Source: Chitinophagaceae bacterium
GTDB lineage: Bacteria; Bacteroidota; Bacteroidia; Cytophagales; Cytophagaceae
Assembly: GCA_028288405.1 (NCBI GenBank)
Contig: JAQBNS010000052.1
Location: 1 to 64,000 of the forward strand
Direction of reading: 5' to 3'
DNA length: 64,000 nt
Positions 1-64,000 of the stretch are shown here, piece by piece. The notes under the pieces were generated by a model. It was not told the origin of the DNA and did no database searches. It saw only the letters and a list, made by a program, of their open reading frames with translations. Position 1 is the first letter of the stretch. The number at the start of each line of letters is the position of its first letter. Position numbers and translations under genes: made by a program.

Positions 1-2
1 GA

Positions 3-329
3 GAAGGCTATATAAATAAGTATGTGGCTTTGCTAAACAAACAAAAACTTCAGCGTGGATTAATGGTCTTTTGTAATGTCTCTTTAAAAGAACATGCAAA
101 GGATGTCGGTAAAAACTTTGTCAAAGACATTGTGGCTTTACCAGAGATTGTGGAATGTTACAATATATCGGGTGAGTATGATTTCATGCTGAAGATCCTG
201 GTAGCAGACATGCCGGCATACCAGCATTTCGTGATGAATAAGTTATCGACTATTAAAAACATCGGGAGTGCACACAGTATTTTTGTGATGGGAGAGATTA
301 AAAATTCTACTTCTTTACCCCTGGAATAA
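3..329 (+). CDS. Lrp/AsnC family transcriptional regulator, C-terminal part (5' truncated by window edge)
   Basis: Frame stays open upstream of 24 to the window edge (EGYINKYVALLNKQKLQRGLMVFCNVSL...); effector-domain pattern ending VMGEIKNSTSLPLE. Confidence 0.85.
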   Translation, partial: EGYINKYVALLNKQKLQRGLMVFCNVSLKEHAKDVGKNFVKDIVALPEIVECYNISGEYDFMLKILVADMPAYQHFVMNKLSTIKNIGSAHSIFVMGEIKNSTSLPLE

Positions 330-610
330 AAAGGGACGAGCCAGGAGCCAGGAGGTACGAAATTGACCTCCTGGCTCCCCTCTATATTTTTTTATCGTAG
401 GGAAACATACCACCAAATCCCCTTTCCCTTTTCAAAAACCTTTTTTTTAAGTGAATTATACACCTAACCACACGTGCTAACATTCAACTTTTTTTAAGTT
501 TTTAATTCTAAGTGCTTGTTTTTAAATTTATTTATATTCTACTTTGTCTATCGAATTAGTAGAGTTTAAAAAAGCCACTGGTTCAAACACTATAAAAAAA
601 GGAGGTACAC

Positions 611-1804
611 ATGAAAACGGCAACTACATCCACCCTGTCAGCAACACTAACCAAGTTGACTAAACCAACATCTGAAACATTGTATTCTTTGATCGATAAT
701 CTTCAGATCACTGATTACGCAGGGAAAAAAAGCGCACCGCTTAAAAAGGAGAAAACCGCACCTTTATCCATTTTGGAACTTTACCTTACTTCCATAGAAG
801 CCGGCTCGTCTGCCTTATCGTTTCATTCTTTTGATGCAGCGCTTACTCTATTGGTCGTAAATTTATTAGAAGAAGGTGATAACGTGGTCACCTATAATTC
901 TCAAAGTTTCTACAACAAACAATTTACACACTGGGGACATCTGGGTATTTCTATTAAAAAACCAGACTACATCAATTTGGAGCAATTCAAAAATCAAGTG
1001 GATGAACGTACAAAGTTTATTTATCTAGAAACAGTAAGTGAACAAAACGAAATTCCTGATTTTCAAAAAATCATTGCTTTCGCTAAAAGCCATAACATTC
1101 CCGTCATCGTTGACAACAGCATCATCGGACCAGGATATGGTTTCAGTCCATTGAAAGAAAAAGCGGACTTGGTGATTTACAATACCAAACACTGGTTATC
1201 AAAAGAAGCCGGTCCTGCAGAAGCTTTGCTTGTAGAAAGTAATCGCTTCAACTGGTTTACCGATCAATATCCTGCATTAAAGGACGCAGCAAAGGATCAA
1301 CTGTTTGAGCACTCTTCTACAGAAGTATTTCCTTCGTTATTAAGTTTCCTTAGAAAAGATATTCCAAATATCAATTACTCTGAAAGACAACAGGAGCATT
1401 TAACCAACGCGCTATTGAACTTGAAAACTTCTGTCTTGAAAAAATACGACATCACGTATGAAGTAGAAAAATGGTTGAAACAAAACAAGTGGGTAGATCA
1501 AACACACTATGTGGGTTCTCATACTAACAATTCTCACTTTAAGGCATTGACTTATTTTCAGAACGGATATGGAAACTACTTATCCTTTTCTTTAAATGGC
1601 TTTGAAGAAGATTACAAAAACTTCAAAAATTTGATTGAAAGTAAATATGCCAATTCACCTTTGATTGAATTTTCTTTCTTAGAATCTAAAAAAGAAATTG
1701 GATTGTATGTTCGCTTTGGAGATCTGAAGAGCATTACTGAGCTATTGCATAAACTATTTGATGAACATAAGCCTACCGGCTATTCTACTTTATTTTTTAA
1801 TTAA
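611..1804 (+). CDS. Divergent Cys/Met metabolism PLP-dependent enzyme (transsulfuration fold)
   Basis: 397 aa; VIVDNSIIGPGYGFSPL and VIYNTKHWLSKEAG correspond to the DNT/TKY PLP-lysine region but lack the usual GGH; GGAGG-like RBS upstream. Confidence 0.7.
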   Translation: MKTATTSTLSATLTKLTKPTSETLYSLIDNLQITDYAGKKSAPLKKEKTAPLSILELYLTSIEAGSSALSFHSFDAALTLLVVNLLEEGDNVVTYNSQSFYNKQFTHWGHLGISIKKPDYINLEQFKNQVDERTKFIYLETVSEQNEIPDFQKIIAFAKSHNIPVIVDNSIIGPGYGFSPLKEKADLVIYNTKHWLSKEAGPAEALLVESNRFNWFTDQYPALKDAAKDQLFEHSSTEVFPSLLSFLRKDIPNINYSERQQEHLTNALLNLKTSVLKKYDITYEVEKWLKQNKWVDQTHYVGSHTNNSHFKALTYFQNGYGNYLSFSLNGFEEDYKNFKNLIESKYANSPLIEFSFLESKKEIGLYVRFGDLKSITELLHKLFDEHKPTGYSTLFFN

Positions 1805-2018
1805 TCTATCTTCATAGACCCGACCTACTTTTTGAGCAGCACCCTTACAGGTGCTGCTCACTTATTTGTATCCTTTCTAAATTGAATTCATTTTTTTACG
1901 TATTGGGCAATAAGCATTCGCTAGGCTGCGTTAAAAAATCAAACGAACCGCTCTATTTATGTAAAAACGCTCTACCTGTTTAATGCTTTGTATTTTGTTC
2001 CACTTAAACTAACAGGTT

Positions 2019-2327
2019 ATGAAAAAGGTAATTATTTTCTCATGCATCGCCATGAGCATGTCACTCGCCTGCGTTGCGCAACAAAAATCATCTTCTAAAG
2101 GTAAAAACAGTGGTTATACCTATTGCGATGAACCGACCTACAAACTCGATCGTCGATTAGCCGCTGCTCAAACGGCTACTACAGTTAACGGAGGCGCTTC
2201 AGGAGCCGGAACAGGATCAAGTTATGGTTCTACTTATTACAGAGGCATTGCTTATAAAAATGCCGGCTTGAAAGCGAAATCAAAATCAGAAAGCACATCA
2301 CCGCTTGCAATGAAAGAAACGGAATAG
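2019..2327 (+). CDS. Small secreted hypothetical protein
   Basis: 102 aa with N-terminal signal peptide (MKKVIIFSCIAMSMSLACVAQ). Confidence 0.6.
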   Translation: MKKVIIFSCIAMSMSLACVAQQKSSSKGKNSGYTYCDEPTYKLDRRLAAAQTATTVNGGASGAGTGSSYGSTYYRGIAYKNAGLKAKSKSESTSPLAMKETE

Positions 2328-2350
2328 AAATAAGAATCAGTACAATCATA

Positions 2351-2385
2351 AAAAAGCCTCGGTAAATTACCGAGGCTTTTTTTTT
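2351..2385. terminator. Intrinsic terminator hairpin
   Basis: aaaaagcctcggtaaattaccgaggctttttttt, stem plus T run, A run on the other side. Confidence 0.85.
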
Positions 2386-2386
2386 G

Positions 2387-2448
2387 CAGTGAAGAGTAAA
2401 CAGTGAATCCAATTATTCTGCTCACAGCTTACTCTTCACTTTTCACCC
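2387..2448. repeat. Heptad inverted repeat, GTGAA type (copy C)
   Basis: Left CAGTGAA GAGTAAA CAGTGAA (2387-2407); right arm reverse complement GGGTGAA AAGTGAA GAGTAAG CTGTGAG (2448-2421). Confidence 0.8.
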
Positions 2449-2450
2449 AT

Positions 2451-2984
2451 TTACAAAAACGGAAGAAAGTCACTCACATTCGCTCTGAGTGTAAAAGAAT
2501 CCGGGAAATGAACGTATTTGATTTTACCGTCTTTTCCAATCACATATAAAGCAGGCACCGGATTGGCTTCTTCATTGGTCATGTCTTCTTTCAACAGGGT
2601 ATCGTATTTGAAACATACCTTTTTATTATAATCCATCAAGAGCGGAAAAGTAGCTCCTGTTTTTTCAATACTTTTTTGCACGGCCGATTCCGCTTGCGGG
2701 CTGATACCGACCAGTTGAGCTCCTTTTGCTTTGATCAACGATAAACTGTCCTGGTAGTTTTTCATGTACTTTACACAAAACGGACACCATTGACCACGGT
2801 AAAAGAACACCACCACCGGGCCTTTTTCAAGCGCTTTGGAAAGTTTAAAAACCCTCTCATTTTGATCGGTCAAACTAAAATCGGGAGCAACGTCTCCTAC
2901 TTTTAATCCAAATACTTCATCCTGAGCAGAGGCACTCAATAGACCGGCAAAAAAGAAAAAGCACAGTGTAACTAATTTTTTCAT
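2451..2984 (-). CDS. Peroxiredoxin-like / AhpC-TSA family protein, secreted
   Basis: Signal peptide; VGDVAPDFSLTDQNERVFKLS and FFYRGQWCPFC motif. Confidence 0.85.
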   Translation of the reverse strand: MKKLVTLCFFFFAGLLSASAQDEVFGLKVGDVAPDFSLTDQNERVFKLSKALEKGPVVVFFYRGQWCPFCVKYMKNYQDSLSLIKAKGAQLVGISPQAESAVQKSIEKTGATFPLLMDYNKKVCFKYDTLLKEDMTNEEANPVPALYVIGKDGKIKYVHFPDSFTLRANVSDFLPFL

Positions 2985-3195
2985 GTTGTTTCGTTTAGAG
3001 GAGAATAATAGTGAAGATACAGATTATACGGAATCAGGCAAAAAGAAGGATGAAAGATGAGCATTTAAAAATGTCTTTATAAAAGCAAAAAAGTATTTTT
3101 ATTGTAGTTGAGTAACGAAAATGAGGCGATGTCGTTTTGCCTTTCTAATGTTTACAGAAGGTTTGTGGCGGACAAATCGCTAGGAGTATAAACAA

Positions 3196-3337
3196 CTGTC
3201 TTGCCCCTAAATCCCCTGAAGGGGACTTTCCAGCAAAATATTTCTTGTAACTCTCTTTTGCTTTCTATAACTACGTCAAATGATAATCATTAGTAAACAA
3301 AATAAAGTCCCCTTCAGGGGATTTAGGGGCAAGACAG
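3196..3337. repeat. Perfect 34-bp inverted repeat flanking a 74-bp spacer
   Basis: 3196-3229 ctgtcttgcccctaaatcccctgaaggggacttt; 3304-3337 is its exact reverse complement. Confidence 0.95.
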
Positions 3338-3353
3338 ATAGAGGATCAAAGCA

Positions 3354-4715
3354 TTATTTACTAGCAATGCGCCCGGATAAAATCCTAAACCTCACAAACA
3401 TCAACAACGCTGCGATAAACAATCCAATCGTAAATCCATACCAGATGCCCTGCACACCCATGCCATGAGAAAACGTAAGCCAGTAGCCCACCGGCAATCC
3501 AATGATCCAATAAGCCAATAAAGCAATAATGGTAGGAGCCACTACATCACCGATACCACGTAAGGCACCGATACCAATCACTTGTATGCCATCGGCCAAT
3601 TGAAAGACGGCGGCGATGATCAATAAACTTGCAGTGGTTTGAATAATGTCTACTTCCCCTACAAACAAGGCCGGTAGTTCAAAGCGAAACACTACGAATA
3701 GCACACTGATACTTAACATGAACACGCTGACCATAGCAAAGGCCACCATTCCGGCTTTGCGTATTTCTTTTACATTTCCGGCGCCCCATTCGTAGCCCAC
3801 TCTTACCGATACTGCAGCGGTCAAGCCGGTAGCAGCCATATAAGAAGTAGCCGCCAGGTTGAGTGCAATGTGATGAGAGGCAATGGCAGTAGTAGAATTT
3901 AACCAACTGATAAAAATAGCTCCCAATCCGAAAACCGCTGATTCCATAGAGAGTTGTATCCCGACCGGAAAACTTTTCCTTAATAACACTTTCATGACAG
4001 ACCATTTAAAAGGATCGTACCAAAAGTTTTTAAAATATTGATTCAAGGAAGAAGCATACCAAACATAACCGGCCATGAGCAAGGCCATCACGACGCGTGA
4101 AAGCACGGTCCCCATAGCGATTCCATTCAATCCCATTTCCGGAAAACCGAATTTTCCATACGCAAAAAACCAGTTGAGTAGGACATTTAAAAATGTTCCG
4201 AACAAACTGATGTACATGGCCGGAGCCGTACTGAACAGACCCTCCGCATACTGACGGAAGGATTGAAAAATCATAGCAGGAAATATCGACAAGGCAATGA
4301 GATGCAAAAACGGAATGGCTCGATCCAACAACTCCATATTGGAAGTAAATAACGTTATATAGGAAGCACTGAAATACAGCATAGCAGTAAGCAGTATACC
4401 TGTAACCACATTCATGTAAAGGCTTTGCCAAAACAGTGCGCGTATATGTTTCTCGTTATTTTCTCCATGCGCCTTGGCAATCAAAGGAGAAGTACCGCTT
4501 GAAATACCAATACCAAAAAATAGAAACGGAAAATAGAACGCAAAAGCAAAGGAAGCCGCGGCTAAAAACACGCCACCCAATTTACCCGCCATATAGGTAT
4601 CGGCCAATCCTACCGTCATGTGCCCCAATTGTGCCAACGTAACAGGATAAGCCAATAATAATAATTTCTTGATGTGTTGAGGATAAGTCGTGGTGGTCAT
4701 GTCTTTCTTCTTCAA
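3354..4715 (-). CDS. MATE family multidrug efflux transporter
   Basis: 453 aa polytopic membrane protein; AYPVTLAQLGHMTVGLADTYMAGKLG N-terminus typical of NorM/MATE. Confidence 0.9.
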   Translation of the reverse strand: MKKKDMTTTTYPQHIKKLLLLAYPVTLAQLGHMTVGLADTYMAGKLGGVFLAAASFAFAFYFPFLFFGIGISSGTSPLIAKAHGENNEKHIRALFWQSLYMNVVTGILLTAMLYFSASYITLFTSNMELLDRAIPFLHLIALSIFPAMIFQSFRQYAEGLFSTAPAMYISLFGTFLNVLLNWFFAYGKFGFPEMGLNGIAMGTVLSRVVMALLMAGYVWYASSLNQYFKNFWYDPFKWSVMKVLLRKSFPVGIQLSMESAVFGLGAIFISWLNSTTAIASHHIALNLAATSYMAATGLTAAVSVRVGYEWGAGNVKEIRKAGMVAFAMVSVFMLSISVLFVVFRFELPALFVGEVDIIQTTASLLIIAAVFQLADGIQVIGIGALRGIGDVVAPTIIALLAYWIIGLPVGYWLTFSHGMGVQGIWYGFTIGLFIAALLMFVRFRILSGRIASK

Positions 4716-4718
4716 ATG

Positions 4719-5885
4719 CTATTCGCTGCTTTTCCTTCTTTCCAATTCCTTCTTTAGCAATTCCAATTCTCTACCCGACTGACCCGATACCGATTTATTT
4801 TCATTGGCTCTTCTAAACAAATAAGGCAAGCTCAGTTCCATCGGACCAAAGGGAAGATACTTCGCTACCCTGTATCCTTGTGCAGCCAGGTTAAATGTCA
4901 GGTGATCGCTCATACCGTACAATTGAGCGAAACAAATCAACTCACTGCTCTTTTCTATTTTATTCATTTCAATAAAATCCAGTGCAAGCGCTACACTATC
5001 TTCGTTGTGTGTACCGAGGCAAAGCATGATATCATTGGCCATACAAAACCCAATCGCTGCATCGAAGGCTTTATCTGTTTCCTTTTTTGTTTTCCAGATC
5101 GGGCTTGCATAACCGAGTTGAGCGGCACGTTGATTCTCCTTTTCCATGTACGCACCACGTACCAGCTTTACACCGGGGATAAAAGATAATTTCGTTGCTC
5201 TTGCTAAGAGCTGTTCCAAATGTATCGGCATGTCGTGTCGATACATCTGGCAGGTATTGAAAATCCAGGCCTGTTCTGTATTGTAAAGGAACATGGCGGA
5301 CATTACCCATTCATCGATGACATCCTGGATCCAGCTTTCTTCGGCATCCACCATGACACGCACTCTGGCATTTACAGCGGAAGAAAAAATACGATGCACC
5401 CGTTGATCCAACAGCTCCCATTCTTTTTGTTCGCTCTCGGATAACTCGGCACCTTGTTGTGTTTTGATCAAAAGATCGATGGGCCCAAGAGCCGTTACTT
5501 TAAAAACGGCAAAAGAAATTGACTTTTCTTCCTGTGCGAATTTGATCGTCTCCAGGACCTGAAACATGGCCTGATCAAAGGCTTTTTGACTCTCCTGACC
5601 CTCTGCGACGTAGTCTGGAATGCTATAAACGCCAAAATGTTGTAACTGAGCGATCGTTTTTTGACACTCTTCGAGTGTCTCGCCTCCGCAAAACTGCTGG
5701 TACAAAGTGCTTTTTATAACTTTTTTAAGTCCCAGAGGCAGTTTCAATGCTGTTTTTATCAAATAAGTCCCTATCTTTGTAAGCTCGGGGAAGCCCATTA
5801 ATCGAAAAAGCCAGTACGCTTGAAGCAACTGTTTCTTTGATTTAGAGCGGAACGCGATTTCGGTATCGTTAAATAAGGTACTCAT
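4719..5885 (-). CDS. Proline dehydrogenase
   Basis: 388 aa; VKLVRGAYMEKENQRA, GTHNEDSV, FAQLYGMSDHLTFNLA, YLPFGPMELSLPYLFRRANEN. Confidence 0.9.
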   Translation of the reverse strand: MSTLFNDTEIAFRSKSKKQLLQAYWLFRLMGFPELTKIGTYLIKTALKLPLGLKKVIKSTLYQQFCGGETLEECQKTIAQLQHFGVYSIPDYVAEGQESQKAFDQAMFQVLETIKFAQEEKSISFAVFKVTALGPIDLLIKTQQGAELSESEQKEWELLDQRVHRIFSSAVNARVRVMVDAEESWIQDVIDEWVMSAMFLYNTEQAWIFNTCQMYRHDMPIHLEQLLARATKLSFIPGVKLVRGAYMEKENQRAAQLGYASPIWKTKKETDKAFDAAIGFCMANDIMLCLGTHNEDSVALALDFIEMNKIEKSSELICFAQLYGMSDHLTFNLAAQGYRVAKYLPFGPMELSLPYLFRRANENKSVSGQSGRELELLKKELERRKSSE

Positions 5886-5955
5886 ATGGAACTTGAACGT
5901 AAAGGAACAGGTTCTTATTGAAATAAAAAAACAAACAAACAGAGAGGAATAGATT

Positions 5956-7059
5956 ATGAAAGTTGATCTTCAAGTGAATCCCATTGAAACATGGGCAAAG
6001 ACGACACACAAGCCTTTGATCATTGCAGGACCGTGCAGCGCAGAAACTCCTGAACAATTGTTGGCTACCGCTAAACAATTGAAAGAGTTGGGTAAAGTAG
6101 ATGTACTTCGCGCAGGTATATGGAAACCTCGTACAAGACCAAATGCTTTTGAAGGCGCAGGTGAAGACGGCTTGAAGTGGTTTGCAGATGTGAAAAAAGA
6201 GTTGGGGATGATGATTGGTACGGAAGTAGCCAACCCTGAACATATAGAATTAGCATTGAAATACGGCGTTGACGTATTGTGGATCGGAGCCCGTACTACG
6301 GTGAGTCCTTTCGCGATTCAGGAAATGGCGGATGCATTGCAAGGTGTAGACATTCCTGTATTGATCAAGAACCCTACTCACCCTGAGTTAGGTCTTTGGA
6401 TCGGAGCATTCGAGCGTTTCCACAGAGCTGGTATTAAAAACTTAGCGGCTATCCACCGTGGATTTTCTACGATTGATAAATCTAAATTCCGTAACGTTCC
6501 AACCTGGTCTATTCCGATCGAATTGAAACGTATCGCTCCGCAAATTCCCATCATTTGTGATCCAAGTCACATCGGTGGTAAGAGAGATTTGATTTTCGAC
6601 ATTTCTCAAAAAGCGATGGATCTTGGTTTCGATGGTTTGATGATTGAAACACACATCGATCCGGACAAAGCATGGAGTGATGCCGATCAACAAGTGACTC
6701 CGTCCAGATTGGGCGAGATCTTGCGTGATTTGAAAATCCGTGAAGTAACAAGCGATAACCAATCTTTCAATGATAGTCTCGAAGATTTGAGAACGAAGAT
6801 TGATAGCCTGGACAGAGAGTTGATCGAAGTATTGACCGCTCGTATGGCCATCGTTGAAAAAATCGGTGAATACAAAAAAGACAACAACGTAACGACATTA
6901 CAAGTGAATCGTTGGGATGAGATCATGAAGAACTTAACTTCATTGGCTCAGAAAATGAACTTGAGCGAAACGTATGTAGAAGACTTGTTCAAAATCATTC
7001 ACGAAGAGTCTATCCGCAAGCAGACAGAAATCATGAAAGCGGTAGAAAGCAAAGCTTAA
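5956..7059 (+). CDS. Bifunctional 3-deoxy-7-phosphoheptulonate synthase / chorismate mutase type II
   Basis: IAGPCSAET, LRAGIWKPRTRPNAFEG, CDPSHIGGKRD (DAHPS) followed by C-terminal LRTKIDSLDRELIEVLTARMAIVEKIGEYK (chorismate mutase). Confidence 0.95.
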   Translation: MKVDLQVNPIETWAKTTHKPLIIAGPCSAETPEQLLATAKQLKELGKVDVLRAGIWKPRTRPNAFEGAGEDGLKWFADVKKELGMMIGTEVANPEHIELALKYGVDVLWIGARTTVSPFAIQEMADALQGVDIPVLIKNPTHPELGLWIGAFERFHRAGIKNLAAIHRGFSTIDKSKFRNVPTWSIPIELKRIAPQIPIICDPSHIGGKRDLIFDISQKAMDLGFDGLMIETHIDPDKAWSDADQQVTPSRLGEILRDLKIREVTSDNQSFNDSLEDLRTKIDSLDRELIEVLTARMAIVEKIGEYKKDNNVTTLQVNRWDEIMKNLTSLAQKMNLSETYVEDLFKIIHEESIRKQTEIMKAVESKA

Positions 7060-7080
7060 TCGCATTCAACTATAGTAATG

Positions 7081-7112
7081 AGTCCCGCTCCTTTGGCGCG
7101 GGACTTTTATTT
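7081..7112 (+). terminator. Intrinsic terminator after DAHPS-CM
   Basis: agtcccgctcctttggcgcgggacttttatttta. Confidence 0.75.
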
Positions 7113-7135
7113 TAAGCACCTTTAGGAATTTTTGC

Positions 7136-8179
7136 ATGCCCTCTGAAATTTTATTGACCCCTGATCCTCAAAAAACGCTATCAGACTTTCTGAGTAAGAA
7201 AGGCTATAGTAAAATTTTGTTGATTGTGGACGAACATACCAAACAACATTGCCTTCCTCTTTTTGATTCGCAATTCCTAGACCAAGTCAATGGATGCGTC
7301 ATCAAATCCGGTGAAGAACATAAAACATTGGCCACATGCAGTAACATCTGGCAAACGATGACCGAACTGGAACTCGATCGTAAAGCTGTTGTGATCAATA
7401 TCGGCGGTGGTGTGATCGGTGACATGGGAGGCTTTTGTGCGGCCACTTACAAACGAGGCATTGATTTCATACAAGTACCAACTACCCTGCTTTCACAAGT
7501 GGATGCCAGTGTAGGAGGAAAATTGGGAATTGATTTTGATCACTATAAAAATCACATCGGTGTATTCAAAGAACCTGAAGCAGTCATCATTTCTTCTTCC
7601 TTTTTGAAAACATTAGATAAAAGAGAATTAAGATCCGGTTTTGCAGAAGTCATCAAACATGCATTGATCGCAGATGCAGGTGCCTGGAATAAAATCAAAA
7701 GTCAATCTCTGGAAGCACAAAACTGGGATGAAATCATTCCCCATTCTGTTGCCATCAAACATGCCATCACTACACAAGATCCGACGGAGAAAGGCTTGAG
7801 AAAAGTATTAAACTTCGGTCATACTTTAGGTCATGCGGTAGAAAGTTATTTCCTGGAAAAAGGTAATCGCATCCTGCACGGTGAAGCGATTGCTATTGGT
7901 ATGATTGTAGAAACATACTTAGCCGTAGAAAAAGGATTTCTTACGAAAGCTGAATTGGAAGAAATACAAAACTATATCATTTCCATTTACGGCCATGTAC
8001 ACATTCCATCCGCTGTGCTGGATGAAATCATTACACTGACGTTGCACGATAAGAAAAACGAACAAGGTGTGGTGCTCTTCTCCCTGCTTGAAAAAATCGG
8101 TCAAGCCAATTACAACATTCCGGTTTCGGCCGAACTCATGAAAAAATCTCTTACTTATTATAACTCGTTGACGAAATAA
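7136..8179 (+). CDS. aroB: 3-dehydroquinate synthase
   Basis: NIGGGVIGDMGGFCAATYKRGIDFIQVPTTLLSQVDASVGGKLGID; LNFGHTLGHAVE. Confidence 0.95.
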   Translation: MPSEILLTPDPQKTLSDFLSKKGYSKILLIVDEHTKQHCLPLFDSQFLDQVNGCVIKSGEEHKTLATCSNIWQTMTELELDRKAVVINIGGGVIGDMGGFCAATYKRGIDFIQVPTTLLSQVDASVGGKLGIDFDHYKNHIGVFKEPEAVIISSSFLKTLDKRELRSGFAEVIKHALIADAGAWNKIKSQSLEAQNWDEIIPHSVAIKHAITTQDPTEKGLRKVLNFGHTLGHAVESYFLEKGNRILHGEAIAIGMIVETYLAVEKGFLTKAELEEIQNYIISIYGHVHIPSAVLDEIITLTLHDKKNEQGVVLFSLLEKIGQANYNIPVSAELMKKSLTYYNSLTK

Positions 8180-9438
8180 TGGACAACGTTACCCTTACCA
8201 ATATCTCTCTTGCCAAACACAAAGGGCAGATCAAAGGAGCCATTACTCCTCCTTCTTCTAAAAGCGAAAGCAATCGCGTATTAGTGATTCATGCTTTAGC
8301 GGGAAAAGAAGGAGAACTACAAAACCTATCGAATGCGCGTGATACACAAACGATGATTCGTTTGTTGCAAAACGACAACGACGAAACATGGGATGTGCTG
8401 GATGCCGGTACTACTATGCGTTTCCTTACGGCTTACTCTGCCGTAAGCGGAAAGAAAAGAATCATGACCGGTACGCTACGCATGAAAGAGCGTCCGATCT
8501 TGTTGCTGGTAGATGCCTTGCGCACGTTGGGTGCAGACATTTCTTACCAGGAGAAAGACGGTTATCCTCCCATGCTCATCAAGCCTTTTGATCCTCAACA
8601 AGTCAAGACCAATACACTGACCATCCGTGGTGACGTAAGCAGTCAATACATCACGGCTTTGTTGATGATTGCGCCTTTGCTTCCGCAAGGATTGAAATTA
8701 GAACTGACAGGAAAGATCGGATCGAAACCCTATATCGCCATGACTTTGCAATTGATGCAAAAGTTTGGCGTGACAGCGAAGTGGGAAGGCAGTACGATTA
8801 CTGTTCCTCATCAAGCTTACAAAGGCACGACTTACAGCGTAGAATCTGATTGGTCTGCAGCCAGCTATTGGTTTAGCATTGCGGCTTTGGCACCTGAAGC
8901 GAACTTTTACATCAAAGGTTATAAATCCGATTCACTGCAAGGCGATCGCGTGATCACTTCTATCATGGAAAAGATGGGCGTGAAATCTACTTTCACTGAA
9001 GAAGGATTACATTTGGAAAAGATTGCTGGTTTTGTTGCGAAACCTTTTGAACAGGATTTCACCGACTGTCCTGACTTAGCGCAAACTATAGCGGTTGTAG
9101 CAGCAGCAAAAGGACAAGTGGTAACCATGAGCGGACTGGAAAGTTTACGCATCAAAGAAACCGATCGCATCGCAGCGATACAAAATGAACTGAGAAAATT
9201 CGGATCTGATTTGGAAGAAATCGTGAAAGACGATACGTATAAAGTTGTTCCGGGGAATTTCAAGATGAACAATCAACACATCGCTACTTATAAAGATCAC
9301 CGCATGGCCATGGCTTTCGCTCCATTGGCGCTGTTAGGTGAATTATCGATTGAAAATCCGGAAGTGGTGGAGAAATCTTATCCGCATTTTTGGGAGGATT
9401 TGAAAACGTTAGGTTTCAATTTAGACGTTAGTCGTTAG
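8179..9438 (+). CDS. aroA: 3-phosphoshikimate 1-carboxyvinyltransferase (EPSP synthase)
   Basis: PPSSKSESNR, LDAGTTMRFL, ESLRIKETDRI, TYKDHRMAMAFAPLAL. Confidence 0.93.
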   Translation: MDNVTLTNISLAKHKGQIKGAITPPSSKSESNRVLVIHALAGKEGELQNLSNARDTQTMIRLLQNDNDETWDVLDAGTTMRFLTAYSAVSGKKRIMTGTLRMKERPILLLVDALRTLGADISYQEKDGYPPMLIKPFDPQQVKTNTLTIRGDVSSQYITALLMIAPLLPQGLKLELTGKIGSKPYIAMTLQLMQKFGVTAKWEGSTITVPHQAYKGTTYSVESDWSAASYWFSIAALAPEANFYIKGYKSDSLQGDRVITSIMEKMGVKSTFTEEGLHLEKIAGFVAKPFEQDFTDCPDLAQTIAVVAAAKGQVVTMSGLESLRIKETDRIAAIQNELRKFGSDLEEIVKDDTYKVVPGNFKMNNQHIATYKDHRMAMAFAPLALLGELSIENPEVVEKSYPHFWEDLKTLGFNLDVSR

Positions 9439-9534
9439 TGGTTAGACGTTAGTAAAAAGATAAAAAAAAGAGAGAGAGCAAAATGCTCTCTCTTTTTTTA
9501 TGACTAACGTCTAACGACTAATCACTAACAACTA
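9420..9534. repeat. Heptad inverted repeat, TTAG type (copy E), enclosing an intrinsic terminator
   Basis: Left TTAGACG TTAGTCG TTAGTGG TTAGACG TTAGT (9421-9453); right arm reverse complement TAGTTGT TAGTGAT TAGTCGT TAGACGT TAGTC (9534-9502). Confidence 0.93.
9463..9500. terminator. Bidirectional intrinsic terminator between convergent genes
   Basis: aaaaaaaagagagagagcaaaatgctctctcttttttt. Confidence 0.9.
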
Positions 9535-10047
9535 TTTCTTAAAAATCTCTATCTCGATTTCCAACAGATCACTCTTACCATCACTGGAATCACCCATTTC
9601 GATGACATAACCGTCAGCAGATGTCCATACTTCATCGTTTTTAGAATTGATCGTGAACTTGCCATATTTCTGCGTGAAGTATGCTTGGAAATCATCCAGT
9701 ATACGTTCTTCAGCACTCAAGTTTACATTTTCAATGAACGCTACGCCGAACATTTTTACTTTGTCCTGATCGTCGAAAGTATACATGATCTCTGCATATT
9801 CATTTTCATCAATTTTAGTCTTGTATACCAGAAAATCTTTGCCTTCTCCTTCTATGGCAGAAGCTTCTCCCGCTTTGATAGCCGCTCTTGTGTCTCCAAA
9901 ATTAAACCCTCTGAAAACAGCTGTTTCCGATTTGAAAATTATTTTCAGCTCCGGGGTGTGTTTGCTTAACAAATCGTCCTGTGCTTTCAGGGTAAGTGTG
10001 GTCAAACATAAAGCAACCAATAATGTAAACGTTTTATTCATACTCAT
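9532..10047 (-). CDS. Secreted hypothetical protein
   Basis: 171 aa, signal peptide KTFTLLVALCLTTLTLKAQ. Confidence 0.65.
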   Translation of the reverse strand: MSMNKTFTLLVALCLTTLTLKAQDDLLSKHTPELKIIFKSETAVFRGFNFGDTRAAIKAGEASAIEGEGKDFLVYKTKIDENEYAEIMYTFDDQDKVKMFGVAFIENVNLSAEERILDDFQAYFTQKYGKFTINSKNDEVWTSADGYVIEMGDSSDGKSDLLEIEIEIFKK

Positions 10048-10098
10048 AAATTTTAAAACTGAATCAAGGTATAAAATTTATGAAAAAGAACCAAAAAC

Positions 10099-10578
10099 TT
10101 ACACCAAAGCAATGCCATTTAAGCCGTGCTCAGACAAATAAGAATTGAAATATTCCTTTTCTGCACTCACTTCTCTACCTATCCAGGCCGGTAGCGTAAA
10201 TTTTTCGTCCACTTTTTCCAGTTCTATCTCTGCTATCCAAAGCCCCTGATGCTTTCCTAAAAACTCGTCCACTTCCCAGCATTTCCCGTTTACCTCAATA
10301 TTTCTACGGATTTTTTGTATTTCATTGACGATAAAAGCATCAAATAAGGCTTCTGCAGAAGAAACCGAGATGTTTGTTTCAATCTCCGTTCGGCTTATTC
10401 CGGATGTCAGTCCCTTCACCGTCAGAAAAGCCTGATCAGCTTTGATGCGAATGCGAATAGTTTTGGAAGGATCGGTACTTAAATAACCTTGACGCAGGTA
10501 AATACCCTTTTCTTTAGCTAATTCTGCTCTGTGTTCCGGCAGAATCAAAAATTTACGTTCTATTTCTATTGTTTTCAC
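10099..10578 (-). CDS. CYTH domain protein (triphosphate-binding)
   Basis: N-terminal EIERKFLI motif, LRQGYLSTDPSKTIRIRIKADQAFLTVKG. Confidence 0.9.
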   Translation of the reverse strand: MKTIEIERKFLILPEHRAELAKEKGIYLRQGYLSTDPSKTIRIRIKADQAFLTVKGLTSGISRTEIETNISVSSAEALFDAFIVNEIQKIRRNIEVNGKCWEVDEFLGKHQGLWIAEIELEKVDEKFTLPAWIGREVSAEKEYFNSYLSEHGLNGIALV

Positions 10579-11249
10579 TTTCTGTCCTTAGAACCGTCGT
10601 CACCGTCACTCTCTTTCCACTGTTCTTTGAGTCCACCCTTTTTGACAGATTTGATAAACTTAGACCAGGCAAAAGGATTGAGCAAAGAAATGGTCGGTGC
10701 AAAAAAGCGTTGTTCCTGCTTATTGACTTGCTGGTTCATGTAGTACTTATGATTCATGTTACCATCCGCGCCCATGTTGTACATCATCCGCTTCATGACC
10801 TGATCGTTCAGGTTTTCATTCATATTGTTCATGTCCTGTTCGGGCAGTCTGAGCGCAATAAAAGCTTCTTTAAATATTTGTTCCGTCGGCCAGGGCAAAA
10901 CCTCTACATCCGGCAGAGACAGCGTATCTTCCGATAAAGAGATGATCAAAGACCACTTGTCGTCTTTAATGTTCTTCGGAATAGTAAATGTCTTCTCCCT
11001 GTATCCTACTGCTCTGATGGCAACCGTATCCCCTTCTAAAGTCGGCATGGAAAAATAGCCCAGAAAGTTGGAGGTCGTCCCTCTTCCTGATTTGGGAATA
11101 TAAATATGTACACTTGGAATACCGTAAGAACTGTCGCCAGACACGACCAAACCTGAGAATTGAATGATTTTAGGCTTTCCTTGCGCCTTTAAGTCAGCGA
11201 CTTGGAATGCTAAAAACAGCGTAAAGACGATAAGGAATATATTTCGCAT
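10575..11249 (-). CDS. Carboxypeptidase-regulatory-like domain protein, secreted
   Basis: Preferred start MRNIFLIVFTLFLAFQVADLKAQ; FSGLVVSGDSSYGIPSVHIYIPKSGRGTTSNFLGYFSM. Confidence 0.75.
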   Translation of the reverse strand: MRNIFLIVFTLFLAFQVADLKAQGKPKIIQFSGLVVSGDSSYGIPSVHIYIPKSGRGTTSNFLGYFSMPTLEGDTVAIRAVGYREKTFTIPKNIKDDKWSLIISLSEDTLSLPDVEVLPWPTEQIFKEAFIALRLPEQDMNNMNENLNDQVMKRMMYNMGADGNMNHKYYMNQQVNKQEQRFFAPTISLLNPFAWSKFIKSVKKGGLKEQWKESDGDDGSKDRK

Positions 11250-11379
11250 GGTATTGATAGCGGTCCCGATTTTTCTGCGATGTCTATACCGAACCCAATA
11301 GCGATCGGGACTCGGACTTTCATCACTAATTAACAAAGAAATAATAAGTTTTGACTATTTTTAAGTAATCTTTTTTGTT

Positions 11380-11781
11380 ATGATACGAATCAAACATACA
11401 GATATCAGCAAAGGAGCGGAAATCTACAAAGCTCTCAGCGACGAATCGCGCATTCGTATCCTGCATCTTATTCTTAAGAATAAAGAAATGTGTATTTCTG
11501 ATCTGGAATTGATACTTGATTTCACACAAACTAAAACGTCTCGTCACCTGACTTATTTGAAAAATACGGGATTAGTCAAACATCAAAAGACGGATCAATG
11601 GGTGTATTATTACATCAACAATTCTTACCACGATATCGTCACGAAATTATTCTCTTTCTTCAGCAAAGATCCTGTCTTGCAAAAAGACATTACCGAATAC
11701 CGCACGCTTTATTCCAACAATGAATTAGCGATACGAAAACTGCATTCGAAACAGAATAAATATATTGTACCGGAATTGTGA
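11380..11781 (+). CDS. ArsR family transcriptional regulator
   Basis: Winged helix pattern KALSDESRIRILHLILKNKEMCISDLELILDFTQTKTSRHLTYLKNTGLVKHQKTDQWVYYYI. Confidence 0.9.
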   Translation: MIRIKHTDISKGAEIYKALSDESRIRILHLILKNKEMCISDLELILDFTQTKTSRHLTYLKNTGLVKHQKTDQWVYYYINNSYHDIVTKLFSFFSKDPVLQKDITEYRTLYSNNELAIRKLHSKQNKYIVPEL

Positions 11782-11858
11782 AAAGTGAGTGGTGAAGAGT
11801 GAAGGGTATACATATTAACCTTAATCTCCATTCACTCTTCACTGTTCACCCTTCACGC
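11776..11858. repeat. Heptad inverted repeat, GTGAA type (copy D)
   Basis: Left TTGTGAA AAGTGAG TGGTGAA GAGTGAA; right arm reverse complement GCGTGAA GGGTGAA CAGTGAA GAGTGAA (11858-11831). Confidence 0.9.
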
Positions 11859-11890
11859 TATAACAAACATTAAACAATTAACCACCTGAA

Positions 11891-12196
11891 ATGAAATACA
11901 AAAAACACATTTTCATCTGCACCAATCAAAAACCAGACGGCAAAAAAAGTTGCGGCGAAGTGCACGGCATGGAGTTGGTAGAAGCGTTCAAGCAATTGGT
12001 AAAAGACAAGGATTTGTCAGTAGATGTCAGGGCGCAGAAAGCAGGCTGTTTGGATGTGTGCGGTTTCGGCCCTGCCCTGGTGGTATATCCGGAAGGAATC
12101 TTTTATGGCAAAGTACAGTTAGAAGATGTACAGGAAATCTTTGACAAACACATTATACACAACGAACCGGTGGAGCGTTTGCGTTTGAAATTTTAG
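11891..12196 (+). CDS. (2Fe-2S) ferredoxin domain-containing protein
   Basis: HIFICTNQKPDGKKSCGEVHG...RAQKAGCLDVCGFGPALVVYPEGIFYGKVQ. Confidence 0.85.
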   Translation: MKYKKHIFICTNQKPDGKKSCGEVHGMELVEAFKQLVKDKDLSVDVRAQKAGCLDVCGFGPALVVYPEGIFYGKVQLEDVQEIFDKHIIHNEPVERLRLKF

Positions 12197-12197
12197 T

Positions 12198-12890
12198 ATG
12201 AGGACTTACGAACATATCTTCTTTGACCTGGATCATACCCTGTGGGATTTCAGTGCGAACTGTGCGGAAACGTTGACGGAGCTGCATGAACGTCATCAGC
12301 TGCATCGTTTGGATATTCTATTGCCTGATTTCATCACCCACTACCGTCAGATCAATGACAGCATGTGGGATGATTTACACAAAGGTAAAGTGACCATCGA
12401 AGAAGTGCGCAATCACCGCTTTGCTCATACCTTTAAATTATTCGGTCTGGATGCGAGTCATGTGCCTGCAGGTTTGGATGAACAATTCATCGCACTTTGC
12501 CCTACTAAATCCAATGTATTTCCGCACACACACGCTGTGCTGGATTACTTGTCGGAAAAATATGTGTTGCACATTTTGACCAATGGTTTTCGTGAAACAC
12601 AAAGAACGAAATTGCAAAGCGCAAAACTGGATCATTACTTTGAACATGTAATTCATGCCGATGAAAGCGGCTATATGAAACCGGATAAACGTATGTTTGA
12701 TTACGCCTTACAAACAGCCGGGATAGAAACGCACCAGTGCATCATGATCGGAGACGATTTGTATGCCGATGTTTTGGGCGCAAAGAACGTAGGAATGGAT
12801 CAGGTCTTCGTCAACAGACTTGGAACAAAACATAATGAATTATTAACCTATGAAATTGATTGCTTAAGTACCCTCAAAACTTTTTTATAA
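12198..12890 (+). CDS. HAD-superfamily hydrolase, YjjG-like noncanonical nucleotidase
   Basis: HIFFDLDHTLWDF, LHILTNGF, KPDKRMFDYAL, MIGDDLYADVLGA. Confidence 0.85.
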   Translation: MRTYEHIFFDLDHTLWDFSANCAETLTELHERHQLHRLDILLPDFITHYRQINDSMWDDLHKGKVTIEEVRNHRFAHTFKLFGLDASHVPAGLDEQFIALCPTKSNVFPHTHAVLDYLSEKYVLHILTNGFRETQRTKLQSAKLDHYFEHVIHADESGYMKPDKRMFDYALQTAGIETHQCIMIGDDLYADVLGAKNVGMDQVFVNRLGTKHNELLTYEIDCLSTLKTFL

Positions 12891-14503
12891 TGAGCCAGAG
12901 CAACAACTACAACGAACCACTGCTCCACTATGCTTCCGGATCTACCGAAAGAAAAGCCTTAGAGCAAGCCCTGCAGGAATTGAAAAGCCAGGTACTGGAT
13001 ATTCCTCAATTGATCGATGGAAAAGAAATACGATCCAACGATCGTCATGAGATTCGCCCACCGCATGAGTTGTCGCACACTTTGGGTCATTTCCATCGGG
13101 GTAATTCACAACATGTGCAACAAGCCATTGATGCTGCATTAAGAGCAAAGACGGATTGGATGAATAAAAGTATAGACGACCGTTGCGCCATTTTTAGTCG
13201 CGCGGCCGAATTGCTGGCCGGCAAGTACCGTTTCAAAATCAATGCGGCAACGATGTTATGCCAATCTAAAAATGCTTATCAGGCAGAAATAGATTCTGCT
13301 TGTGAGTTGATTGATTTTTTACGCATCCATGTTCACTTTTACAAAGAGATCAACAACATACAACCTTACTCACCGGAAGGCATTCACAACTATAGTGAAT
13401 ACAGACCGCTGGAAGGTTTTGTATTAGCCATTACTCCATTTAATTTCACCGCTATTGCCGGCAACTTACCGACTGCTCCCGCATTGATGGGAAATACAGT
13501 CGTTTGGAAACCTGCTTTCAGTCAAATCTATTCTGCCTGGGTGATCATGCAAGTCTTGCAGGAAGCAGGTTTGCCGGATGGTGTCATCAACTTGATTTAT
13601 ACTGACGGCCCCGAGACAGGCGATATCGTATTCCAACATCCTGAGTTTGGCGGATTACATTATACCGGAAGTACACAAGTCTTTGATCACTTATGGAAAA
13701 CCATCAGTGACAATCTTCCGAACTACAAATCGTATCCGCGCATTGTAGGAGAAACAGGAGGAAAAGATTTTGTATTGGCACATCCTTCGGCCAACGTGAA
13801 AGCCTTGTCCATCGCGTTGATCAGAGGAGCATTTGAATTTCAGGGACAAAAATGTTCTGCCGCTTCCAGAGCGTATATTCCAAAAAGTATTTGGGATACG
13901 GTAAGAGATACCATGCTCGATATTTTAAAGCAGGTAAAAACCGGGAGTGTGGAAGACTTCACTTGTCTTGTTAATGCAGTCATTGACGAACGTGCCTACG
14001 ACAAGATCATGGGGTATATCCATTACGCAAAGGAAAGTATAACCTCTACTGTATTAGCAGGAGGTATAGGCAGTAAAGAGAAAGGCTATTTCATTCAACC
14101 GACTATTGTACAAGTTACCGACCCCATGCATAAACTCATGCAAGAGGAAATATTTGGACCGGTGTTGAGTATCTACGTTTACGAAGATCATCAATTTGAA
14201 GAAACGCTGAACCTCATCAATACGACTTCGCCTTACGCATTAACCGGTGCTTTATTTTCCGAAGACGAACAAGTGATCCAGGATGTTTTAGTGAAACTTC
14301 GTTTTGCAGCAGGCAATTTCTACATCAACGACAAGCCTACAGGTGCAGTGGTGAACCAACAACCTTTTGGCGGTGCACGAAGATCAGGAACCAATGACAA
14401 AGCAGGATCTATGTTGAATCTATTGCGTTGGACCTCTCCGCGATCTGTCAAACGAAATTTTGAACCACCGGTCCATTATGATTATCCATTCATGAAACTA
14501 TAA
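12890..14503 (+). CDS. pruA: L-glutamate gamma-semialdehyde dehydrogenase (1-pyrroline-5-carboxylate dehydrogenase)
   Basis: Start MSQSNNYNEP; FNFTAIAGNLPTAPALMGNTVVWKP, VGETGGKDFVLAHPSANV, FEFQGQKCSAASRAYIP, EEIFGPVLSIYVY. Confidence 0.92.
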   Translation: MSQSNNYNEPLLHYASGSTERKALEQALQELKSQVLDIPQLIDGKEIRSNDRHEIRPPHELSHTLGHFHRGNSQHVQQAIDAALRAKTDWMNKSIDDRCAIFSRAAELLAGKYRFKINAATMLCQSKNAYQAEIDSACELIDFLRIHVHFYKEINNIQPYSPEGIHNYSEYRPLEGFVLAITPFNFTAIAGNLPTAPALMGNTVVWKPAFSQIYSAWVIMQVLQEAGLPDGVINLIYTDGPETGDIVFQHPEFGGLHYTGSTQVFDHLWKTISDNLPNYKSYPRIVGETGGKDFVLAHPSANVKALSIALIRGAFEFQGQKCSAASRAYIPKSIWDTVRDTMLDILKQVKTGSVEDFTCLVNAVIDERAYDKIMGYIHYAKESITSTVLAGGIGSKEKGYFIQPTIVQVTDPMHKLMQEEIFGPVLSIYVYEDHQFEETLNLINTTSPYALTGALFSEDEQVIQDVLVKLRFAAGNFYINDKPTGAVVNQQPFGGARRSGTNDKAGSMLNLLRWTSPRSVKRNFEPPVHYDYPFMKL

Positions 14504-14565
14504 CCCTGATTCATATGATTGGAATGATTAGCATGAAGCTTATCGTTAAAGTTTAATTTGTTAAA

Positions 14566-15615
14566 ATGAAAAAGTACATCTATACGCTTTCACTCCTCTT
14601 TTCTTTTCTTGCTGCACCTGCACAACTAAAAATTGCACAAGTATATATCGCGCCTTTCCGTCACGACGCAGACGGCGCCTATACGCTTATTCACGATGAC
14701 TTTGGCGCTGAATATGCCAGAGGCATTGAAGAATACATCGATACGATGAATTACAATAGAAAACTACCCATTTGCTTTGCAGCCATTGTTGGAGAATGTG
14801 ATCAGGAAGATTGGACGAAAGCCAAAGACATGATTGGACACGGACATCAAATCCTGAACCACTCCATGACACACAAATGCGGACAGGTGCAGAGCTGGTG
14901 TACGTTTGGGAATTGGAACGAAAAAGATTTTCCGACAGAGATAGATAAAAGCACCGAACTCATTTTGAAAAATACCGGCAAGCATCCCGCTTTTTTTGTT
15001 TTTCCTTTTGACCTATTTACCGATACCATGTTACACTATTTGGAAGCCAAACATTATATCGGTGCCAGAGCAGGCAAGCAAAATATCTTAAATAGCGCTG
15101 TGCTATCGGACCCCTTCTTATTAAACTTCGCAGTCTTCAGACCAGGAGAACCCGTTTCAGCTTTGAACGACATGGCAGACAAAGCGACTCAAAGCAAATC
15201 ATGGGCAGTACGTGTGATGCACGGTATAGAAGATGAAAGCTGGGCACAAATCACTGCCGAAGAATATGCGACTCACCTGGACTACCTCCAGCAACAAGTC
15301 AAGCAAAACAAATTGTGGATGGCTACGCTTTCGGATGTCGTCACTTATCAGTACAATAAAGAAGCGGCGGTAACAAAAATTGCAGAACAAAACAAAGATG
15401 GTCTGCCTACAAAAATTATCGTTGAACTAAAAAACATCAAGTTGCCCAGTGGAGACCTGATGTCGCATGATACATTAACCATTGTATTGAAGCACTTGAA
15501 AGCAACCCCTAAAACTATTTCTCAGTCGCAACTCTACATCCCCTTTGAAATTCGAGACGACAAAGTAATATTCGATATCAATTTACCTGTCAACGAAATT
15601 GTGTTGACTTACTAA
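14566..15615 (+). CDS. Secreted polysaccharide deacetylase-like protein
   Basis: Signal peptide; YTLIHDDFGAEY, GHQILNHSMTHKCG motif. Confidence 0.75.
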   Translation: MKKYIYTLSLLFSFLAAPAQLKIAQVYIAPFRHDADGAYTLIHDDFGAEYARGIEEYIDTMNYNRKLPICFAAIVGECDQEDWTKAKDMIGHGHQILNHSMTHKCGQVQSWCTFGNWNEKDFPTEIDKSTELILKNTGKHPAFFVFPFDLFTDTMLHYLEAKHYIGARAGKQNILNSAVLSDPFLLNFAVFRPGEPVSALNDMADKATQSKSWAVRVMHGIEDESWAQITAEEYATHLDYLQQQVKQNKLWMATLSDVVTYQYNKEAAVTKIAEQNKDGLPTKIIVELKNIKLPSGDLMSHDTLTIVLKHLKATPKTISQSQLYIPFEIRDDKVIFDINLPVNEIVLTY

Positions 15616-15623
15616 AAGACATT

Positions 15624-16232
15624 ATGAATAAAATATTAGTCTTGTTTGCCCATCCTAAATTTGAAAAGTCAAGAGCGAATCAGGCTTTGGTGCAACACAT
15701 TCCCAAAGATCCGTTCATTACATTTCATGATTTGTATGAAACGTATCCTGACTTTAACATTGATGTGGCTTATGAACAAAAATTAGCTTCCGAACATCAG
15801 ATCATTGTCTGGCATCATCCCTTCTTCTGGTATAGCGCGCCTCCCTTGATGAAACAATGGATTGATCTGGTACTTGATTTCGGTTGGGCTTATGGACCCG
15901 GAGGCAACGCCTTGCAAGGCAAATTAATATTTAACACCATTACTTCGGGAGGTCCGAGGGAAGTATATAGTTCGGAAGGTTATAACCGATTTACGGTCAA
16001 TGAACTTTTAGCACCCTTCAATCAAACGGCCTTCTTGTGCAAAATGACTTATCTACCACCCTTCGCGCTGCAAGGTACACACCGCATCAGTCAGGAAGAG
16101 TTAGATAGAAAAGCCCTGTTGTATGGTCAGGTGTTGCACAAAATGATTTATGAAGAATTTGATGTCAATGACATCCAACAACATGAATTCCTGGATCAGT
16201 GGATCGAAGCTGTGAATGATCGGGTGAAATAA
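15624..16232 (+). CDS. NAD(P)H oxidoreductase, KefF/KefG-like flavodoxin-fold
   Basis: ILVLFAHPKFEKSRANQALVQHI, QIIVWHHPFFWYSAPPLMKQWIDLVLDFGWAYG; next to KefB/KefC-like antiporter. Confidence 0.85.
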   Translation: MNKILVLFAHPKFEKSRANQALVQHIPKDPFITFHDLYETYPDFNIDVAYEQKLASEHQIIVWHHPFFWYSAPPLMKQWIDLVLDFGWAYGPGGNALQGKLIFNTITSGGPREVYSSEGYNRFTVNELLAPFNQTAFLCKMTYLPPFALQGTHRISQEELDRKALLYGQVLHKMIYEEFDVNDIQQHEFLDQWIEAVNDRVK

Positions 16233-16240
16233 AATTCATA

Positions 16241-16403
16241 CGCTGGTGCAAGCATCTTTGCTTGTACACACGCTGGTGCAAGCGTCTATGCTTGTACCCA
16301 AAATAATTTAGAGCGTCCCGCTCGAAGATTGAGGAACAATGAATAACCCCGAGCGAGACGCTCTATAAAGTTATAGGAACAAGCGTAGACGCTTGCACCA
16401 GCG
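16241..16403. repeat. Nested repeat element built from ~30-bp hairpin units
   Basis: Two direct units at 16241 and 16271 (cgctggtgcaagc...gcttgtac), inverted unit 16379-16403; inner inverted pair gagcgtcccgctcg (16311-16324) / cgagcgagacgctc (16350-16363). Confidence 0.9.
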
Positions 16404-16445
16404 ATAAACAGCACATAAATTGAATAATTATAAATTCAAAAAGCT

Positions 16446-18314
16446 ATGGAAGGATTTCTAAGTCAAGCTGTCATTTACCTTGCCGCTGCCATTGTTTGCG
16501 TTCCGATCGCCAAGAAGCTTGGCATGGGCTCTGTATTGGGTTACTTGCTGGCAGGTATTTTGATCGGACCCTTCGTGCTCGGATTTATTGGGAGCGAAGG
16601 AAAAGACATCATGCACTTTGCAGAGTTTGGTGTCGTGATGATGTTATTCTTAATAGGATTAGAACTGGAACCTTCGCACATCTGGAAGATGCGACAACTC
16701 ATTGCCGGCATGGGCATATTGCAATTGGCGGGAACTTCCATGTTACTTTTTGCAGGAGCAGTAGCGCTTAAGTTCCCATGGCAAGCGGCGCTGTCCATTA
16801 GTTTAGCCTTCTCCATGTCTTCTACCGCCATTGTCTTACAATCCCTCAAAGAAAAAGGATTGATGCAAACCGCGGCAGGAAGCAGTTCCTTCGCCGTATT
16901 ATTGTTCCAGGACATCTCCGTAATTCCTATTCTAGCCTTTCTTCCTTTGATTGCATTGGCCGGTCCGCACCTTGCGGATCCTACGCACCATACTTTGCTG
17001 GAAGATTTTCCTTCCTGGATGAAAACGGTTGCCGTTATTCTATCCGTGGCGCTTGTGATTCTAGCCGGCCGGTACATTGTTGTTCCATTACTTCGCTTAA
17101 TTGCGAAGACGCATCTTAGAGAATTATTTACAGCCAGCGCTTTACTCATCGTTCTGGCCATTGCTTATTTGATGGAGATCGTCGGCTTAAGCCCTGCATT
17201 GGGTACCTTCCTGGCCGGTGTAGTGTTAGCCAATAGCGAATACCGTCACGAACTGGAAGGTGATTTGGAACCCTTTAAAGGCTTACTATTGGGATTATTT
17301 TTTATTGCTGTCGGCGCGTCTATCAACTTTGAACTCATCGCAGCTCATGCCGCTACGCTTGTTCTCATTGTATCAGCCACAATGATTGTGAAAGCATTGG
17401 TATTGTTTATTACCGGAAAAATCTTTGATCTCAAATTTGATCAGAATTTATTATTTGCCATCGGACTCTCACAAGTCGGTGAATTTGCTTTTGTATTATT
17501 GTCTTTCATTAATGAACTGAATATTCTTTCTACCAACTGGATTAACCTGATGATGGCGGCCACCGCGATCAGCATGACCATCACTCCTTTGCTTTTATTG
17601 CTCAATGAAAAAGTCATACAACCCAGACTCAATACCAATGCACAGGAAGAAAGAGAATCTGACGTGGTCAATCACAACCACCGTGTGGTCATTGCAGGTT
17701 TTTCACATTTCGGCAGTACCATCGGAAGATTTCTGAGAGCTAATAAAATTGAATGTACCATTCTTGATAATAATTCTGATACCGTAGATCTGCTGCGCAA
17801 AATGGGATTTCAGGTTCATTACGGAGATGCGACACGTGCCGACCTTATGGAAATAGCGGGAGCGAATGAAGCAGAAATTTTAATCATCGCCATCAATGAA
17901 CCGGAAACCACCAAGCGCGTAGCAGAGATGGCCAAAAAACATTTCCCGAATCTGGAAATCATGGTGAGAGCACAAGACCGCTATGAAGCTTACGAAATCA
18001 TGGATCTGGGATTGAGAAATATTTACCGCGATACAATTGATACGTCTATACGATTGGGAGTTGATGTCTTGAAGAAATTAGGATTCAGAAGTTATACTGC
18101 GACACGTGCCGGACAAAATTTCTTTAAATACGATGAAGCAGCCATGTGGAGATTGGCCAAAAGCAGACACAACCTTAAACAATACATCTCTGACGTGAAA
18201 CAGGAAATGGCCTTGCAGGAAGAAATTCTATCGGGGGATTTACATTCACATCCCGCACACCTCGATCATTCCTGGGATAGTGAAGCCATCAGAGAAGCCG
18301 TTAACAAACAATAA
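16446..18314 (+). CDS. Monovalent cation:proton antiporter-2 family, KefB/KefC-like
   Basis: 622 aa; GYLLAGILIGPFVLGFI, FSMSSTAIVLQSL, C-terminal RCK/TrkA-N VVIAGFSHFGSTIGRFL. Confidence 0.9.
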   Translation: MEGFLSQAVIYLAAAIVCVPIAKKLGMGSVLGYLLAGILIGPFVLGFIGSEGKDIMHFAEFGVVMMLFLIGLELEPSHIWKMRQLIAGMGILQLAGTSMLLFAGAVALKFPWQAALSISLAFSMSSTAIVLQSLKEKGLMQTAAGSSSFAVLLFQDISVIPILAFLPLIALAGPHLADPTHHTLLEDFPSWMKTVAVILSVALVILAGRYIVVPLLRLIAKTHLRELFTASALLIVLAIAYLMEIVGLSPALGTFLAGVVLANSEYRHELEGDLEPFKGLLLGLFFIAVGASINFELIAAHAATLVLIVSATMIVKALVLFITGKIFDLKFDQNLLFAIGLSQVGEFAFVLLSFINELNILSTNWINLMMAATAISMTITPLLLLLNEKVIQPRLNTNAQEERESDVVNHNHRVVIAGFSHFGSTIGRFLRANKIECTILDNNSDTVDLLRKMGFQVHYGDATRADLMEIAGANEAEILIIAINEPETTKRVAEMAKKHFPNLEIMVRAQDRYEAYEIMDLGLRNIYRDTIDTSIRLGVDVLKKLGFRSYTATRAGQNFFKYDEAAMWRLAKSRHNLKQYISDVKQEMALQEEILSGDLHSHPAHLDHSWDSEAIREAVNKQ

Positions 18315-18337
18315 ATTTCATTTTCTAACCTTGTATC

Positions 18338-18925
18338 ATGAATCCGATTCTCAATCAAAATTTATTTTTAGTCAAAGAACATGTGGGTATGTTCAAGGCA
18401 GCCAATAACTTTGATATTTATAATCCCAACAGCAAAGAAATCCTGTTGACCTGCAGAGAACCCAACCTTGGATTTCTTACCAAGATATTCCGCTTCACGG
18501 ATTACAAACGCATGACTCCTTTTGATATTGAAGTAAAAACACCCACCGGAGAAAAAATATTGTCTGTGAAGAGAGGTGTTTCATTCTTTGTATCCACAGT
18601 AGAAGTATTTGATGAGAAAGATCAGCGCGTAGGAATATTCAAACAACAGTTTTTCTCTATAGGCGGAAAATTCAATGTACTCGATAACGGAGAACATGTC
18701 ATCTGCACTTTGCAAGGGAAATGGACAAGCTGGGATTTTAAATTCATGAAGGACAATACAGAATATGCACACGTCACAAAAAAATGGGCAGGTATAGGGA
18801 AAGAGTTATTTACTACTGCTGATAATTACATATTGGAAATTAAAGATACGGTAGAGCCAGAGAGTCCGCTAAGATTGCTTGTTCTGGCAGCAGTGTTGTG
18901 TATCGATATGGTATTGAAAGAATAA
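18338..18925 (+). CDS. LURP-one/phospholipid scramblase-related protein
   Basis: NQNLFLVKEHVGMFKAANNFDIYNP...VFDEKDQRVGIFKQQFFSIGGKFNVLD tubby-like pattern. Confidence 0.7.
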   Translation: MNPILNQNLFLVKEHVGMFKAANNFDIYNPNSKEILLTCREPNLGFLTKIFRFTDYKRMTPFDIEVKTPTGEKILSVKRGVSFFVSTVEVFDEKDQRVGIFKQQFFSIGGKFNVLDNGEHVICTLQGKWTSWDFKFMKDNTEYAHVTKKWAGIGKELFTTADNYILEIKDTVEPESPLRLLVLAAVLCIDMVLKE

Positions 18926-18937
18926 AAACATTGATCT

Positions 18938-20038
18938 ATGTATTGGCATCGTTTATTTCTGATTCTTTTATTGTTCTATTCTTGCAATGGATTAGCCAAT
19001 ATGGCCGATCCTGTAAGACCAGGAACAATGGGTAAAGTACCTTTTACATCCGAACATATATCCATCGATAAAGAGAATATAACTATTATTCCTTACGGCA
19101 ATTTTTCCAGTGCTCAATTTATAGTAGAATACTACATTAATGCCGACGAGGAATCTGCGGCAGTTCCGTTGGTCTTTTATGCTTCAGATTTCGAAAAGGA
19201 TTTTAAAGTGTGGGTAGATGAAAAGCTTATCAATACTCAACCTATACCAAACTTCCTGCATTCCTCATTGAATAAAAATTATCGTCATCTTGCCGCACAC
19301 TTTTCCCACCCAGATATTGAGGCAACATTTATAAATGATCATTCATCAGATCAGCTGACTACTGTTGAATCAGATTTGAAATATTTTGAAATTCCAATCA
19401 GTATAGGTAAACACATTATACGAGTGGCCTATACTGCTAATTATTGGGTAGATAATTCTTTTAGGATAAGAGAATTCAGTTTCAGGTATGCCCTATCTCC
19501 CGCTTACCAATGGAAATCTTACGGTGATCTCAAAATAACACTGGATGCAAGAAATTTAAATGAAGAGTATCAGCATATTTATACAAACCTTAAAACACCG
19601 GACGAAGGAAGTGTCAATGCTGTTGCGAAATGGCATTACAAAGAGATACCTGTTGATGTGATGATGATCCAATGTAAAGAATATCATCCATGGTTTATAA
19701 GAGCACTGGTCTATCTCAATCCATTATTCTTTATGCTCATTTTGAGTGGTGGCCTGATTTTCTGGCATGTCATAAAAATAGCTCTTAACAGAAAAACAAA
19801 TACTAAAAACACTATTTCAAAAATAGCACTTTACGGAAGTATAGCATTACCTCTTATTGTGCTGCTGACGGTTATTTTTTACAATGAGCTTCTTGCTTCA
19901 TTAACGCACAGTAATGATGGCTATTTCTTTCTTATTCTATTTGCCTATCCTTTCCTTATGCCATGTTACCTTTTTATTATCTGGCTCTACGATTGGGGAT
20001 TGCAGATAAACTATTCGAAGAAAAAGGAATCATTGTAA
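18938..20038 (+). CDS. Hypothetical membrane protein
   Basis: 366 aa; N-terminal signal and C-terminal hydrophobic helices. Confidence 0.6.
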   Translation: MYWHRLFLILLLFYSCNGLANMADPVRPGTMGKVPFTSEHISIDKENITIIPYGNFSSAQFIVEYYINADEESAAVPLVFYASDFEKDFKVWVDEKLINTQPIPNFLHSSLNKNYRHLAAHFSHPDIEATFINDHSSDQLTTVESDLKYFEIPISIGKHIIRVAYTANYWVDNSFRIREFSFRYALSPAYQWKSYGDLKITLDARNLNEEYQHIYTNLKTPDEGSVNAVAKWHYKEIPVDVMMIQCKEYHPWFIRALVYLNPLFFMLILSGGLIFWHVIKIALNRKTNTKNTISKIALYGSIALPLIVLLTVIFYNELLASLTHSNDGYFFLILFAYPFLMPCYLFIIWLYDWGLQINYSKKKESL

Positions 20039-20085
20039 CTCCCATGAAAAGTATTAAATTATAAAAGAGATTATCCACACCAGCT

Positions 20086-21660
20086 ATGAAAAAACCAATC
20101 TATTCCACCTTACTGTTCATGCTTCTTGCACTATCCGCCAGTGCTCAAGTCCAAGCCTTGCTTCCACCCACTGAAGCAGAAAAAACAGAACTCAAGAAAC
20201 TCGTTAAAAACTACGAAGTCTACGTCAACACGATGACGAGTAAAACCATAGCCGCTGATGCGAAGAAACTAGCCTCGGTAAAATACATGAGAGAAAACCT
20301 GATGAAGGGAACTGTCTTTTTCATCAACGATCTGGATACGGCAGATACCAACAAGAAATTTCCTTTCCTTACTTATATGAACAAGCTGGAAGGATCTTAT
20401 GGTGGTGGCAGTATTCATGTGGTATCTTCTACGCTCTTATTTGACAAAATTAAATTTGATCAATGGAGAAGATTTTACTATGCGGAAATTAAAACCAGTG
20501 AAACCATTCAGTGGAAGGAAGTGGTGTCCAATAAAAAACTGGTAACTGACAGCATCACAAAAGTGGCAGACAGTGTTGTAGTTGCCGATACCCTGACGAG
20601 AACAAAGAATTTCAAACTCACTTTTTTCATTCGTTTTGATAAAATGGGTACCGGGTATTCCAACTATAAATTGTGGGCCATCACAGGTCCCGGAGAGATG
20701 CCGGAGTTACCGCCATTGGAACCCTTGCAACAATGGTGGAGTGCTTTAACACCAGAATGGAAAACTTCTTTGCGAACATTAAGAACGATCGATGAATATC
20801 CTGCAGAAGCGGATATAGAAAAACTGACCTATCAGCCTGAATTGGATTTCAGCAATGCAGCGATGACCACTTATGAGCCACTCGCTAAATTTACCAATGT
20901 TAAAAAACTAACCGTCGCCGGTGCCTCCATCAATAGCTTTGAACCGATTTCTAAAATGTCAGGATTAATTTACCTTGACATTTCCAAATCCAAAATAGAA
21001 TCCATTGAAGGCGTGCAAAAACTGACTAAACTGGAAGAGTTTTATTGTATAGGCAATAAACTCACAACGATTGCTCCTGTTGCCACTTGTATCAGTCTTA
21101 TTAAATTCAATTGTTCTGAAAATGATCTGGAAGATATTTCGTACGTAAAAGATCTGATTAACTTAAAAGAACTGAATGTTTCACTGAACATTAAACTAAA
21201 GAATATCGATGCGGTAAAAGCTTTGATCAATATGGAAAAAATATCTTTCCGTAAGATTGAAATCAAAGACTTGACACCGGTACAGAATATGCCCAACCTG
21301 GTATACCTGGATGCCTACAATACAGGAGTGACTTCATTAGAGCCCATTCGCAACATGCAGAAAATATTTCACCTGGATTTGTCCAGCAATAAAATCACCA
21401 CCTTGGATCCGATTCGTAATTATAAATATTTGTTGCGTTTGTATTTGAATACTTCCAGTATTCAGGACTACAGCATCATTGACAATTTCACCTTGTTGCG
21501 TGAACTGGATATTTCAAACTGTCCTCAAATCAAAACGCTCGGAGGCATACATAGACTGGATTTTCTGACTTCCTTAAAGTGTATTCATACCAACATCGAT
21601 AAAGGAGAAATTGCACGGTTCAAGAAAAATCATCCCAACTGTGGAGTAACCTACTATTAA
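20086..21660 (+). CDS. Secreted leucine-rich repeat protein (SDS22-type repeats)
   Basis: Signal peptide; repeats such as KLTVAGASINSFEPISKMSGLIYLDISKSKIESIEGVQKLTKLEEF. Confidence 0.85.
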   Translation: MKKPIYSTLLFMLLALSASAQVQALLPPTEAEKTELKKLVKNYEVYVNTMTSKTIAADAKKLASVKYMRENLMKGTVFFINDLDTADTNKKFPFLTYMNKLEGSYGGGSIHVVSSTLLFDKIKFDQWRRFYYAEIKTSETIQWKEVVSNKKLVTDSITKVADSVVVADTLTRTKNFKLTFFIRFDKMGTGYSNYKLWAITGPGEMPELPPLEPLQQWWSALTPEWKTSLRTLRTIDEYPAEADIEKLTYQPELDFSNAAMTTYEPLAKFTNVKKLTVAGASINSFEPISKMSGLIYLDISKSKIESIEGVQKLTKLEEFYCIGNKLTTIAPVATCISLIKFNCSENDLEDISYVKDLINLKELNVSLNIKLKNIDAVKALINMEKISFRKIEIKDLTPVQNMPNLVYLDAYNTGVTSLEPIRNMQKIFHLDLSSNKITTLDPIRNYKYLLRLYLNTSSIQDYSIIDNFTLLRELDISNCPQIKTLGGIHRLDFLTSLKCIHTNIDKGEIARFKKNHPNCGVTYY

Positions 21661-21664
21661 AAAG

Positions 21665-21699
21665 AAAGAGCCGTCAATGATTGACGGCTCTTCTTTTTT
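21665..21699. terminator. Intrinsic terminator between convergent genes
   Basis: aaagagccgtcaatgattgacggctcttctttttt. Confidence 0.85.
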
Positions 21700-22084
21700 A
21701 CATCATTGAAGACTTCCTCGCTGTACTTTTCTTTTTAGCTGTTTTTTTAGCCGTAGATTTTTTAGCCGTTGACTTCTTCGCTGTTTTCTTTGCTGAAGAT
21801 TTTTTAGCGGTCTTCTTAGCAGCTGGTTTCTTTGTCGCCTTTTTAGCAGTGGATTTTTTAGCTGCTTTTTTTGTAGCCGACTTCTTAGCCGTAGCTTTCT
21901 TCGTTGAAGATTTCTTAGATGGAACTTTCGCGCCTTTTGCACGAGCCTCTGAAAGTCCGATTGCAATAGCTTGCTCACGACTTTTTACTTTTTTTCCGCT
22001 GCTTCCTGAACGAAGTGTACCTTTGTTCTTTTTTTTCATGGCGCTTTCCACCATGTCACCTGATTTTTTTGAATACTTTGCCAT
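21698..22084 (-). CDS. Small basic DNA-binding-like protein: DUF6496-like head with histone H1-like Lys/Ala tail
   Basis: Start MAKYSKKSGDMVESAMKKKNKGTLRSGSSGKKVKSREQAIAIGLSEARAKG then long KKSTAKKATKKPAAKK repeats. Confidence 0.85.
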   Translation of the reverse strand: MAKYSKKSGDMVESAMKKKNKGTLRSGSSGKKVKSREQAIAIGLSEARAKGAKVPSKKSSTKKATAKKSATKKAAKKSTAKKATKKPAAKKTAKKSSAKKTAKKSTAKKSTAKKTAKKKSTARKSSMM

Positions 22085-22344
22085 AGTTGTAAAATTAAAG
22101 ATTGATTCCCATTTTAGAGAAAAGAGAAAATTATGCCAATCTATTTTAAACAATTCATGGTCAAGATGAAAGCCACGTAAATAAAGGTATACAGGCTTGA
22201 TGCTTCAACTCAATGAAGCGCTCATCTGACCATGAATTGTCTATTAATTTCCACACTATCGTTCCAAACAAAAGTATAAGTACCAAAGACCACTTACAAT
22301 ACCTACTATTAAGTATCCTGATACCCTTTATAGGTATCAAAAAT

Positions 22345-23295
22345 CTAATGGTATATCAGGTAATACTGTATCAATGCCATGACCTCCATCAGCAAAGCCA
22401 CGCCTATGTGTATGGCACAGCCACCCAGGATGCTTCGGGAATACAGCGCGATGATACCTAATATATAGCCTCCAAAAATAGATCCTATCGTTTCGGCCAT
22501 CGGCTTTCCGAAATGAAGAAAGGCATAAGCCACGACCATAGGAAGAATAGTATGTTTCCCCATTATGGACGAAAGTCCAATGACTAAGGCTCCTCTAAAC
22601 AATAACTCTACCGTAACAAAATCAAACAGATAGAACACTTCGAAGATCCCGCTCATCTGCGCGCGGGATAATCCAAATACTTCATTCGCTCTCCAGGGTT
22701 TGAAAGAAGGATAAGCTTCTAAGAAATCTGGTTGAAACGAAGCCCAGAAAATAAGCGGAACCATGATCAATAAGAAAACAAAATAAACTTTGTAGTCAAA
22801 TCCTTCGATCGACAATCCATACAAACCCTTCTCCTTTCTATCGTAAATGTACTTCAGAAAAATCAAAGGAATAAAATAGACCAAAGTGGGATACACGTTG
22901 GTAATGATCTTCAATAAAAAATATTGCTCATCATAATTCAAATAATCCCTGCTAAAAATATAATGCGTGTGATGAAAGAACGATCCATCAATACTTAAGA
23001 TCAGCAGAAACAAACTACTCTTGATCCAGAACGCAGCTTTCTTTAAATAATCTTCTTTATACACGAATGCTTTGGGAACAGCGATCGCATAATAGGCAAA
23101 CGCATTAAAACTAAAACTGAAAAAATAATCTTTCCATGAATTCGAATCGTTGATCCACTTTTCCTCTAAATCCCAGTTGTAATTCAAGTAAATGGTGACG
23201 ACAAGAAAAATGGCTGTATAGGCATAAAATCCTATGTTAAAATCAGCTGCAACGAAATCCTTCAGGTATTGACTAATCTTCTTCATGCTATTCAA
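22345..23295 (-). CDS. CPBP family intramembrane protease-like protein
   Basis: Polytopic; FVTVELLFRGALV and YAFLHFGKPMAETIGSIFGGYILGIIAL. Confidence 0.75.
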   Translation of the reverse strand: MNSMKKISQYLKDFVAADFNIGFYAYTAIFLVVTIYLNYNWDLEEKWINDSNSWKDYFFSFSFNAFAYYAIAVPKAFVYKEDYLKKAAFWIKSSLFLLILSIDGSFFHHTHYIFSRDYLNYDEQYFLLKIITNVYPTLVYFIPLIFLKYIYDRKEKGLYGLSIEGFDYKVYFVFLLIMVPLIFWASFQPDFLEAYPSFKPWRANEVFGLSRAQMSGIFEVFYLFDFVTVELLFRGALVIGLSSIMGKHTILPMVVAYAFLHFGKPMAETIGSIFGGYILGIIALYSRSILGGCAIHIGVALLMEVMALIQYYLIYH

Positions 23296-23477
23296 AAAAC
23301 AAAGCTATCTATTTTATTTGATTTGTGCTCAGGAGGCAAAAAATGTTTAAACAATTACCTTATTCCATCATAAATAATGGACACTTTTCTTTCGATTTTC
23401 GCTATTATCTATAACCAAAATGGGTATCTTAAAGTAAAAGGAAAGAAGAGTGAAATTGTTACACCCAAATTAATCCG

Positions 23478-24629
23478 ATGGATCTATTCTCCGATAACAT
23501 TAAGATTGAAGACCTGGGCACTGCCACCAGACTTTTTAACGAAAGCAGAACAGGATTTTTAAAACTATTTAATAACAGCCCCGTGTGCATGAGCATGACC
23601 GCGACTACACTGGGAAAGCGAGCCTATAAAAGAGTCAATAAAAAGTTTATAGAAAAATTTGAGTTCTCTGAAGAAGAAATCATTGGCCGGACCTCTGTAG
23701 AAATAGGAATATTGGATACAGAAGAATCACTGCGTGTAGGAGCTATTATTAAAGAAAAAGGAAGACTGCAAAACGACTATGTAAAATGCATCACAAAAAG
23801 CGGAAAAATAGTGCATACGGTTTCTTCTATTGAATTTATGGAAATGAATGAAGAAACATACTTGGTTTCTTTCTTTGTAGACATTACACAAATCATAGAG
23901 CAACAAGCCATTATTGAACAGCACGCCAAACAGCTTGAGACGGCCAATAAAGAATTAGAAGCTTTCTCTTATTCGGTATCGCATGATCTGCGGGCTCCCT
24001 TGCGTGCGATAGACGGTTACGCCAAAAGTTTAGAAGAAGATTTTTATTCCATTGTCAACGAAGAAGGAAAAAGAATGTTGAGTGCCATTCAGCGCAATGC
24101 GAAGAAAATGGGCAATCTCATCGATGACCTCTTAGCTTTTGCAAAATTAGGAAAGAAAGCAGTCCTGAAAACCGATATTGATATGGTGAGTCTTTTTCAG
24201 GAAGTGTTGTTCGATCTGAAACAGACTACCCATCACAAAGCGGAAATAAAAACGGGGACTTTACATGCGATCAAAGGAGATTATGCTTTGATGAAACAAG
24301 TCCTCATCAACTTACTCTCTAATGCCATCAAATACTCTGCGCGCAAAGAAAGTCCACTTGTTGAAATCAGTTCTGAGATAAAAGACGATCAGATCCTGTA
24401 CACGATAAAAGACAATGGAGAAGGATTTGACATGAAATATGCGGATAAATTGTTTGGCGTGTTTCAACGCTTGCACAGCAGCGATCAGTTTGAAGGAACA
24501 GGTGTTGGCTTAGCCATTGTACAACGGATAGTTGACAAACACGGTGGAACGATCTCCGCCAACGCAGAAATAGGCAAAGGTGCTACATTTTGTTTTACTA
24601 TTCCTCTAAAAGAAGAGTCGATTGTTTGA
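23478..24629 (+). CDS. PAS-domain sensor histidine kinase
   Basis: PAS region; H-box FSYSVSHDLRAPLRAIDGYAK; DNGEGFDMKYADKLFGVFQRLH, GTGVGLAIVQRIVDKHGG. Confidence 0.9.
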   Translation: MDLFSDNIKIEDLGTATRLFNESRTGFLKLFNNSPVCMSMTATTLGKRAYKRVNKKFIEKFEFSEEEIIGRTSVEIGILDTEESLRVGAIIKEKGRLQNDYVKCITKSGKIVHTVSSIEFMEMNEETYLVSFFVDITQIIEQQAIIEQHAKQLETANKELEAFSYSVSHDLRAPLRAIDGYAKSLEEDFYSIVNEEGKRMLSAIQRNAKKMGNLIDDLLAFAKLGKKAVLKTDIDMVSLFQEVLFDLKQTTHHKAEIKTGTLHAIKGDYALMKQVLINLLSNAIKYSARKESPLVEISSEIKDDQILYTIKDNGEGFDMKYADKLFGVFQRLHSSDQFEGTGVGLAIVQRIVDKHGGTISANAEIGKGATFCFTIPLKEESIV

Positions 24630-25907
24630 TTAACAGTCCAACACACGCTCCAACTTCATCCCTCTGGAACCCTTGATGAATACATGTGCATGCTTGATTC
24701 TATCCCAATCAAAATCCTTGAGTAACAATTCGGGATCCGGATAATAGACAAACTTAGGACTCAACGCAGCAGCATATTGCATATTCTTTCCACACAATAC
24801 TACTTTGTCATAATCTTGTTGCAATAACCATTTGCCCAGTTCTTCGTGCTCGTATTGCGTCTCTGCACCTAGCTCCAACATGTCTCCAAGGATAACCACT
24901 TTGTGCTTGGCTTCCTGCTTGGTAAAATTAGTCAAGGCTGCGCGCATGGAAGAAGGATTGGCATTGTAGGCATCCAACATGATGATGTTACTGCCAAATA
25001 CTAAATGCTGTGAACGATTATTTTTAGGAATATAATTTTCGATCGCTTCATCACACAAATTCAATGGTACATCAAAATACTTACCGACACATTGTGCCGC
25101 TTCCATATTGTAAAAATTATAGACACCGTTAAAATGTGTTTTTATTCTTCTTTCTTTCTCGTCTGTATAAATAACAACAGGAACTTCTTGTACCAATTCT
25201 GTCCAGCTGTAATCTCCCCTGCTTCCATAATAAATTACTTTCTCTACTGTACATTCTTTCTTCAATACTTCGTCTTCACTGCGTACGAAAGCCGTACCGC
25301 CTGTAGCCTGCAAGTAACGGTACAATTCTCCTTTGCCTTTCTTCACTCCTTCTATTCCGCCAAAACCTTCTAAATGCGCTTTGCCCATATTGGTGATCAA
25401 ACCGTGCGTCGGTTCTACGATGGCGCAATAACCTTCAATTTCTTTTTGATGATTGGCGCCCATTTCTACAATCACCATTTCTGTTCCTTTCGCTACGCTC
25501 AATAAGGTGAGCGGAATGCCGATGTGATTGTTCAAGTTGCCTTGGGTACAATACGTTTTGTATTTTTTGGCCAGCACGGTATACATTAGTTCCTTGGTAG
25601 TTGTTTTGCCGTTTGATCCGGTAATGGCAATAAAAGGAACGCTGAACTGGCGACGGTGATGTAAAGCCAGTTGTTGCAAAGCGACTAATGTATCTTCCAC
25701 TACAATATATTGTTCGGTCAATGCATAACTCACATCATCAATGACCGCATAACTCGCTCCGGCTTCCAATGCTTTCGCTGCAAAATCATTCGCATTAAAA
25801 TTAGGGCCTTTCAATGCAAAAAATAGTTGTCCCGATTTTACTGTACGGGTATCGGTATTCACGCCAGTGGAATTAAGGTATAAATGATATAATGCTTCTA
25901 TTGTCAT
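24630..25907 (-). CDS. murF: UDP-N-acetylmuramoyl-tripeptide--D-alanyl-D-alanine ligase
   Basis: FIAITGSNGKTTTKEL, GNLNNHIGIPLTLL, MLDAYNANPSSMRAAL. Confidence 0.93.
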   Translation of the reverse strand: MTIEALYHLYLNSTGVNTDTRTVKSGQLFFALKGPNFNANDFAAKALEAGASYAVIDDVSYALTEQYIVVEDTLVALQQLALHHRRQFSVPFIAITGSNGKTTTKELMYTVLAKKYKTYCTQGNLNNHIGIPLTLLSVAKGTEMVIVEMGANHQKEIEGYCAIVEPTHGLITNMGKAHLEGFGGIEGVKKGKGELYRYLQATGGTAFVRSEDEVLKKECTVEKVIYYGSRGDYSWTELVQEVPVVIYTDEKERRIKTHFNGVYNFYNMEAAQCVGKYFDVPLNLCDEAIENYIPKNNRSQHLVFGSNIIMLDAYNANPSSMRAALTNFTKQEAKHKVVILGDMLELGAETQYEHEELGKWLLQQDYDKVVLCGKNMQYAAALSPKFVYYPDPELLLKDFDWDRIKHAHVFIKGSRGMKLERVLDC

Positions 25908-25909
25908 GA

Positions 25910-26686
25910 TTACTGAATGTTAAACTGATCGGCATCTTTCCAGGCCGGAAATTTTTCTCTAAACTTTAGCAAGGCATCGGCACTCCATGTGCTAATACCC
26001 CAAACTTCTTTCTCTTCTTCTTCCCAAAGTACTTCGCCTTTAAAATCGATGCTGGCAGAAGCACCATTATAAGAGATGTCCAGGCCATCTGTTCCTACCC
26101 TATTGGCGCCCGCTACATAAGCGATGTTCTCTATGGCTCTTGCTTTAAGCAAAGTACTCCAAACTTTTACACGCGCTTGCGGCCAGTTGGCCACATAAAT
26201 CAAGGCATCGTAAGCATTGTTGACATTTCTTGACCAAACAGGAAAACGCAAATCATAGCAAACCAAAGGAGAAATTTTCCAACCTTTCCATTCTACGACG
26301 AGTTGTTGTTGGCCCGCTCCATACACTTCGTGTTCGCCCGCCATGCGAAACAAATGGCGCTTGTCGTAAGTTTTATACGTACCATCGGGAAACATCCATA
26401 CTAAACGATTGTAAAATAGTCCACCTTCCTGAACAATATAACTGCCGCAAACAGAAGCTTGTGTTTGCGAAGCCATTTGCCTCAACCATTTGAACGTATG
26501 AAGATTCATCGGTTCAGCAAGGGCAGATGCATTCATGGTAAAACCCGTTGTAAACATTTCAGGTAATACGATCACATCCACTTGTTCTTTCAACTGCCAG
26601 ATTTTTTCCTCCAGCATGCTGCGATTAGCCGTTGGGTTTTCCCAGTGAAGAGATGTTTGCAGGATCGCTATTTTTAAATCTTGCAT
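25910..26686 (-). CDS. Carbon-nitrogen hydrolase, omega-amidase (YafV-like)
   Basis: VIVLPEMFTTGFTMN, SPLVCYDLRFPVWSRN, IENIAYVAGANRVGTDG. Confidence 0.88.
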   Translation of the reverse strand: MQDLKIAILQTSLHWENPTANRSMLEEKIWQLKEQVDVIVLPEMFTTGFTMNASALAEPMNLHTFKWLRQMASQTQASVCGSYIVQEGGLFYNRLVWMFPDGTYKTYDKRHLFRMAGEHEVYGAGQQQLVVEWKGWKISPLVCYDLRFPVWSRNVNNAYDALIYVANWPQARVKVWSTLLKARAIENIAYVAGANRVGTDGLDISYNGASASIDFKGEVLWEEEEKEVWGISTWSADALLKFREKFPAWKDADQFNIQ

Positions 26687-27825
26687 AATATTTCCGCAGC
26701 TTGTTGTAACGTCTCCTCTTTCTTAGCAAAACAAAAACGCAAGATCTGTTGATCCGTTTTGTCATGGTAAAATACAGACACAGGTATAGCAGCCAATTTC
26801 ATTTCCTTCACCATCCACTCTGCCATGTCTGTTTCTTTTTTATCACTTACTGCCGCATAAGACAGCAATTGAAAGTAGGTGCCTTCCGTAGGTATGGATT
26901 TAAATCCTGAATGCTTGATCGCATTTAAGAAATAATTTCTTTTCGATTGAAAAAAAGAAGATAAGTTGTGGTGCCAATCCGTATCGTCAAGCATATCGCT
27001 TACCGCATGTTGTATGGGAGTGACAGCACTGAAGGTATTGTATTGATGCACTTTTCTGAACTCTTTCGTCAGATGAGCAGGAGCAACACAAAAACCCAAA
27101 CGCCATCCGGTGGCATGGTATGTTTTTCCGAAAGAGCCAACGGTCAATGTTTTCTCTCTGATGAAAGGATCTGCAGCTAAGCAAAAATGATGCGCGCCGT
27201 CAAATACCATGTGTTCGTATACTTCATCACTTAACACGAGCATATCATGTCGTTGCAACAACTCACGCAACGCATTCACATCCTCTTTAGTAAATACCGT
27301 ACCGGTTGGATTATGAGGAGAATTTAAAATCAACAAACGAGTGCGTGAAGTGATCGCCGCTTCTACTTTGTTCCAATCGATTTTAAAATCAGGATAGGTC
27401 GTTTTAACAAAAACCGGTTTCCCTCCGTTCAATAGGATAGCCGGCTCGTAACAATCGAATGCCGGTTCGATGATGATGACTTCGTCGCCGGCTTTGATCA
27501 GCGCAGTGATGGCAGAGAAGCAAGCTTCCGTAGCGCCGCAGGTAATGGTAATTTCATTTACCGGATCAAATGGAGCACCATACACACTGGCGTATTTCGT
27601 TGCCAGCTTTTCTCGCAGCGATAAAATACCCGCCATGGGAGCATATTGATTTTTACCGGATAACATGTGATGAGAAACTCTTTCCACCAGATAAGAAGGG
27701 ACATCAAAATCCGGAAAGCCTTGCGCCAGGTTGACTGCGTTGTACTGCATAGCCAAACCAGACATGGTGGTAAAAATATTGGTGCCGATATGTGGAAGTT
27801 TGGAATGCACGTCGACGCTATTCAT
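26674..27825 (-). CDS. PLP-dependent aminotransferase (methionine/glutamine aminotransferase, YbdL-like)
   Basis: NLAQGFPDFD, LILNSPHNPTGTVF, TVGSFGKTYHATGWRLGFC. Confidence 0.88.
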   Translation of the reverse strand: MNSVDVHSKLPHIGTNIFTTMSGLAMQYNAVNLAQGFPDFDVPSYLVERVSHHMLSGKNQYAPMAGILSLREKLATKYASVYGAPFDPVNEITITCGATEACFSAITALIKAGDEVIIIEPAFDCYEPAILLNGGKPVFVKTTYPDFKIDWNKVEAAITSRTRLLILNSPHNPTGTVFTKEDVNALRELLQRHDMLVLSDEVYEHMVFDGAHHFCLAADPFIREKTLTVGSFGKTYHATGWRLGFCVAPAHLTKEFRKVHQYNTFSAVTPIQHAVSDMLDDTDWHHNLSSFFQSKRNYFLNAIKHSGFKSIPTEGTYFQLLSYAAVSDKKETDMAEWMVKEMKLAAIPVSVFYHDKTDQQILRFCFAKKEETLQQAAEILCKI

Positions 27826-27828
27826 TGC

Positions 27829-28380
27829 TTAACGCTTGACAGGAAAACGCATGCGGTAAGCAGCATCAACTATTCCTTTGCTGATGTTGATGAGCTTTGA
27901 TTTATACAATCTCTTTTTCAATGGAGAAAGATGATCTGTAAATAAAATGCCTTCAATGTGATCGTATTCGTGTTGAATCACTCGCGCAGCCATGCCGCTG
28001 TATTCTTCTTTATGTTTCTTCCAGTTTTCATCGTAATATTCGATGATCAAACTTTCCGGACGTTCTACTGCTGCACGTATACCCGGTATACTCAGGCAGC
28101 CTTCTTCATAAGGCCAATCCTCACCCATCTCTTCAACGATGACAGGATTAATAAATGCCTTTTTCAAATCCGGGTATTCAGAATCTTCAAATCCTCCCGC
28201 ATCAATCACAAACAATCGCTTGCTCAATCCTATCTGAGGAGCTGCCAGGCCAACACCGCTTGCCGTGTACATGGTTTCATACATGTCTGCAATGAGCTGA
28301 GTCAGGTCTTCTCCTTTTGGAATTTCTTCTGCTACTTTCTTCAACACAGGGTCTCCGTAGGCAACGATGGGTAAAATCAT
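27829..28380 (-). CDS. def: Peptide deformylase
   Basis: GVGLAAPQIGLSKRL, EEGCLSIPG, VIQHEYDHIEGILFTDHL. Confidence 0.95.
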   Translation of the reverse strand: MILPIVAYGDPVLKKVAEEIPKGEDLTQLIADMYETMYTASGVGLAAPQIGLSKRLFVIDAGGFEDSEYPDLKKAFINPVIVEEMGEDWPYEEGCLSIPGIRAAVERPESLIIEYYDENWKKHKEEYSGMAARVIQHEYDHIEGILFTDHLSPLKKRLYKSKLINISKGIVDAAYRMRFPVKR

Positions 28381-28457
28381 AAAATAGTAAATGTTTGCTG
28401 TTTTAAATTTAAGGAAAAGGAAGGAAAGTAGAGGTATGAAGAGAAGATTTTGTGAAT

Positions 28458-28617
28458 TAGTGGTCAGTTGTCAGTGATCAGTAGTCCCCGCAGGGTCTCC
28501 TGAAAGGGACCCTGCGCTCTTGAATGCAGCGAAGTCTCGTCTTTCAAGTAACTCGCAGGGTACTCTTCGAGAGACCCTGCGGGAACTGAATGTCTAACGA
28601 CTAACCACTAACGACTA
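28458..28617. repeat. Heptad inverted repeat, TAG/CAG type (copy F), with inner GC-rich nested repeats
   Basis: Left TAGTGGT CAGTTGT CAGTGAT CAGTAGT; right arm reverse complement TAGTCGT TAGTGGT TAGTCGT TAGACAT; inner cgcagggtctc...gagaccctgcggg. Confidence 0.88.
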
Positions 28618-29031
28618 TCTTCTACTTTCCATATACGACTGCAAAATAATTGCCGCACTGACCTTATCGACATTGCCCTTAACCCGTCTGTCTTTTTTCT
28701 TCATCCCACCGGCAATCATAGCATCCATGGCCATGACAGAAGTAAAACGTTCATCCACTTCTTTCACTTCGATCTGAGGAATATCTCGTTGCAATACTTT
28801 GATAAATCCCTTCACGTTCATCGCTGTTTGAGAAGGTGTACTATCTAATCTTTTAGGCATGCCAATCACAAACAGGATGACTTCCTCTTTGCTAATATAC
28901 TCTTTTATAAAATCCAGTAACGTTCCTGTAGGTACCGTGGTTAGAGGAGTTGCAATTAATTGAAGGGGATCGGTTACAGCCAGACCGGTGCGTTTCAATC
29001 CATAATCAATGGCCATGATACGCGGCATCAA
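28615..29031 (-). CDS. ruvX: Holliday junction resolvase RuvX/YqgF
   Basis: MAIDYGLKRTGLAVTDPLQLIATPLTTV, IGMPKRLD, DERFTSVMA, DKVSAAIILQSYMESRR. Confidence 0.93.
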   Translation of the reverse strand: MMPRIMAIDYGLKRTGLAVTDPLQLIATPLTTVPTGTLLDFIKEYISKEEVILFVIGMPKRLDSTPSQTAMNVKGFIKVLQRDIPQIEVKEVDERFTSVMAMDAMIAGGMKKKDRRVKGNVDKVSAAIILQSYMESRR

Positions 29032-29777
29032 TTACAGTTTCTGGACTTGTGAATCAATGTACGTACGCCATTTTCCATCGTCAGTGCTTTAGGGAAAAGC
29101 ACTTCATTTTCTATACGGACGTGAAAATTTAACTCTTTTTCAAATTCTCTCAACTCAAAAAACAATACCCTTAACTCTAGTGAGTCGGAAGGTAAATGCG
29201 TGTATTGATTCGTCAAAGAACGGATACCAGCCATTTCATCGTCATCCAATAAATGGTGTAAAGAATATTCTTTGATGGAGCACCGTTCCATTTCCATCAT
29301 CAGTTTGGAAGAAATTTTCCTTTCCTCCAAACTCTTCGCCAATTGGCGCAAGTAGGCGAATAAATGGTCTTCTTCTTCAAAGATATGGTGTACAAAATCT
29401 TCCTGGAAATAGGGAAATGCCCATTTCAAATCCGTGATTCGTTTATCGTCGGTTGTATTATTGAAATCCTGAATGATCGTTGAAAAATAAGGAAGCTTTT
29501 CCTTTACAAACAACCGGTGCATGAAACTTAAATAGTCGATCACGTGCAAAGCCGTATGCTTATTGAGTGTCAAAGGATTTTTCACAAGCTGATACTGGTA
29601 TTGCCAATCTGCCTGACGGATAAATTGCTTCAGGTTAAAAGCATATTTGTTGCTGATGGCTGCTACTGTGCTGTCGGCGTGCTCATAAAACTTTATTCCT
29701 TGTGCGTGCAGCACAAAGCCAAGCTTAGGATCGGCCGCAACCAATTCTCTGATGGGAATATGTAGTTTATTGATCAA
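29028..29777 (-). CDS. Hemerythrin HHE-domain protein (ScdA/YtfE-like)
   Basis: HHIFEEEDHLFAYLRQL, HLLDDDEMAGIRSL, FHVRIENEVLFPKAL. Confidence 0.8.
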   Translation of the reverse strand: MINKLHIPIRELVAADPKLGFVLHAQGIKFYEHADSTVAAISNKYAFNLKQFIRQADWQYQYQLVKNPLTLNKHTALHVIDYLSFMHRLFVKEKLPYFSTIIQDFNNTTDDKRITDLKWAFPYFQEDFVHHIFEEEDHLFAYLRQLAKSLEERKISSKLMMEMERCSIKEYSLHHLLDDDEMAGIRSLTNQYTHLPSDSLELRVLFFELREFEKELNFHVRIENEVLFPKALTMENGVRTLIHKSRNCN

Positions 29778-29834
29778 GGTTGTGCAAGTATCTTAGGCTA
29801 AGATAACAAATTTCGCCTCCAGTGTCAATAAGGA

Positions 29835-29953
29835 AAGTGGTAAGTGATAAGTTGTAAGTGATAAGTAAATGGCTATAAAACAGTCCTATAGTCTTAAATT
29901 ATAAGCCTAATGAAAGAATTAAGCGGTTTTCTTACCACTTACACTTACCACTA
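29835..29953. repeat. Heptad inverted repeat, AAGT type (copy G)
   Basis: Left AAGTGGT AAGTGAT AAGTTGT AAGTGAT AAGTAAA; right arm reverse complement TAGTGGTAAGTGTAAGTGGTAAG (29953-29931). Confidence 0.9.
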
Positions 29954-32401
29954 TAATTTGATTTGCACCGTCAAATAATACGCCCTGGCATCCGAAGGAA
30001 TAATACCCGGACCCGGATAGCTGTCGGCTCGTCTGGTATAATAACGGTTATCCGATAAGTTATTGATCGTTCCAAACACAGAGAATCTTTTATTGATTTC
30101 ATAAGAAGCCGAAAAGTCCATCACATAATAAGCAGGCATCAGACCGATTACACCATTGCCATGTTTACTAGCAAGAGAAGGAGTATTGGTGGCATCCGTG
30201 AATTGCTCACCGGTATAAGCATATTGAAGTGTGGCTTTAAATTTCTTCGTCTTGTAACTTAAGCCGGTCTTAAAGATGACGTTCGGTGCCAATTCTACTT
30301 TTCTATCGTGAAAAGCACTTTCCTTGCTTCCGGTATACCGGGCATCTACAAAGGTAAGGTTAGAAAAAACAGAAATATTTGACTTCGCGCTTTCACCTTT
30401 GATCAATCTCCAAAGATTAACCTCTACAAACGATTCTACTCCTATATTCAATGAACTGGAGACATTTGTTCTGTAGCGGTACACATTGAACGTAGCAGTA
30501 TCTGTTTCCAAAACGGTACCTATACGATTGTTATAATGAATCATAAACAGACTGATGTCATAGTTGATGATGTCAGAAATATTTCCTCTGGATCCAATGT
30601 CAGCCGAATAACCCGTCTCATCTTTCAAATTAGGATCGACTTGTAAGTTGGGATTGATGACACGCATGTCATTGAAATTAATGGCTCGGTAATTTTGTGA
30701 AACATTAGCGTACAGTTGTAACAGATCACTTTGAATAAAACTCATCCCTACTCCACCGATGATGAAAGAACGGGTATTCTTTCTGTACTCATTCGTGTGA
30801 ATGACATTGTATACATTTCCTGCCAAATCTCTTTGCGGTAAACCATAAAATCCATCCGCTACGGTTTTAATGGTTTCATAGCGTACGCCAGGAATAACGC
30901 TCAGTTTAGGACTTAATTGGAAAATATTCTCGGCAAACAGAGCCAGGTTCTGGTTTGGAAAGGAATAGCTGGAATATTCTAAGTTGCTTTGATTATCCAA
31001 TTTAAAATCAGAAGAAATACCACTTGATGCAGCATTTCCAACGCCTTGTTTTCTGTCTGTATGTCCGTTGTAATAACGCATACCTACTAGCAGCGTGGAT
31101 TCCATCTTGCCTAAATTATAATGCCAAAGTAATCTCGTTTCATTTCCGAAGTTTCTGTATTTATCAATCCAAAGATCTCTGTTTCCTCCATCATCTGCAT
31201 CTGCAGATGTTTTTAATAAGCCAAGAGCCGAGCGGCTCGCAGCCAATCCAAAAAACCGGGTGTTAATTTTTACCCGTTCATTTATCTTGTAATCTAAAGT
31301 CACTGCGGCAAGGTTCCAGTCTACTTTAAACCAGTTTCTTCTTCTGGTGGATTGTCTTGGATCTTGCCTGTAACTATCTTCTGTTAAACCACCGGCTTGC
31401 TGAGCCAGGTAATGCATATAGGTGTATTGCACGCCAATCGACAATCTTGGAGTAACAGTATAAGTGGCGGAAGCATACGCCACATTATTATTAAAACCTG
31501 AATTCGACCTCCAGCCGTCTCCCTGCTTGTGTTGCAGGAAGCCGTAATAATTTACTTTCTTTACTGTACCGCCAACGCTGTTGAACGTATTAAAAAATCC
31601 CCATGAGCCTGCGGATTGACGGCTCACGACTTCTACCTTTTTATCTGCAGGACCTTTCTTTAATTTGAAATTGACCATGCCGCCAAACTGTGTACCATAT
31701 TGAAGAGAAGCCGCACCTCTTACTACTTCTATGCGATCGATGGATTCGCTGGAAGGAGAATAATAACTCTCCGGATACCCCAAGGCATCCGCACTGATGT
31801 CATAACCGTTTTGTCGTGTATTGAAATTAGCGGTACGATTGGGACTTAATCCTCTTCCTCCTATACCCAATTGAATGCCGGCTCCATCACTTTCCCAAAT
31901 GTTCAATCCGGCAATCTTAGAGTAAATCTGACGGCTGTTGTTAGTGGCTGTATTGGCTGTGATGTCGCTCATTACTACAACTTCTGTTTTCTTACCGGCA
32001 TAAATGGCTGTCCCTTCTACATCTTTCAGGCGCGTGACACCAAATGTTTTTTCTTTTTCTCCAACAACAACAATGGAGTCTACTGATGAAACGTGTCCTT
32101 TCAATGGTACATCAACAGAAAGATCGTGACCCGCGACAACGATTTCGCGTTCCACTTTTTTATGTCCAAGAGAAGAAATAACCAGCGTATACTTACCTGA
32201 TTTTACATTGGTAATGGTATAATGCCCTTGTTCGTCAGTAACTGTATAGTAAGAGCTATGCTTTAACCCAACAGAAATATTGCCTAGTGATTCTCCCGGT
32301 GTTTCTGATGTAATGGTTCCGAATACGTTATACGTTTGCGCCTGAACTTCCATACAAAGACAGCCCACTAGGACAAAAACAGAAAACAGCATTATTCGCA
32401 T
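29951..32401 (-). CDS. TonB-dependent outer membrane receptor with carboxypeptidase-like N-terminal domain
   Basis: 816 aa; plug motif IDRIEVVRGAASLQYGTQFGGMVNFKLKKG; C-terminal YYLTVQIKL. Confidence 0.92.
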   Translation of the reverse strand: MRIMLFSVFVLVGCLCMEVQAQTYNVFGTITSETPGESLGNISVGLKHSSYYTVTDEQGHYTITNVKSGKYTLVISSLGHKKVEREIVVAGHDLSVDVPLKGHVSSVDSIVVVGEKEKTFGVTRLKDVEGTAIYAGKKTEVVVMSDITANTATNNSRQIYSKIAGLNIWESDGAGIQLGIGGRGLSPNRTANFNTRQNGYDISADALGYPESYYSPSSESIDRIEVVRGAASLQYGTQFGGMVNFKLKKGPADKKVEVVSRQSAGSWGFFNTFNSVGGTVKKVNYYGFLQHKQGDGWRSNSGFNNNVAYASATYTVTPRLSIGVQYTYMHYLAQQAGGLTEDSYRQDPRQSTRRRNWFKVDWNLAAVTLDYKINERVKINTRFFGLAASRSALGLLKTSADADDGGNRDLWIDKYRNFGNETRLLWHYNLGKMESTLLVGMRYYNGHTDRKQGVGNAASSGISSDFKLDNQSNLEYSSYSFPNQNLALFAENIFQLSPKLSVIPGVRYETIKTVADGFYGLPQRDLAGNVYNVIHTNEYRKNTRSFIIGGVGMSFIQSDLLQLYANVSQNYRAINFNDMRVINPNLQVDPNLKDETGYSADIGSRGNISDIINYDISLFMIHYNNRIGTVLETDTATFNVYRYRTNVSSSLNIGVESFVEVNLWRLIKGESAKSNISVFSNLTFVDARYTGSKESAFHDRKVELAPNVIFKTGLSYKTKKFKATLQYAYTGEQFTDATNTPSLASKHGNGVIGLMPAYYVMDFSASYEINKRFSVFGTINNLSDNRYYTRRADSYPGPGIIPSDARAYYLTVQIKL

Positions 32402-33798
32402 CTTGCAAATTTAGGATGAACAAAGGGTAGTATCCAAGTTTTATGACGGAAGCTTTCGCTTTCTTTTAGCAGATTTACTTGCTTATCGATAAAGCGCTGA
32501 CTGGGAGCTCCATTGAGTGTTACATAACTTTCCACTGTCACAACCGGGTCTTTGATTCCATCTGCCCGATAAATGTCGCCCAGGAAATGTGCATACTGCA
32601 AAATCATATCGGGTTGGGTAGACATCATTTTCTCCTGTAATGGAGTCAGAAAAATCTTATTGTTTACTTCAAGATCTGTTCCTTTATCCGGATCTTTTAC
32701 GTGAAAGAAAGTCAACCCAGTTTTTTCCATCAACATGACACGCCAGGAATAACGAAAACCTTCTTCTGTCCAAAACAAATGTCCCGGATAGATAAAGTAA
32801 CGTAAAGGCAGTAGCACCTGTAAGAGAAAATAAACGGATAACAAAATCAATACAAACTTGCGGTAGCCTGTTGTGATCAATAAAGGAATAGTCTGTTCAA
32901 ATCCTGCCAATTTCTTACCTGCAAGTCTGCGCATTCCATTGATAAAATCTTGATGGTACCGATCCCCAAAGAAGATCAGCGTTATACTCATCATGATGTA
33001 AGGGAACATGCCGATCTGGAAAAACAAGGCGGTGAACGCATGAAATACAAATACAAAAAAATAAGCGATGTATACCGTTCGTTTATTGAACAATAAAAAA
33101 CCAATAAAGAGATCAAAGAGCAAACCTCCCCAACTGAATACATAGGCAATCCATTCTTTCGTAAGCCAAGAGCCTATCCATGGTAAATGACTGTTGGCCG
33201 GCAACCAGAGTCGCAACGGCATCGCTTCAATCAGCCAATCGTAATTAATTTTGGAAAGTCCCGCGAAAAAATAAATTAGAAAAAGCTGCAGTTTAAAAAT
33301 CAAAATGCACCAGTTCGGTACAGTGGTTACTTTCAAGGATGATTTTCTTAAAATATCCATAGAGAAATAACGGTTTGCCGGTACCCAGATCATGAGAAAA
33401 GACACGATACTGACAAAATAATAATGATTGAGGTAAGTAGTTTTATCGATGAGTTCTACATAAGTGAACAACAGAAAAAAAGTAATGATCGATAGTCTGT
33501 AAAATAGTCCGACCGTTACCAATACAGCCGCAATAACCATGGTATAAAAAATCAAAAACATGGTTTGTTCATCGAATGGTCTTACCCATTCAAAACCATA
33601 GTATGTAAAATGGTAAATGGGTTGTACATAATACTCTACTACCCATCCTTTACTGATGAAACGCAGTGTACTGATAAACATAATTGCTCCGAAAGCTATT
33701 CTTAAGATAACCAGCGGAGCAATGGATGTTTGTTGAATAAACACGTTGAGAATTTGATCTTTCCAACGCTGAATAAAATTATATTTAATCGCCGTCAT
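32392..33798 (-). CDS. HTTM-domain membrane protein (vitamin K-dependent gamma-carboxylase-related)
   Basis: Start MTAIKYNF; APLVILRIAFGAIMFISTLRFI, YDWLIEAMPLRLWLPANSHLPWIG, LRYFIYPGHLFWTEEGFRYSWRVMLMEKTG. Confidence 0.85.
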   Translation of the reverse strand: MTAIKYNFIQRWKDQILNVFIQQTSIAPLVILRIAFGAIMFISTLRFISKGWVVEYYVQPIYHFTYYGFEWVRPFDEQTMFLIFYTMVIAAVLVTVGLFYRLSIITFFLLFTYVELIDKTTYLNHYYFVSIVSFLMIWVPANRYFSMDILRKSSLKVTTVPNWCILIFKLQLFLIYFFAGLSKINYDWLIEAMPLRLWLPANSHLPWIGSWLTKEWIAYVFSWGGLLFDLFIGFLLFNKRTVYIAYFFVFVFHAFTALFFQIGMFPYIMMSITLIFFGDRYHQDFINGMRRLAGKKLAGFEQTIPLLITTGYRKFVLILLSVYFLLQVLLPLRYFIYPGHLFWTEEGFRYSWRVMLMEKTGLTFFHVKDPDKGTDLEVNNKIFLTPLQEKMMSTQPDMILQYAHFLGDIYRADGIKDPVVTVESYVTLNGAPSQRFIDKQVNLLKESESFRHKTWILPFVHPKFARCE

Positions 33799-34897
33799 CG
33801 TCACCGAATGCAACCAATACGCCCATTGCTGAAGTCATTTGTCTTTTAATCATCGGTATTTGTTTTTGCAATTCCGTATAAGCGCTATTTACTAAAGCAG
33901 GATTGCTACCAATGGTGGCTGAAAGAGGATCACCTACAGTGGCCCATATCGTAAGTGCTGATGTATACTGTGCTTTAATGCTGTTGTTCAATGTTGATTC
34001 ACCTATTTGATCCAGGTAATCATCAAATCCAATTCCATCTACACCTGCTCTGCTTTTTCCAAGATAAAGTTCTTGCGAAGCATTTGTTGTTAAGATCACT
34101 AACTCAGCAGAAATGCCGCTGTAATAAGCTTCTGTCTTTTCAGGATAAGAAGGTACACCTTGCGTGCCCAGAGGAATGAATACTTTATAATATTTCCCGT
34201 TATCGTAATCCTGTATAAACTGATTGACTACAAGTGAAAGGGAGCTTCCAGCATCTGTACCCGTGCTGGATACGAATTGATTGATATAATTCCCGCCACT
34301 AGGCAACCAGCCATTTAGCGTACTGGTCACTCTGGTTTTGATATCTGTTACTACATCCGCAAGGTATTGTTTTCTTTTAGCGAAATTCGTCGTTGTCGTG
34401 TATTCCAAAACTCTGGAAGCATTATCCGCTGCTACTCCATACAATAAATAATCTACCGCAGGAAATCCTTTAGCAGACAAATTTACCGCTGCATCGAGGT
34501 TATAAGAACCGGAAGTAACATTAGAAGTCACTTGGGATACCGTTACAGGAAAGGTATTGACATTGGATTTCAAATACACTGCAGCGGAAGGGCCAAAGTC
34601 ATAGATTGCACTGTATTGCCAGGCTCTGTATGCATCTTTGAAGAGGACTTGCAGATTTGATAAAGAAGTTTCAGTAGGTGCAGCATTGAAAGCTGTTGTA
34701 GCAGAATCCAATTTATTCACCGCAACAGAAAGCGTCTGGTAATTAGGAATGATGATGTTATTGCCTATGTTTTGTAACAATGGAGTTTGGTCAAAACTAG
34801 CAGTAGGATCTTCGTCCGGTTTCTTGCAAGAACTTATTACAGCCATTGAAACGAGCAAACAAACTCCGGAAGCAATTAATACAGGATTAAATTTCAT
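33785..34897 (-). CDS. Imelysin family protein (lipoprotein)
   Basis: Signal peptide with Cys; YRAWQYSAIYDFGPSA, GFPAVDYLLYG, YKVFIPLGTQGVPSYPEKTEAYYSG. Confidence 0.85.
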   Translation of the reverse strand: MKFNPVLIASGVCLLVSMAVISSCKKPDEDPTASFDQTPLLQNIGNNIIIPNYQTLSVAVNKLDSATTAFNAAPTETSLSNLQVLFKDAYRAWQYSAIYDFGPSAAVYLKSNVNTFPVTVSQVTSNVTSGSYNLDAAVNLSAKGFPAVDYLLYGVAADNASRVLEYTTTTNFAKRKQYLADVVTDIKTRVTSTLNGWLPSGGNYINQFVSSTGTDAGSSLSLVVNQFIQDYDNGKYYKVFIPLGTQGVPSYPEKTEAYYSGISAELVILTTNASQELYLGKSRAGVDGIGFDDYLDQIGESTLNNSIKAQYTSALTIWATVGDPLSATIGSNPALVNSAYTELQKQIPMIKRQMTSAMGVLVAFGDDDGD

Positions 34898-34990
34898 ACT
34901 ATTTTAACTAGATATCAGCTGCGCTCTTTTACGAACACAGCTGATAGATTTGAATGATTAATGATTCAAAAATTTATGTACCTCTTGAGA

Positions 34991-36187
34991 TTAATCTCCT
35001 TTAAAGCCAACTCCGAAAATCACTTTTACCTGATCTCTTACATAATTGATATTGGGTTGTGTAACTTGCCAAATGTTAGTAGAGCTCAAATGTGTCAACA
35101 AATCGTTGATTTGTACATCAGAAATAGTTTTACCGGGAACATACTTCATACCGACAACCATACCGATCATTTCAGATACCAATCCGTTGCGAGAAGCTGG
35201 ATCCGCAAATTTCGCTGGAGTCAATTCATTATATTCCTGAAGGAACATAGCACCTAACATCTTGCGAAGACACGTTTTGATAATGTTTATTTGCTGATCT
35301 CTGGTTGTATAGTCTTTATTACTGATTGCCACTCTTCCTTTAATGAAGGCTGTTACCAATGTTTTTGTTGCCAACAAATTAGTGCTGCCATCCGTTTGTC
35401 TGGAATAATTAGCCAGGTAAAGAAACTTTGAACTATTGGTTTTAGCCCATCCATTACCAGTAACGGGATCTGCGTCTGTTAAACTATCTACCGGATACCT
35501 AGGAAATCCAGTATAGCCAAAAGCCTCGTCCCAGGCATGTTCCTGAGCAGTATATGTTTTTCCCGCAACTAATGTCGTATTGTCGACATCGTTGATCGCG
35601 TCCAGACGAGTAATGATCTGATAGATAAATAATGATCCGAATTGAACCTTCTGAATCATTTGAGCATAGTTGATACCATCTGCGCCCAATAACAAATAAG
35701 AACCTGAAGAGTTTTTAAGCAAACCTGCTGTTCCTTCAGTTGCCGTTCCATCCGGAGTAGGTGTAGTACCTACTGTAGGGAAACTAGCGGCCTGACTTGC
35801 TGTAGCGTATGCATCTAAATAGTCTTGCACCACTGCTGCTGCTGCATTTTCGTCGGAAAGATTATAAGAAGCACCATTCAATCTTGTAGAATCTAAATAA
35901 GGAGATCCTGTATTGGTAAAGTAATTATTCAATGTCGTGTAGTCTACTGAAACACCGGCATAAGTAATTGCAGAGGGTGTTCCGGCAGCAGTTGGGATAG
36001 ATTTTTTCAATCTGTTCTCTAATGATTTGAACATCCCTATTCTTCCTATTTCATCAGAATAGCTTGCATTTGAAAAATTATAAGAAGAAGGAGTATTATC
36101 AGAAGGAGCGGGATTGTCTTCTGACTTTTTGCAAGAAGAGAGAACGCTAACAATAGCTAAAGCAGCTAAAAGGAGATGTTTTTTCAT
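34991..36187 (-). CDS. DUF4856-like lipoprotein
   Basis: Lipobox LSSCKKSEDNP; EHAWDEAFGYTGFPRYPV; adjacent to imelysin. Confidence 0.75.
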   Translation of the reverse strand: MKKHLLLAALAIVSVLSSCKKSEDNPAPSDNTPSSYNFSNASYSDEIGRIGMFKSLENRLKKSIPTAAGTPSAITYAGVSVDYTTLNNYFTNTGSPYLDSTRLNGASYNLSDENAAAAVVQDYLDAYATASQAASFPTVGTTPTPDGTATEGTAGLLKNSSGSYLLLGADGINYAQMIQKVQFGSLFIYQIITRLDAINDVDNTTLVAGKTYTAQEHAWDEAFGYTGFPRYPVDSLTDADPVTGNGWAKTNSSKFLYLANYSRQTDGSTNLLATKTLVTAFIKGRVAISNKDYTTRDQQINIIKTCLRKMLGAMFLQEYNELTPAKFADPASRNGLVSEMIGMVVGMKYVPGKTISDVQINDLLTHLSSTNIWQVTQPNINYVRDQVKVIFGVGFKGD

Positions 36188-36230
36188 GGTTATAGGTGAA
36201 ATTCTTATTTGGAATTAATCTAAATCAATG

Positions 36231-36261
36231 CAAAAGTAAGCGGCTCAACACCCGAATGCAA
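36231..36261 (-). promoter_or_regulatory. Bacteroidota-type promoter for the DUF4856-imelysin-HTTM-TonB genes
   Basis: Minus strand reads TTG (36261-36259) - 20 nt - TACTTTTG (36238-36231), matching TTG-N19-21-TAnnTTTG. Confidence 0.65.
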
Positions 36262-36263
36262 CC

Positions 36264-36286
36264 CTATTTAGAATTATTTTAAATAG
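36264..36286. promoter_or_regulatory. 23-bp near-palindromic operator candidate (Fur-like)
   Basis: ctatttagaattattttaaatag; arms match except one G/T pair and the central base. Confidence 0.6.
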
Positions 36287-36517
36287 CGATTTAAAAAAAC
36301 ACATATCTGACTATGTATCAACTGCTTGTATTTATAAAATACCTTGAAAAGGGTATCACTTATACTATATTACCGGTATTCTCACGAAACGTGAAAATCA
36401 GCAAGGAAAATCTAAAGACAGTAAAACCGACTCTTAATAATAATTGCAGTGGGTTTTCCGATCTAGTATAATATCCTTTAACTTGAAATTGTTTAGCAGA
36501 TCTAACCTTTATACAGA

Positions 36518-38146
36518 GTGGAAAAAAGAATAAAGAATAAAGCCAGCCAAATTAAGATACCTCTATTCATTGCTCTCGCTGTCATACTTGGCATTTTTAT
36601 CGGAGCCGGAGCGGCTAAAAAAGAGAACTCCACCAATATTACAGGCACGTATATGCGCTTCCTGGAAATCATCAATTACATCGATCGTGATTATGTAGAT
36701 ACGGTAAACATAGATGACTTAGTCGACTACTCCATTACTCAGATGTTGGAAAAACTAGATCCGCATACTTCTTACATCGCCAAAAAAGACGTAGACATTG
36801 CACGCTCTCAACTGGAAGGTGACTTTGAAGGCATCGGTATAGAATTTAACATCATCAAAGATACTATTTATGTTGTCGCTCCTATCAGCGGAGGTCCCTC
36901 TGAAGCCGTGGGATTGCAGGCAGGTGATAAAATTGTAAAAGTAGACGGTGAAATCGTGGCAGGAAAAGTCATTACCAATTATGATGTCTTTAAAAAACTA
37001 CGGGGTAAAAAAGGAACGAAGGTTGTCGTAAGCATCAAGCGCAAAGGACAAGCGAAGCTATTGGACTACACCATCATCCGCGACAAAATACCTACCTATT
37101 CTGTGGATGCCTATTACATGATCGATGATAAATCGGGTTATATCAAAGTCAATCGTTTTGCCGCCAATACGTATAATGAGTTTAGCGCAGCCATGAAAGA
37201 ACTGAAAGCCGCCGGTATGCAACAACTCATCCTGGATCTCAAAGACAATCCCGGAGGCTACATGGATAAAGCGATCCGGATGGCCGATGATTTTCTCGAA
37301 GGAAATAGAATGATTGTTTATACGGATGGTAAAGGAGCAAAATACGATTCCGAACATAAGAGCACAGGTGCCGGCGAATTTGAAAAAGGAGCGGTCATTG
37401 TATTGATCAACGAAGGTTCTGCTTCTGCTTCTGAAATTGTAAGCGGTGCCTTGCAAGACAACGACCGCGCCTTGATTGTAGGGAGAAGGTCTTTCGGTAA
37501 AGGTCTGGTACAAATGCCGATTCCTTTGACTGACGGTTCTGAATTGCGCCTGACCATCTCTCGCTATTATACGCCAAGTGGCCGTTCCATTCAAAAACAC
37601 TACGACTCCAAGCACAGCGACGAATACAATACGGAGTTGCTGAAACGTTATGAAAAAGGTGAATACTTCCACGCAGACAGTATCAAATTTGACGACTCGT
37701 TGAAATACAAAACAACTAAGGGACGCGTCGTATACGGTGGCGGAGGTATCATGCCGGATTACTTCGTACCTCGCGATACATCGGCCTATACACGTTACCT
37801 GTCGGACTTGTTTAATCAAAATGTCATTCGCGAGTATACGCTGAATTATTATTCCAATAATAAGGCAAAGCTCTCTAAAATGGAGTTTGCGGATTACAAG
37901 AAAAACTTTCAGATCACAGAGTCTATGATGACGGAATTGAAAGCACTCGCTGCCAAATCCGGAGTGAAACACAATGAGAAAGAATACAACATCTCGAAAG
38001 AATACATCAAGAATAACGTGAAGGCATACATCGCCCGAAGTGCATGGGGTGCCAAAGGTTTCTATCCGATATACAATGAGACGGATGAGATCTACATGAA
38101 ATCATTGGGGTTATTTGATGAAGCCAAAAAAATTATCGGTCAGTAA
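36518..38146 (+). CDS. S41 family C-terminal processing peptidase
   Basis: PDZ GPSEAVGLQAGDKIVKVDGE; LILDLKDNPGGYMDKAI; VLINEGSASASEIVSGALQDNDRALIVGRRSFGKGLVQ; start codon GTG. Confidence 0.92.
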   Translation: MEKRIKNKASQIKIPLFIALAVILGIFIGAGAAKKENSTNITGTYMRFLEIINYIDRDYVDTVNIDDLVDYSITQMLEKLDPHTSYIAKKDVDIARSQLEGDFEGIGIEFNIIKDTIYVVAPISGGPSEAVGLQAGDKIVKVDGEIVAGKVITNYDVFKKLRGKKGTKVVVSIKRKGQAKLLDYTIIRDKIPTYSVDAYYMIDDKSGYIKVNRFAANTYNEFSAAMKELKAAGMQQLILDLKDNPGGYMDKAIRMADDFLEGNRMIVYTDGKGAKYDSEHKSTGAGEFEKGAVIVLINEGSASASEIVSGALQDNDRALIVGRRSFGKGLVQMPIPLTDGSELRLTISRYYTPSGRSIQKHYDSKHSDEYNTELLKRYEKGEYFHADSIKFDDSLKYKTTKGRVVYGGGGIMPDYFVPRDTSAYTRYLSDLFNQNVIREYTLNYYSNNKAKLSKMEFADYKKNFQITESMMTELKALAAKSGVKHNEKEYNISKEYIKNNVKAYIARSAWGAKGFYPIYNETDEIYMKSLGLFDEAKKIIGQ

Positions 38147-38165
38147 AAATAGAGTATAGAAACAG

Positions 38166-38206
38166 AGCGGAGAGCAAATACTAGTATTCGCTCTCCGCTT
38201 TTTCTT
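38166..38206. terminator. Intrinsic terminator between convergent genes
   Basis: gcggagagc...gctctccgctttttcttttt. Confidence 0.8.
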
Positions 38207-38207
38207 T

Positions 38208-38804
38208 TTATGCTTTCTTATAGATAACAAACGTTCCTTCTGCACTTACCAGACGGTGCAAAGGTTCGTCCCATTGGTCTTTGGGTAAATCATGATTGAC
38301 GATTGGAAAAAAATTAATGCCGGTACGTATTACAGAAGAAGAACAACCAGCAAAGAAACGATCGTAAAATCCTTTCCCATAGCCCAACCGGTAGCCTGCT
38401 GAATCCATCGCCAAAAGAGGCGTTAAGACTTCCTGAATTTCTTTTTCCGGAAAAATGATACGCGTTGTAGGTTCCGGTATGCCCCAACTATTTAAAGCGA
38501 GTGGAGTATCCATACGTACTTCAATTGTCAGGAGAGATACCTGATCTTCTGCAATGACAGATGTAACCGTTTTGACATTAGGATACTCCTGATTCATTCT
38601 TTGTAAGATAAAGCGTGTATCGACTTCCGCTTTGGCAGGCATCGACAAAAAAAGATGAACAACATCAGGACGCTCTGTTTCAAAAAGGTTGAAATAATGT
38701 TCCGCGATCGATTGACTTTTTTTAATTCTTTCTTCTATCGTCAACGCGCGGCGCTGTCCCATATAATGTGCACGCCATTCTTTTTTAGTCTTCATACTGC
38801 ACAA
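38208..38804 (-). CDS. 5-formyltetrahydrofolate cyclo-ligase
   Basis: KKEWRAHYMGQRRALTIEER, LLAMDSAGYRLGYGKGFYDRFF. Confidence 0.9.
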   Translation of the reverse strand: MCSMKTKKEWRAHYMGQRRALTIEERIKKSQSIAEHYFNLFETERPDVVHLFLSMPAKAEVDTRFILQRMNQEYPNVKTVTSVIAEDQVSLLTIEVRMDTPLALNSWGIPEPTTRIIFPEKEIQEVLTPLLAMDSAGYRLGYGKGFYDRFFAGCSSSVIRTGINFFPIVNHDLPKDQWDEPLHRLVSAEGTFVIYKKA

Positions 38805-40353
38805 TATTGAAACGAAAATCTAACGGATCAAACAAAGGAATGATGTCGTCGATAAAGTTCGGGTCATTGATGAGAAAAGAAAGGAAAGAATCCGAACGTT
38901 CCTGTAAGCCTCCTCCGGGTAATAATTTTTCTTTTAACGTAGACAACTGTTTCATTTCCTGTTCCAGTTTTTGTTCATAGGTTTTAGCCACACGTTTCTC
39001 TATGTTTTCCAATTGCTTTTGCACCTTATGTTTTTCCGCTGCCAGCCAGTCTTTTAAATTCGCATCCGCTTTCAGTGATTTCTCTTCTACACCAAGCCAG
39101 AGCTTATCCAGCTCTGCTGCTACATCATTCCATTCCGGGATCACATGATTTTTTTCTGAAAGAAAAAACTGTTTCAATTCTTCTTCCGGTAAAAAAACAG
39201 ATTCAGGTTGCAATCCTAATTTGTGTAGTTTACCCAATTGTTGTTTGCCTACTACCATGGCAAAGTTTCTAGGTAGCACGACAGGCATGTGCAAATGCAG
39301 TACTTCAAAAACTTTTTGCAATTGAAGCCAATAGGCCACTTCCGCGGGTCCACCGATGTAAGCGATATTGGGTAAAATATATTCCTGATACACCGGACGC
39401 AATACGACATTAGGGCTGAATGATTCAGGATGTGCATGCAATTCTTTTAAAAGACTTTCTTTGTCAAATACAAAATCAGTATTCAATACCGAATAGGTAC
39501 CCTCTTCATACGTAATGCGATGTCGCCCTTCCGATGAAATGTAAAACACATTAATTTCCCTTGGGAAGATTTGACTTTTATAGCCTTGTTGTTCTAAGGC
39601 CTCTGTTTGCTTACGTACTGCATCAATAGAGATGCCTTCTATTATTTCTTTTTCTAAAACAGGAATAAACTGTTGCTTCAGTTTCGCATGATCTGCATCC
39701 AACACCACCAAACCATGCTTGCCAAACAATTCATTGAGCCAATAGTGTGTGGCTTGAGAAAGGTTATTGTACTGACTATATGCTTTTTTAAACACCTCCG
39801 GAATATCCGGTAAGCTTTCGATCCATTCTGATAATCCCTCGGTAGACACTCTACCGGCAGGGCCCTTCCCTTTTAATTCCGCCTGGTAACGCTTTCCAAA
39901 AATACTCAGGTGATCGATTTCTTCCAGGTCATGATCTTCCGAAGCCATCCAGAAAAGCGGTACAAAATGTTTGTCCGGCATCAGCTGTTTGCAAGCCGCA
40001 GCCAATTGTATCGTGCTGGCAATTTTATACAAGACATACAAAGGTCCTCCCAGCACGTGAATCTGCTGACCGGTAGTGATAAAGAAGGTTTCCGGTGAAG
40101 AGATACTTTCCAAATGTTCTTGCACAGCAGGAGACACCTGAAGTTGGCTATACTCCTCTTTCAACACTTCCTGCAACACCAATCTCCGTTCCATAGGAAA
40201 CGAACAATCGGCCAGGCATTTTTGCAAGCCTTCCGCAGAAGAAGCATAATGAATGAAAGAGGTAATCTTATCGTTTTGAGAGATATAATCAGAAAGCAAA
40301 GAGGAAAAAGCTCTGGTTTGCTCGAGAGGGATTTTATGGATTGATTTTTTCAT
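38785..40353 (-). CDS. bshC: Bacillithiol biosynthesis cysteine-adding enzyme
   Basis: 522 aa; FITTGQQIHVLGGPLYVLYKIASTIQLA, FVPLFWMASEDHDLEEIDHL, ILPNIAYIGGPAEVAYWLQL. Confidence 0.93.
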   Translation of the reverse strand: MKKSIHKIPLEQTRAFSSLLSDYISQNDKITSFIHYASSAEGLQKCLADCSFPMERRLVLQEVLKEEYSQLQVSPAVQEHLESISSPETFFITTGQQIHVLGGPLYVLYKIASTIQLAAACKQLMPDKHFVPLFWMASEDHDLEEIDHLSIFGKRYQAELKGKGPAGRVSTEGLSEWIESLPDIPEVFKKAYSQYNNLSQATHYWLNELFGKHGLVVLDADHAKLKQQFIPVLEKEIIEGISIDAVRKQTEALEQQGYKSQIFPREINVFYISSEGRHRITYEEGTYSVLNTDFVFDKESLLKELHAHPESFSPNVVLRPVYQEYILPNIAYIGGPAEVAYWLQLQKVFEVLHLHMPVVLPRNFAMVVGKQQLGKLHKLGLQPESVFLPEEELKQFFLSEKNHVIPEWNDVAAELDKLWLGVEEKSLKADANLKDWLAAEKHKVQKQLENIEKRVAKTYEQKLEQEMKQLSTLKEKLLPGGGLQERSDSFLSFLINDPNFIDDIIPLFDPLDFRFNIVQYED

Positions 40354-40363
40354 TTAAAATAAG

Positions 40364-40538
40364 TAGTGGCAAGTTGTAAGTGGTAAGTTGTAAGTCTTTG
40401 ATAAAGCGTCACAGATTTCTATTTCACCACTTCCTTTTAAATTTACTTAATAACAAGCGCTTATGGGTTATAAAGCGAAAAGCCGTATTTATAAGTCTTA
40501 TTTATCACTTACAACTTACCACTTATCACTTACAACTG
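40364..40538. repeat. Heptad inverted repeat, AAGT type (copy H), between divergent genes
   Basis: Left TAGTGGC AAGTTGT AAGTGGT AAGTTGT AAGTCTT; right arm reverse complement CAGTTGT AAGTGAT AAGTGGT AAGTTGT AAGTGAT (40538-40504). Confidence 0.92.
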
Positions 40539-40672
40539 TCCATTAATTTTGTATATTTTTATCCGATGACCTTCCTATAATTAAATAAAAGAATGTATTT
40601 TCGAATCTTTCAGGCCCCTTTGGGGTTGAATGAAAACAGAACACCTAGTCGCACCAAATAATTCAGTTTTAC

Positions 40673-41479
40673 ATGAGCAACAACACATTTGCGCAGACCT
40701 TATTCGAAAGACATCAAAAAACGGATACCGCTCCTTCCACTTCCAGTGTATGCAAGCTCTTTACGCGTATTTTGCTGATGTTATTTCCGGAACAGTCTCC
40801 TAAAAAATACCGTTCAGCAACCATCATCAAAGACCGTTTGGATATATACAACTCTGAGTTTAAAGAACTTTTGAATGTCATGCAGAAGCAGTTGGACAAA
40901 GATCCGGGCGTTATTTCGGCGGCTTTCATGGCTCAGCTTCCCAAGATTTACGAATTGTTGTGCGACGATATCAAGGCAACTTTAGCGGGTGATCCTGCGG
41001 CGAAAAGTGAGTATGAAGTGATTAGAACCTATCCTGGCTTTTACGCAATTGCCTTTCACCGCATGGCTCATACCTTGTATGAATTGAATGTTCCTTTATT
41101 GCCCAGAATCCTTTCTGAATATGCCCATTCTAAAACAGGCATTGACATCCATCCGGGTGCACAAATTGGATCTAGCTTTTTCATAGACCATGGCACCGGT
41201 GTAGTCATCGGAGAAACAGCCAGTATTGGTAAAAATGTAAAAATATACCAGGGCGTGACACTGGGAGCGCTGAGTGTAACCAAAGACATGGCTTCCCAAA
41301 AACGTCATCCAAGTATTGAAGACGATGTCATCGTATACTCAGGAGCGACGATTTTAGGCGGAGATACCGTCATCGGACACCACAGTGTCATCGGTGGTAA
41401 CGTATGGGTAATCGAAAGTATAGCACCACATTCGAAAGTATACAACCGTGCTCAACCTGAAGTAAGCACTAAAAAATAA
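40673..41479 (+). CDS. cysE: Serine O-acetyltransferase
   Basis: GIDIHPGAQIGSSFFIDHGTGVVIGETASIGKNVKIYQGVTLGA hexapeptide repeats. Confidence 0.9.
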   Translation: MSNNTFAQTLFERHQKTDTAPSTSSVCKLFTRILLMLFPEQSPKKYRSATIIKDRLDIYNSEFKELLNVMQKQLDKDPGVISAAFMAQLPKIYELLCDDIKATLAGDPAAKSEYEVIRTYPGFYAIAFHRMAHTLYELNVPLLPRILSEYAHSKTGIDIHPGAQIGSSFFIDHGTGVVIGETASIGKNVKIYQGVTLGALSVTKDMASQKRHPSIEDDVIVYSGATILGGDTVIGHHSVIGGNVWVIESIAPHSKVYNRAQPEVSTKK

Positions 41480-41481
41480 CC

Positions 41482-42363
41482 ATGGCAGGATTATTAGATT
41501 TTATCGGCAACACGCCATTAGTAGAAATCAAACACCTCAACCCTAACCCGGCTGTTAAGATTTACGCAAAACTAGAAGGACATAATCCCGGAGGAAGTGT
41601 AAAAGACAGAGCCGCTCTATCCCTTATCAAAGGAGCGCTCGAGCGAGGCGAAATAAAACCGGGTGATAAACTGATCGAAGCGACAAGCGGCAATACGGGT
41701 ATTGCCTTAGCGATGATCGCCCGTTTGTTTGACTTGGAAATCGAACTGGTCATGCCAGACAATTCTACCAAAGAACGTGTGTTGACCATGGAGGCTTTCG
41801 GGGCCAAAGTTATTTTAACTCCCGCAGCCATTTCTATGGAAGGAGCAAGAGACTATGCCGAGAACAAAGTCAAGGAAGGTGGTTACATCATGCTTAATCA
41901 ATTTGGCAATCCTGACAACTGGAAAGGCCACTATACTTCTACCGGTCCGGAAATATGGAAAGACACCGATGGAAAAATCACACACTTCGTTTCATCTATG
42001 GGCACAACCGGAACCATCATGGGTGTATCTCGCTTTCTAAAAGAAAAAAACAAAGACATACAAATAGTCGGCGTTCAACCCGATGAAAAGGCACGTATAC
42101 CGGGCATCCGCAGATGGCCAATTGAGTACTTGCCAAAAATATTCGAAGCGCATCGCGTAGACCGAACCATGGATGTCAGCGAAACGGAAGCGATTGAAAT
42201 GACACGCCTGATGGCAAAGAAAGAAGCCATCTTCGCAGGCATGAGCAGCGGAGGAGCAATGGCTATCGCCATTAAACTAGCTAAAGAATTAAAAGAAGGA
42301 GTCATCGTGAGCATCGTATGCGATCGCGGCGATCGTTATTTATCTTCCGACTTGTTTGGGTAA
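41482..42363 (+). CDS. cysM: Cysteine synthase B
   Basis: IGNTPLVEIKHL, LEGHNPGGSVKDRAALSLI, EATSGNTGIALAMIA, SSGGAMAIA. Confidence 0.9.
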   Translation: MAGLLDFIGNTPLVEIKHLNPNPAVKIYAKLEGHNPGGSVKDRAALSLIKGALERGEIKPGDKLIEATSGNTGIALAMIARLFDLEIELVMPDNSTKERVLTMEAFGAKVILTPAAISMEGARDYAENKVKEGGYIMLNQFGNPDNWKGHYTSTGPEIWKDTDGKITHFVSSMGTTGTIMGVSRFLKEKNKDIQIVGVQPDEKARIPGIRRWPIEYLPKIFEAHRVDRTMDVSETEAIEMTRLMAKKEAIFAGMSSGGAMAIAIKLAKELKEGVIVSIVCDRGDRYLSSDLFG

Positions 42364-42367
42364 TTTA

Positions 42368-42499
42368 AAGTTGTAAGTGGTAAGTAAGCATTGCACATGC
42401 TTCTTATAAAAAATAATGCAACATCATTTAAACTATTCATTTTGTTTAAAGTGAAAGTATAGACCCTACTTGCCACTTACAACTTATCACTTACAACTA
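42368..42499. repeat. Heptad inverted repeat, AAGT type (copy I)
   Basis: Left AAGTTGT AAGTGGT AAGTAAG (42368-42388); right arm reverse complement TAGTTGT AAGTGAT AAGTTGT AAGTGGC AAGTAGG (42499-42465). Confidence 0.9.
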
Positions 42500-42506
42500 T
42501 TTCATT

Positions 42507-42956
42507 ATGATAAAAAAGCTAATCCTTGGTCTTGCCGTCCTGCTAATTTTGATCCAATTCATCCGCATCGACAAAACAAATCCTCCACTTGACAAAACCA
42601 AAGACTTCATCACACTCACACACCCTTCTGATGAAATAAAAGGTATTCTTGTTACGTCTTGTTACGACTGTCACTCTAATGAAACAACTTATCCATGGTA
42701 CAGCAATGTAGCTCCCATATCCTGGTGGTTAAAAGATCACATCAACGAAGGACGCGAGCATCTCAATTTTTCTGTGTGGGGCACTTATACAGAGAAACGT
42801 CAACAACATAAATTGGATGAATGCATAGAAGAAGTACACGAAGGCGAAATGCCCTTATCTACTTATACTTCTCTGCACAAAGAAGCAAAGCTATCTCCTG
42901 AGCAACAGGAAAAAATAAATACCTGGATTGCGACATTGATTAAGAAGAAACAGTAA
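42507..42956 (+). CDS. Heme-binding domain-containing protein
   Basis: N-terminal TM; CYDCHSNETTYPWYSNVAPISWWLKDHINEGREHLNFS. Confidence 0.88.
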   Translation: MIKKLILGLAVLLILIQFIRIDKTNPPLDKTKDFITLTHPSDEIKGILVTSCYDCHSNETTYPWYSNVAPISWWLKDHINEGREHLNFSVWGTYTEKRQQHKLDECIEEVHEGEMPLSTYTSLHKEAKLSPEQQEKINTWIATLIKKKQ

Positions 42957-43007
42957 TTTTTATCAAACAGACTTACCTCTAAAGGGGACTTGGCTTAAAC
43001 TGTAAAA

Positions 43008-43050
43008 TAAAAAGCTCATCGTATGTAATATGCAATGAGCTTTTTATTTT
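43008..43050. terminator. Intrinsic terminator
   Basis: aaaaagctcat...atgagctttttatttt. Confidence 0.75.
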
Positions 43051-43153
43051 GTATCCTTCAGAGGATTCAGGGACAAGACTACTGTCTCACAACTGGAACA
43101 AAAAAACCTGCTGTTGGGCAGGTTCGTAAGTATTATAATCAAAAAGCTTTTGC

Positions 43154-43558
43154 TTATTCGTCGTCTTTATTTCTAAAAAACTTTTTCACTACACTACTGA
43201 AAGCATTTTTTGTCAATGGCTTCACTACATAGTCTTTTATCTGATCATTTTTTTCTGCTTTTTCTTTATCAGATGAATCATTAGAAGAAGTCAATACTAC
43301 GACTTCAATATCCAATCCTATCTTTTTAAACTCTGCCATGAAATCCCAACCGTTCATTACGGGCATGTTCAAATCAAGAAAAATCACTTCTGGCTTTTGA
43401 TTCTTCTCCTCTTTCAAATCAATTAAAGCATCCTCTGCCTTAGTAAATGTTTTAATCTCTACATCAGGATGTATCTTACGAATCAACATGGTGTTGAACT
43501 TATTTGACAATGGATCATCATCGATAAAAAATACCATTGGTTTAGCCGAAGTAGTCAT
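43154..43558 (-). CDS. Single-domain response regulator
   Basis: MVFFIDDDPLSNKF, VIFLDLNMPVMNGWDFM, VVLTSSND, YVVKPLTKNAF. Confidence 0.9.
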   Translation of the reverse strand: MTTSAKPMVFFIDDDPLSNKFNTMLIRKIHPDVEIKTFTKAEDALIDLKEEKNQKPEVIFLDLNMPVMNGWDFMAEFKKIGLDIEVVVLTSSNDSSDKEKAEKNDQIKDYVVKPLTKNAFSSVVKKFFRNKDDE

Positions 43559-43565
43559 AGTATTA

Positions 43566-44912
43566 CTAATTTTTAAATTGAATTATAAACGTTGTGCCTT
43601 CATTTATTTTACTTTCAACGGATATGCGCCCTCCCAACATTTCTACATTGGACCTTACCAAAAACAATCCGATGCCTCGTCCTTCTGTCTTCTCTCCAAA
43701 AGTATGATAAAGCATAAAAACTCTATCATTATATTTCTCTAAGTCAATACCAGCGCCGTTATCACTGACTCTGATTTCTGTGTACTCTTCTGTTTTACTT
43801 GCCGTCACTATAATTTCCGGATACCTATCGGATTTGCTATAGCGTATTGAATTTTGAAACAGATTAAATAGAATACTATGCAATATCGTCTTTATCGTAA
43901 CCAAATTCAAATCTCTTTCGAATTCTTCTTTGATGATTGCACCCGAGTGCTGAATTTCAGCAGCCAAAGAAACACCAACATTCTGAATGGCACCAGAAAG
44001 ACTTACCACTCTTTTATTCTCTAACAATAAGTTTTTAGCGCTTAAAAGCACATTCAGATCCATGACGATCTCGTCCAGCTGTTCGGCAGATTCCTTTATA
44101 CTCTCTATGACATGATCGTTCTGAACACCGTGTTCATTGGCTTCATAGAGGCTCACAAAACCTTTGATATTGGACAAAGGAGATCTGATATTGTGTGATA
44201 CGATATAACTGAATTGTTCCAGATTTTTATAACTGACCGATAAATCTTTGAATAGTTTACTTGTATATTCTTCCGACTTAATACGCTTTATAGCCTCTTC
44301 CTCCAGTCTTTCTTGTTTCTGTACAAGGCTGTCAGTAAGGAGTTGGTAATATTTGGTATAATTATAAAACAATAGAAATATGAGGAATAAGTTAAAACTC
44401 ATATTCAAATAATAGATGTCTAAACTTCCAACTTGCTCCCATGAATAAGGCGCAACAGTATATGCTTTGGCAAAAAAAACCATCACGACAAATACCAACT
44501 CTAAAGCTATCGCATAAGCAATTAATTTCTTTTGATCTAAATCGAAAATCCAAAATATGAAAAGAGGGCCTGTTAAAAAATACAAATGAAAGCCAGAATC
44601 AAAACCAATAAAATAAGACATCCCCAAAATACCCATGTTCGTTCCAAAGATGAGCAGGTAGTTGCCGGCGCTATAATACTTGAAGTAGTTAAGAACTATA
44701 ACAATGAAAAAGGACACGTGAAAAAGAAAAACAACGATTACCGGATACCATAAACCGGCCATTGAAAAAATAAAATAATAGGGAGAGATAATCAGGATAC
44801 CAATGATGCAAAGTAAATTCATTGATTTAAGCCTGTATTGTTTTTCAAAAGCTATAGCTTCTGTAACTCCAGCATGAGTGATCTCAGCAACAATTTTCTT
44901 TAAATTCCACAT
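43566..44912 (-). CDS. Membrane sensor histidine kinase
   Basis: N-terminal TM helices; FSYIVSHNIRSPLSNIKGFVSLYE; RVSDNGAGIDLEKYNDRVFMLYHTF; GRGIGLFLVRSNVEMLGG. Confidence 0.9.
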   Translation of the reverse strand: MWNLKKIVAEITHAGVTEAIAFEKQYRLKSMNLLCIIGILIISPYYFIFSMAGLWYPVIVVFLFHVSFFIVIVLNYFKYYSAGNYLLIFGTNMGILGMSYFIGFDSGFHLYFLTGPLFIFWIFDLDQKKLIAYAIALELVFVVMVFFAKAYTVAPYSWEQVGSLDIYYLNMSFNLFLIFLLFYNYTKYYQLLTDSLVQKQERLEEEAIKRIKSEEYTSKLFKDLSVSYKNLEQFSYIVSHNIRSPLSNIKGFVSLYEANEHGVQNDHVIESIKESAEQLDEIVMDLNVLLSAKNLLLENKRVVSLSGAIQNVGVSLAAEIQHSGAIIKEEFERDLNLVTIKTILHSILFNLFQNSIRYSKSDRYPEIIVTASKTEEYTEIRVSDNGAGIDLEKYNDRVFMLYHTFGEKTEGRGIGLFLVRSNVEMLGGRISVESKINEGTTFIIQFKN

Positions 44913-45499
44913 GCCTAGGTTATGTACTATTATATTGACTTACCACGAATTAACCCTGGCTCAACACCCCAAAATCTCAAATTGGTCTGCTTGTATACGT
45001 GAAGCATCTGCTGACGGTTTCTTATATCAGATGTAATCCTCTCAAATTTTCACCCTTCTCATAATTTCCTATCCTCCATATAGAATCCTGTTCCACCTTA
45101 ATAAAAGCTAATTATCTCGGTTTAAAGTCAACATTTTCCAAAAAATGTGACCCCTTAAACATCAAACCTTATACGAACGAATATTTAAGCCTTCTAGAAG
45201 GAGCAGCAACCTGTAGAAATAATACACACTTGTTTTTTGGCAATAAAAAATATCTATCAACAACACTTTAAAGAAAACGAATACCTCAAAAACGCAGATA
45301 AATACTATAACACAACCTGTCTACATCAACTATAAAAACATAAGCAACAATTCACAAAGTCAGTAATGACAGGCATTACAGCGCTAAATTCATACTATTG
45401 AATTCTTCTCTTTAGTTATTAAAAACAACTCTAAAGTCATAATTTTGCTGTCGATCCTGTGGACATATTATAATACTTTAGTATATTTGATCTAACGAG

Positions 45500-46834
45500 A
45501 TGAAAAGACCCATTAGAAATATTGCCATAGGACTGAGCACCCTTGTCCTGTTCTTTTTTATTTTATCTTATTACAGCCACCTGGTCTACAATGCCGCTTT
45601 AGATGGAAAAAATTCAGGTTTCATCGCGCATCATTTGACTAATTTTGCGAATTATCCAAATAAGATTGAAGAAGTCCTCACGTCAACAGAATTAGCTGGC
45701 ATTCCTTCGACATACCTTAAACTGGACGCCAATTTTAAAGAGGTCAATACTCTTTCTTACAATTTATATGCAGTAAATTCTTTCTGGAACACGGATGGAG
45801 GCTACTGGGATATCAAATTATTTAACCTGCGCCAAGATTCCGTTTTATACAATTGGAAACTAAAAAAAAATGGATTGAATTTCGAAACGACTCATTGGGT
45901 ATTTTCCAATGCGGTACCTCGAAGCTGCCTTATACTCCCAGACAAGTCTCTTATTTTAAGTGCAGATGAAAGTGCTAATCTGATGAGATTAGATGCTCAA
46001 TCAAATGTTATGTGGATCAATCACGATCTCATATTCCATCACACCATGAATTTTGGTGAAGACAGCACCATATGGACCTGTACATCTGATCCAGAGATAA
46101 AAGGTAATATACCTGTTAAAGGCATTCAAAATTTTAATGGAAATATCTACCGCTACAGAGAAAACTATATTACTCAACTTGACAAGAACACGGGAAAAAT
46201 TATTTTTCATAAAGGCGTTTCTGATATCTTAAAAGAAAATCATTACAAAAACTTCTTATGCGGGGTAAGTGATCCCGATAAATATCCTTATGATCCAATG
46301 CACTTAAATGATATTCAACCTTTACTAAAAGATTCCAAGCACTGGAAAAAAGGTGACTTATTGCTTAGTCTAAGAGATCGCTCATTGATTCTACTTTACA
46401 GACCTTCAACCAATAAAATTATCAGACTTATCTTTGGCGAATTTCTTAATCAGCATGATCCTAACGTAATTTCTGATGATGAAATTTCCATTTTCAATAA
46501 TAATTATATCCAACATGAAAATGACACGTTAGATAATGTATGTATTATAACGGATACATTGTGTGCTTCTGAAATCATGATCTACAATTTTAATGATTCA
46601 ACTTTTACCAGGCTTTTAAATAATCATTTAATAAAAGAAAAAATTTGGACTGAAACCCAAGGAGTACATAGGATACTAAAGAATGGAGATATCTTCATTG
46701 AATCTCAAAATAAAGGGAAACTCTATATCCTTAATAAATCAGGATTCGTATACAAAAAAATGTTGCATGCTCCGTTAGAAAATTACGCCTATCATACTAA
46801 TTGGATAAGAATCTACGAACAAATACCCTACTAA
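45500..46834 (+). CDS. ASST-like (arylsulfotransferase fold) membrane-anchored protein
   Basis: N-terminal TM; beta-propeller style repeats and YDPMHLNDIQPLLKDSKHWKKGDLLLSLRDRSLILLYRPSTNKI. Confidence 0.6.
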   Translation: MKRPIRNIAIGLSTLVLFFFILSYYSHLVYNAALDGKNSGFIAHHLTNFANYPNKIEEVLTSTELAGIPSTYLKLDANFKEVNTLSYNLYAVNSFWNTDGGYWDIKLFNLRQDSVLYNWKLKKNGLNFETTHWVFSNAVPRSCLILPDKSLILSADESANLMRLDAQSNVMWINHDLIFHHTMNFGEDSTIWTCTSDPEIKGNIPVKGIQNFNGNIYRYRENYITQLDKNTGKIIFHKGVSDILKENHYKNFLCGVSDPDKYPYDPMHLNDIQPLLKDSKHWKKGDLLLSLRDRSLILLYRPSTNKIIRLIFGEFLNQHDPNVISDDEISIFNNNYIQHENDTLDNVCIITDTLCASEIMIYNFNDSTFTRLLNNHLIKEKIWTETQGVHRILKNGDIFIESQNKGKLYILNKSGFVYKKMLHAPLENYAYHTNWIRIYEQIPY

Positions 46835-46840
46835 TATCAT

Positions 46841-47005
46841 ATGTTGAGCACCTTATTATACATTGGACCAGGTCTAGGTATTGGAACCATATTGCTAGTT
46901 CTTATTATCTTGTTAATTGTTGCGGTAAGCTTTGGCTTAATTTTGTGGATTCCTATTAAAAACTTCTTTAAATGGATATTCTCTACTAAGTCGTCCAGCA
47001 AATGA
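46841..47005 (+). CDS. Small membrane protein with YIGPG motif (54 aa), absent from the supplied ORF track
   Basis: MLSTLLYIGPGLGIGTILLVLIILLIVAVSFGLILWIPIKNFFKWIFSTKSSSK; ATGA overlap with the 47002 start. Confidence 0.75.
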   Translation: MLSTLLYIGPGLGIGTILLVLIILLIVAVSFGLILWIPIKNFFKWIFSTKSSSK

Positions 47006-48393
47006 TTTTAGGACTGCTAATCCTCTTTTCTTCCTTATTACTTTCTACGGGATTAGTTATTTGCAGGACTTCATTTTTCCGCATGGCACGTCACACCATG
47101 GCCATGCTCAATACCATTATTGACACACAGTCCGACGACACAGTCAAACAGAAATTATTGATTCGCAACTTAAGCAATCTGATCCTCTCTTTATTCCTCT
47201 TTTCTTTTTTGATTACTTGCATTTTTGCGCTATCACTGCTTCCACTTTTAGTCTATGCCAACTTTAATTGGATTGCACTAACAAACTTAGACTGGAGTTA
47301 TTTTTCTTACGGTGCATTGCTTATTGGAAGCTCTATTCCATTTGTATTGCTTGCACTAAAAAAAGAAAGGGGAGATTATTCAGAGTGGTCCATGCTGCTG
47401 CACCGCATGATTTTAGACAATGAAAATATTGCAAAACAACTCTTTGCCTTTGAGAAAAAACTATTCGCATCAAAAATCAAACAGCCCAAATCACATTTTG
47501 TAATCGTCTCAGGCCTTGCCAGATCAGGCACCAGCGCTTTAACTACTTTATTGCACGAGTCAGGAATTTTTCATTCTTTGAGCTATGCCAATATGCCATT
47601 TTTACTAAGTCCCAACAGTTGGAAAAAAGTTTATGATCCCACAAGTAAACATTTAAAGGAGCGTGCACATGGAGACAAAGTACTGTTTGGATACACGACA
47701 ATAGAAGCGTTGGAAGAATACTTTTTCAAAGCACACCTGCACAATAGTTTTATTCATGAGAAAACATTGAGTGAACATACTGTAGATGAAAAAACATACC
47801 AAAGCTATTTGCAGTATCAACAATTATTACAAAAAAACAATACGACCACATACCTGGCGAAGAATAACAATTTTATTCTCCGTTACCGCTCCTTGCGTGA
47901 GCTAAACAAAGATTTCAAAGTTATTTTCATTTTTAGAAATCCTATAGAACATGCTTATTCTTTATTTAAGCAACACCAGCGATTTAAAGTATTACACAAG
48001 GAAGATCCTTTCTCTTTAGAATACATGAACTGGCTCGGGCATCATGAGTTCGGAGCGAACCTTAAACACTTTCAATTTGTCACAACTAGTATTCCGGAAA
48101 ATGCAGATCCTGATTCCATGGATTATTGGCTGCATACCTGGATCAACTATTATACAATGATTCTAAATCTGGAAGACGATCCAAACAGGATGTTATTGCA
48201 GTACGAAGATTTTTTGCATGAGCCACGCAAAACTGTTCATGTGTTGTCTGATTTTATTGGGTTATCGATTCCAATTCATAAACTGGAGCCGTTTAAAAAT
48301 GACAACTCGTACACAGGAGAGTTGAACCCATCGCTGAAACAGCAATGCCTCGACTTGTATGTAAAGTTGATGGCGAGGAAAGCAAGTATATAA
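47002..48393 (+). CDS. Membrane-anchored sulfotransferase family protein
   Basis: N-terminal TM helices; PAPS 5'-phosphosulfate loop VIVSGLARSGTSALTTLLHESG; FKVIFIFRNPIEHAYSLFKQH. Confidence 0.85.
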   Translation: MILGLLILFSSLLLSTGLVICRTSFFRMARHTMAMLNTIIDTQSDDTVKQKLLIRNLSNLILSLFLFSFLITCIFALSLLPLLVYANFNWIALTNLDWSYFSYGALLIGSSIPFVLLALKKERGDYSEWSMLLHRMILDNENIAKQLFAFEKKLFASKIKQPKSHFVIVSGLARSGTSALTTLLHESGIFHSLSYANMPFLLSPNSWKKVYDPTSKHLKERAHGDKVLFGYTTIEALEEYFFKAHLHNSFIHEKTLSEHTVDEKTYQSYLQYQQLLQKNNTTTYLAKNNNFILRYRSLRELNKDFKVIFIFRNPIEHAYSLFKQHQRFKVLHKEDPFSLEYMNWLGHHEFGANLKHFQFVTTSIPENADPDSMDYWLHTWINYYTMILNLEDDPNRMLLQYEDFLHEPRKTVHVLSDFIGLSIPIHKLEPFKNDNSYTGELNPSLKQQCLDLYVKLMARKASI

Positions 48394-48398
48394 AAAAT

Positions 48399-48935
48399 CT
48401 AATGAATTTGAACAGCTGGTTTTTGAGTATAGTCCATGATTTCTATACCATTCAACAAACCGGAAACAGTTCTTGCTTTTTTTACGATATCACTGTAGCT
48501 GCCGTTAGCAATAACAATTTTCTTATAGTTATCTTTCTTCAGGTTAAGATTCACATTGCCGCTGTATGAGTAGGTCTGAGCCCCGCCCATAGCCAGATTA
48601 TTTGAAAACATTTTACCTGATGATGTAATCGTAATGGTTTTACATTCAAATAGTTTTTTCCATTCTCCCACTTTTACACCGAAGGTAGAAGTATATTCTC
48701 TGTAAACTGAATTTTCGAAATCTATACTGATTCTCTTTGTCGTAGTTAAAAATAACAAGGCTGCCAATAATAAAATAAAGCCTATAATCAGACCCGCTAT
48801 AGACAAAGAGAGCATGAATAAAAGCGACAGGATCACTACGCCATAGCACAATACTTTAGAAACAGGAGAAACCAATTCTTCTGTTTTTGCATCGTACAGC
48901 TTAAGGTTGCCGCTATCTAAAGTAGCTGTTGTCAT
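48399..48935 (-). CDS. Hypothetical membrane protein
   Basis: 178 aa with two hydrophobic segments (VISKV... VVILSLLFMLSLSIAGLIIGFILLLAALLFLTT). Confidence 0.6.
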   Translation of the reverse strand: MTTATLDSGNLKLYDAKTEELVSPVSKVLCYGVVILSLLFMLSLSIAGLIIGFILLLAALLFLTTTKRISIDFENSVYREYTSTFGVKVGEWKKLFECKTITITSSGKMFSNNLAMGGAQTYSYSGNVNLNLKKDNYKKIVIANGSYSDIVKKARTVSGLLNGIEIMDYTQKPAVQIH

Positions 48936-48974
48936 ACTCTTACTTTAAAAATCAAATAACTTATTGCAAAACAA

Positions 48975-50288
48975 TTATTGTATAACACTCGCATACAAAT
49001 CAAACTCCGTTGCATCGTCAACGACCACCGTTACAAAATCACCCAAACGTAAATACACATCTTTGGCTTCAATCAACACTTCGTTGTCCACCTCCGGTGA
49101 ATCGTGCTCTGTACGACCAATAAAATATCCACCTTCTTTACGATCGATCAAGACTTTGTAAGTCTTTCCAATTTTTTCCTGATTAAGCGCTGTAGAAATA
49201 GCTTCTTGTATTTCCATGATGACATCGGCACGACGCTGTTTCTCTTCCGCAGGGATACTGTCTTCTAAGGAGAAAGCATGCGTGTTTTCTTCGTGTGAAT
49301 ATTGAAAAACACCGAGACGCTCAAAACGTTGTTCTTTTACAAAATCACACAACTGTTGAAATTGTTCTTCCGTTTCTCCAGGATGACCTACAATCAATGT
49401 GGTACGAATCGCAATGCCAGGCACTTCTTTTCTAATCGTTGCCAGCAATTCTTCCGTACGATGGCGGCTGATGCCACGACGCATGATCTTCAGCATGTCC
49501 GTGGACGCATGCTGTAACGGCATGTCCAGGTAATTGCAAATATTAGCACGCTCTTTCATGATCGGAAGAATTTCTTCCGGAAACTGAGAAGGATAAGCAT
49601 ATTGTAAACGGATCCATTCCAAACCCGGTACGTCAGAAAGAGCTGTCAGCAAGTCCGCTAATCTTCTTTCGCCATAATTATCCAAACCGTAATAGGTAAG
49701 ATCCTGCGCGATCAGAATAACTTCTTTCGTTCCGTTCTTCACGTGGTTAGTGGCCTCCGTCACCAATTCTTCAATGGCACGGGAGACATTCTTTCCTCTC
49801 ATCAATGGGATGGCACAGAAAGAACAAGGACGATCACAGCCTTCCGCGATTTTCATGTAAGCGAAATGCTTGGGTGTAGTGATAAATCGCTCGCCTACTA
49901 GTTCATGTTTATAATCGGCTTTGAATCTTTTCAATAAAGAAGCCAATTCATTGGTACCGAAAAAAGCATCTACTGTCGGCATTTCTTTTTCCAACTCATC
50001 TTTGTAACGGTGCGACAAACAGCCCGTCACATAAAGCTTATCGATCACACCTTGTTCCTTCGCATCTACATAACGCAGGATTGTGTCGATCGATTCCTGT
50101 TTGGCATTATCAATGAAGCCGCAGGTATTGACAATAACTACATTAGACTGATCATTCTTCGCTTCGTGAGAAACATCAATGCCATTGCCACGCAGCTGAG
50201 TAAATATATTTTCAGAATCCACTAAGTTTTTAGAACAACCCAGAGTGACGATATTTACTTTTACTTTCTTATTGCCTTTTGCTTTCAT
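48975..50288 (-). CDS. rimO: Ribosomal protein S12 methylthiotransferase
   Basis: VNIVTLGCSKNLVDSE, IAEGCDRPCSFCAIPLMRG; preferred start MKAKGNKKVKVN. Confidence 0.93.
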   Translation of the reverse strand: MKAKGNKKVKVNIVTLGCSKNLVDSENIFTQLRGNGIDVSHEAKNDQSNVVIVNTCGFIDNAKQESIDTILRYVDAKEQGVIDKLYVTGCLSHRYKDELEKEMPTVDAFFGTNELASLLKRFKADYKHELVGERFITTPKHFAYMKIAEGCDRPCSFCAIPLMRGKNVSRAIEELVTEATNHVKNGTKEVILIAQDLTYYGLDNYGERRLADLLTALSDVPGLEWIRLQYAYPSQFPEEILPIMKERANICNYLDMPLQHASTDMLKIMRRGISRHRTEELLATIRKEVPGIAIRTTLIVGHPGETEEQFQQLCDFVKEQRFERLGVFQYSHEENTHAFSLEDSIPAEEKQRRADVIMEIQEAISTALNQEKIGKTYKVLIDRKEGGYFIGRTEHDSPEVDNEVLIEAKDVYLRLGDFVTVVVDDATEFDLYASVIQ

Positions 50289-50298
50289 GACGTAGTGT

Positions 50299-50805
50299 TT
50301 AATACACAGCCTTATAATCAATTTCTAATTTCACCGTAGATACAGAATCCTTATTTACCGTTACCGGAAAATAAAATCCTTCTTCATCCATCTTTGAATA
50401 CAGTCTGTTGTTTTCCAAAATGAACAAAGAGTATTTACCAGGTTTTATTTTTCTCTCAAAATAACCCTCCGGATTTGATTCCATAGAGTCTATCAATTGC
50501 TCGTATACATTATTGACGAAATCTCCTTCGGCTATGTCAACTGCACGAATATTGGTCTGTGTGTAAATGTATATTTTCCGCTGCACACCGTACAATACTC
50601 CTTCTTCACTCCTCAATTTATCGGTGGCATCAAACTCACCTTGTTTGAAGATGACAGAACCGGCAATGCCTTCCGATATAGAAATGGGAATTAATTTTTC
50701 ACGCGAGCCTTGCCCTCCTTTTTTGGAAGAAGAGCAAGCCATTAAAAAAAATAACGAAGCAGTAAGTAAACTACGAACGTTTAAATAATGATTCCACGAA
50801 AGCAT
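50299..50805 (-). CDS. Hypothetical lipoprotein
   Basis: Preferred start MLSWNHYLNVRSLL; lipobox FFLMACSSSKKG. Confidence 0.65.
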   Translation of the reverse strand: MLSWNHYLNVRSLLTASLFFLMACSSSKKGGQGSREKLIPISISEGIAGSVIFKQGEFDATDKLRSEEGVLYGVQRKIYIYTQTNIRAVDIAEGDFVNNVYEQLIDSMESNPEGYFERKIKPGKYSLFILENNRLYSKMDEEGFYFPVTVNKDSVSTVKLEIDYKAVY

Positions 50806-51727
50806 GTTTATTGAAAACCTGTATGTCGTCTGTCTTTTCACCTACTCCTATATACTTGACAGGAATTTGCAACTGGTCTGAAATACCAATCACTACGCCG
50901 CCTTTGGCTGTGCCATCAAGCTTGGTAATGGCTAATGCCGTGACTTCTGTTGCTTTTGTAAATTCCTTCGCTTGATTCAATGCATTTTGTCCGGTACTTC
51001 CGTCTAATACCAGTAAGACTTCATGCGGTGCTTCCGGTATAAATTTCTGGATGACGCGTTTGATCTTTGACAACTCATCCATCAGACCGACTTTGTTGTG
51101 CAATCTTCCTGCAGTATCAATGATCACAACATCCGCTTGCATCTCTACTCCTTGCTTCACCGCATCGAAAGCGACAGAGGCCGGATCGGTATTCATACCG
51201 TGTGATACAACCGGCACACCGGCACGTTCACCCCAGCGTTTCAATTGATCTACTGCAGCAGCGCGAAAGGTATCTCCGGCACCAAGTAATACTTTCTTTC
51301 CTCGCTTTTGAAACTGTGTAGCGAGTTTACCAATGGTGGTCGTTTTACCTGCACCATTCACACCCACGACCATGATCACATAAGGACCATTTACTTTAGG
51401 AATATCGAAGTCACCGTTGCCGGCATCGTCCGCATCTTTCAATAAAGCAGCGATTTCTTCTTTTAAAATTTTATCCAATTCAGCCGTACCTGAATACTTA
51501 TCGTTGGCTACGCGCTGCTCAATGCTTGCAATAATTTTTAATGTAGTCTCAATACCGACATCAGACGTTACCAGTACTTCCTCCAGGTTATCCAATACTT
51601 CCTCGTCTACTTTGGATTTGCCCAAAACAGCTTTGTTCAGCTTTCCGAAAAAACTTTCCCTCGTCTGGGCAAGTCCTTGATCCAGCGATTCTTTTTTTTC
51701 CTTAGAAAAGAAATCGAATAACCCCAT
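50771..51727 (-). CDS. ftsY: Signal recognition particle receptor
   Basis: VVGVNGAGKTTTIGKLA, LLGAGDTFRAAAVDQLKRWGER, VIIDTAGRLHNKVGLMDEL, TKLDGTAKGG. Confidence 0.95.
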   Translation of the reverse strand: MGLFDFFSKEKKESLDQGLAQTRESFFGKLNKAVLGKSKVDEEVLDNLEEVLVTSDVGIETTLKIIASIEQRVANDKYSGTAELDKILKEEIAALLKDADDAGNGDFDIPKVNGPYVIMVVGVNGAGKTTTIGKLATQFQKRGKKVLLGAGDTFRAAAVDQLKRWGERAGVPVVSHGMNTDPASVAFDAVKQGVEMQADVVIIDTAGRLHNKVGLMDELSKIKRVIQKFIPEAPHEVLLVLDGSTGQNALNQAKEFTKATEVTALAITKLDGTAKGGVVIGISDQLQIPVKYIGVGEKTDDIQVFNKHAFVESLFKRS

Positions 51728-51859
51728 ATTAAATTCTTATTCTTTAGACCATAAGTATCATGTAAATCCTACCAATCATTTGATTGATAGGAGAGACGAT
51801 TAATTGAATCAGATTATTCTAATGTATAATCTGAGTTAAAAACCGTTTCCCTCTTTACA

Positions 51860-51890
51860 AAAAAAGTCCCAATAAGGGACTTTTTATATA
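51860..51890 (-). terminator. Intrinsic terminator downstream of the L28-L33-DUF4295 genes
   Basis: aaaaaaagtcccaataagggacttttt. Confidence 0.8.
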
Positions 51891-51907
51891 CTTACCTTAA
51901 TGTAAGA

Positions 51908-52063
51908 CTATCTTTTTAACGCTTCCTGAACTTCAGTCACAGGAACCATTTCTTCTTTAAACGTGTAAGCACCTGTTTTATCAGATCTTACCGCTCTAAT
52001 GATCTTCGCAAAACCTTTGTTCGGATCTGTACTTTTCAGCGTTGCAACTACCTTCTTAGCCAT
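51908..52063 (-). CDS. DUF4295 family small protein (51 aa), absent from the supplied ORF track
   Basis: Translates MAKKVVATLKSTDPNKGFAKIIRAVRSDKTGAYTFKEEMVPVTEVQEALKR; directly downstream of rpmG. Confidence 0.85.
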   Translation of the reverse strand: MAKKVVATLKSTDPNKGFAKIIRAVRSDKTGAYTFKEEMVPVTEVQEALKR

Positions 52064-52065
52064 AA

Positions 52066-52248
52066 CTATTTAATTTCTTTATGAACAGTATATTTTTTCA
52101 AAACAGCGTTGAATTTTTTCAACTCTAATCTTTCCGTTGTGTTTTTTCTATTCTTAGTAGAAATGTAACGGCTAGTGCCCGGAAGACCAGTATTTTTGTG
52201 TTCAGTACATTCTAGGATGACCTGTACTCTATTCTTATTTTTTGCCAT
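52066..52248 (-). CDS. rpmG: 50S ribosomal protein L33
   Basis: [46 protein letters not shown]. Confidence 0.96.
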
Positions 52249-52274
52249 GATTGCAGCGATTATCTATTGTAATA

Positions 52275-52502
52275 CTATAATAATACCCCAGCGTCTTTCA
52301 ACACTGCAGAAATACCTTTTTTGTTGATTGTTTTGATCGCTTTCGTAGAGACTTTCAACGTGATCCAACCATTTTCTTCCGGAACAAAGAATTTCTTCGT
52401 TTGAAGATTTGGGTAGAATTTACGTTTCGTTCTATTATTAGCGTGAGAAACATTATTCCCTACTCTTGTTCTTTTTCCTGTTAATTGACAAACTCTTGCC
52501 AT
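52275..52502 (-). CDS. rpmB: 50S ribosomal protein L28
   Basis: [34 protein letters not shown]. Confidence 0.96.
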
Positions 52503-52752
52503 GATCTTCTAGCGATTAATGTATTCCAAAATAAATTAATGGGTTGCAAATATCATCAAAGAAAATACAATTCGCAAACATATACCCTTTATTTTTATCA
52601 ATTCTTCCGGTATAGCTAACCTCGTAGAAAAAGGGAATTTGCTTATAATCTTCTATTTAAGAGCCTCAAAATACACTCCGCCTTAATTTTTTTTAGTAAA
52701 TTGCACCCCAATTGCCCCTTTTGGGGCCTTTAAAATTTATACAAATACGAAA

Positions 52753-53988
52753 ATGATTGACACTTTGAATGCCACGGAAAAAAACATTGCCTTAGAAGAA
52801 CGATATGGAGCGCACAATTACCATCCCTTGCCTGTTGTATTGGCAAAAGGAGAAGGAGTATTTGTATGGGACGTGGAAGGCAAACGGTATTTTGATTTCT
52901 TATCCGCCTATAGTGCTGTCAATCAAGGTCACTGTCACCCTGCTATCATTAAGGCATTGACAGACCAGGCACAAACGCTTACCCTGACTTCCAGAGCTTT
53001 TCATAACGACAAGTTAGGGGTGACGGAAAAATACCTGTGCGAATATTTTGGTTATGACAAGGTATTGATGATGAACTCAGGAGTTGAAGGAGTAGAAACT
53101 GCCATCAAACTGGCCCGCAAATGGGGATATACTAAAAAAGGGATTCCTACGGACCGTGCGGTAATTGTAGCAGTAGAGCGCAATTTTCATGGAAGAACCC
53201 TGGGGATTATCTCCGCTTCTACCGATCCTGATTCCAGAAATAATTTCGGTCCCTTTATGCCGGGCTATCATATTATACCTTACGATAACGTACAGGCATT
53301 GGAAGAGGCGTTGCAAAATCCTAATGTATGCGGATTGTTGATTGAACCAATCCAGGGAGAAGCAGGTGTATATGTTCCTCAGGAAGGCTATTTAAAAAAG
53401 GCGCAGGAATTGTGTAAAAAACACAATGTAATCCTCATGATCGATGAAATACAAACGGGCATTGCTCGTACGGGTAAACTGCTGGCTTCTGATCATGAAG
53501 GCGTACATCCTGATTTATTGATCCTCGGAAAAGCCTTATCTGGCGGTACTTATCCGGTATCTGCCGTATTGACCAGTGATGAAATCATGTTGACCATCAA
53601 ACCAGGTGAACACGGTTCTACCTTCGGAGGAAACCCTATGGCTTGTGCCGTAGCAGTAGCCGCATTGGAAGTGGTAAAGAATGAAAAGTTGGCCGAAAAT
53701 GCGGACAAACTTGGCAAACTTTTCCGCAGCCGCATGCAAGCTCTTGTCGGTAAAAGCAGCATCGTCACGCTCGTAAGAGGAAAAGGATTGCTGAATGCTA
53801 TCGTGATCAAACCGACAAAAGACGGAAAGACCGCATGGGATGTATGTGTTCGCCTGAAAGAAAATGGCTTACTGGCCAAACCTACTCACGGTGATATCAT
53901 TCGCTTTGCGCCTCCATTGGTCATTACAGAAGCGCAGATCAACGAATGCTGCGATATCATCGAACAAACTATTCAGTCATTTGAATAG
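52753..53988 (+). CDS. rocD: Ornithine--oxo-acid transaminase
   Basis: [67 protein letters not shown]. Confidence 0.93.
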
Positions 53989-54061
53989 TAGAATGAATTT
54001 GGGAATAAGTAAATAAGATAGGTATAGTATTGTTCATAGAAGGAGTTTGGTGAGTTGAATT

Positions 54062-54181
54062 TGGGCGTGCCCCTGCGGGTCGGGCTATCCGCTGCAAGTC
54101 CTCGCTCGAAACAATCTTAGATCATAACCATTACTTACTGGCTCGCTGTGGGCTTTACGCTCCTATCCCTCACGCGAACTG
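54062..54181. repeat. GC-rich intergenic repeat-like element upstream of hemB
   Basis: gggcgtgcccctgcgggtcgggctatccgctgcaagtcctcgctcg ... ggctcgctgtgggctttacgctcctatccctcacgcgaact; no ORF; GC-rich against an AT-rich background. Confidence 0.55.
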
Positions 54182-54226
54182 CACTCATACCTTAGAGCAA
54201 TAATTGAATTTATAAATTTCGTCTTA

Positions 54227-55204
54227 ATGAGAAGACCTAGAAGAAATAGAAAGTCAGAAACCATTCGCTCTTTGGTAAGAGAACACCAGGTCACTGTCAA
54301 TGACCTGGTGTTTCCACTCTTCGTGACCGATGGACAAAACGTTCGCCACGAGGTTTCCTCTATGCCTGGTATTTTCAGGCTATCCAAAGACCTCATCGTG
54401 AAAGAGGTGGGAGAATGCATCGCGCTGGGACTAAAAACATTTATACTCTTTCCTCATGTCAATGAATCCGTTAAAGATTCGCTGGCTACGGAAAGTTACA
54501 ATCCCAATAGCACCTATATCCAAACCATCAGAGCCATCAAGTCCGCCTATCCGGAATGCTGTCTCATTACGGATGTAGCGATGGATCCTTATAGCTCTGA
54601 CGGTCATGACGGCATTGTACAGGACGGTGAAATATTGAACGATGAAACCCTGGAAGTATTAGGAAAGATGGCCATTGCACAGGCCGTGGCAGGCGCCGAC
54701 ATCATCGGACCATCTGACATGATGGACGGCAGAGTCGGATATTTGCGCGATGCCTTGGATCAGCACGGTTTTGAACGCGTTTCCATCATGTCTTATACAG
54801 CCAAATACGCCAGTGCTTTTTATGGTCCTTTCCGCGATGCGCTGGATTCTGCACCCAAATCAGGCGATAAGAAAACCTATCAAATGGATCCCGCCAACAG
54901 CACAGAAGCTTTATTGGAAGCTGAACTGGATTTCGCGGAAGGTGCGGACATGCTGATGGTCAAGCCTGCGGGAGCTTACCTGGATATTATCAAGACACTC
55001 TATGATGAATTTGAAATACCCATCGTAGCCTATCAGGTAAGCGGAGAATATGCGATGATCAAAGCGGCTGCTTTAAAAGGATGGTTGGATAATGATAAAG
55101 TAAGGGATGAAAGTCTTTTGGCCATAAAAAGGGCCGGAGCCAAGATCATTATCACTTACTTCGCGAAGGAATTTGCAGAAAATCAAAACTTTAGGGTATC
55201 TTAG
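54227..55204 (+). CDS. hemB: Porphobilinogen synthase (delta-aminolevulinic acid dehydratase)
   Basis: RPRRNRKSETIRSLVREHQVTVNDLVFPLFV, LITDVAMDPYSSDGHDG, MSYTAKYASAFYGPFRDA, ADMLMVKPAGAYLD. Confidence 0.95.
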   Translation: MRRPRRNRKSETIRSLVREHQVTVNDLVFPLFVTDGQNVRHEVSSMPGIFRLSKDLIVKEVGECIALGLKTFILFPHVNESVKDSLATESYNPNSTYIQTIRAIKSAYPECCLITDVAMDPYSSDGHDGIVQDGEILNDETLEVLGKMAIAQAVAGADIIGPSDMMDGRVGYLRDALDQHGFERVSIMSYTAKYASAFYGPFRDALDSAPKSGDKKTYQMDPANSTEALLEAELDFAEGADMLMVKPAGAYLDIIKTLYDEFEIPIVAYQVSGEYAMIKAAALKGWLDNDKVRDESLLAIKRAGAKIIITYFAKEFAENQNFRVS

Positions 55205-55277
55205 GGATTAAGTTAAATCTTTATTAAATCATATTCGTATACCCTTTAGTACAAAAACTGGGGATGAATTTTAGCTT

Positions 55278-57212
55278 ATGCGGTTGTTGTTGCTTTGTGT
55301 GTTTTTGAATCTCAGTCTTGCTTTTGTAGGAACTGCACAAAGCTTTTTGAAAAAAAAATCAAAAGACGACACCGAACAAATTGTTCCTATCTCCGACATA
55401 GAGAAGCATGATTTATTAATTGCCTATAAAGAAGCCGGCAAGAAAAAGAATGCCCTGAGAAAAATCTTGCAACACTCCATTGACGAAGGATACGATTCAC
55501 TAACGAGCGTCATTTATGAAAGCCTTTCCGTTGTTCAGGTAGAAGAGGAAAAATACGACAATGCTTTGGAAAGCATTACTCAGGCCATTCACTACAATGA
55601 TCATTCCGTTCAAAAGAAACGCACCGCCAACTTGTACAATCAGGCTGGACACATCTGTCAGTACTTGAAGAAATTTGACAAGTCCATCAGTTATTATAAT
55701 CAAGCCCTTAAGTTTTACGAAGACCTCGGAGACCAGGTAGAAGTAGCCAATGCATATGTCAACATTGGTAACACCTATTATAAGACAGGTCGTGTAGAAG
55801 AATCTAAGGAAAGTCTCATCAAGGCTTCCAAGACATTTGAAAACCCCTCTGTTGTCAACAGCAATAAGAAAGAATCCGCTAAAGGCTTGGCGGATTTGGG
55901 AAAAGCATACGATGACATCGGAGATTTTACAAAAGCATTAAACCTGCTGGAAAACTCACTGGTTATTTTTGAAAGCAATGAGGATTATGAAGGCTTGGCT
56001 TCTACCCTTGCCTCTTTAGGTCATGTGCAATTAAATCTCAAACGCTATGAGGATGCGGAAAAATCATTCCTGCGTTCTTTAGAAATCAGTCAGCAGTACA
56101 ATTATAAGCTCTCTCTGATGGAGAGTTACAAAGGCATGTCTCAGATCCTGAGCATTAAAAAAGAATACAAAGAAGCATTGGGGATGTACGATTCTTATAT
56201 CCTGATGAAAGATTCCATTTATCTGGAAGAGAAAAAAGCGGCTGTAGCTGCCGCCACTTCTCAGCTCAATCTTAAAATCAACGAACAAGAGTTGATGCTC
56301 TCTCACAAAAGAGCGGAGCTCTCAACGATACTGGATAAGAAAAACGATCAATTGCTGATCAGTATGATTCTTGCGTTTGTATTGACCTCTCTGGTTATTA
56401 TTTTCTTGTTTAGAAAATACCAAAATAAAAAACGTGTGTCAGAAAACTTACAAAAAGAAAATTCATCGTTGATTAAAACGAATGTAGATCTTTCTCAAAG
56501 TCAGGAATTTTTGGAAAAGACCAACGCAGCAAAAGATAAATTGTTTTCTATCGTTGCTCACGACTTGAAAAGCCCGATCGCTTCTATCAAAGGATTCACG
56601 GAGCTTCTGGCCACCAATCCGGATGCATTTACACTAGCGGAAATTTCAGATCTCGGCAAGAAAATGAACGCCTCGTTAGGTAACCTGAATCAATTACTGG
56701 ATAACTTACTGAAGTGGGCCATGAGCCAAAGTGGGTTGATGGAATTTCATCCCCAGGAAATACTGTGTGCTGATTTCATTGAGTCTAATATCCAGATCTA
56801 TCAACCCATCGCCGAGAAAAAAGCGATCACACTGAGAGCGCCAACTGATAATTGTGATGTGACACTTTATGGAGATGTCAACATGCTCAATTTCGTATTG
56901 CGAAACATCATCCACAATGCCGTGAAATTTACAGATCACAAAGGAAGCATCCATGTTTCGAGCAAGGTATCCAGCGGAAAGTTAAAAATCACTGTCAGCG
57001 ATACGGGTGTAGGGATGAGCCCTGAAGCCTTGGAAAATATTTTCAATATCGACAGACGCAAAAAGTCTTTAGGCACGCTGCATGAAAAAGGCACCGGCCT
57101 CGGGTTGGTATTGAGTAAAGAATTTATGGATAAAAACGGAGGACATGTTGACGTGTCCAGTGAATTGGGAAAAGGTACGACTTTTACTTTGTATTTCCCT
57201 TTAGCTAAATAA
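55278..57212 (+). CDS. TPR-repeat membrane sensor histidine kinase
   Basis: Signal peptide, several TPRs (ANAYVNIGNTYYKTGRVEESKESL), TM, FSIVAHDLKSPIASIKGFTELL, GTGLGLVLSKEFMDKNGG. Confidence 0.93.
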   Translation: MRLLLLCVFLNLSLAFVGTAQSFLKKKSKDDTEQIVPISDIEKHDLLIAYKEAGKKKNALRKILQHSIDEGYDSLTSVIYESLSVVQVEEEKYDNALESITQAIHYNDHSVQKKRTANLYNQAGHICQYLKKFDKSISYYNQALKFYEDLGDQVEVANAYVNIGNTYYKTGRVEESKESLIKASKTFENPSVVNSNKKESAKGLADLGKAYDDIGDFTKALNLLENSLVIFESNEDYEGLASTLASLGHVQLNLKRYEDAEKSFLRSLEISQQYNYKLSLMESYKGMSQILSIKKEYKEALGMYDSYILMKDSIYLEEKKAAVAAATSQLNLKINEQELMLSHKRAELSTILDKKNDQLLISMILAFVLTSLVIIFLFRKYQNKKRVSENLQKENSSLIKTNVDLSQSQEFLEKTNAAKDKLFSIVAHDLKSPIASIKGFTELLATNPDAFTLAEISDLGKKMNASLGNLNQLLDNLLKWAMSQSGLMEFHPQEILCADFIESNIQIYQPIAEKKAITLRAPTDNCDVTLYGDVNMLNFVLRNIIHNAVKFTDHKGSIHVSSKVSSGKLKITVSDTGVGMSPEALENIFNIDRRKKSLGTLHEKGTGLGLVLSKEFMDKNGGHVDVSSELGKGTTFTLYFPLAK

Positions 57213-57280
57213 GCTAGGGAGCTAGGAGGGACGAGCCAGGTATCTATATTCCTAGCTCGTCCCTCCTAGCTCCTAGCTTA
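57210..57280. repeat. Heptad inverted repeat, AGCTAGG type (copy B)
   Basis: taagctagggagctaggagggacgagccagg (57210-57240) / cctagctcgtccctcctagctcctagctta (57251-57280), 10-nt loop. Confidence 0.95.
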
Positions 57281-57284
57281 TTTA

Positions 57285-57950
57285 TCATCTCACCGCAACA
57301 ATCATATCCTTCTTACCCGGCGGTCCTTTCACCAATCCTGCTTCAAATCCCACTGTTATCAAGTCTCTCCGCAATTGAGCTTTTGCCGTATAAGTAACTA
57401 ATCGTGCACCGGGTTTCATGGCTTGATACAACTTTTTCAAATTACTGACACCCCATAGTTCTGCCTGTTTTCTGGGAGCAAAGCCATCGAAGTAAACCAC
57501 ATCGTAATAGGCATCAGGCAGCAGCACATCTTCCAGTTTCACTTTATCTTTTAATAAAGTAAAGAGCGCCGTGAGTTTTTGTTTTTCATTCCACTGCGCT
57601 TCATTGAGTTGATTCCACAAGGGTTCTTCAGCCAGCAATTGCCCGTAATTCAGTGCCGACCAAATCTCTTTCGACAAGGGATAAGGTTCTAAACTATGGT
57701 ATTCTGTTTCTTGTCCCCGGCTTTGCGCTTCTATCGCGGTAAGCAGCGCATTCAATCCGGTGCCGTAACCAATTTCAAGTACCTTCAATAATCCCGGTTT
57801 TAGCACCGGTAGAAAACCGTTGTTCAGGTATACATGCACCGACTCGGGTATCGCGCCGCGTGTGGAATGATACGTTTCATTGAGTGCAGGTAAAAAAATA
57901 GTATGTGACCCGTCCTCACACAAAATCAGCTGAGGCTCTTGTTGTTCCAT
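57285..57950 (-). CDS. mnmD: tRNA (5-methylaminomethyl-2-thiouridine)(34)-methyltransferase MnmD-like
   Basis: VLEIGYGTGLNALLTAIEA, DVVYFDGFAPRKQAELWGV, LVTYTAKAQLRRDLITVGF. Confidence 0.88.
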   Translation of the reverse strand: MEQQEPQLILCEDGSHTIFLPALNETYHSTRGAIPESVHVYLNNGFLPVLKPGLLKVLEIGYGTGLNALLTAIEAQSRGQETEYHSLEPYPLSKEIWSALNYGQLLAEEPLWNQLNEAQWNEKQKLTALFTLLKDKVKLEDVLLPDAYYDVVYFDGFAPRKQAELWGVSNLKKLYQAMKPGARLVTYTAKAQLRRDLITVGFEAGLVKGPPGKKDMIVAVR

Positions 57951-58720
57951 TAGTTGAGAAAAGGGATTTGTCCTAAACAGTAAAAAGAACTGTTCAATAA
58001 ATTTTCTTTATTGTAACGGAAACGCTTTCCATCGGGCAGCAACACCTTGCCTCCTGCAGCTTCTACTACCGCCTGTCCTGCGGCAGTATCCCACTCCATG
58101 GTAGGACCATGGCGGTAATACAAATCGGCTGAACCCTCTGCTATCATGCAAAACTTCAGTGAACTTCCAACGGCTATCGTCTCTTCCACTTTGTATTTTG
58201 CCATCACATCTGCTTCTTCCTGCGAGCTGTGAGAACGGCTGCCAACAGCTGTAATGTGTGTATGGGTATTCTTTACGTGAATAGAAGTTTCTATCCCGTC
58301 AATAATTTTTACCGCTCCTTGAGCATCGCCCCAATACAAAACCTTTTGAACCGGTACATACACCAGGCCCAATACCGGATAACCATTCTCCATCAAAGCA
58401 ATGTTCACGGTAAACTGCCCGTTGCGTTTGATGAACTCACGCGTACCGTCCAAGGGATCAACAAGCCAGAACTTCGTCCACTCTTTACGTTCGGTATAAT
58501 CTGTATGTTTTCCTTCTTCGGAAAGCACAGGAATATCGGACCAAAGACCCTTTAAAGCCTCATCAATAACAATATGGGCCGCTTTATCAGCCTTCGTCAA
58601 AGGAGAATGATCTGCCTTAAAATCTATACTCGCGTGGAAATCGTCGTGAAGGTATATCTCCATGATCTTTTCCCCCGCTTTCAAGGCAATCTCGATCAAT
58701 TCCTGTTTCATCGTTTTCAT
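57950..58720 (-). CDS. cysQ: 3'(2'),5'-bisphosphate nucleotidase
   Basis: Preferred start MKTMKQELIEIALKAGEKI; DHSPLTKADKAAH, PVLSEEG, WLVDPLDGTREFIKRNGQFTVNIAL, MEWDTAAGQAVVEAAGG. Confidence 0.9.
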   Translation of the reverse strand: MKTMKQELIEIALKAGEKIMEIYLHDDFHASIDFKADHSPLTKADKAAHIVIDEALKGLWSDIPVLSEEGKHTDYTERKEWTKFWLVDPLDGTREFIKRNGQFTVNIALMENGYPVLGLVYVPVQKVLYWGDAQGAVKIIDGIETSIHVKNTHTHITAVGSRSHSSQEEADVMAKYKVEETIAVGSSLKFCMIAEGSADLYYRHGPTMEWDTAAGQAVVEAAGGKVLLPDGKRFRYNKENLLNSSFYCLGQIPFLN

Positions 58721-58947
58721 AGGCTTCAAAAATACAGAATTCCCAAGAAAAAGGACTGAAGAAAAGGAATTTAACATTCGGCAAAAAAGCCAATTGTTAG
58801 AATTATGTTTCTGTGATTCAGCGGAAGTCAAACATTCGCTTGTTGATTCCCTGCAGAAGTGCAATTTTCTTTGGCAGAGGGCTTTCAGTATGAATCTTTT
58901 AAGTAATGAAAGCACCAAATTTTATTCGCTTATTAAGAGAAAAATTG

Positions 58948-58955
58948 TATTTTTG
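58948..58955 (+). promoter_or_regulatory. TAnnTTTG promoter element upstream of cysC
   Basis: TATTTTTG 17 nt upstream of the ATG; no clear TTG box at the ideal spacing. Confidence 0.4.
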
Positions 58956-58971
58956 CAGTCCTTAAGTACAC

Positions 58972-59562
58972 ATGGAAAACATCCACCCTATATTTGACCA
59001 GGTTTTAGCAAGGACTTCAAAAGAAGCCATGCTGCATCAGAAAGGCATTGTATTGTGGTTCGTAGGACTCTCCGGATCAGGTAAAAGTACCATTGCCAAA
59101 GCGCTTGAACGAGATTTGCATCAAGCGGGTAAACTCACCATGTTATTGGATGGTGACAATTTGAGAACAGGCATCAATAACAACTTAGGTTTCTCTGAAG
59201 CGGACCGCAAAGAAAACATCCGACGTGCCGCCGAGGTAGCCAAGCTCTTTGCTGATAATGGCATCATTACCATTTGTTCGCTGATCAGTCCAACCGAAGA
59301 AATCCGCAACATGGCGAAAGAAATCATTGGGAAAGACTATTTCGAAGTATTCATCAACTGTCCTTTGGAAATATGCGAACAGCGCGATGTAAAAGGATTG
59401 TATCAAAAAGCGCGTAAAGGAGAAATCAAAAACTTTACCGGCATTGATTCTCCTTTCGAACATCCAGTGCATCCATCCATTGAAGTGCGCACAGACCTTA
59501 CGTCTTTAGACGAGTGCAAAGACAACATCTTGCGCGCCGTTACACCACTCATTACTCAATAA
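58972..59562 (+). CDS. cysC: Adenylylsulfate kinase
   Basis: LWFVGLSGSGKSTIAKALERDL, LLDGDNLRTGINNNLGFSEADRKENIRR. Confidence 0.95.
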   Translation: MENIHPIFDQVLARTSKEAMLHQKGIVLWFVGLSGSGKSTIAKALERDLHQAGKLTMLLDGDNLRTGINNNLGFSEADRKENIRRAAEVAKLFADNGIITICSLISPTEEIRNMAKEIIGKDYFEVFINCPLEICEQRDVKGLYQKARKGEIKNFTGIDSPFEHPVHPSIEVRTDLTSLDECKDNILRAVTPLITQ

Positions 59563-59575
59563 GAAATCTACACAC

Positions 59576-60481
59576 ATGGCATCTTATAATCTTACACACC
59601 TTAAACAACTGGAAGCAGAAGCGATCTTCATCATGCGCGAAGTGGCTGCTCAGTTTGAAAAACCGGTCTTGCTTTTTTCAGGAGGTAAAGACTCTATCGT
59701 TATGGTTCGCCTGGCGCAGAAAGCCTTTTCTCCGGCAAAGTTTCCTTTCCCTTTGATGCACATCGATACCGGACACAACTTTGTTGAAGCCATCGACTTC
59801 CGTGATGACATGGTCGCTAAGTTAGGAGCCAACCTGATTGTGCGTTATGTACAAGACTCTATCGACAAAGGTCGTGCGCAGGACGAGAAAGGTCCTAACC
59901 CTAGTCGCAACGGTTTGCAAACGATTACACTGTTAGATGCGATTGAAGAATTTAAATTCGATGCCGCATTTGGTGGAGCAAGAAGAGACGAAGAAAAAGC
60001 ACGTGCAAAAGAACGTTTCTTTTCACACAGAGATGAATTCGGACAATGGGATCCTAAAAACCAACGTCCCGAATTATGGAACTTGTTCAACGGAAGAAAA
60101 AATCCGGGAGAACATTTCCGCGTCTTCCCATTGAGCAACTGGACAGAGATGGATGTATGGCAATACATCGCCAGCGAAAAACTGGACATACCAAACATCT
60201 ACTTTACACACAAAAGAGAAATCGTAGTTCGTGACGGTGCATTACTCGCCAAATCTGATTTCATTACCTTATTGAACGGCGAGAAATACGAAGAAAGAAT
60301 CGTGCGTTTCCGTACCGTTGGAGATATGACGTGTACAGGAGCAGTAGAGTCGACAGCAGACAACCTGGATGACATCATTCAGGAAGTAGCGTCAGCGCGT
60401 CAGACAGAGCGTGGTACCAGAGCCGATGACAAACGTTCAGAGGCGGCTATGGAAGACCGCAAGAAACAAGGTTACTTTTAA
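59576..60481 (+). CDS. cysD: Sulfate adenylyltransferase subunit 2
   Basis: LFSGGKDSIVMVRLAQKAF, AAFGGARRDEEKARAKERFFSHRDEFGQWDPKNQRPELWNLFNGR. Confidence 0.97.
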   Translation: MASYNLTHLKQLEAEAIFIMREVAAQFEKPVLLFSGGKDSIVMVRLAQKAFSPAKFPFPLMHIDTGHNFVEAIDFRDDMVAKLGANLIVRYVQDSIDKGRAQDEKGPNPSRNGLQTITLLDAIEEFKFDAAFGGARRDEEKARAKERFFSHRDEFGQWDPKNQRPELWNLFNGRKNPGEHFRVFPLSNWTEMDVWQYIASEKLDIPNIYFTHKREIVVRDGALLAKSDFITLLNGEKYEERIVRFRTVGDMTCTGAVESTADNLDDIIQEVASARQTERGTRADDKRSEAAMEDRKKQGYF

Positions 60482-60510
60482 TTGATACTTATTAAGAAGC
60501 ATTACCGATC

Positions 60511-61800
60511 ATGAATACTGAAATTGAAGAAAAAATAGATTCGCAAAAATACCTTGAAATGGACCTGCTGCGCTTCACTACCGCTGGTAGTGTCGACGAT
60601 GGAAAGAGTACACTCATCGGTCGTTTGCTTTATGATAGCAAAGCTATTTTTGAAGATCAAATGGATGCCATTGAAGAAGTCAGCAACCGCAAAGGCAAAG
60701 GTTATGTGGATCTTTCTCTATTAACGGACGGCTTGCGTGCAGAACGCGAACAAGGTATTACCATTGATGTGGCCTACCGTTACTTCGCTACACCAAAAAG
60801 AAAATTCATCATCTCCGATACACCCGGTCATATCCAATATACCCGCAACATGGTGACCGGTGCATCCACTGCTAATCTGGCTATCATCTTAGTCGATGCT
60901 CGCAAGGGAGTGATTGAACAAACTTGTCGCCACAGCTTCATTGCTTCCTTGTTGCAAATCAAACACGTGATCGTTTGTATCAACAAAATGGATCTTGTGG
61001 ATTTCAAACAAGAGGTGTTTGAAAAAATACAACAAGACTACAAAGACTTCGCTTCTAAATTGTCGATACCTGATATTCGTTTCATTCCGATCTCTGCCTT
61101 GTTGGGAGATAACGTCGTGGACCGTTCGGAGAACATGACCTGGTATGAAGGCAGCACTTTGTTGCATACCCTGGAAAATGTAAACATCAGCAGCGATCAG
61201 AATTTTGTGGATGCACGTTTCCCTGTACAATATGTGATTCGTCCTCAAAGTGATGAGTTCCATGATTTCAGAGGTTATGCAGGACGTATAGAAGGTGGAG
61301 TATTCAAACCGGGTGACGAAGTGATTGCACTTCCTTCCGGGTTCTCTTCTAAAATCAAAACCATCGAAACCATCGACGGTCAATTGGCAGAGGCTTTCCC
61401 TCCCATGTCCGTTACCATTACGTTGGAAACAGAAATTGACATCAGCCGTGGAGACATGCTGGTGAAAGCCAATAACCAACCTCAAAACAGTCAGGATGTA
61501 GAACTGATGATCTGCTGGTTGAACGAAAAGAAATTGGTACCCAACGGCAAGTACGTCATTCGTCATACGACGAAAGAAGCACGCTGCATTGTAAAAGAGG
61601 TACGTTATAAAATGAACATCAACACGCTTCACCGCGTGGAAGACGATACGACGATAGGATTGAACGATATAGGACGTATTCTGATTCGCACTACTGCTCC
61701 ATTGTTCTATGACAGCTATACCAAAAACCGTTTCACCGGCAGCGTCATCTTAATTGATGAATTTACCAATGAGACTGTCGGAGCCGGTATGATCATCTAA
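60511..61800 (+). CDS. cysN: Sulfate adenylyltransferase subunit 1 (GTPase)
   Basis: LRFTTAGSVDDGKSTLIGRLLYDSK, EREQGITIDVAYRYFATPKRKFIISDTPGHIQYTRNM; no C-terminal CysC fusion. Confidence 0.96.
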   Translation: MNTEIEEKIDSQKYLEMDLLRFTTAGSVDDGKSTLIGRLLYDSKAIFEDQMDAIEEVSNRKGKGYVDLSLLTDGLRAEREQGITIDVAYRYFATPKRKFIISDTPGHIQYTRNMVTGASTANLAIILVDARKGVIEQTCRHSFIASLLQIKHVIVCINKMDLVDFKQEVFEKIQQDYKDFASKLSIPDIRFIPISALLGDNVVDRSENMTWYEGSTLLHTLENVNISSDQNFVDARFPVQYVIRPQSDEFHDFRGYAGRIEGGVFKPGDEVIALPSGFSSKIKTIETIDGQLAEAFPPMSVTITLETEIDISRGDMLVKANNQPQNSQDVELMICWLNEKKLVPNGKYVIRHTTKEARCIVKEVRYKMNINTLHRVEDDTTIGLNDIGRILIRTTAPLFYDSYTKNRFTGSVILIDEFTNETVGAGMII

Positions 61801-61829
61801 GTAACAACAGACTTCATCAATAGGATTCA

Positions 61830-61862
61830 GAAGACCATCGAATACGATGGTCTTCTTTTTTT
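61830..61862 (+). terminator. Intrinsic terminator after cysN
   Basis: aagaccatcgaatacgatggtcttcttttttt. Confidence 0.85.
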
Positions 61863-61980
61863 GTATCCCGTTAAACTCTTCACGTAGACGTTGTCTTAGA
61901 GGATGTGGAAAAACAGTGGAAAAGTTTTTCTTTTTACCTCACAAATCGTATATTAATCATAACGACTTAAACTAAAGAGT

Positions 61981-64000
61981 ATGAGATCTTTATACACTAT
62001 CCTTTTTTGCCTACTTTTTTCCTTTGTTGGACTGGCACAAAAAGCCCCTTCCGCCAAAAAAATTGAAGCATCGGCTGATGAGCATTATAGAATCGACGAC
62101 TTTCCGAATGCGTTGAGACTCTACCATCAGCTAGACAGCATGCAGCCCAATGTAGGTAAAACCAATTATCGAATCGGTTACTGCATTTTCAACACGGAGC
62201 AAAAAACAAAGTCACTTCCCTACTTTCAAAAAGCAAAGAAAGCAGACTATGACGGTCCGGACATAGATCTTTACCTTGCACGCTCCCTGCACCTCAACCA
62301 CCGATTCGATGAAGCCATCGCTGCTTACAAACAATATGCTCCCGATAGTACAAAGAAAAAGAAAGTCGAAGAAGACGAGGAACAAAAAACCGCAGGACAA
62401 CTGGAAATGGAAGACATCAAAGAAGACGTCAACCGCTACATCACCATGTGTGAAACCGGAAAGCAACTCGTCTCTGACTCCTTGACTTTGGTGATAGAAA
62501 ACATGGGACCTATAGTCAACTCAAAATATCCTGACTATGTACCCGTTGTATCAGAGGATGAGAGGGAATTGATTTTTACTTCCCGCAGACCCAATACCAC
62601 AGGGGGTAAAAAAGATCCGAAAGACAACCATTACTTTGAAGATGTATACATTTCTATCAAAGATACAGTAACCGGTCAATGGACCGCACCAAGAGATCTT
62701 GGAACGCAGGTGAACTCTCCTGAACACGATGCCAGCGTAGGCCTTTCACCCGATGGGAAAAAACTTTTTATCTACCGTGCAGAATTTTCCCGTAAACAAT
62801 CCGGAGACATTTACCTCAGTACCTTAGGAAGCGATGGCTGGTCAAAACCTAAACGCATGGAAAGCCCGATCAATACCGAGTATTGGGAACCCAGTGCTTC
62901 CTTGACCAATGATGAAAAAACCATTTTTGTATCCAGCAACAGACCTGGTGGATTCGGAGGAACAGATATTTATGTCATCAAAAGAAAAGACGACAGTACC
63001 TGGGGAGAAGCCATCAACCTTGGACCAAAAGTAAATACAGAGTTTGACGAAGATGCGCCCTACATTCATCCGGATAAAAAAACATTGTTCTTCAGTTCAA
63101 GGGGACACAATACCATGGGAGGTTATGACATTTTCACTTCAACCTTAACAAAACTGACTGATACCACAGACGAATGGGCGGCTCCTATCAATGCCGGGTA
63201 TCCGATCAATACGGCGGACGATGACATTTATTTCGTTTGGTCTGCCGATGGATCGAAAGGTTATTTCTCTTCCTGGAGAGATGACTCCTATGGAGAAAAA
63301 GATCTGTACGTCATACGCAAAGCCAATCAGGTATTGTTATTGGGAAATGTCTTCGATGAAGAAACACGCTTGCCTTTGAAGTCTACCATTACGGTGAAAG
63401 ACATGGACAAGAACGAACTGATTGGTGTGTTTACAACTGACTCTACCGGTTATTACGAATTGAAATTACCAAACGGTACCAACTACTCGATTACCGCAGA
63501 GTCTGAAGGTCACCTCTTCCAATCAACCAGCGTACACATCGATCCTAAAATCGCTAGTCAGGAAGTACGCAAAGACATTTATTTAAAGCCTGTGAAAGAA
63601 GGTTTGTCTGTCGTGCTGAACAATATCTTCTTTGATTTTGACAAAGCTACTTTAAGAAGTGAGTCTGATGCTGAGTTGGAAAACTTGTATGCTTTCCTGA
63701 TCAAATATCCTGAATTGAAAGTAGAATTGTCAGGACATACCGATGCCTTCGGCAGCGACCGCTATAACCAAAGACTTTCTGATAAAAGAGCCAAAGCAGT
63801 CGTAGCCTACCTGATCAAAAAAGGAATGGATAAGAAAAGACTGGTAGCGAAAGGTTATGGAGAAAGCAAACCCATCGAAAGCAATGACACAGATGAAGGA
63901 AGACAGCTTAACCGCAGAACGGAATTAAAAATTATCGATGATAATTTTAATGTATTGACAACTTACAAAAATACAAGCATCCAATATAAAAACGAATTCA
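61981..64000 (+). CDS. OmpA family protein with TPR and PD40-type repeats (3' truncated by window edge)
   Basis: Open from MRSLYTILFCLLFSFVGLAQ to the edge; PDGKKLFIYRAEF; NNIFFDFDKATLRSESDAELENLYAFL, LSGHTDAFGSDRYNQRLSDKRAKAVVAYLIKKG. Confidence 0.93.
   Translation, partial: MRSLYTILFCLLFSFVGLAQKAPSAKKIEASADEHYRIDDFPNALRLYHQLDSMQPNVGKTNYRIGYCIFNTEQKTKSLPYFQKAKKADYDGPDIDLYLARSLHLNHRFDEAIAAYKQYAPDSTKKKKVEEDEEQKTAGQLEMEDIKEDVNRYITMCETGKQLVSDSLTLVIENMGPIVNSKYPDYVPVVSEDERELIFTSRRPNTTGGKKDPKDNHYFEDVYISIKDTVTGQWTAPRDLGTQVNSPEHDASVGLSPDGKKLFIYRAEFSRKQSGDIYLSTLGSDGWSKPKRMESPINTEYWEPSASLTNDEKTIFVSSNRPGGFGGTDIYVIKRKDDSTWGEAINLGPKVNTEFDEDAPYIHPDKKTLFFSSRGHNTMGGYDIFTSTLTKLTDTTDEWAAPINAGYPINTADDDIYFVWSADGSKGYFSSWRDDSYGEKDLYVIRKANQVLLLGNVFDEETRLPLKSTITVKDMDKNELIGVFTTDSTGYYELKLPNGTNYSITAESEGHLFQSTSVHIDPKIASQEVRKDIYLKPVKEGLSVVLNNIFFDFDKATLRSESDAELENLYAFLIKYPELKVELSGHTDAFGSDRYNQRLSDKRAKAVVAYLIKKGMDKKRLVAKGYGESKPIESNDTDEGRQLNRRTELKIIDDNFNVLTTYKNTSIQYKNEF

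Follow-up and report, generated by a model that had tools for sequence, protein, structure and literature searches.

A conserved cassette of an ASST-like propeller, a Y-x-G-P-G peptide and a membrane-anchored sulfotransferase as a candidate trans-membrane sulfuryl relay

Three adjacent genes in a 64,000-nucleotide stretch of bacterial DNA, referred to here as the window, make up a real and conserved cassette, a conclusion that we hold with near certainty. They encode an ASST-like beta-propeller, a very small membrane peptide and a PAPS-type sulfotransferase. With a little more confidence than doubt, we read the cassette as a trans-membrane sulfuryl relay, in which sulfate would pass from PAPS to an aryl-sulfate carrier held in the membrane, from there to a histidine of the ASST, and finally to an acceptor in the envelope.

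All three open reading frames had been proposed in an earlier, sequence-only reading of the window, and the ORF listing gave the same coordinates and strand for each. ORF1 (45500..46834, + strand; 444 aa) is the ASST-like protein and matches PF14269 (Arylsulfotran_2, 2.8e-33), ORF2 (46841..47005, + strand; 54 aa) is a peptide with a Y-x-G-P-G motif and one TM helix for which Pfam and NCBIfam searches returned no family, and ORF3 (47002..48393, + strand; 463 aa) is a sulfotransferase of the Sulfotransfer_1/3 type with TM helices at its N-terminus. The packing is as tight as had been described, with 6 nt between the stop of ORF1 and the start of ORF2, and an ATGA overlap of ORF2 and ORF3 at 47002-47005. 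NCBIfam gave zero matches for the three window proteins or for the separate TM protein that occurs at other loci (see below). The genes immediately flanking the cassette in the window are unrelated to it. The locus of the window is closest to that of a Cytophagaceae MAG, at 83% identity, followed by that of a MAG carrying the label Chitinophagaceae (70%) and that of Cytophaga aurantiaca (69%), which places the host in the Cytophaga group.

The earlier reading had allowed that the three genes might never occur together elsewhere; they do so widely. Loci were picked solely by their similarity to ORF3 or its alignment and the neighbours were scored only afterwards, so the linkage is not an artefact of the search design. 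A wide genome scan, in which 80 loci were kept and some 150 weaker candidates left out, gave together with one further locus (L005) a set of 81, and in 75 of these both an ASST and a Y-x-G-P-G peptide adjoin the ORF3 homologue (56 of 62 groups after grouping at 80% identity). L005 makes a 76th full locus, longer sequence placing the peptide directly upstream of its ASST. Two loci that lack the full set, L059 and L027, lie near a contig end, and three more (L053, L067 and L083) are without an ASST in the sequence examined. Outside the 81-locus count, genome G383 (locus L145) keeps the sulfotransferase where ASST and peptide are missing; the flanking genes are like those of its close relative G427 (L146), which has the full set, and it is G383 that lost the other two genes. 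The distribution of ORF3 is patchy, with 5 of 242 genomes of the order carrying it, and cassette hosts are found in Bacteroidota, Pseudomonadota and Thermodesulfobacteriota, including many Bacteroidota families as well as Paracoccaceae, Halieaceae and Desulfobacteraceae. Cultured strains that carry it are Cytophaga aurantiaca DSM 3654, Winogradskyella flava and Formosa maritima.

The usual gene order is ASST, peptide and sulfotransferase, with gaps that are small or replaced by overlaps. In nine loci forming one clade (L043, L044, L045, L048, L050-L052, L056 and L057) peptide and ASST are one fusion protein, with the peptide in front; here the cassette is flanked by genes that match two CoA-transferase subunits and lies behind a penicillin-binding-protein-like gene. 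In at least 17 loci (L005, L060-L064, L068-L071 and others) the membrane domain of ORF3 is instead a separate gene of about 123-133 aa, with the peptide on one side of it and a soluble sulfotransferase on the other. The split or fused state of this domain accounts for 5 changes on the sulfotransferase tree and the peptide-ASST fusion for 1. Distances in the sulfotransferase and ASST trees correlate with a rho of 0.88 (permuted maximum 0.17), a value that shared species descent also raises and that is thus evidence of joint inheritance rather than of contact. Linkage over three phyla and the peptide-ASST fusions bear out the proposal that the three genes are one inherited unit. Their products may form a physical complex.

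Genes for PAPS supply are found near the cassette in the window and elsewhere. Roughly 10 kb downstream of it in the window (57950-61800) are cysQ, for the 3'(2'),5'-bisphosphate nucleotidase that removes PAP (57950..58918, - strand; TIGR01331, 2e-85), cysC, for the APS kinase that makes PAPS (58972..59562, + strand; TIGR00455, 2.2e-73), and cysD and cysN, for the small and large subunits of sulfate adenylyltransferase (59576..60481, + strand; TIGR02039, 5.8e-132; and 60511..61800, + strand; TIGR02034, 1.2e-171). The cysQ of the window is likely a supply gene for PAPS chemistry with a putative link to the cassette. On the cassette's other side, at 40673-42363, lie cysE/cysM-like genes. Across the other genomes, 14 loci belonging to several groups have cysC no more than about 2.4 kb from the cassette, in two of them on the opposite strand, and the adjacency of cysC accounts for 8 changes on the sulfotransferase tree; the full set of cysQ, cysC, cysD and cysN stands beside the cassette in L049, L062 and L070. 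The adjoining APS kinase in these 14 loci is an indirect pointer to the use of PAPS by ORF3. The genome of the window also encodes a CysH-type protein (contig C22; positions 1444-2103 of locus L142) with a CC...C-x-x-C and ECGL pattern, which we take to be that of APS reductases and which would make it an APS-reductase type. Some such CysH-type reductases take both substrates. With its APS-reductase-like pattern, PAPS may be unneeded for assimilation. The gene is followed by an overlapping ORF resembling NAD-dependent epimerases.

These observations bear on the possibility that the ASST scavenges or detoxifies phenols from outside, taking sulfate off them or putting it onto them, and that its link to the PAPS enzyme reflects shared regulation only. 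Purified ASSTs do accept many outside phenols, and the E. coli enzyme has been proposed to act in this way (PMC13426309). However, the peptide-ASST fusion, the gene overlap, the joint inheritance and the neighbouring genes for PAPS synthesis all argue for a single process, and scavenging seems to us decidedly improbable.

The earlier description of ORF3 as a PAPS-type sulfotransferase fused to TM helices agrees with its Pfam matches, its fold matches and its predicted helices. The Sulfotransfer_1/3 families (PF00685/PF13469, 1.6e-12 / 3.1e-11) match residues 167-424, and hydrophobic helices lie within residues 1-120. In the AlphaFold model (pLDDT 91.9) the N-terminal helices cover residues 2-39, 46-85 and 100-119. 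The N-terminal membrane domain (residues 1-120; 47002..47361, + strand) corresponds to the separate gene of other loci, and its predicted layout is TM1, a cytosolic helical hairpin, TM2 and TM3. The PAPS-dependent sulfotransferase domain, predicted to be cytosolic, follows from about residue 160 to residue 463 (47479..48393, + strand) and is defined by PF00685, the model and fold matches in the PDB. The latter are PAPS-dependent sulfotransferases, among them M. tuberculosis STF1, the A. acidocaldarius ST, NDST1, the curacin ST, TPST2 and 3-OST. The residues expected to bind PAPS, the lack of which had been named as a test of the assignment, are invariant in all 57 homologues; this holds for G171, L172, A173, R174, G176 and T177 of the PAPS loop (G171-L-A-R-x-G-T177) and for R312 and S320 of the 3'-phosphate site. 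A motif of the family's own, K287-N-N-N290, is likewise invariant in the 57. ORF3 thus shares its predicted fold, PAPS loop and 3'-phosphate residues with known PAPS sulfotransferases (M. tuberculosis STF1, heparan sulfate sulfotransferases and TPST), but unlike them it is fused to, or encoded beside, a three-helix membrane domain and carries the invariant K-N-N-N (287-290). From its helix layout this domain was considered as Oxa1/EMC3-like, an idea that we dropped as no Oxa1/EMC3-like protein came up in searches of solved structures; the only match to the domain was a weak one (0.039) to the designed protein TMHC2_E.

For ORF1, the match to PF14269 (116 bits, cut-off 27) and the fold match to Streptomyces Cpz4 support its description as an ASST-like propeller. 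A membrane anchor at about residues 4-29 precedes the propeller, which is predicted to lie in the periplasm. The fold was modelled on a natural peptide-ASST fusion, L048, rather than on the window protein (pLDDT 85.8), and the best PDB matches of this model, 9KF6 (6.5e-12) and 9KF4 (1.3e-11), are both Cpz4, at an identity of 15-16%. A sequence search with the ASST profile likewise hits 9KF4 (4.5e-8), which is outscored there by one sequence, a designed repeat propeller matching one short stretch many times. In E. coli AssT, sulfate is carried on His436 with His252, His356, Asn358, Arg374 and Thr501 around it (PMC13426309). The corresponding set in ORF1 would be H180/H181, H268, N270, R292, H319 and T384, where H268, N270, R292 and H319 were registered by profile alignment to Cpz4 (9KF4), and H181 and T384 were assigned to their AssT counterparts by motif and order, without a direct alignment to AssT. 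Of these, H181, H268, N270 and H319 are invariant in 63 ASST homologues; at the position of R292, 52 of these have Arg and 11 Lys, and at that of T384, 57 have Thr and 6 Ser. By this comparison the active-site set known from E. coli AssT is conserved in the ORF1 family, with H319 as the predicted counterpart of His436.

Beta-propellers frequently act as scaffolds, and the exchange of the active-site Arg for Lys in part of the family could be taken to mean that the ASST is a non-catalytic scaffold or sensor, the PAPS enzyme alone being active. We find this very improbable, as the invariance of His181, His268, Asn270 and His319 would be needless in a scaffold. The cassette protein has counterparts of all six AssT residues named above (PMC13426309), but unlike AssT it belongs to PF14269 rather than PF05935 and is genetically linked to a PAPS enzyme. 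The AssT-type profile PF05935 gave zero matches in genome G000 at E 0.001, and weak ones in G104 and G427 only. PF14269 alone was rejected as a marker of the cassette, most of its Bacteroidota members being long proteins encoded elsewhere (54 of 248 genomes). These long PF14269 proteins, in open frames of about 600-1300 aa that often stand in tandem on one contig, occur in around a fifth of the sampled Bacteroidota genomes; they are unrelated to the cassette and apparently unstudied.

The ORF2 peptide, 54 hydrophobic residues beginning MLSTLLYIGPGLGIG, is built of a motif at the N-terminus, one TM helix and a basic tail, which agrees with its earlier description as a tiny TM protein. Y7, G9, P10 and G11 are invariant in 47 homologues. 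In all 10 members with a long N-terminus, an A-x-A cleavage site stands just before the motif Tyr, so the mature peptide would start with this invariant residue, on the periplasmic side. That ORF2 is a generic membrane peptide was rejected, as among 297 Bacteroidota genomes the strong matches, inspected singly down to E 8e-4, sit only in the sulfotransferase-bearing G000, G427 and G431. In the L048 fusion model the peptide end has a pLDDT of 36-45, and no protein-protein contact was modelled with confidence. For the Desulfatibacillum peptide (positions 7384-7626 of L066), NCBIfam returned a weak hit (2.8e-4, under the cut-off) to NF045610 acin_4_helix, the entry for a putative four-helix membrane protein.

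Topology was read from the positive-inside charge bias, hydrophobic anchors and the cleavage-site pattern. In ORF3, K+R per 10 residues is 1.48 in loop 1 and 1.68 after TM3, against 0.47 in the TM2-TM3 loop, and the catalytic domain is predicted on the cytosolic face. The peptide carries on average 6.1 K+R in its tail and 0.4 on the motif side, giving a predicted N-out, C-in orientation. In 63 of 63 ASSTs the N-terminus has a hydrophobic anchor that is preceded by more positive charge than follows it, which predicts the propeller in the periplasm. The two catalytic domains would therefore very probably face opposite sides of the membrane. The suggestion of a membrane complex that sulfates a lipid or exported polysaccharide fits the enzyme types, the TM parts and some polysaccharide neighbours; its single-substrate form is where our reading departs from it, as with the predicted faces opposed a one-substrate complex leaves the pairing of two unrelated sulfotransferases unexplained.

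A precedent for such a pairing is found in caprazamycin biosynthesis, where the PAPS-dependent Cpz8 puts sulfate on a triketide pyrone, from which Cpz4, itself PAPS-independent, transfers it to the antibiotic (Tang 2013, as cited in PMC4257720). The cassette resembles this Streptomyces system in joining a PAPS sulfotransferase to an ASST of the PAPS-independent type, with Cpz4 as the best PDB fold match. It differs in that both its enzymes are anchored in the membrane, the prediction placing them on opposite faces, that a small conserved peptide is added, that no type III PKS is linked, and that the identity between the ORF1 family and Cpz4 is low (15-16%). The precedent points to a two-step relay, and we consider it somewhat more likely than not that sulfate is handed over between the two enzymes. 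In the first step, as the fold and motifs suggest, the anchored sulfotransferase would move sulfate from PAPS to a membrane-held phenolic carrier at the cytosolic face. The sulfated carrier would then reach the periplasmic leaflet, aided by the TM domain, the Y-x-G-P-G peptide or both, where H319 of the ASST, to go by the active-site residues, would take up the sulfate and hand it to an acceptor in the envelope.

No carrier-making gene was found to recur among the neighbours of the cassette, which makes a housekeeping membrane phenol such as a quinol a plausible carrier. A loose precedent is mycobacterial Stf3, which belongs to a sulfomenaquinone cluster with a PAPS operon (PMC7081687). A linked type III PKS was rejected as the source of a carrier; it does not recur beside the cassette, being encoded elsewhere in the genome, and with 180 of 242 genomes of the order having a PKS its presence is non-specific. 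In cassette-bearing G104 no type III PKS was found at the threshold used for the order survey.

The peptide itself might serve as the carrier, its invariant Tyr being sulfated from PAPS by the membrane sulfotransferase and then acting as the aryl-sulfate donor of the ASST. Tyrosine is a phenol, is invariant here and is predicted to begin the mature peptide in all 10 long-N members, and the shortage of any recurring carrier gene would also be accounted for; moreover, tyrosine peptides are ASST substrates in vitro (PMC13426309). Tyrosylprotein sulfotransferases are among the fold matches of ORF3, though only some of many. The Tyr is, however, predicted in the periplasm and the PAPS enzyme in the cytosol, so that the motif would have to pass through the membrane to be loaded, and being on the wrong face makes the Tyr a less likely carrier than, for instance, a quinol. 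We regard the idea as a long shot; if true, the cassette would be a dedicated machine that brings its own carrier for taking activated sulfate across the cytoplasmic membrane.

For the final acceptor of the relay, a hydroxyl group on a sugar of some exported polysaccharide or glycolipid seems likeliest, because of the preference of Cpz4, which favours a sugar hydroxyl (PMC13426309), and of some neighbouring genes. Sugar epimerase genes lie downstream in L062, L068, L070, L077 and L079, accompanied in all but L068 by a UDP-sugar dehydrogenase gene, and in L049 glycosyltransferases lie upstream of the cassette. The proposed link to polysaccharide is supported to the extent that glycan genes adjoin some copies; many others have no glycan gene nearby. 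On balance we think an envelope glycan or glycolipid probable, by a modest degree. Known bacterial clusters for sulfated polysaccharides (synechan, PMC8205485; Vibrio, PMC11641403; Cobetia, PMC11766843), likened here by description only, sulfate a surface polysaccharide from PAPS.

The same neighbours would suit two separate sulfations of one product, with the cytosolic enzyme acting on a lipid-linked glycan or glycolipid before export and the ASST adding more sulfate from some other aryl-sulfate donor, with no hand-over. Sulfotransfer_1/3 enzymes often sulfate glycans and lipids directly, and heparan sulfate sulfotransferases are among the PDB matches of ORF3. Yet this reading explains neither the strict linkage over three phyla, nor the peptide, nor the source of a periplasmic donor, and the likeness to Cpz4 favours an ASST that is fed; we hold it to be unlikely, though deserving of some weight.

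Of the components, ASSTs, PAPS sulfotransferases and two-step sulfation are already known, and the cassette and its peptide are outside any named family. The sequence-only reading could not name the combination, which stands for the cassette and the peptide but not for the ASST, whose solved relative Cpz4 has a known role. A literature search, with most subscription journals outside its scope, found no paper describing the cassette, and for YIGPG only unrelated vaccine papers. A 2026 review describes the natural acceptors of most bacterial aryl sulfotransferases as unidentified and their physiological role as poorly understood (PMC13426309). The linked partner in the cassette suggests that in many genomes a periplasmic ASST draws its sulfate from inside the cell, by way of PAPS, and opens the role of the ASST to a direct test in which genes are deleted and surface sulfate is analysed. 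PAPS synthesis is cytosolic, and the relay, if true, would therefore explain how sulfate is added outside the membrane and would give a poorly understood class of outside ASSTs a natural job. The cassette also draws attention to sulfated envelope molecules, as yet unstudied, in Cytophaga, Winogradskyella, Mucilaginibacter, Flagellimonas and others. Extra ASST copies lie near the cassette in several loci (three in L081 and two each in L061, L069 and L066), and their acceptors perhaps differ.
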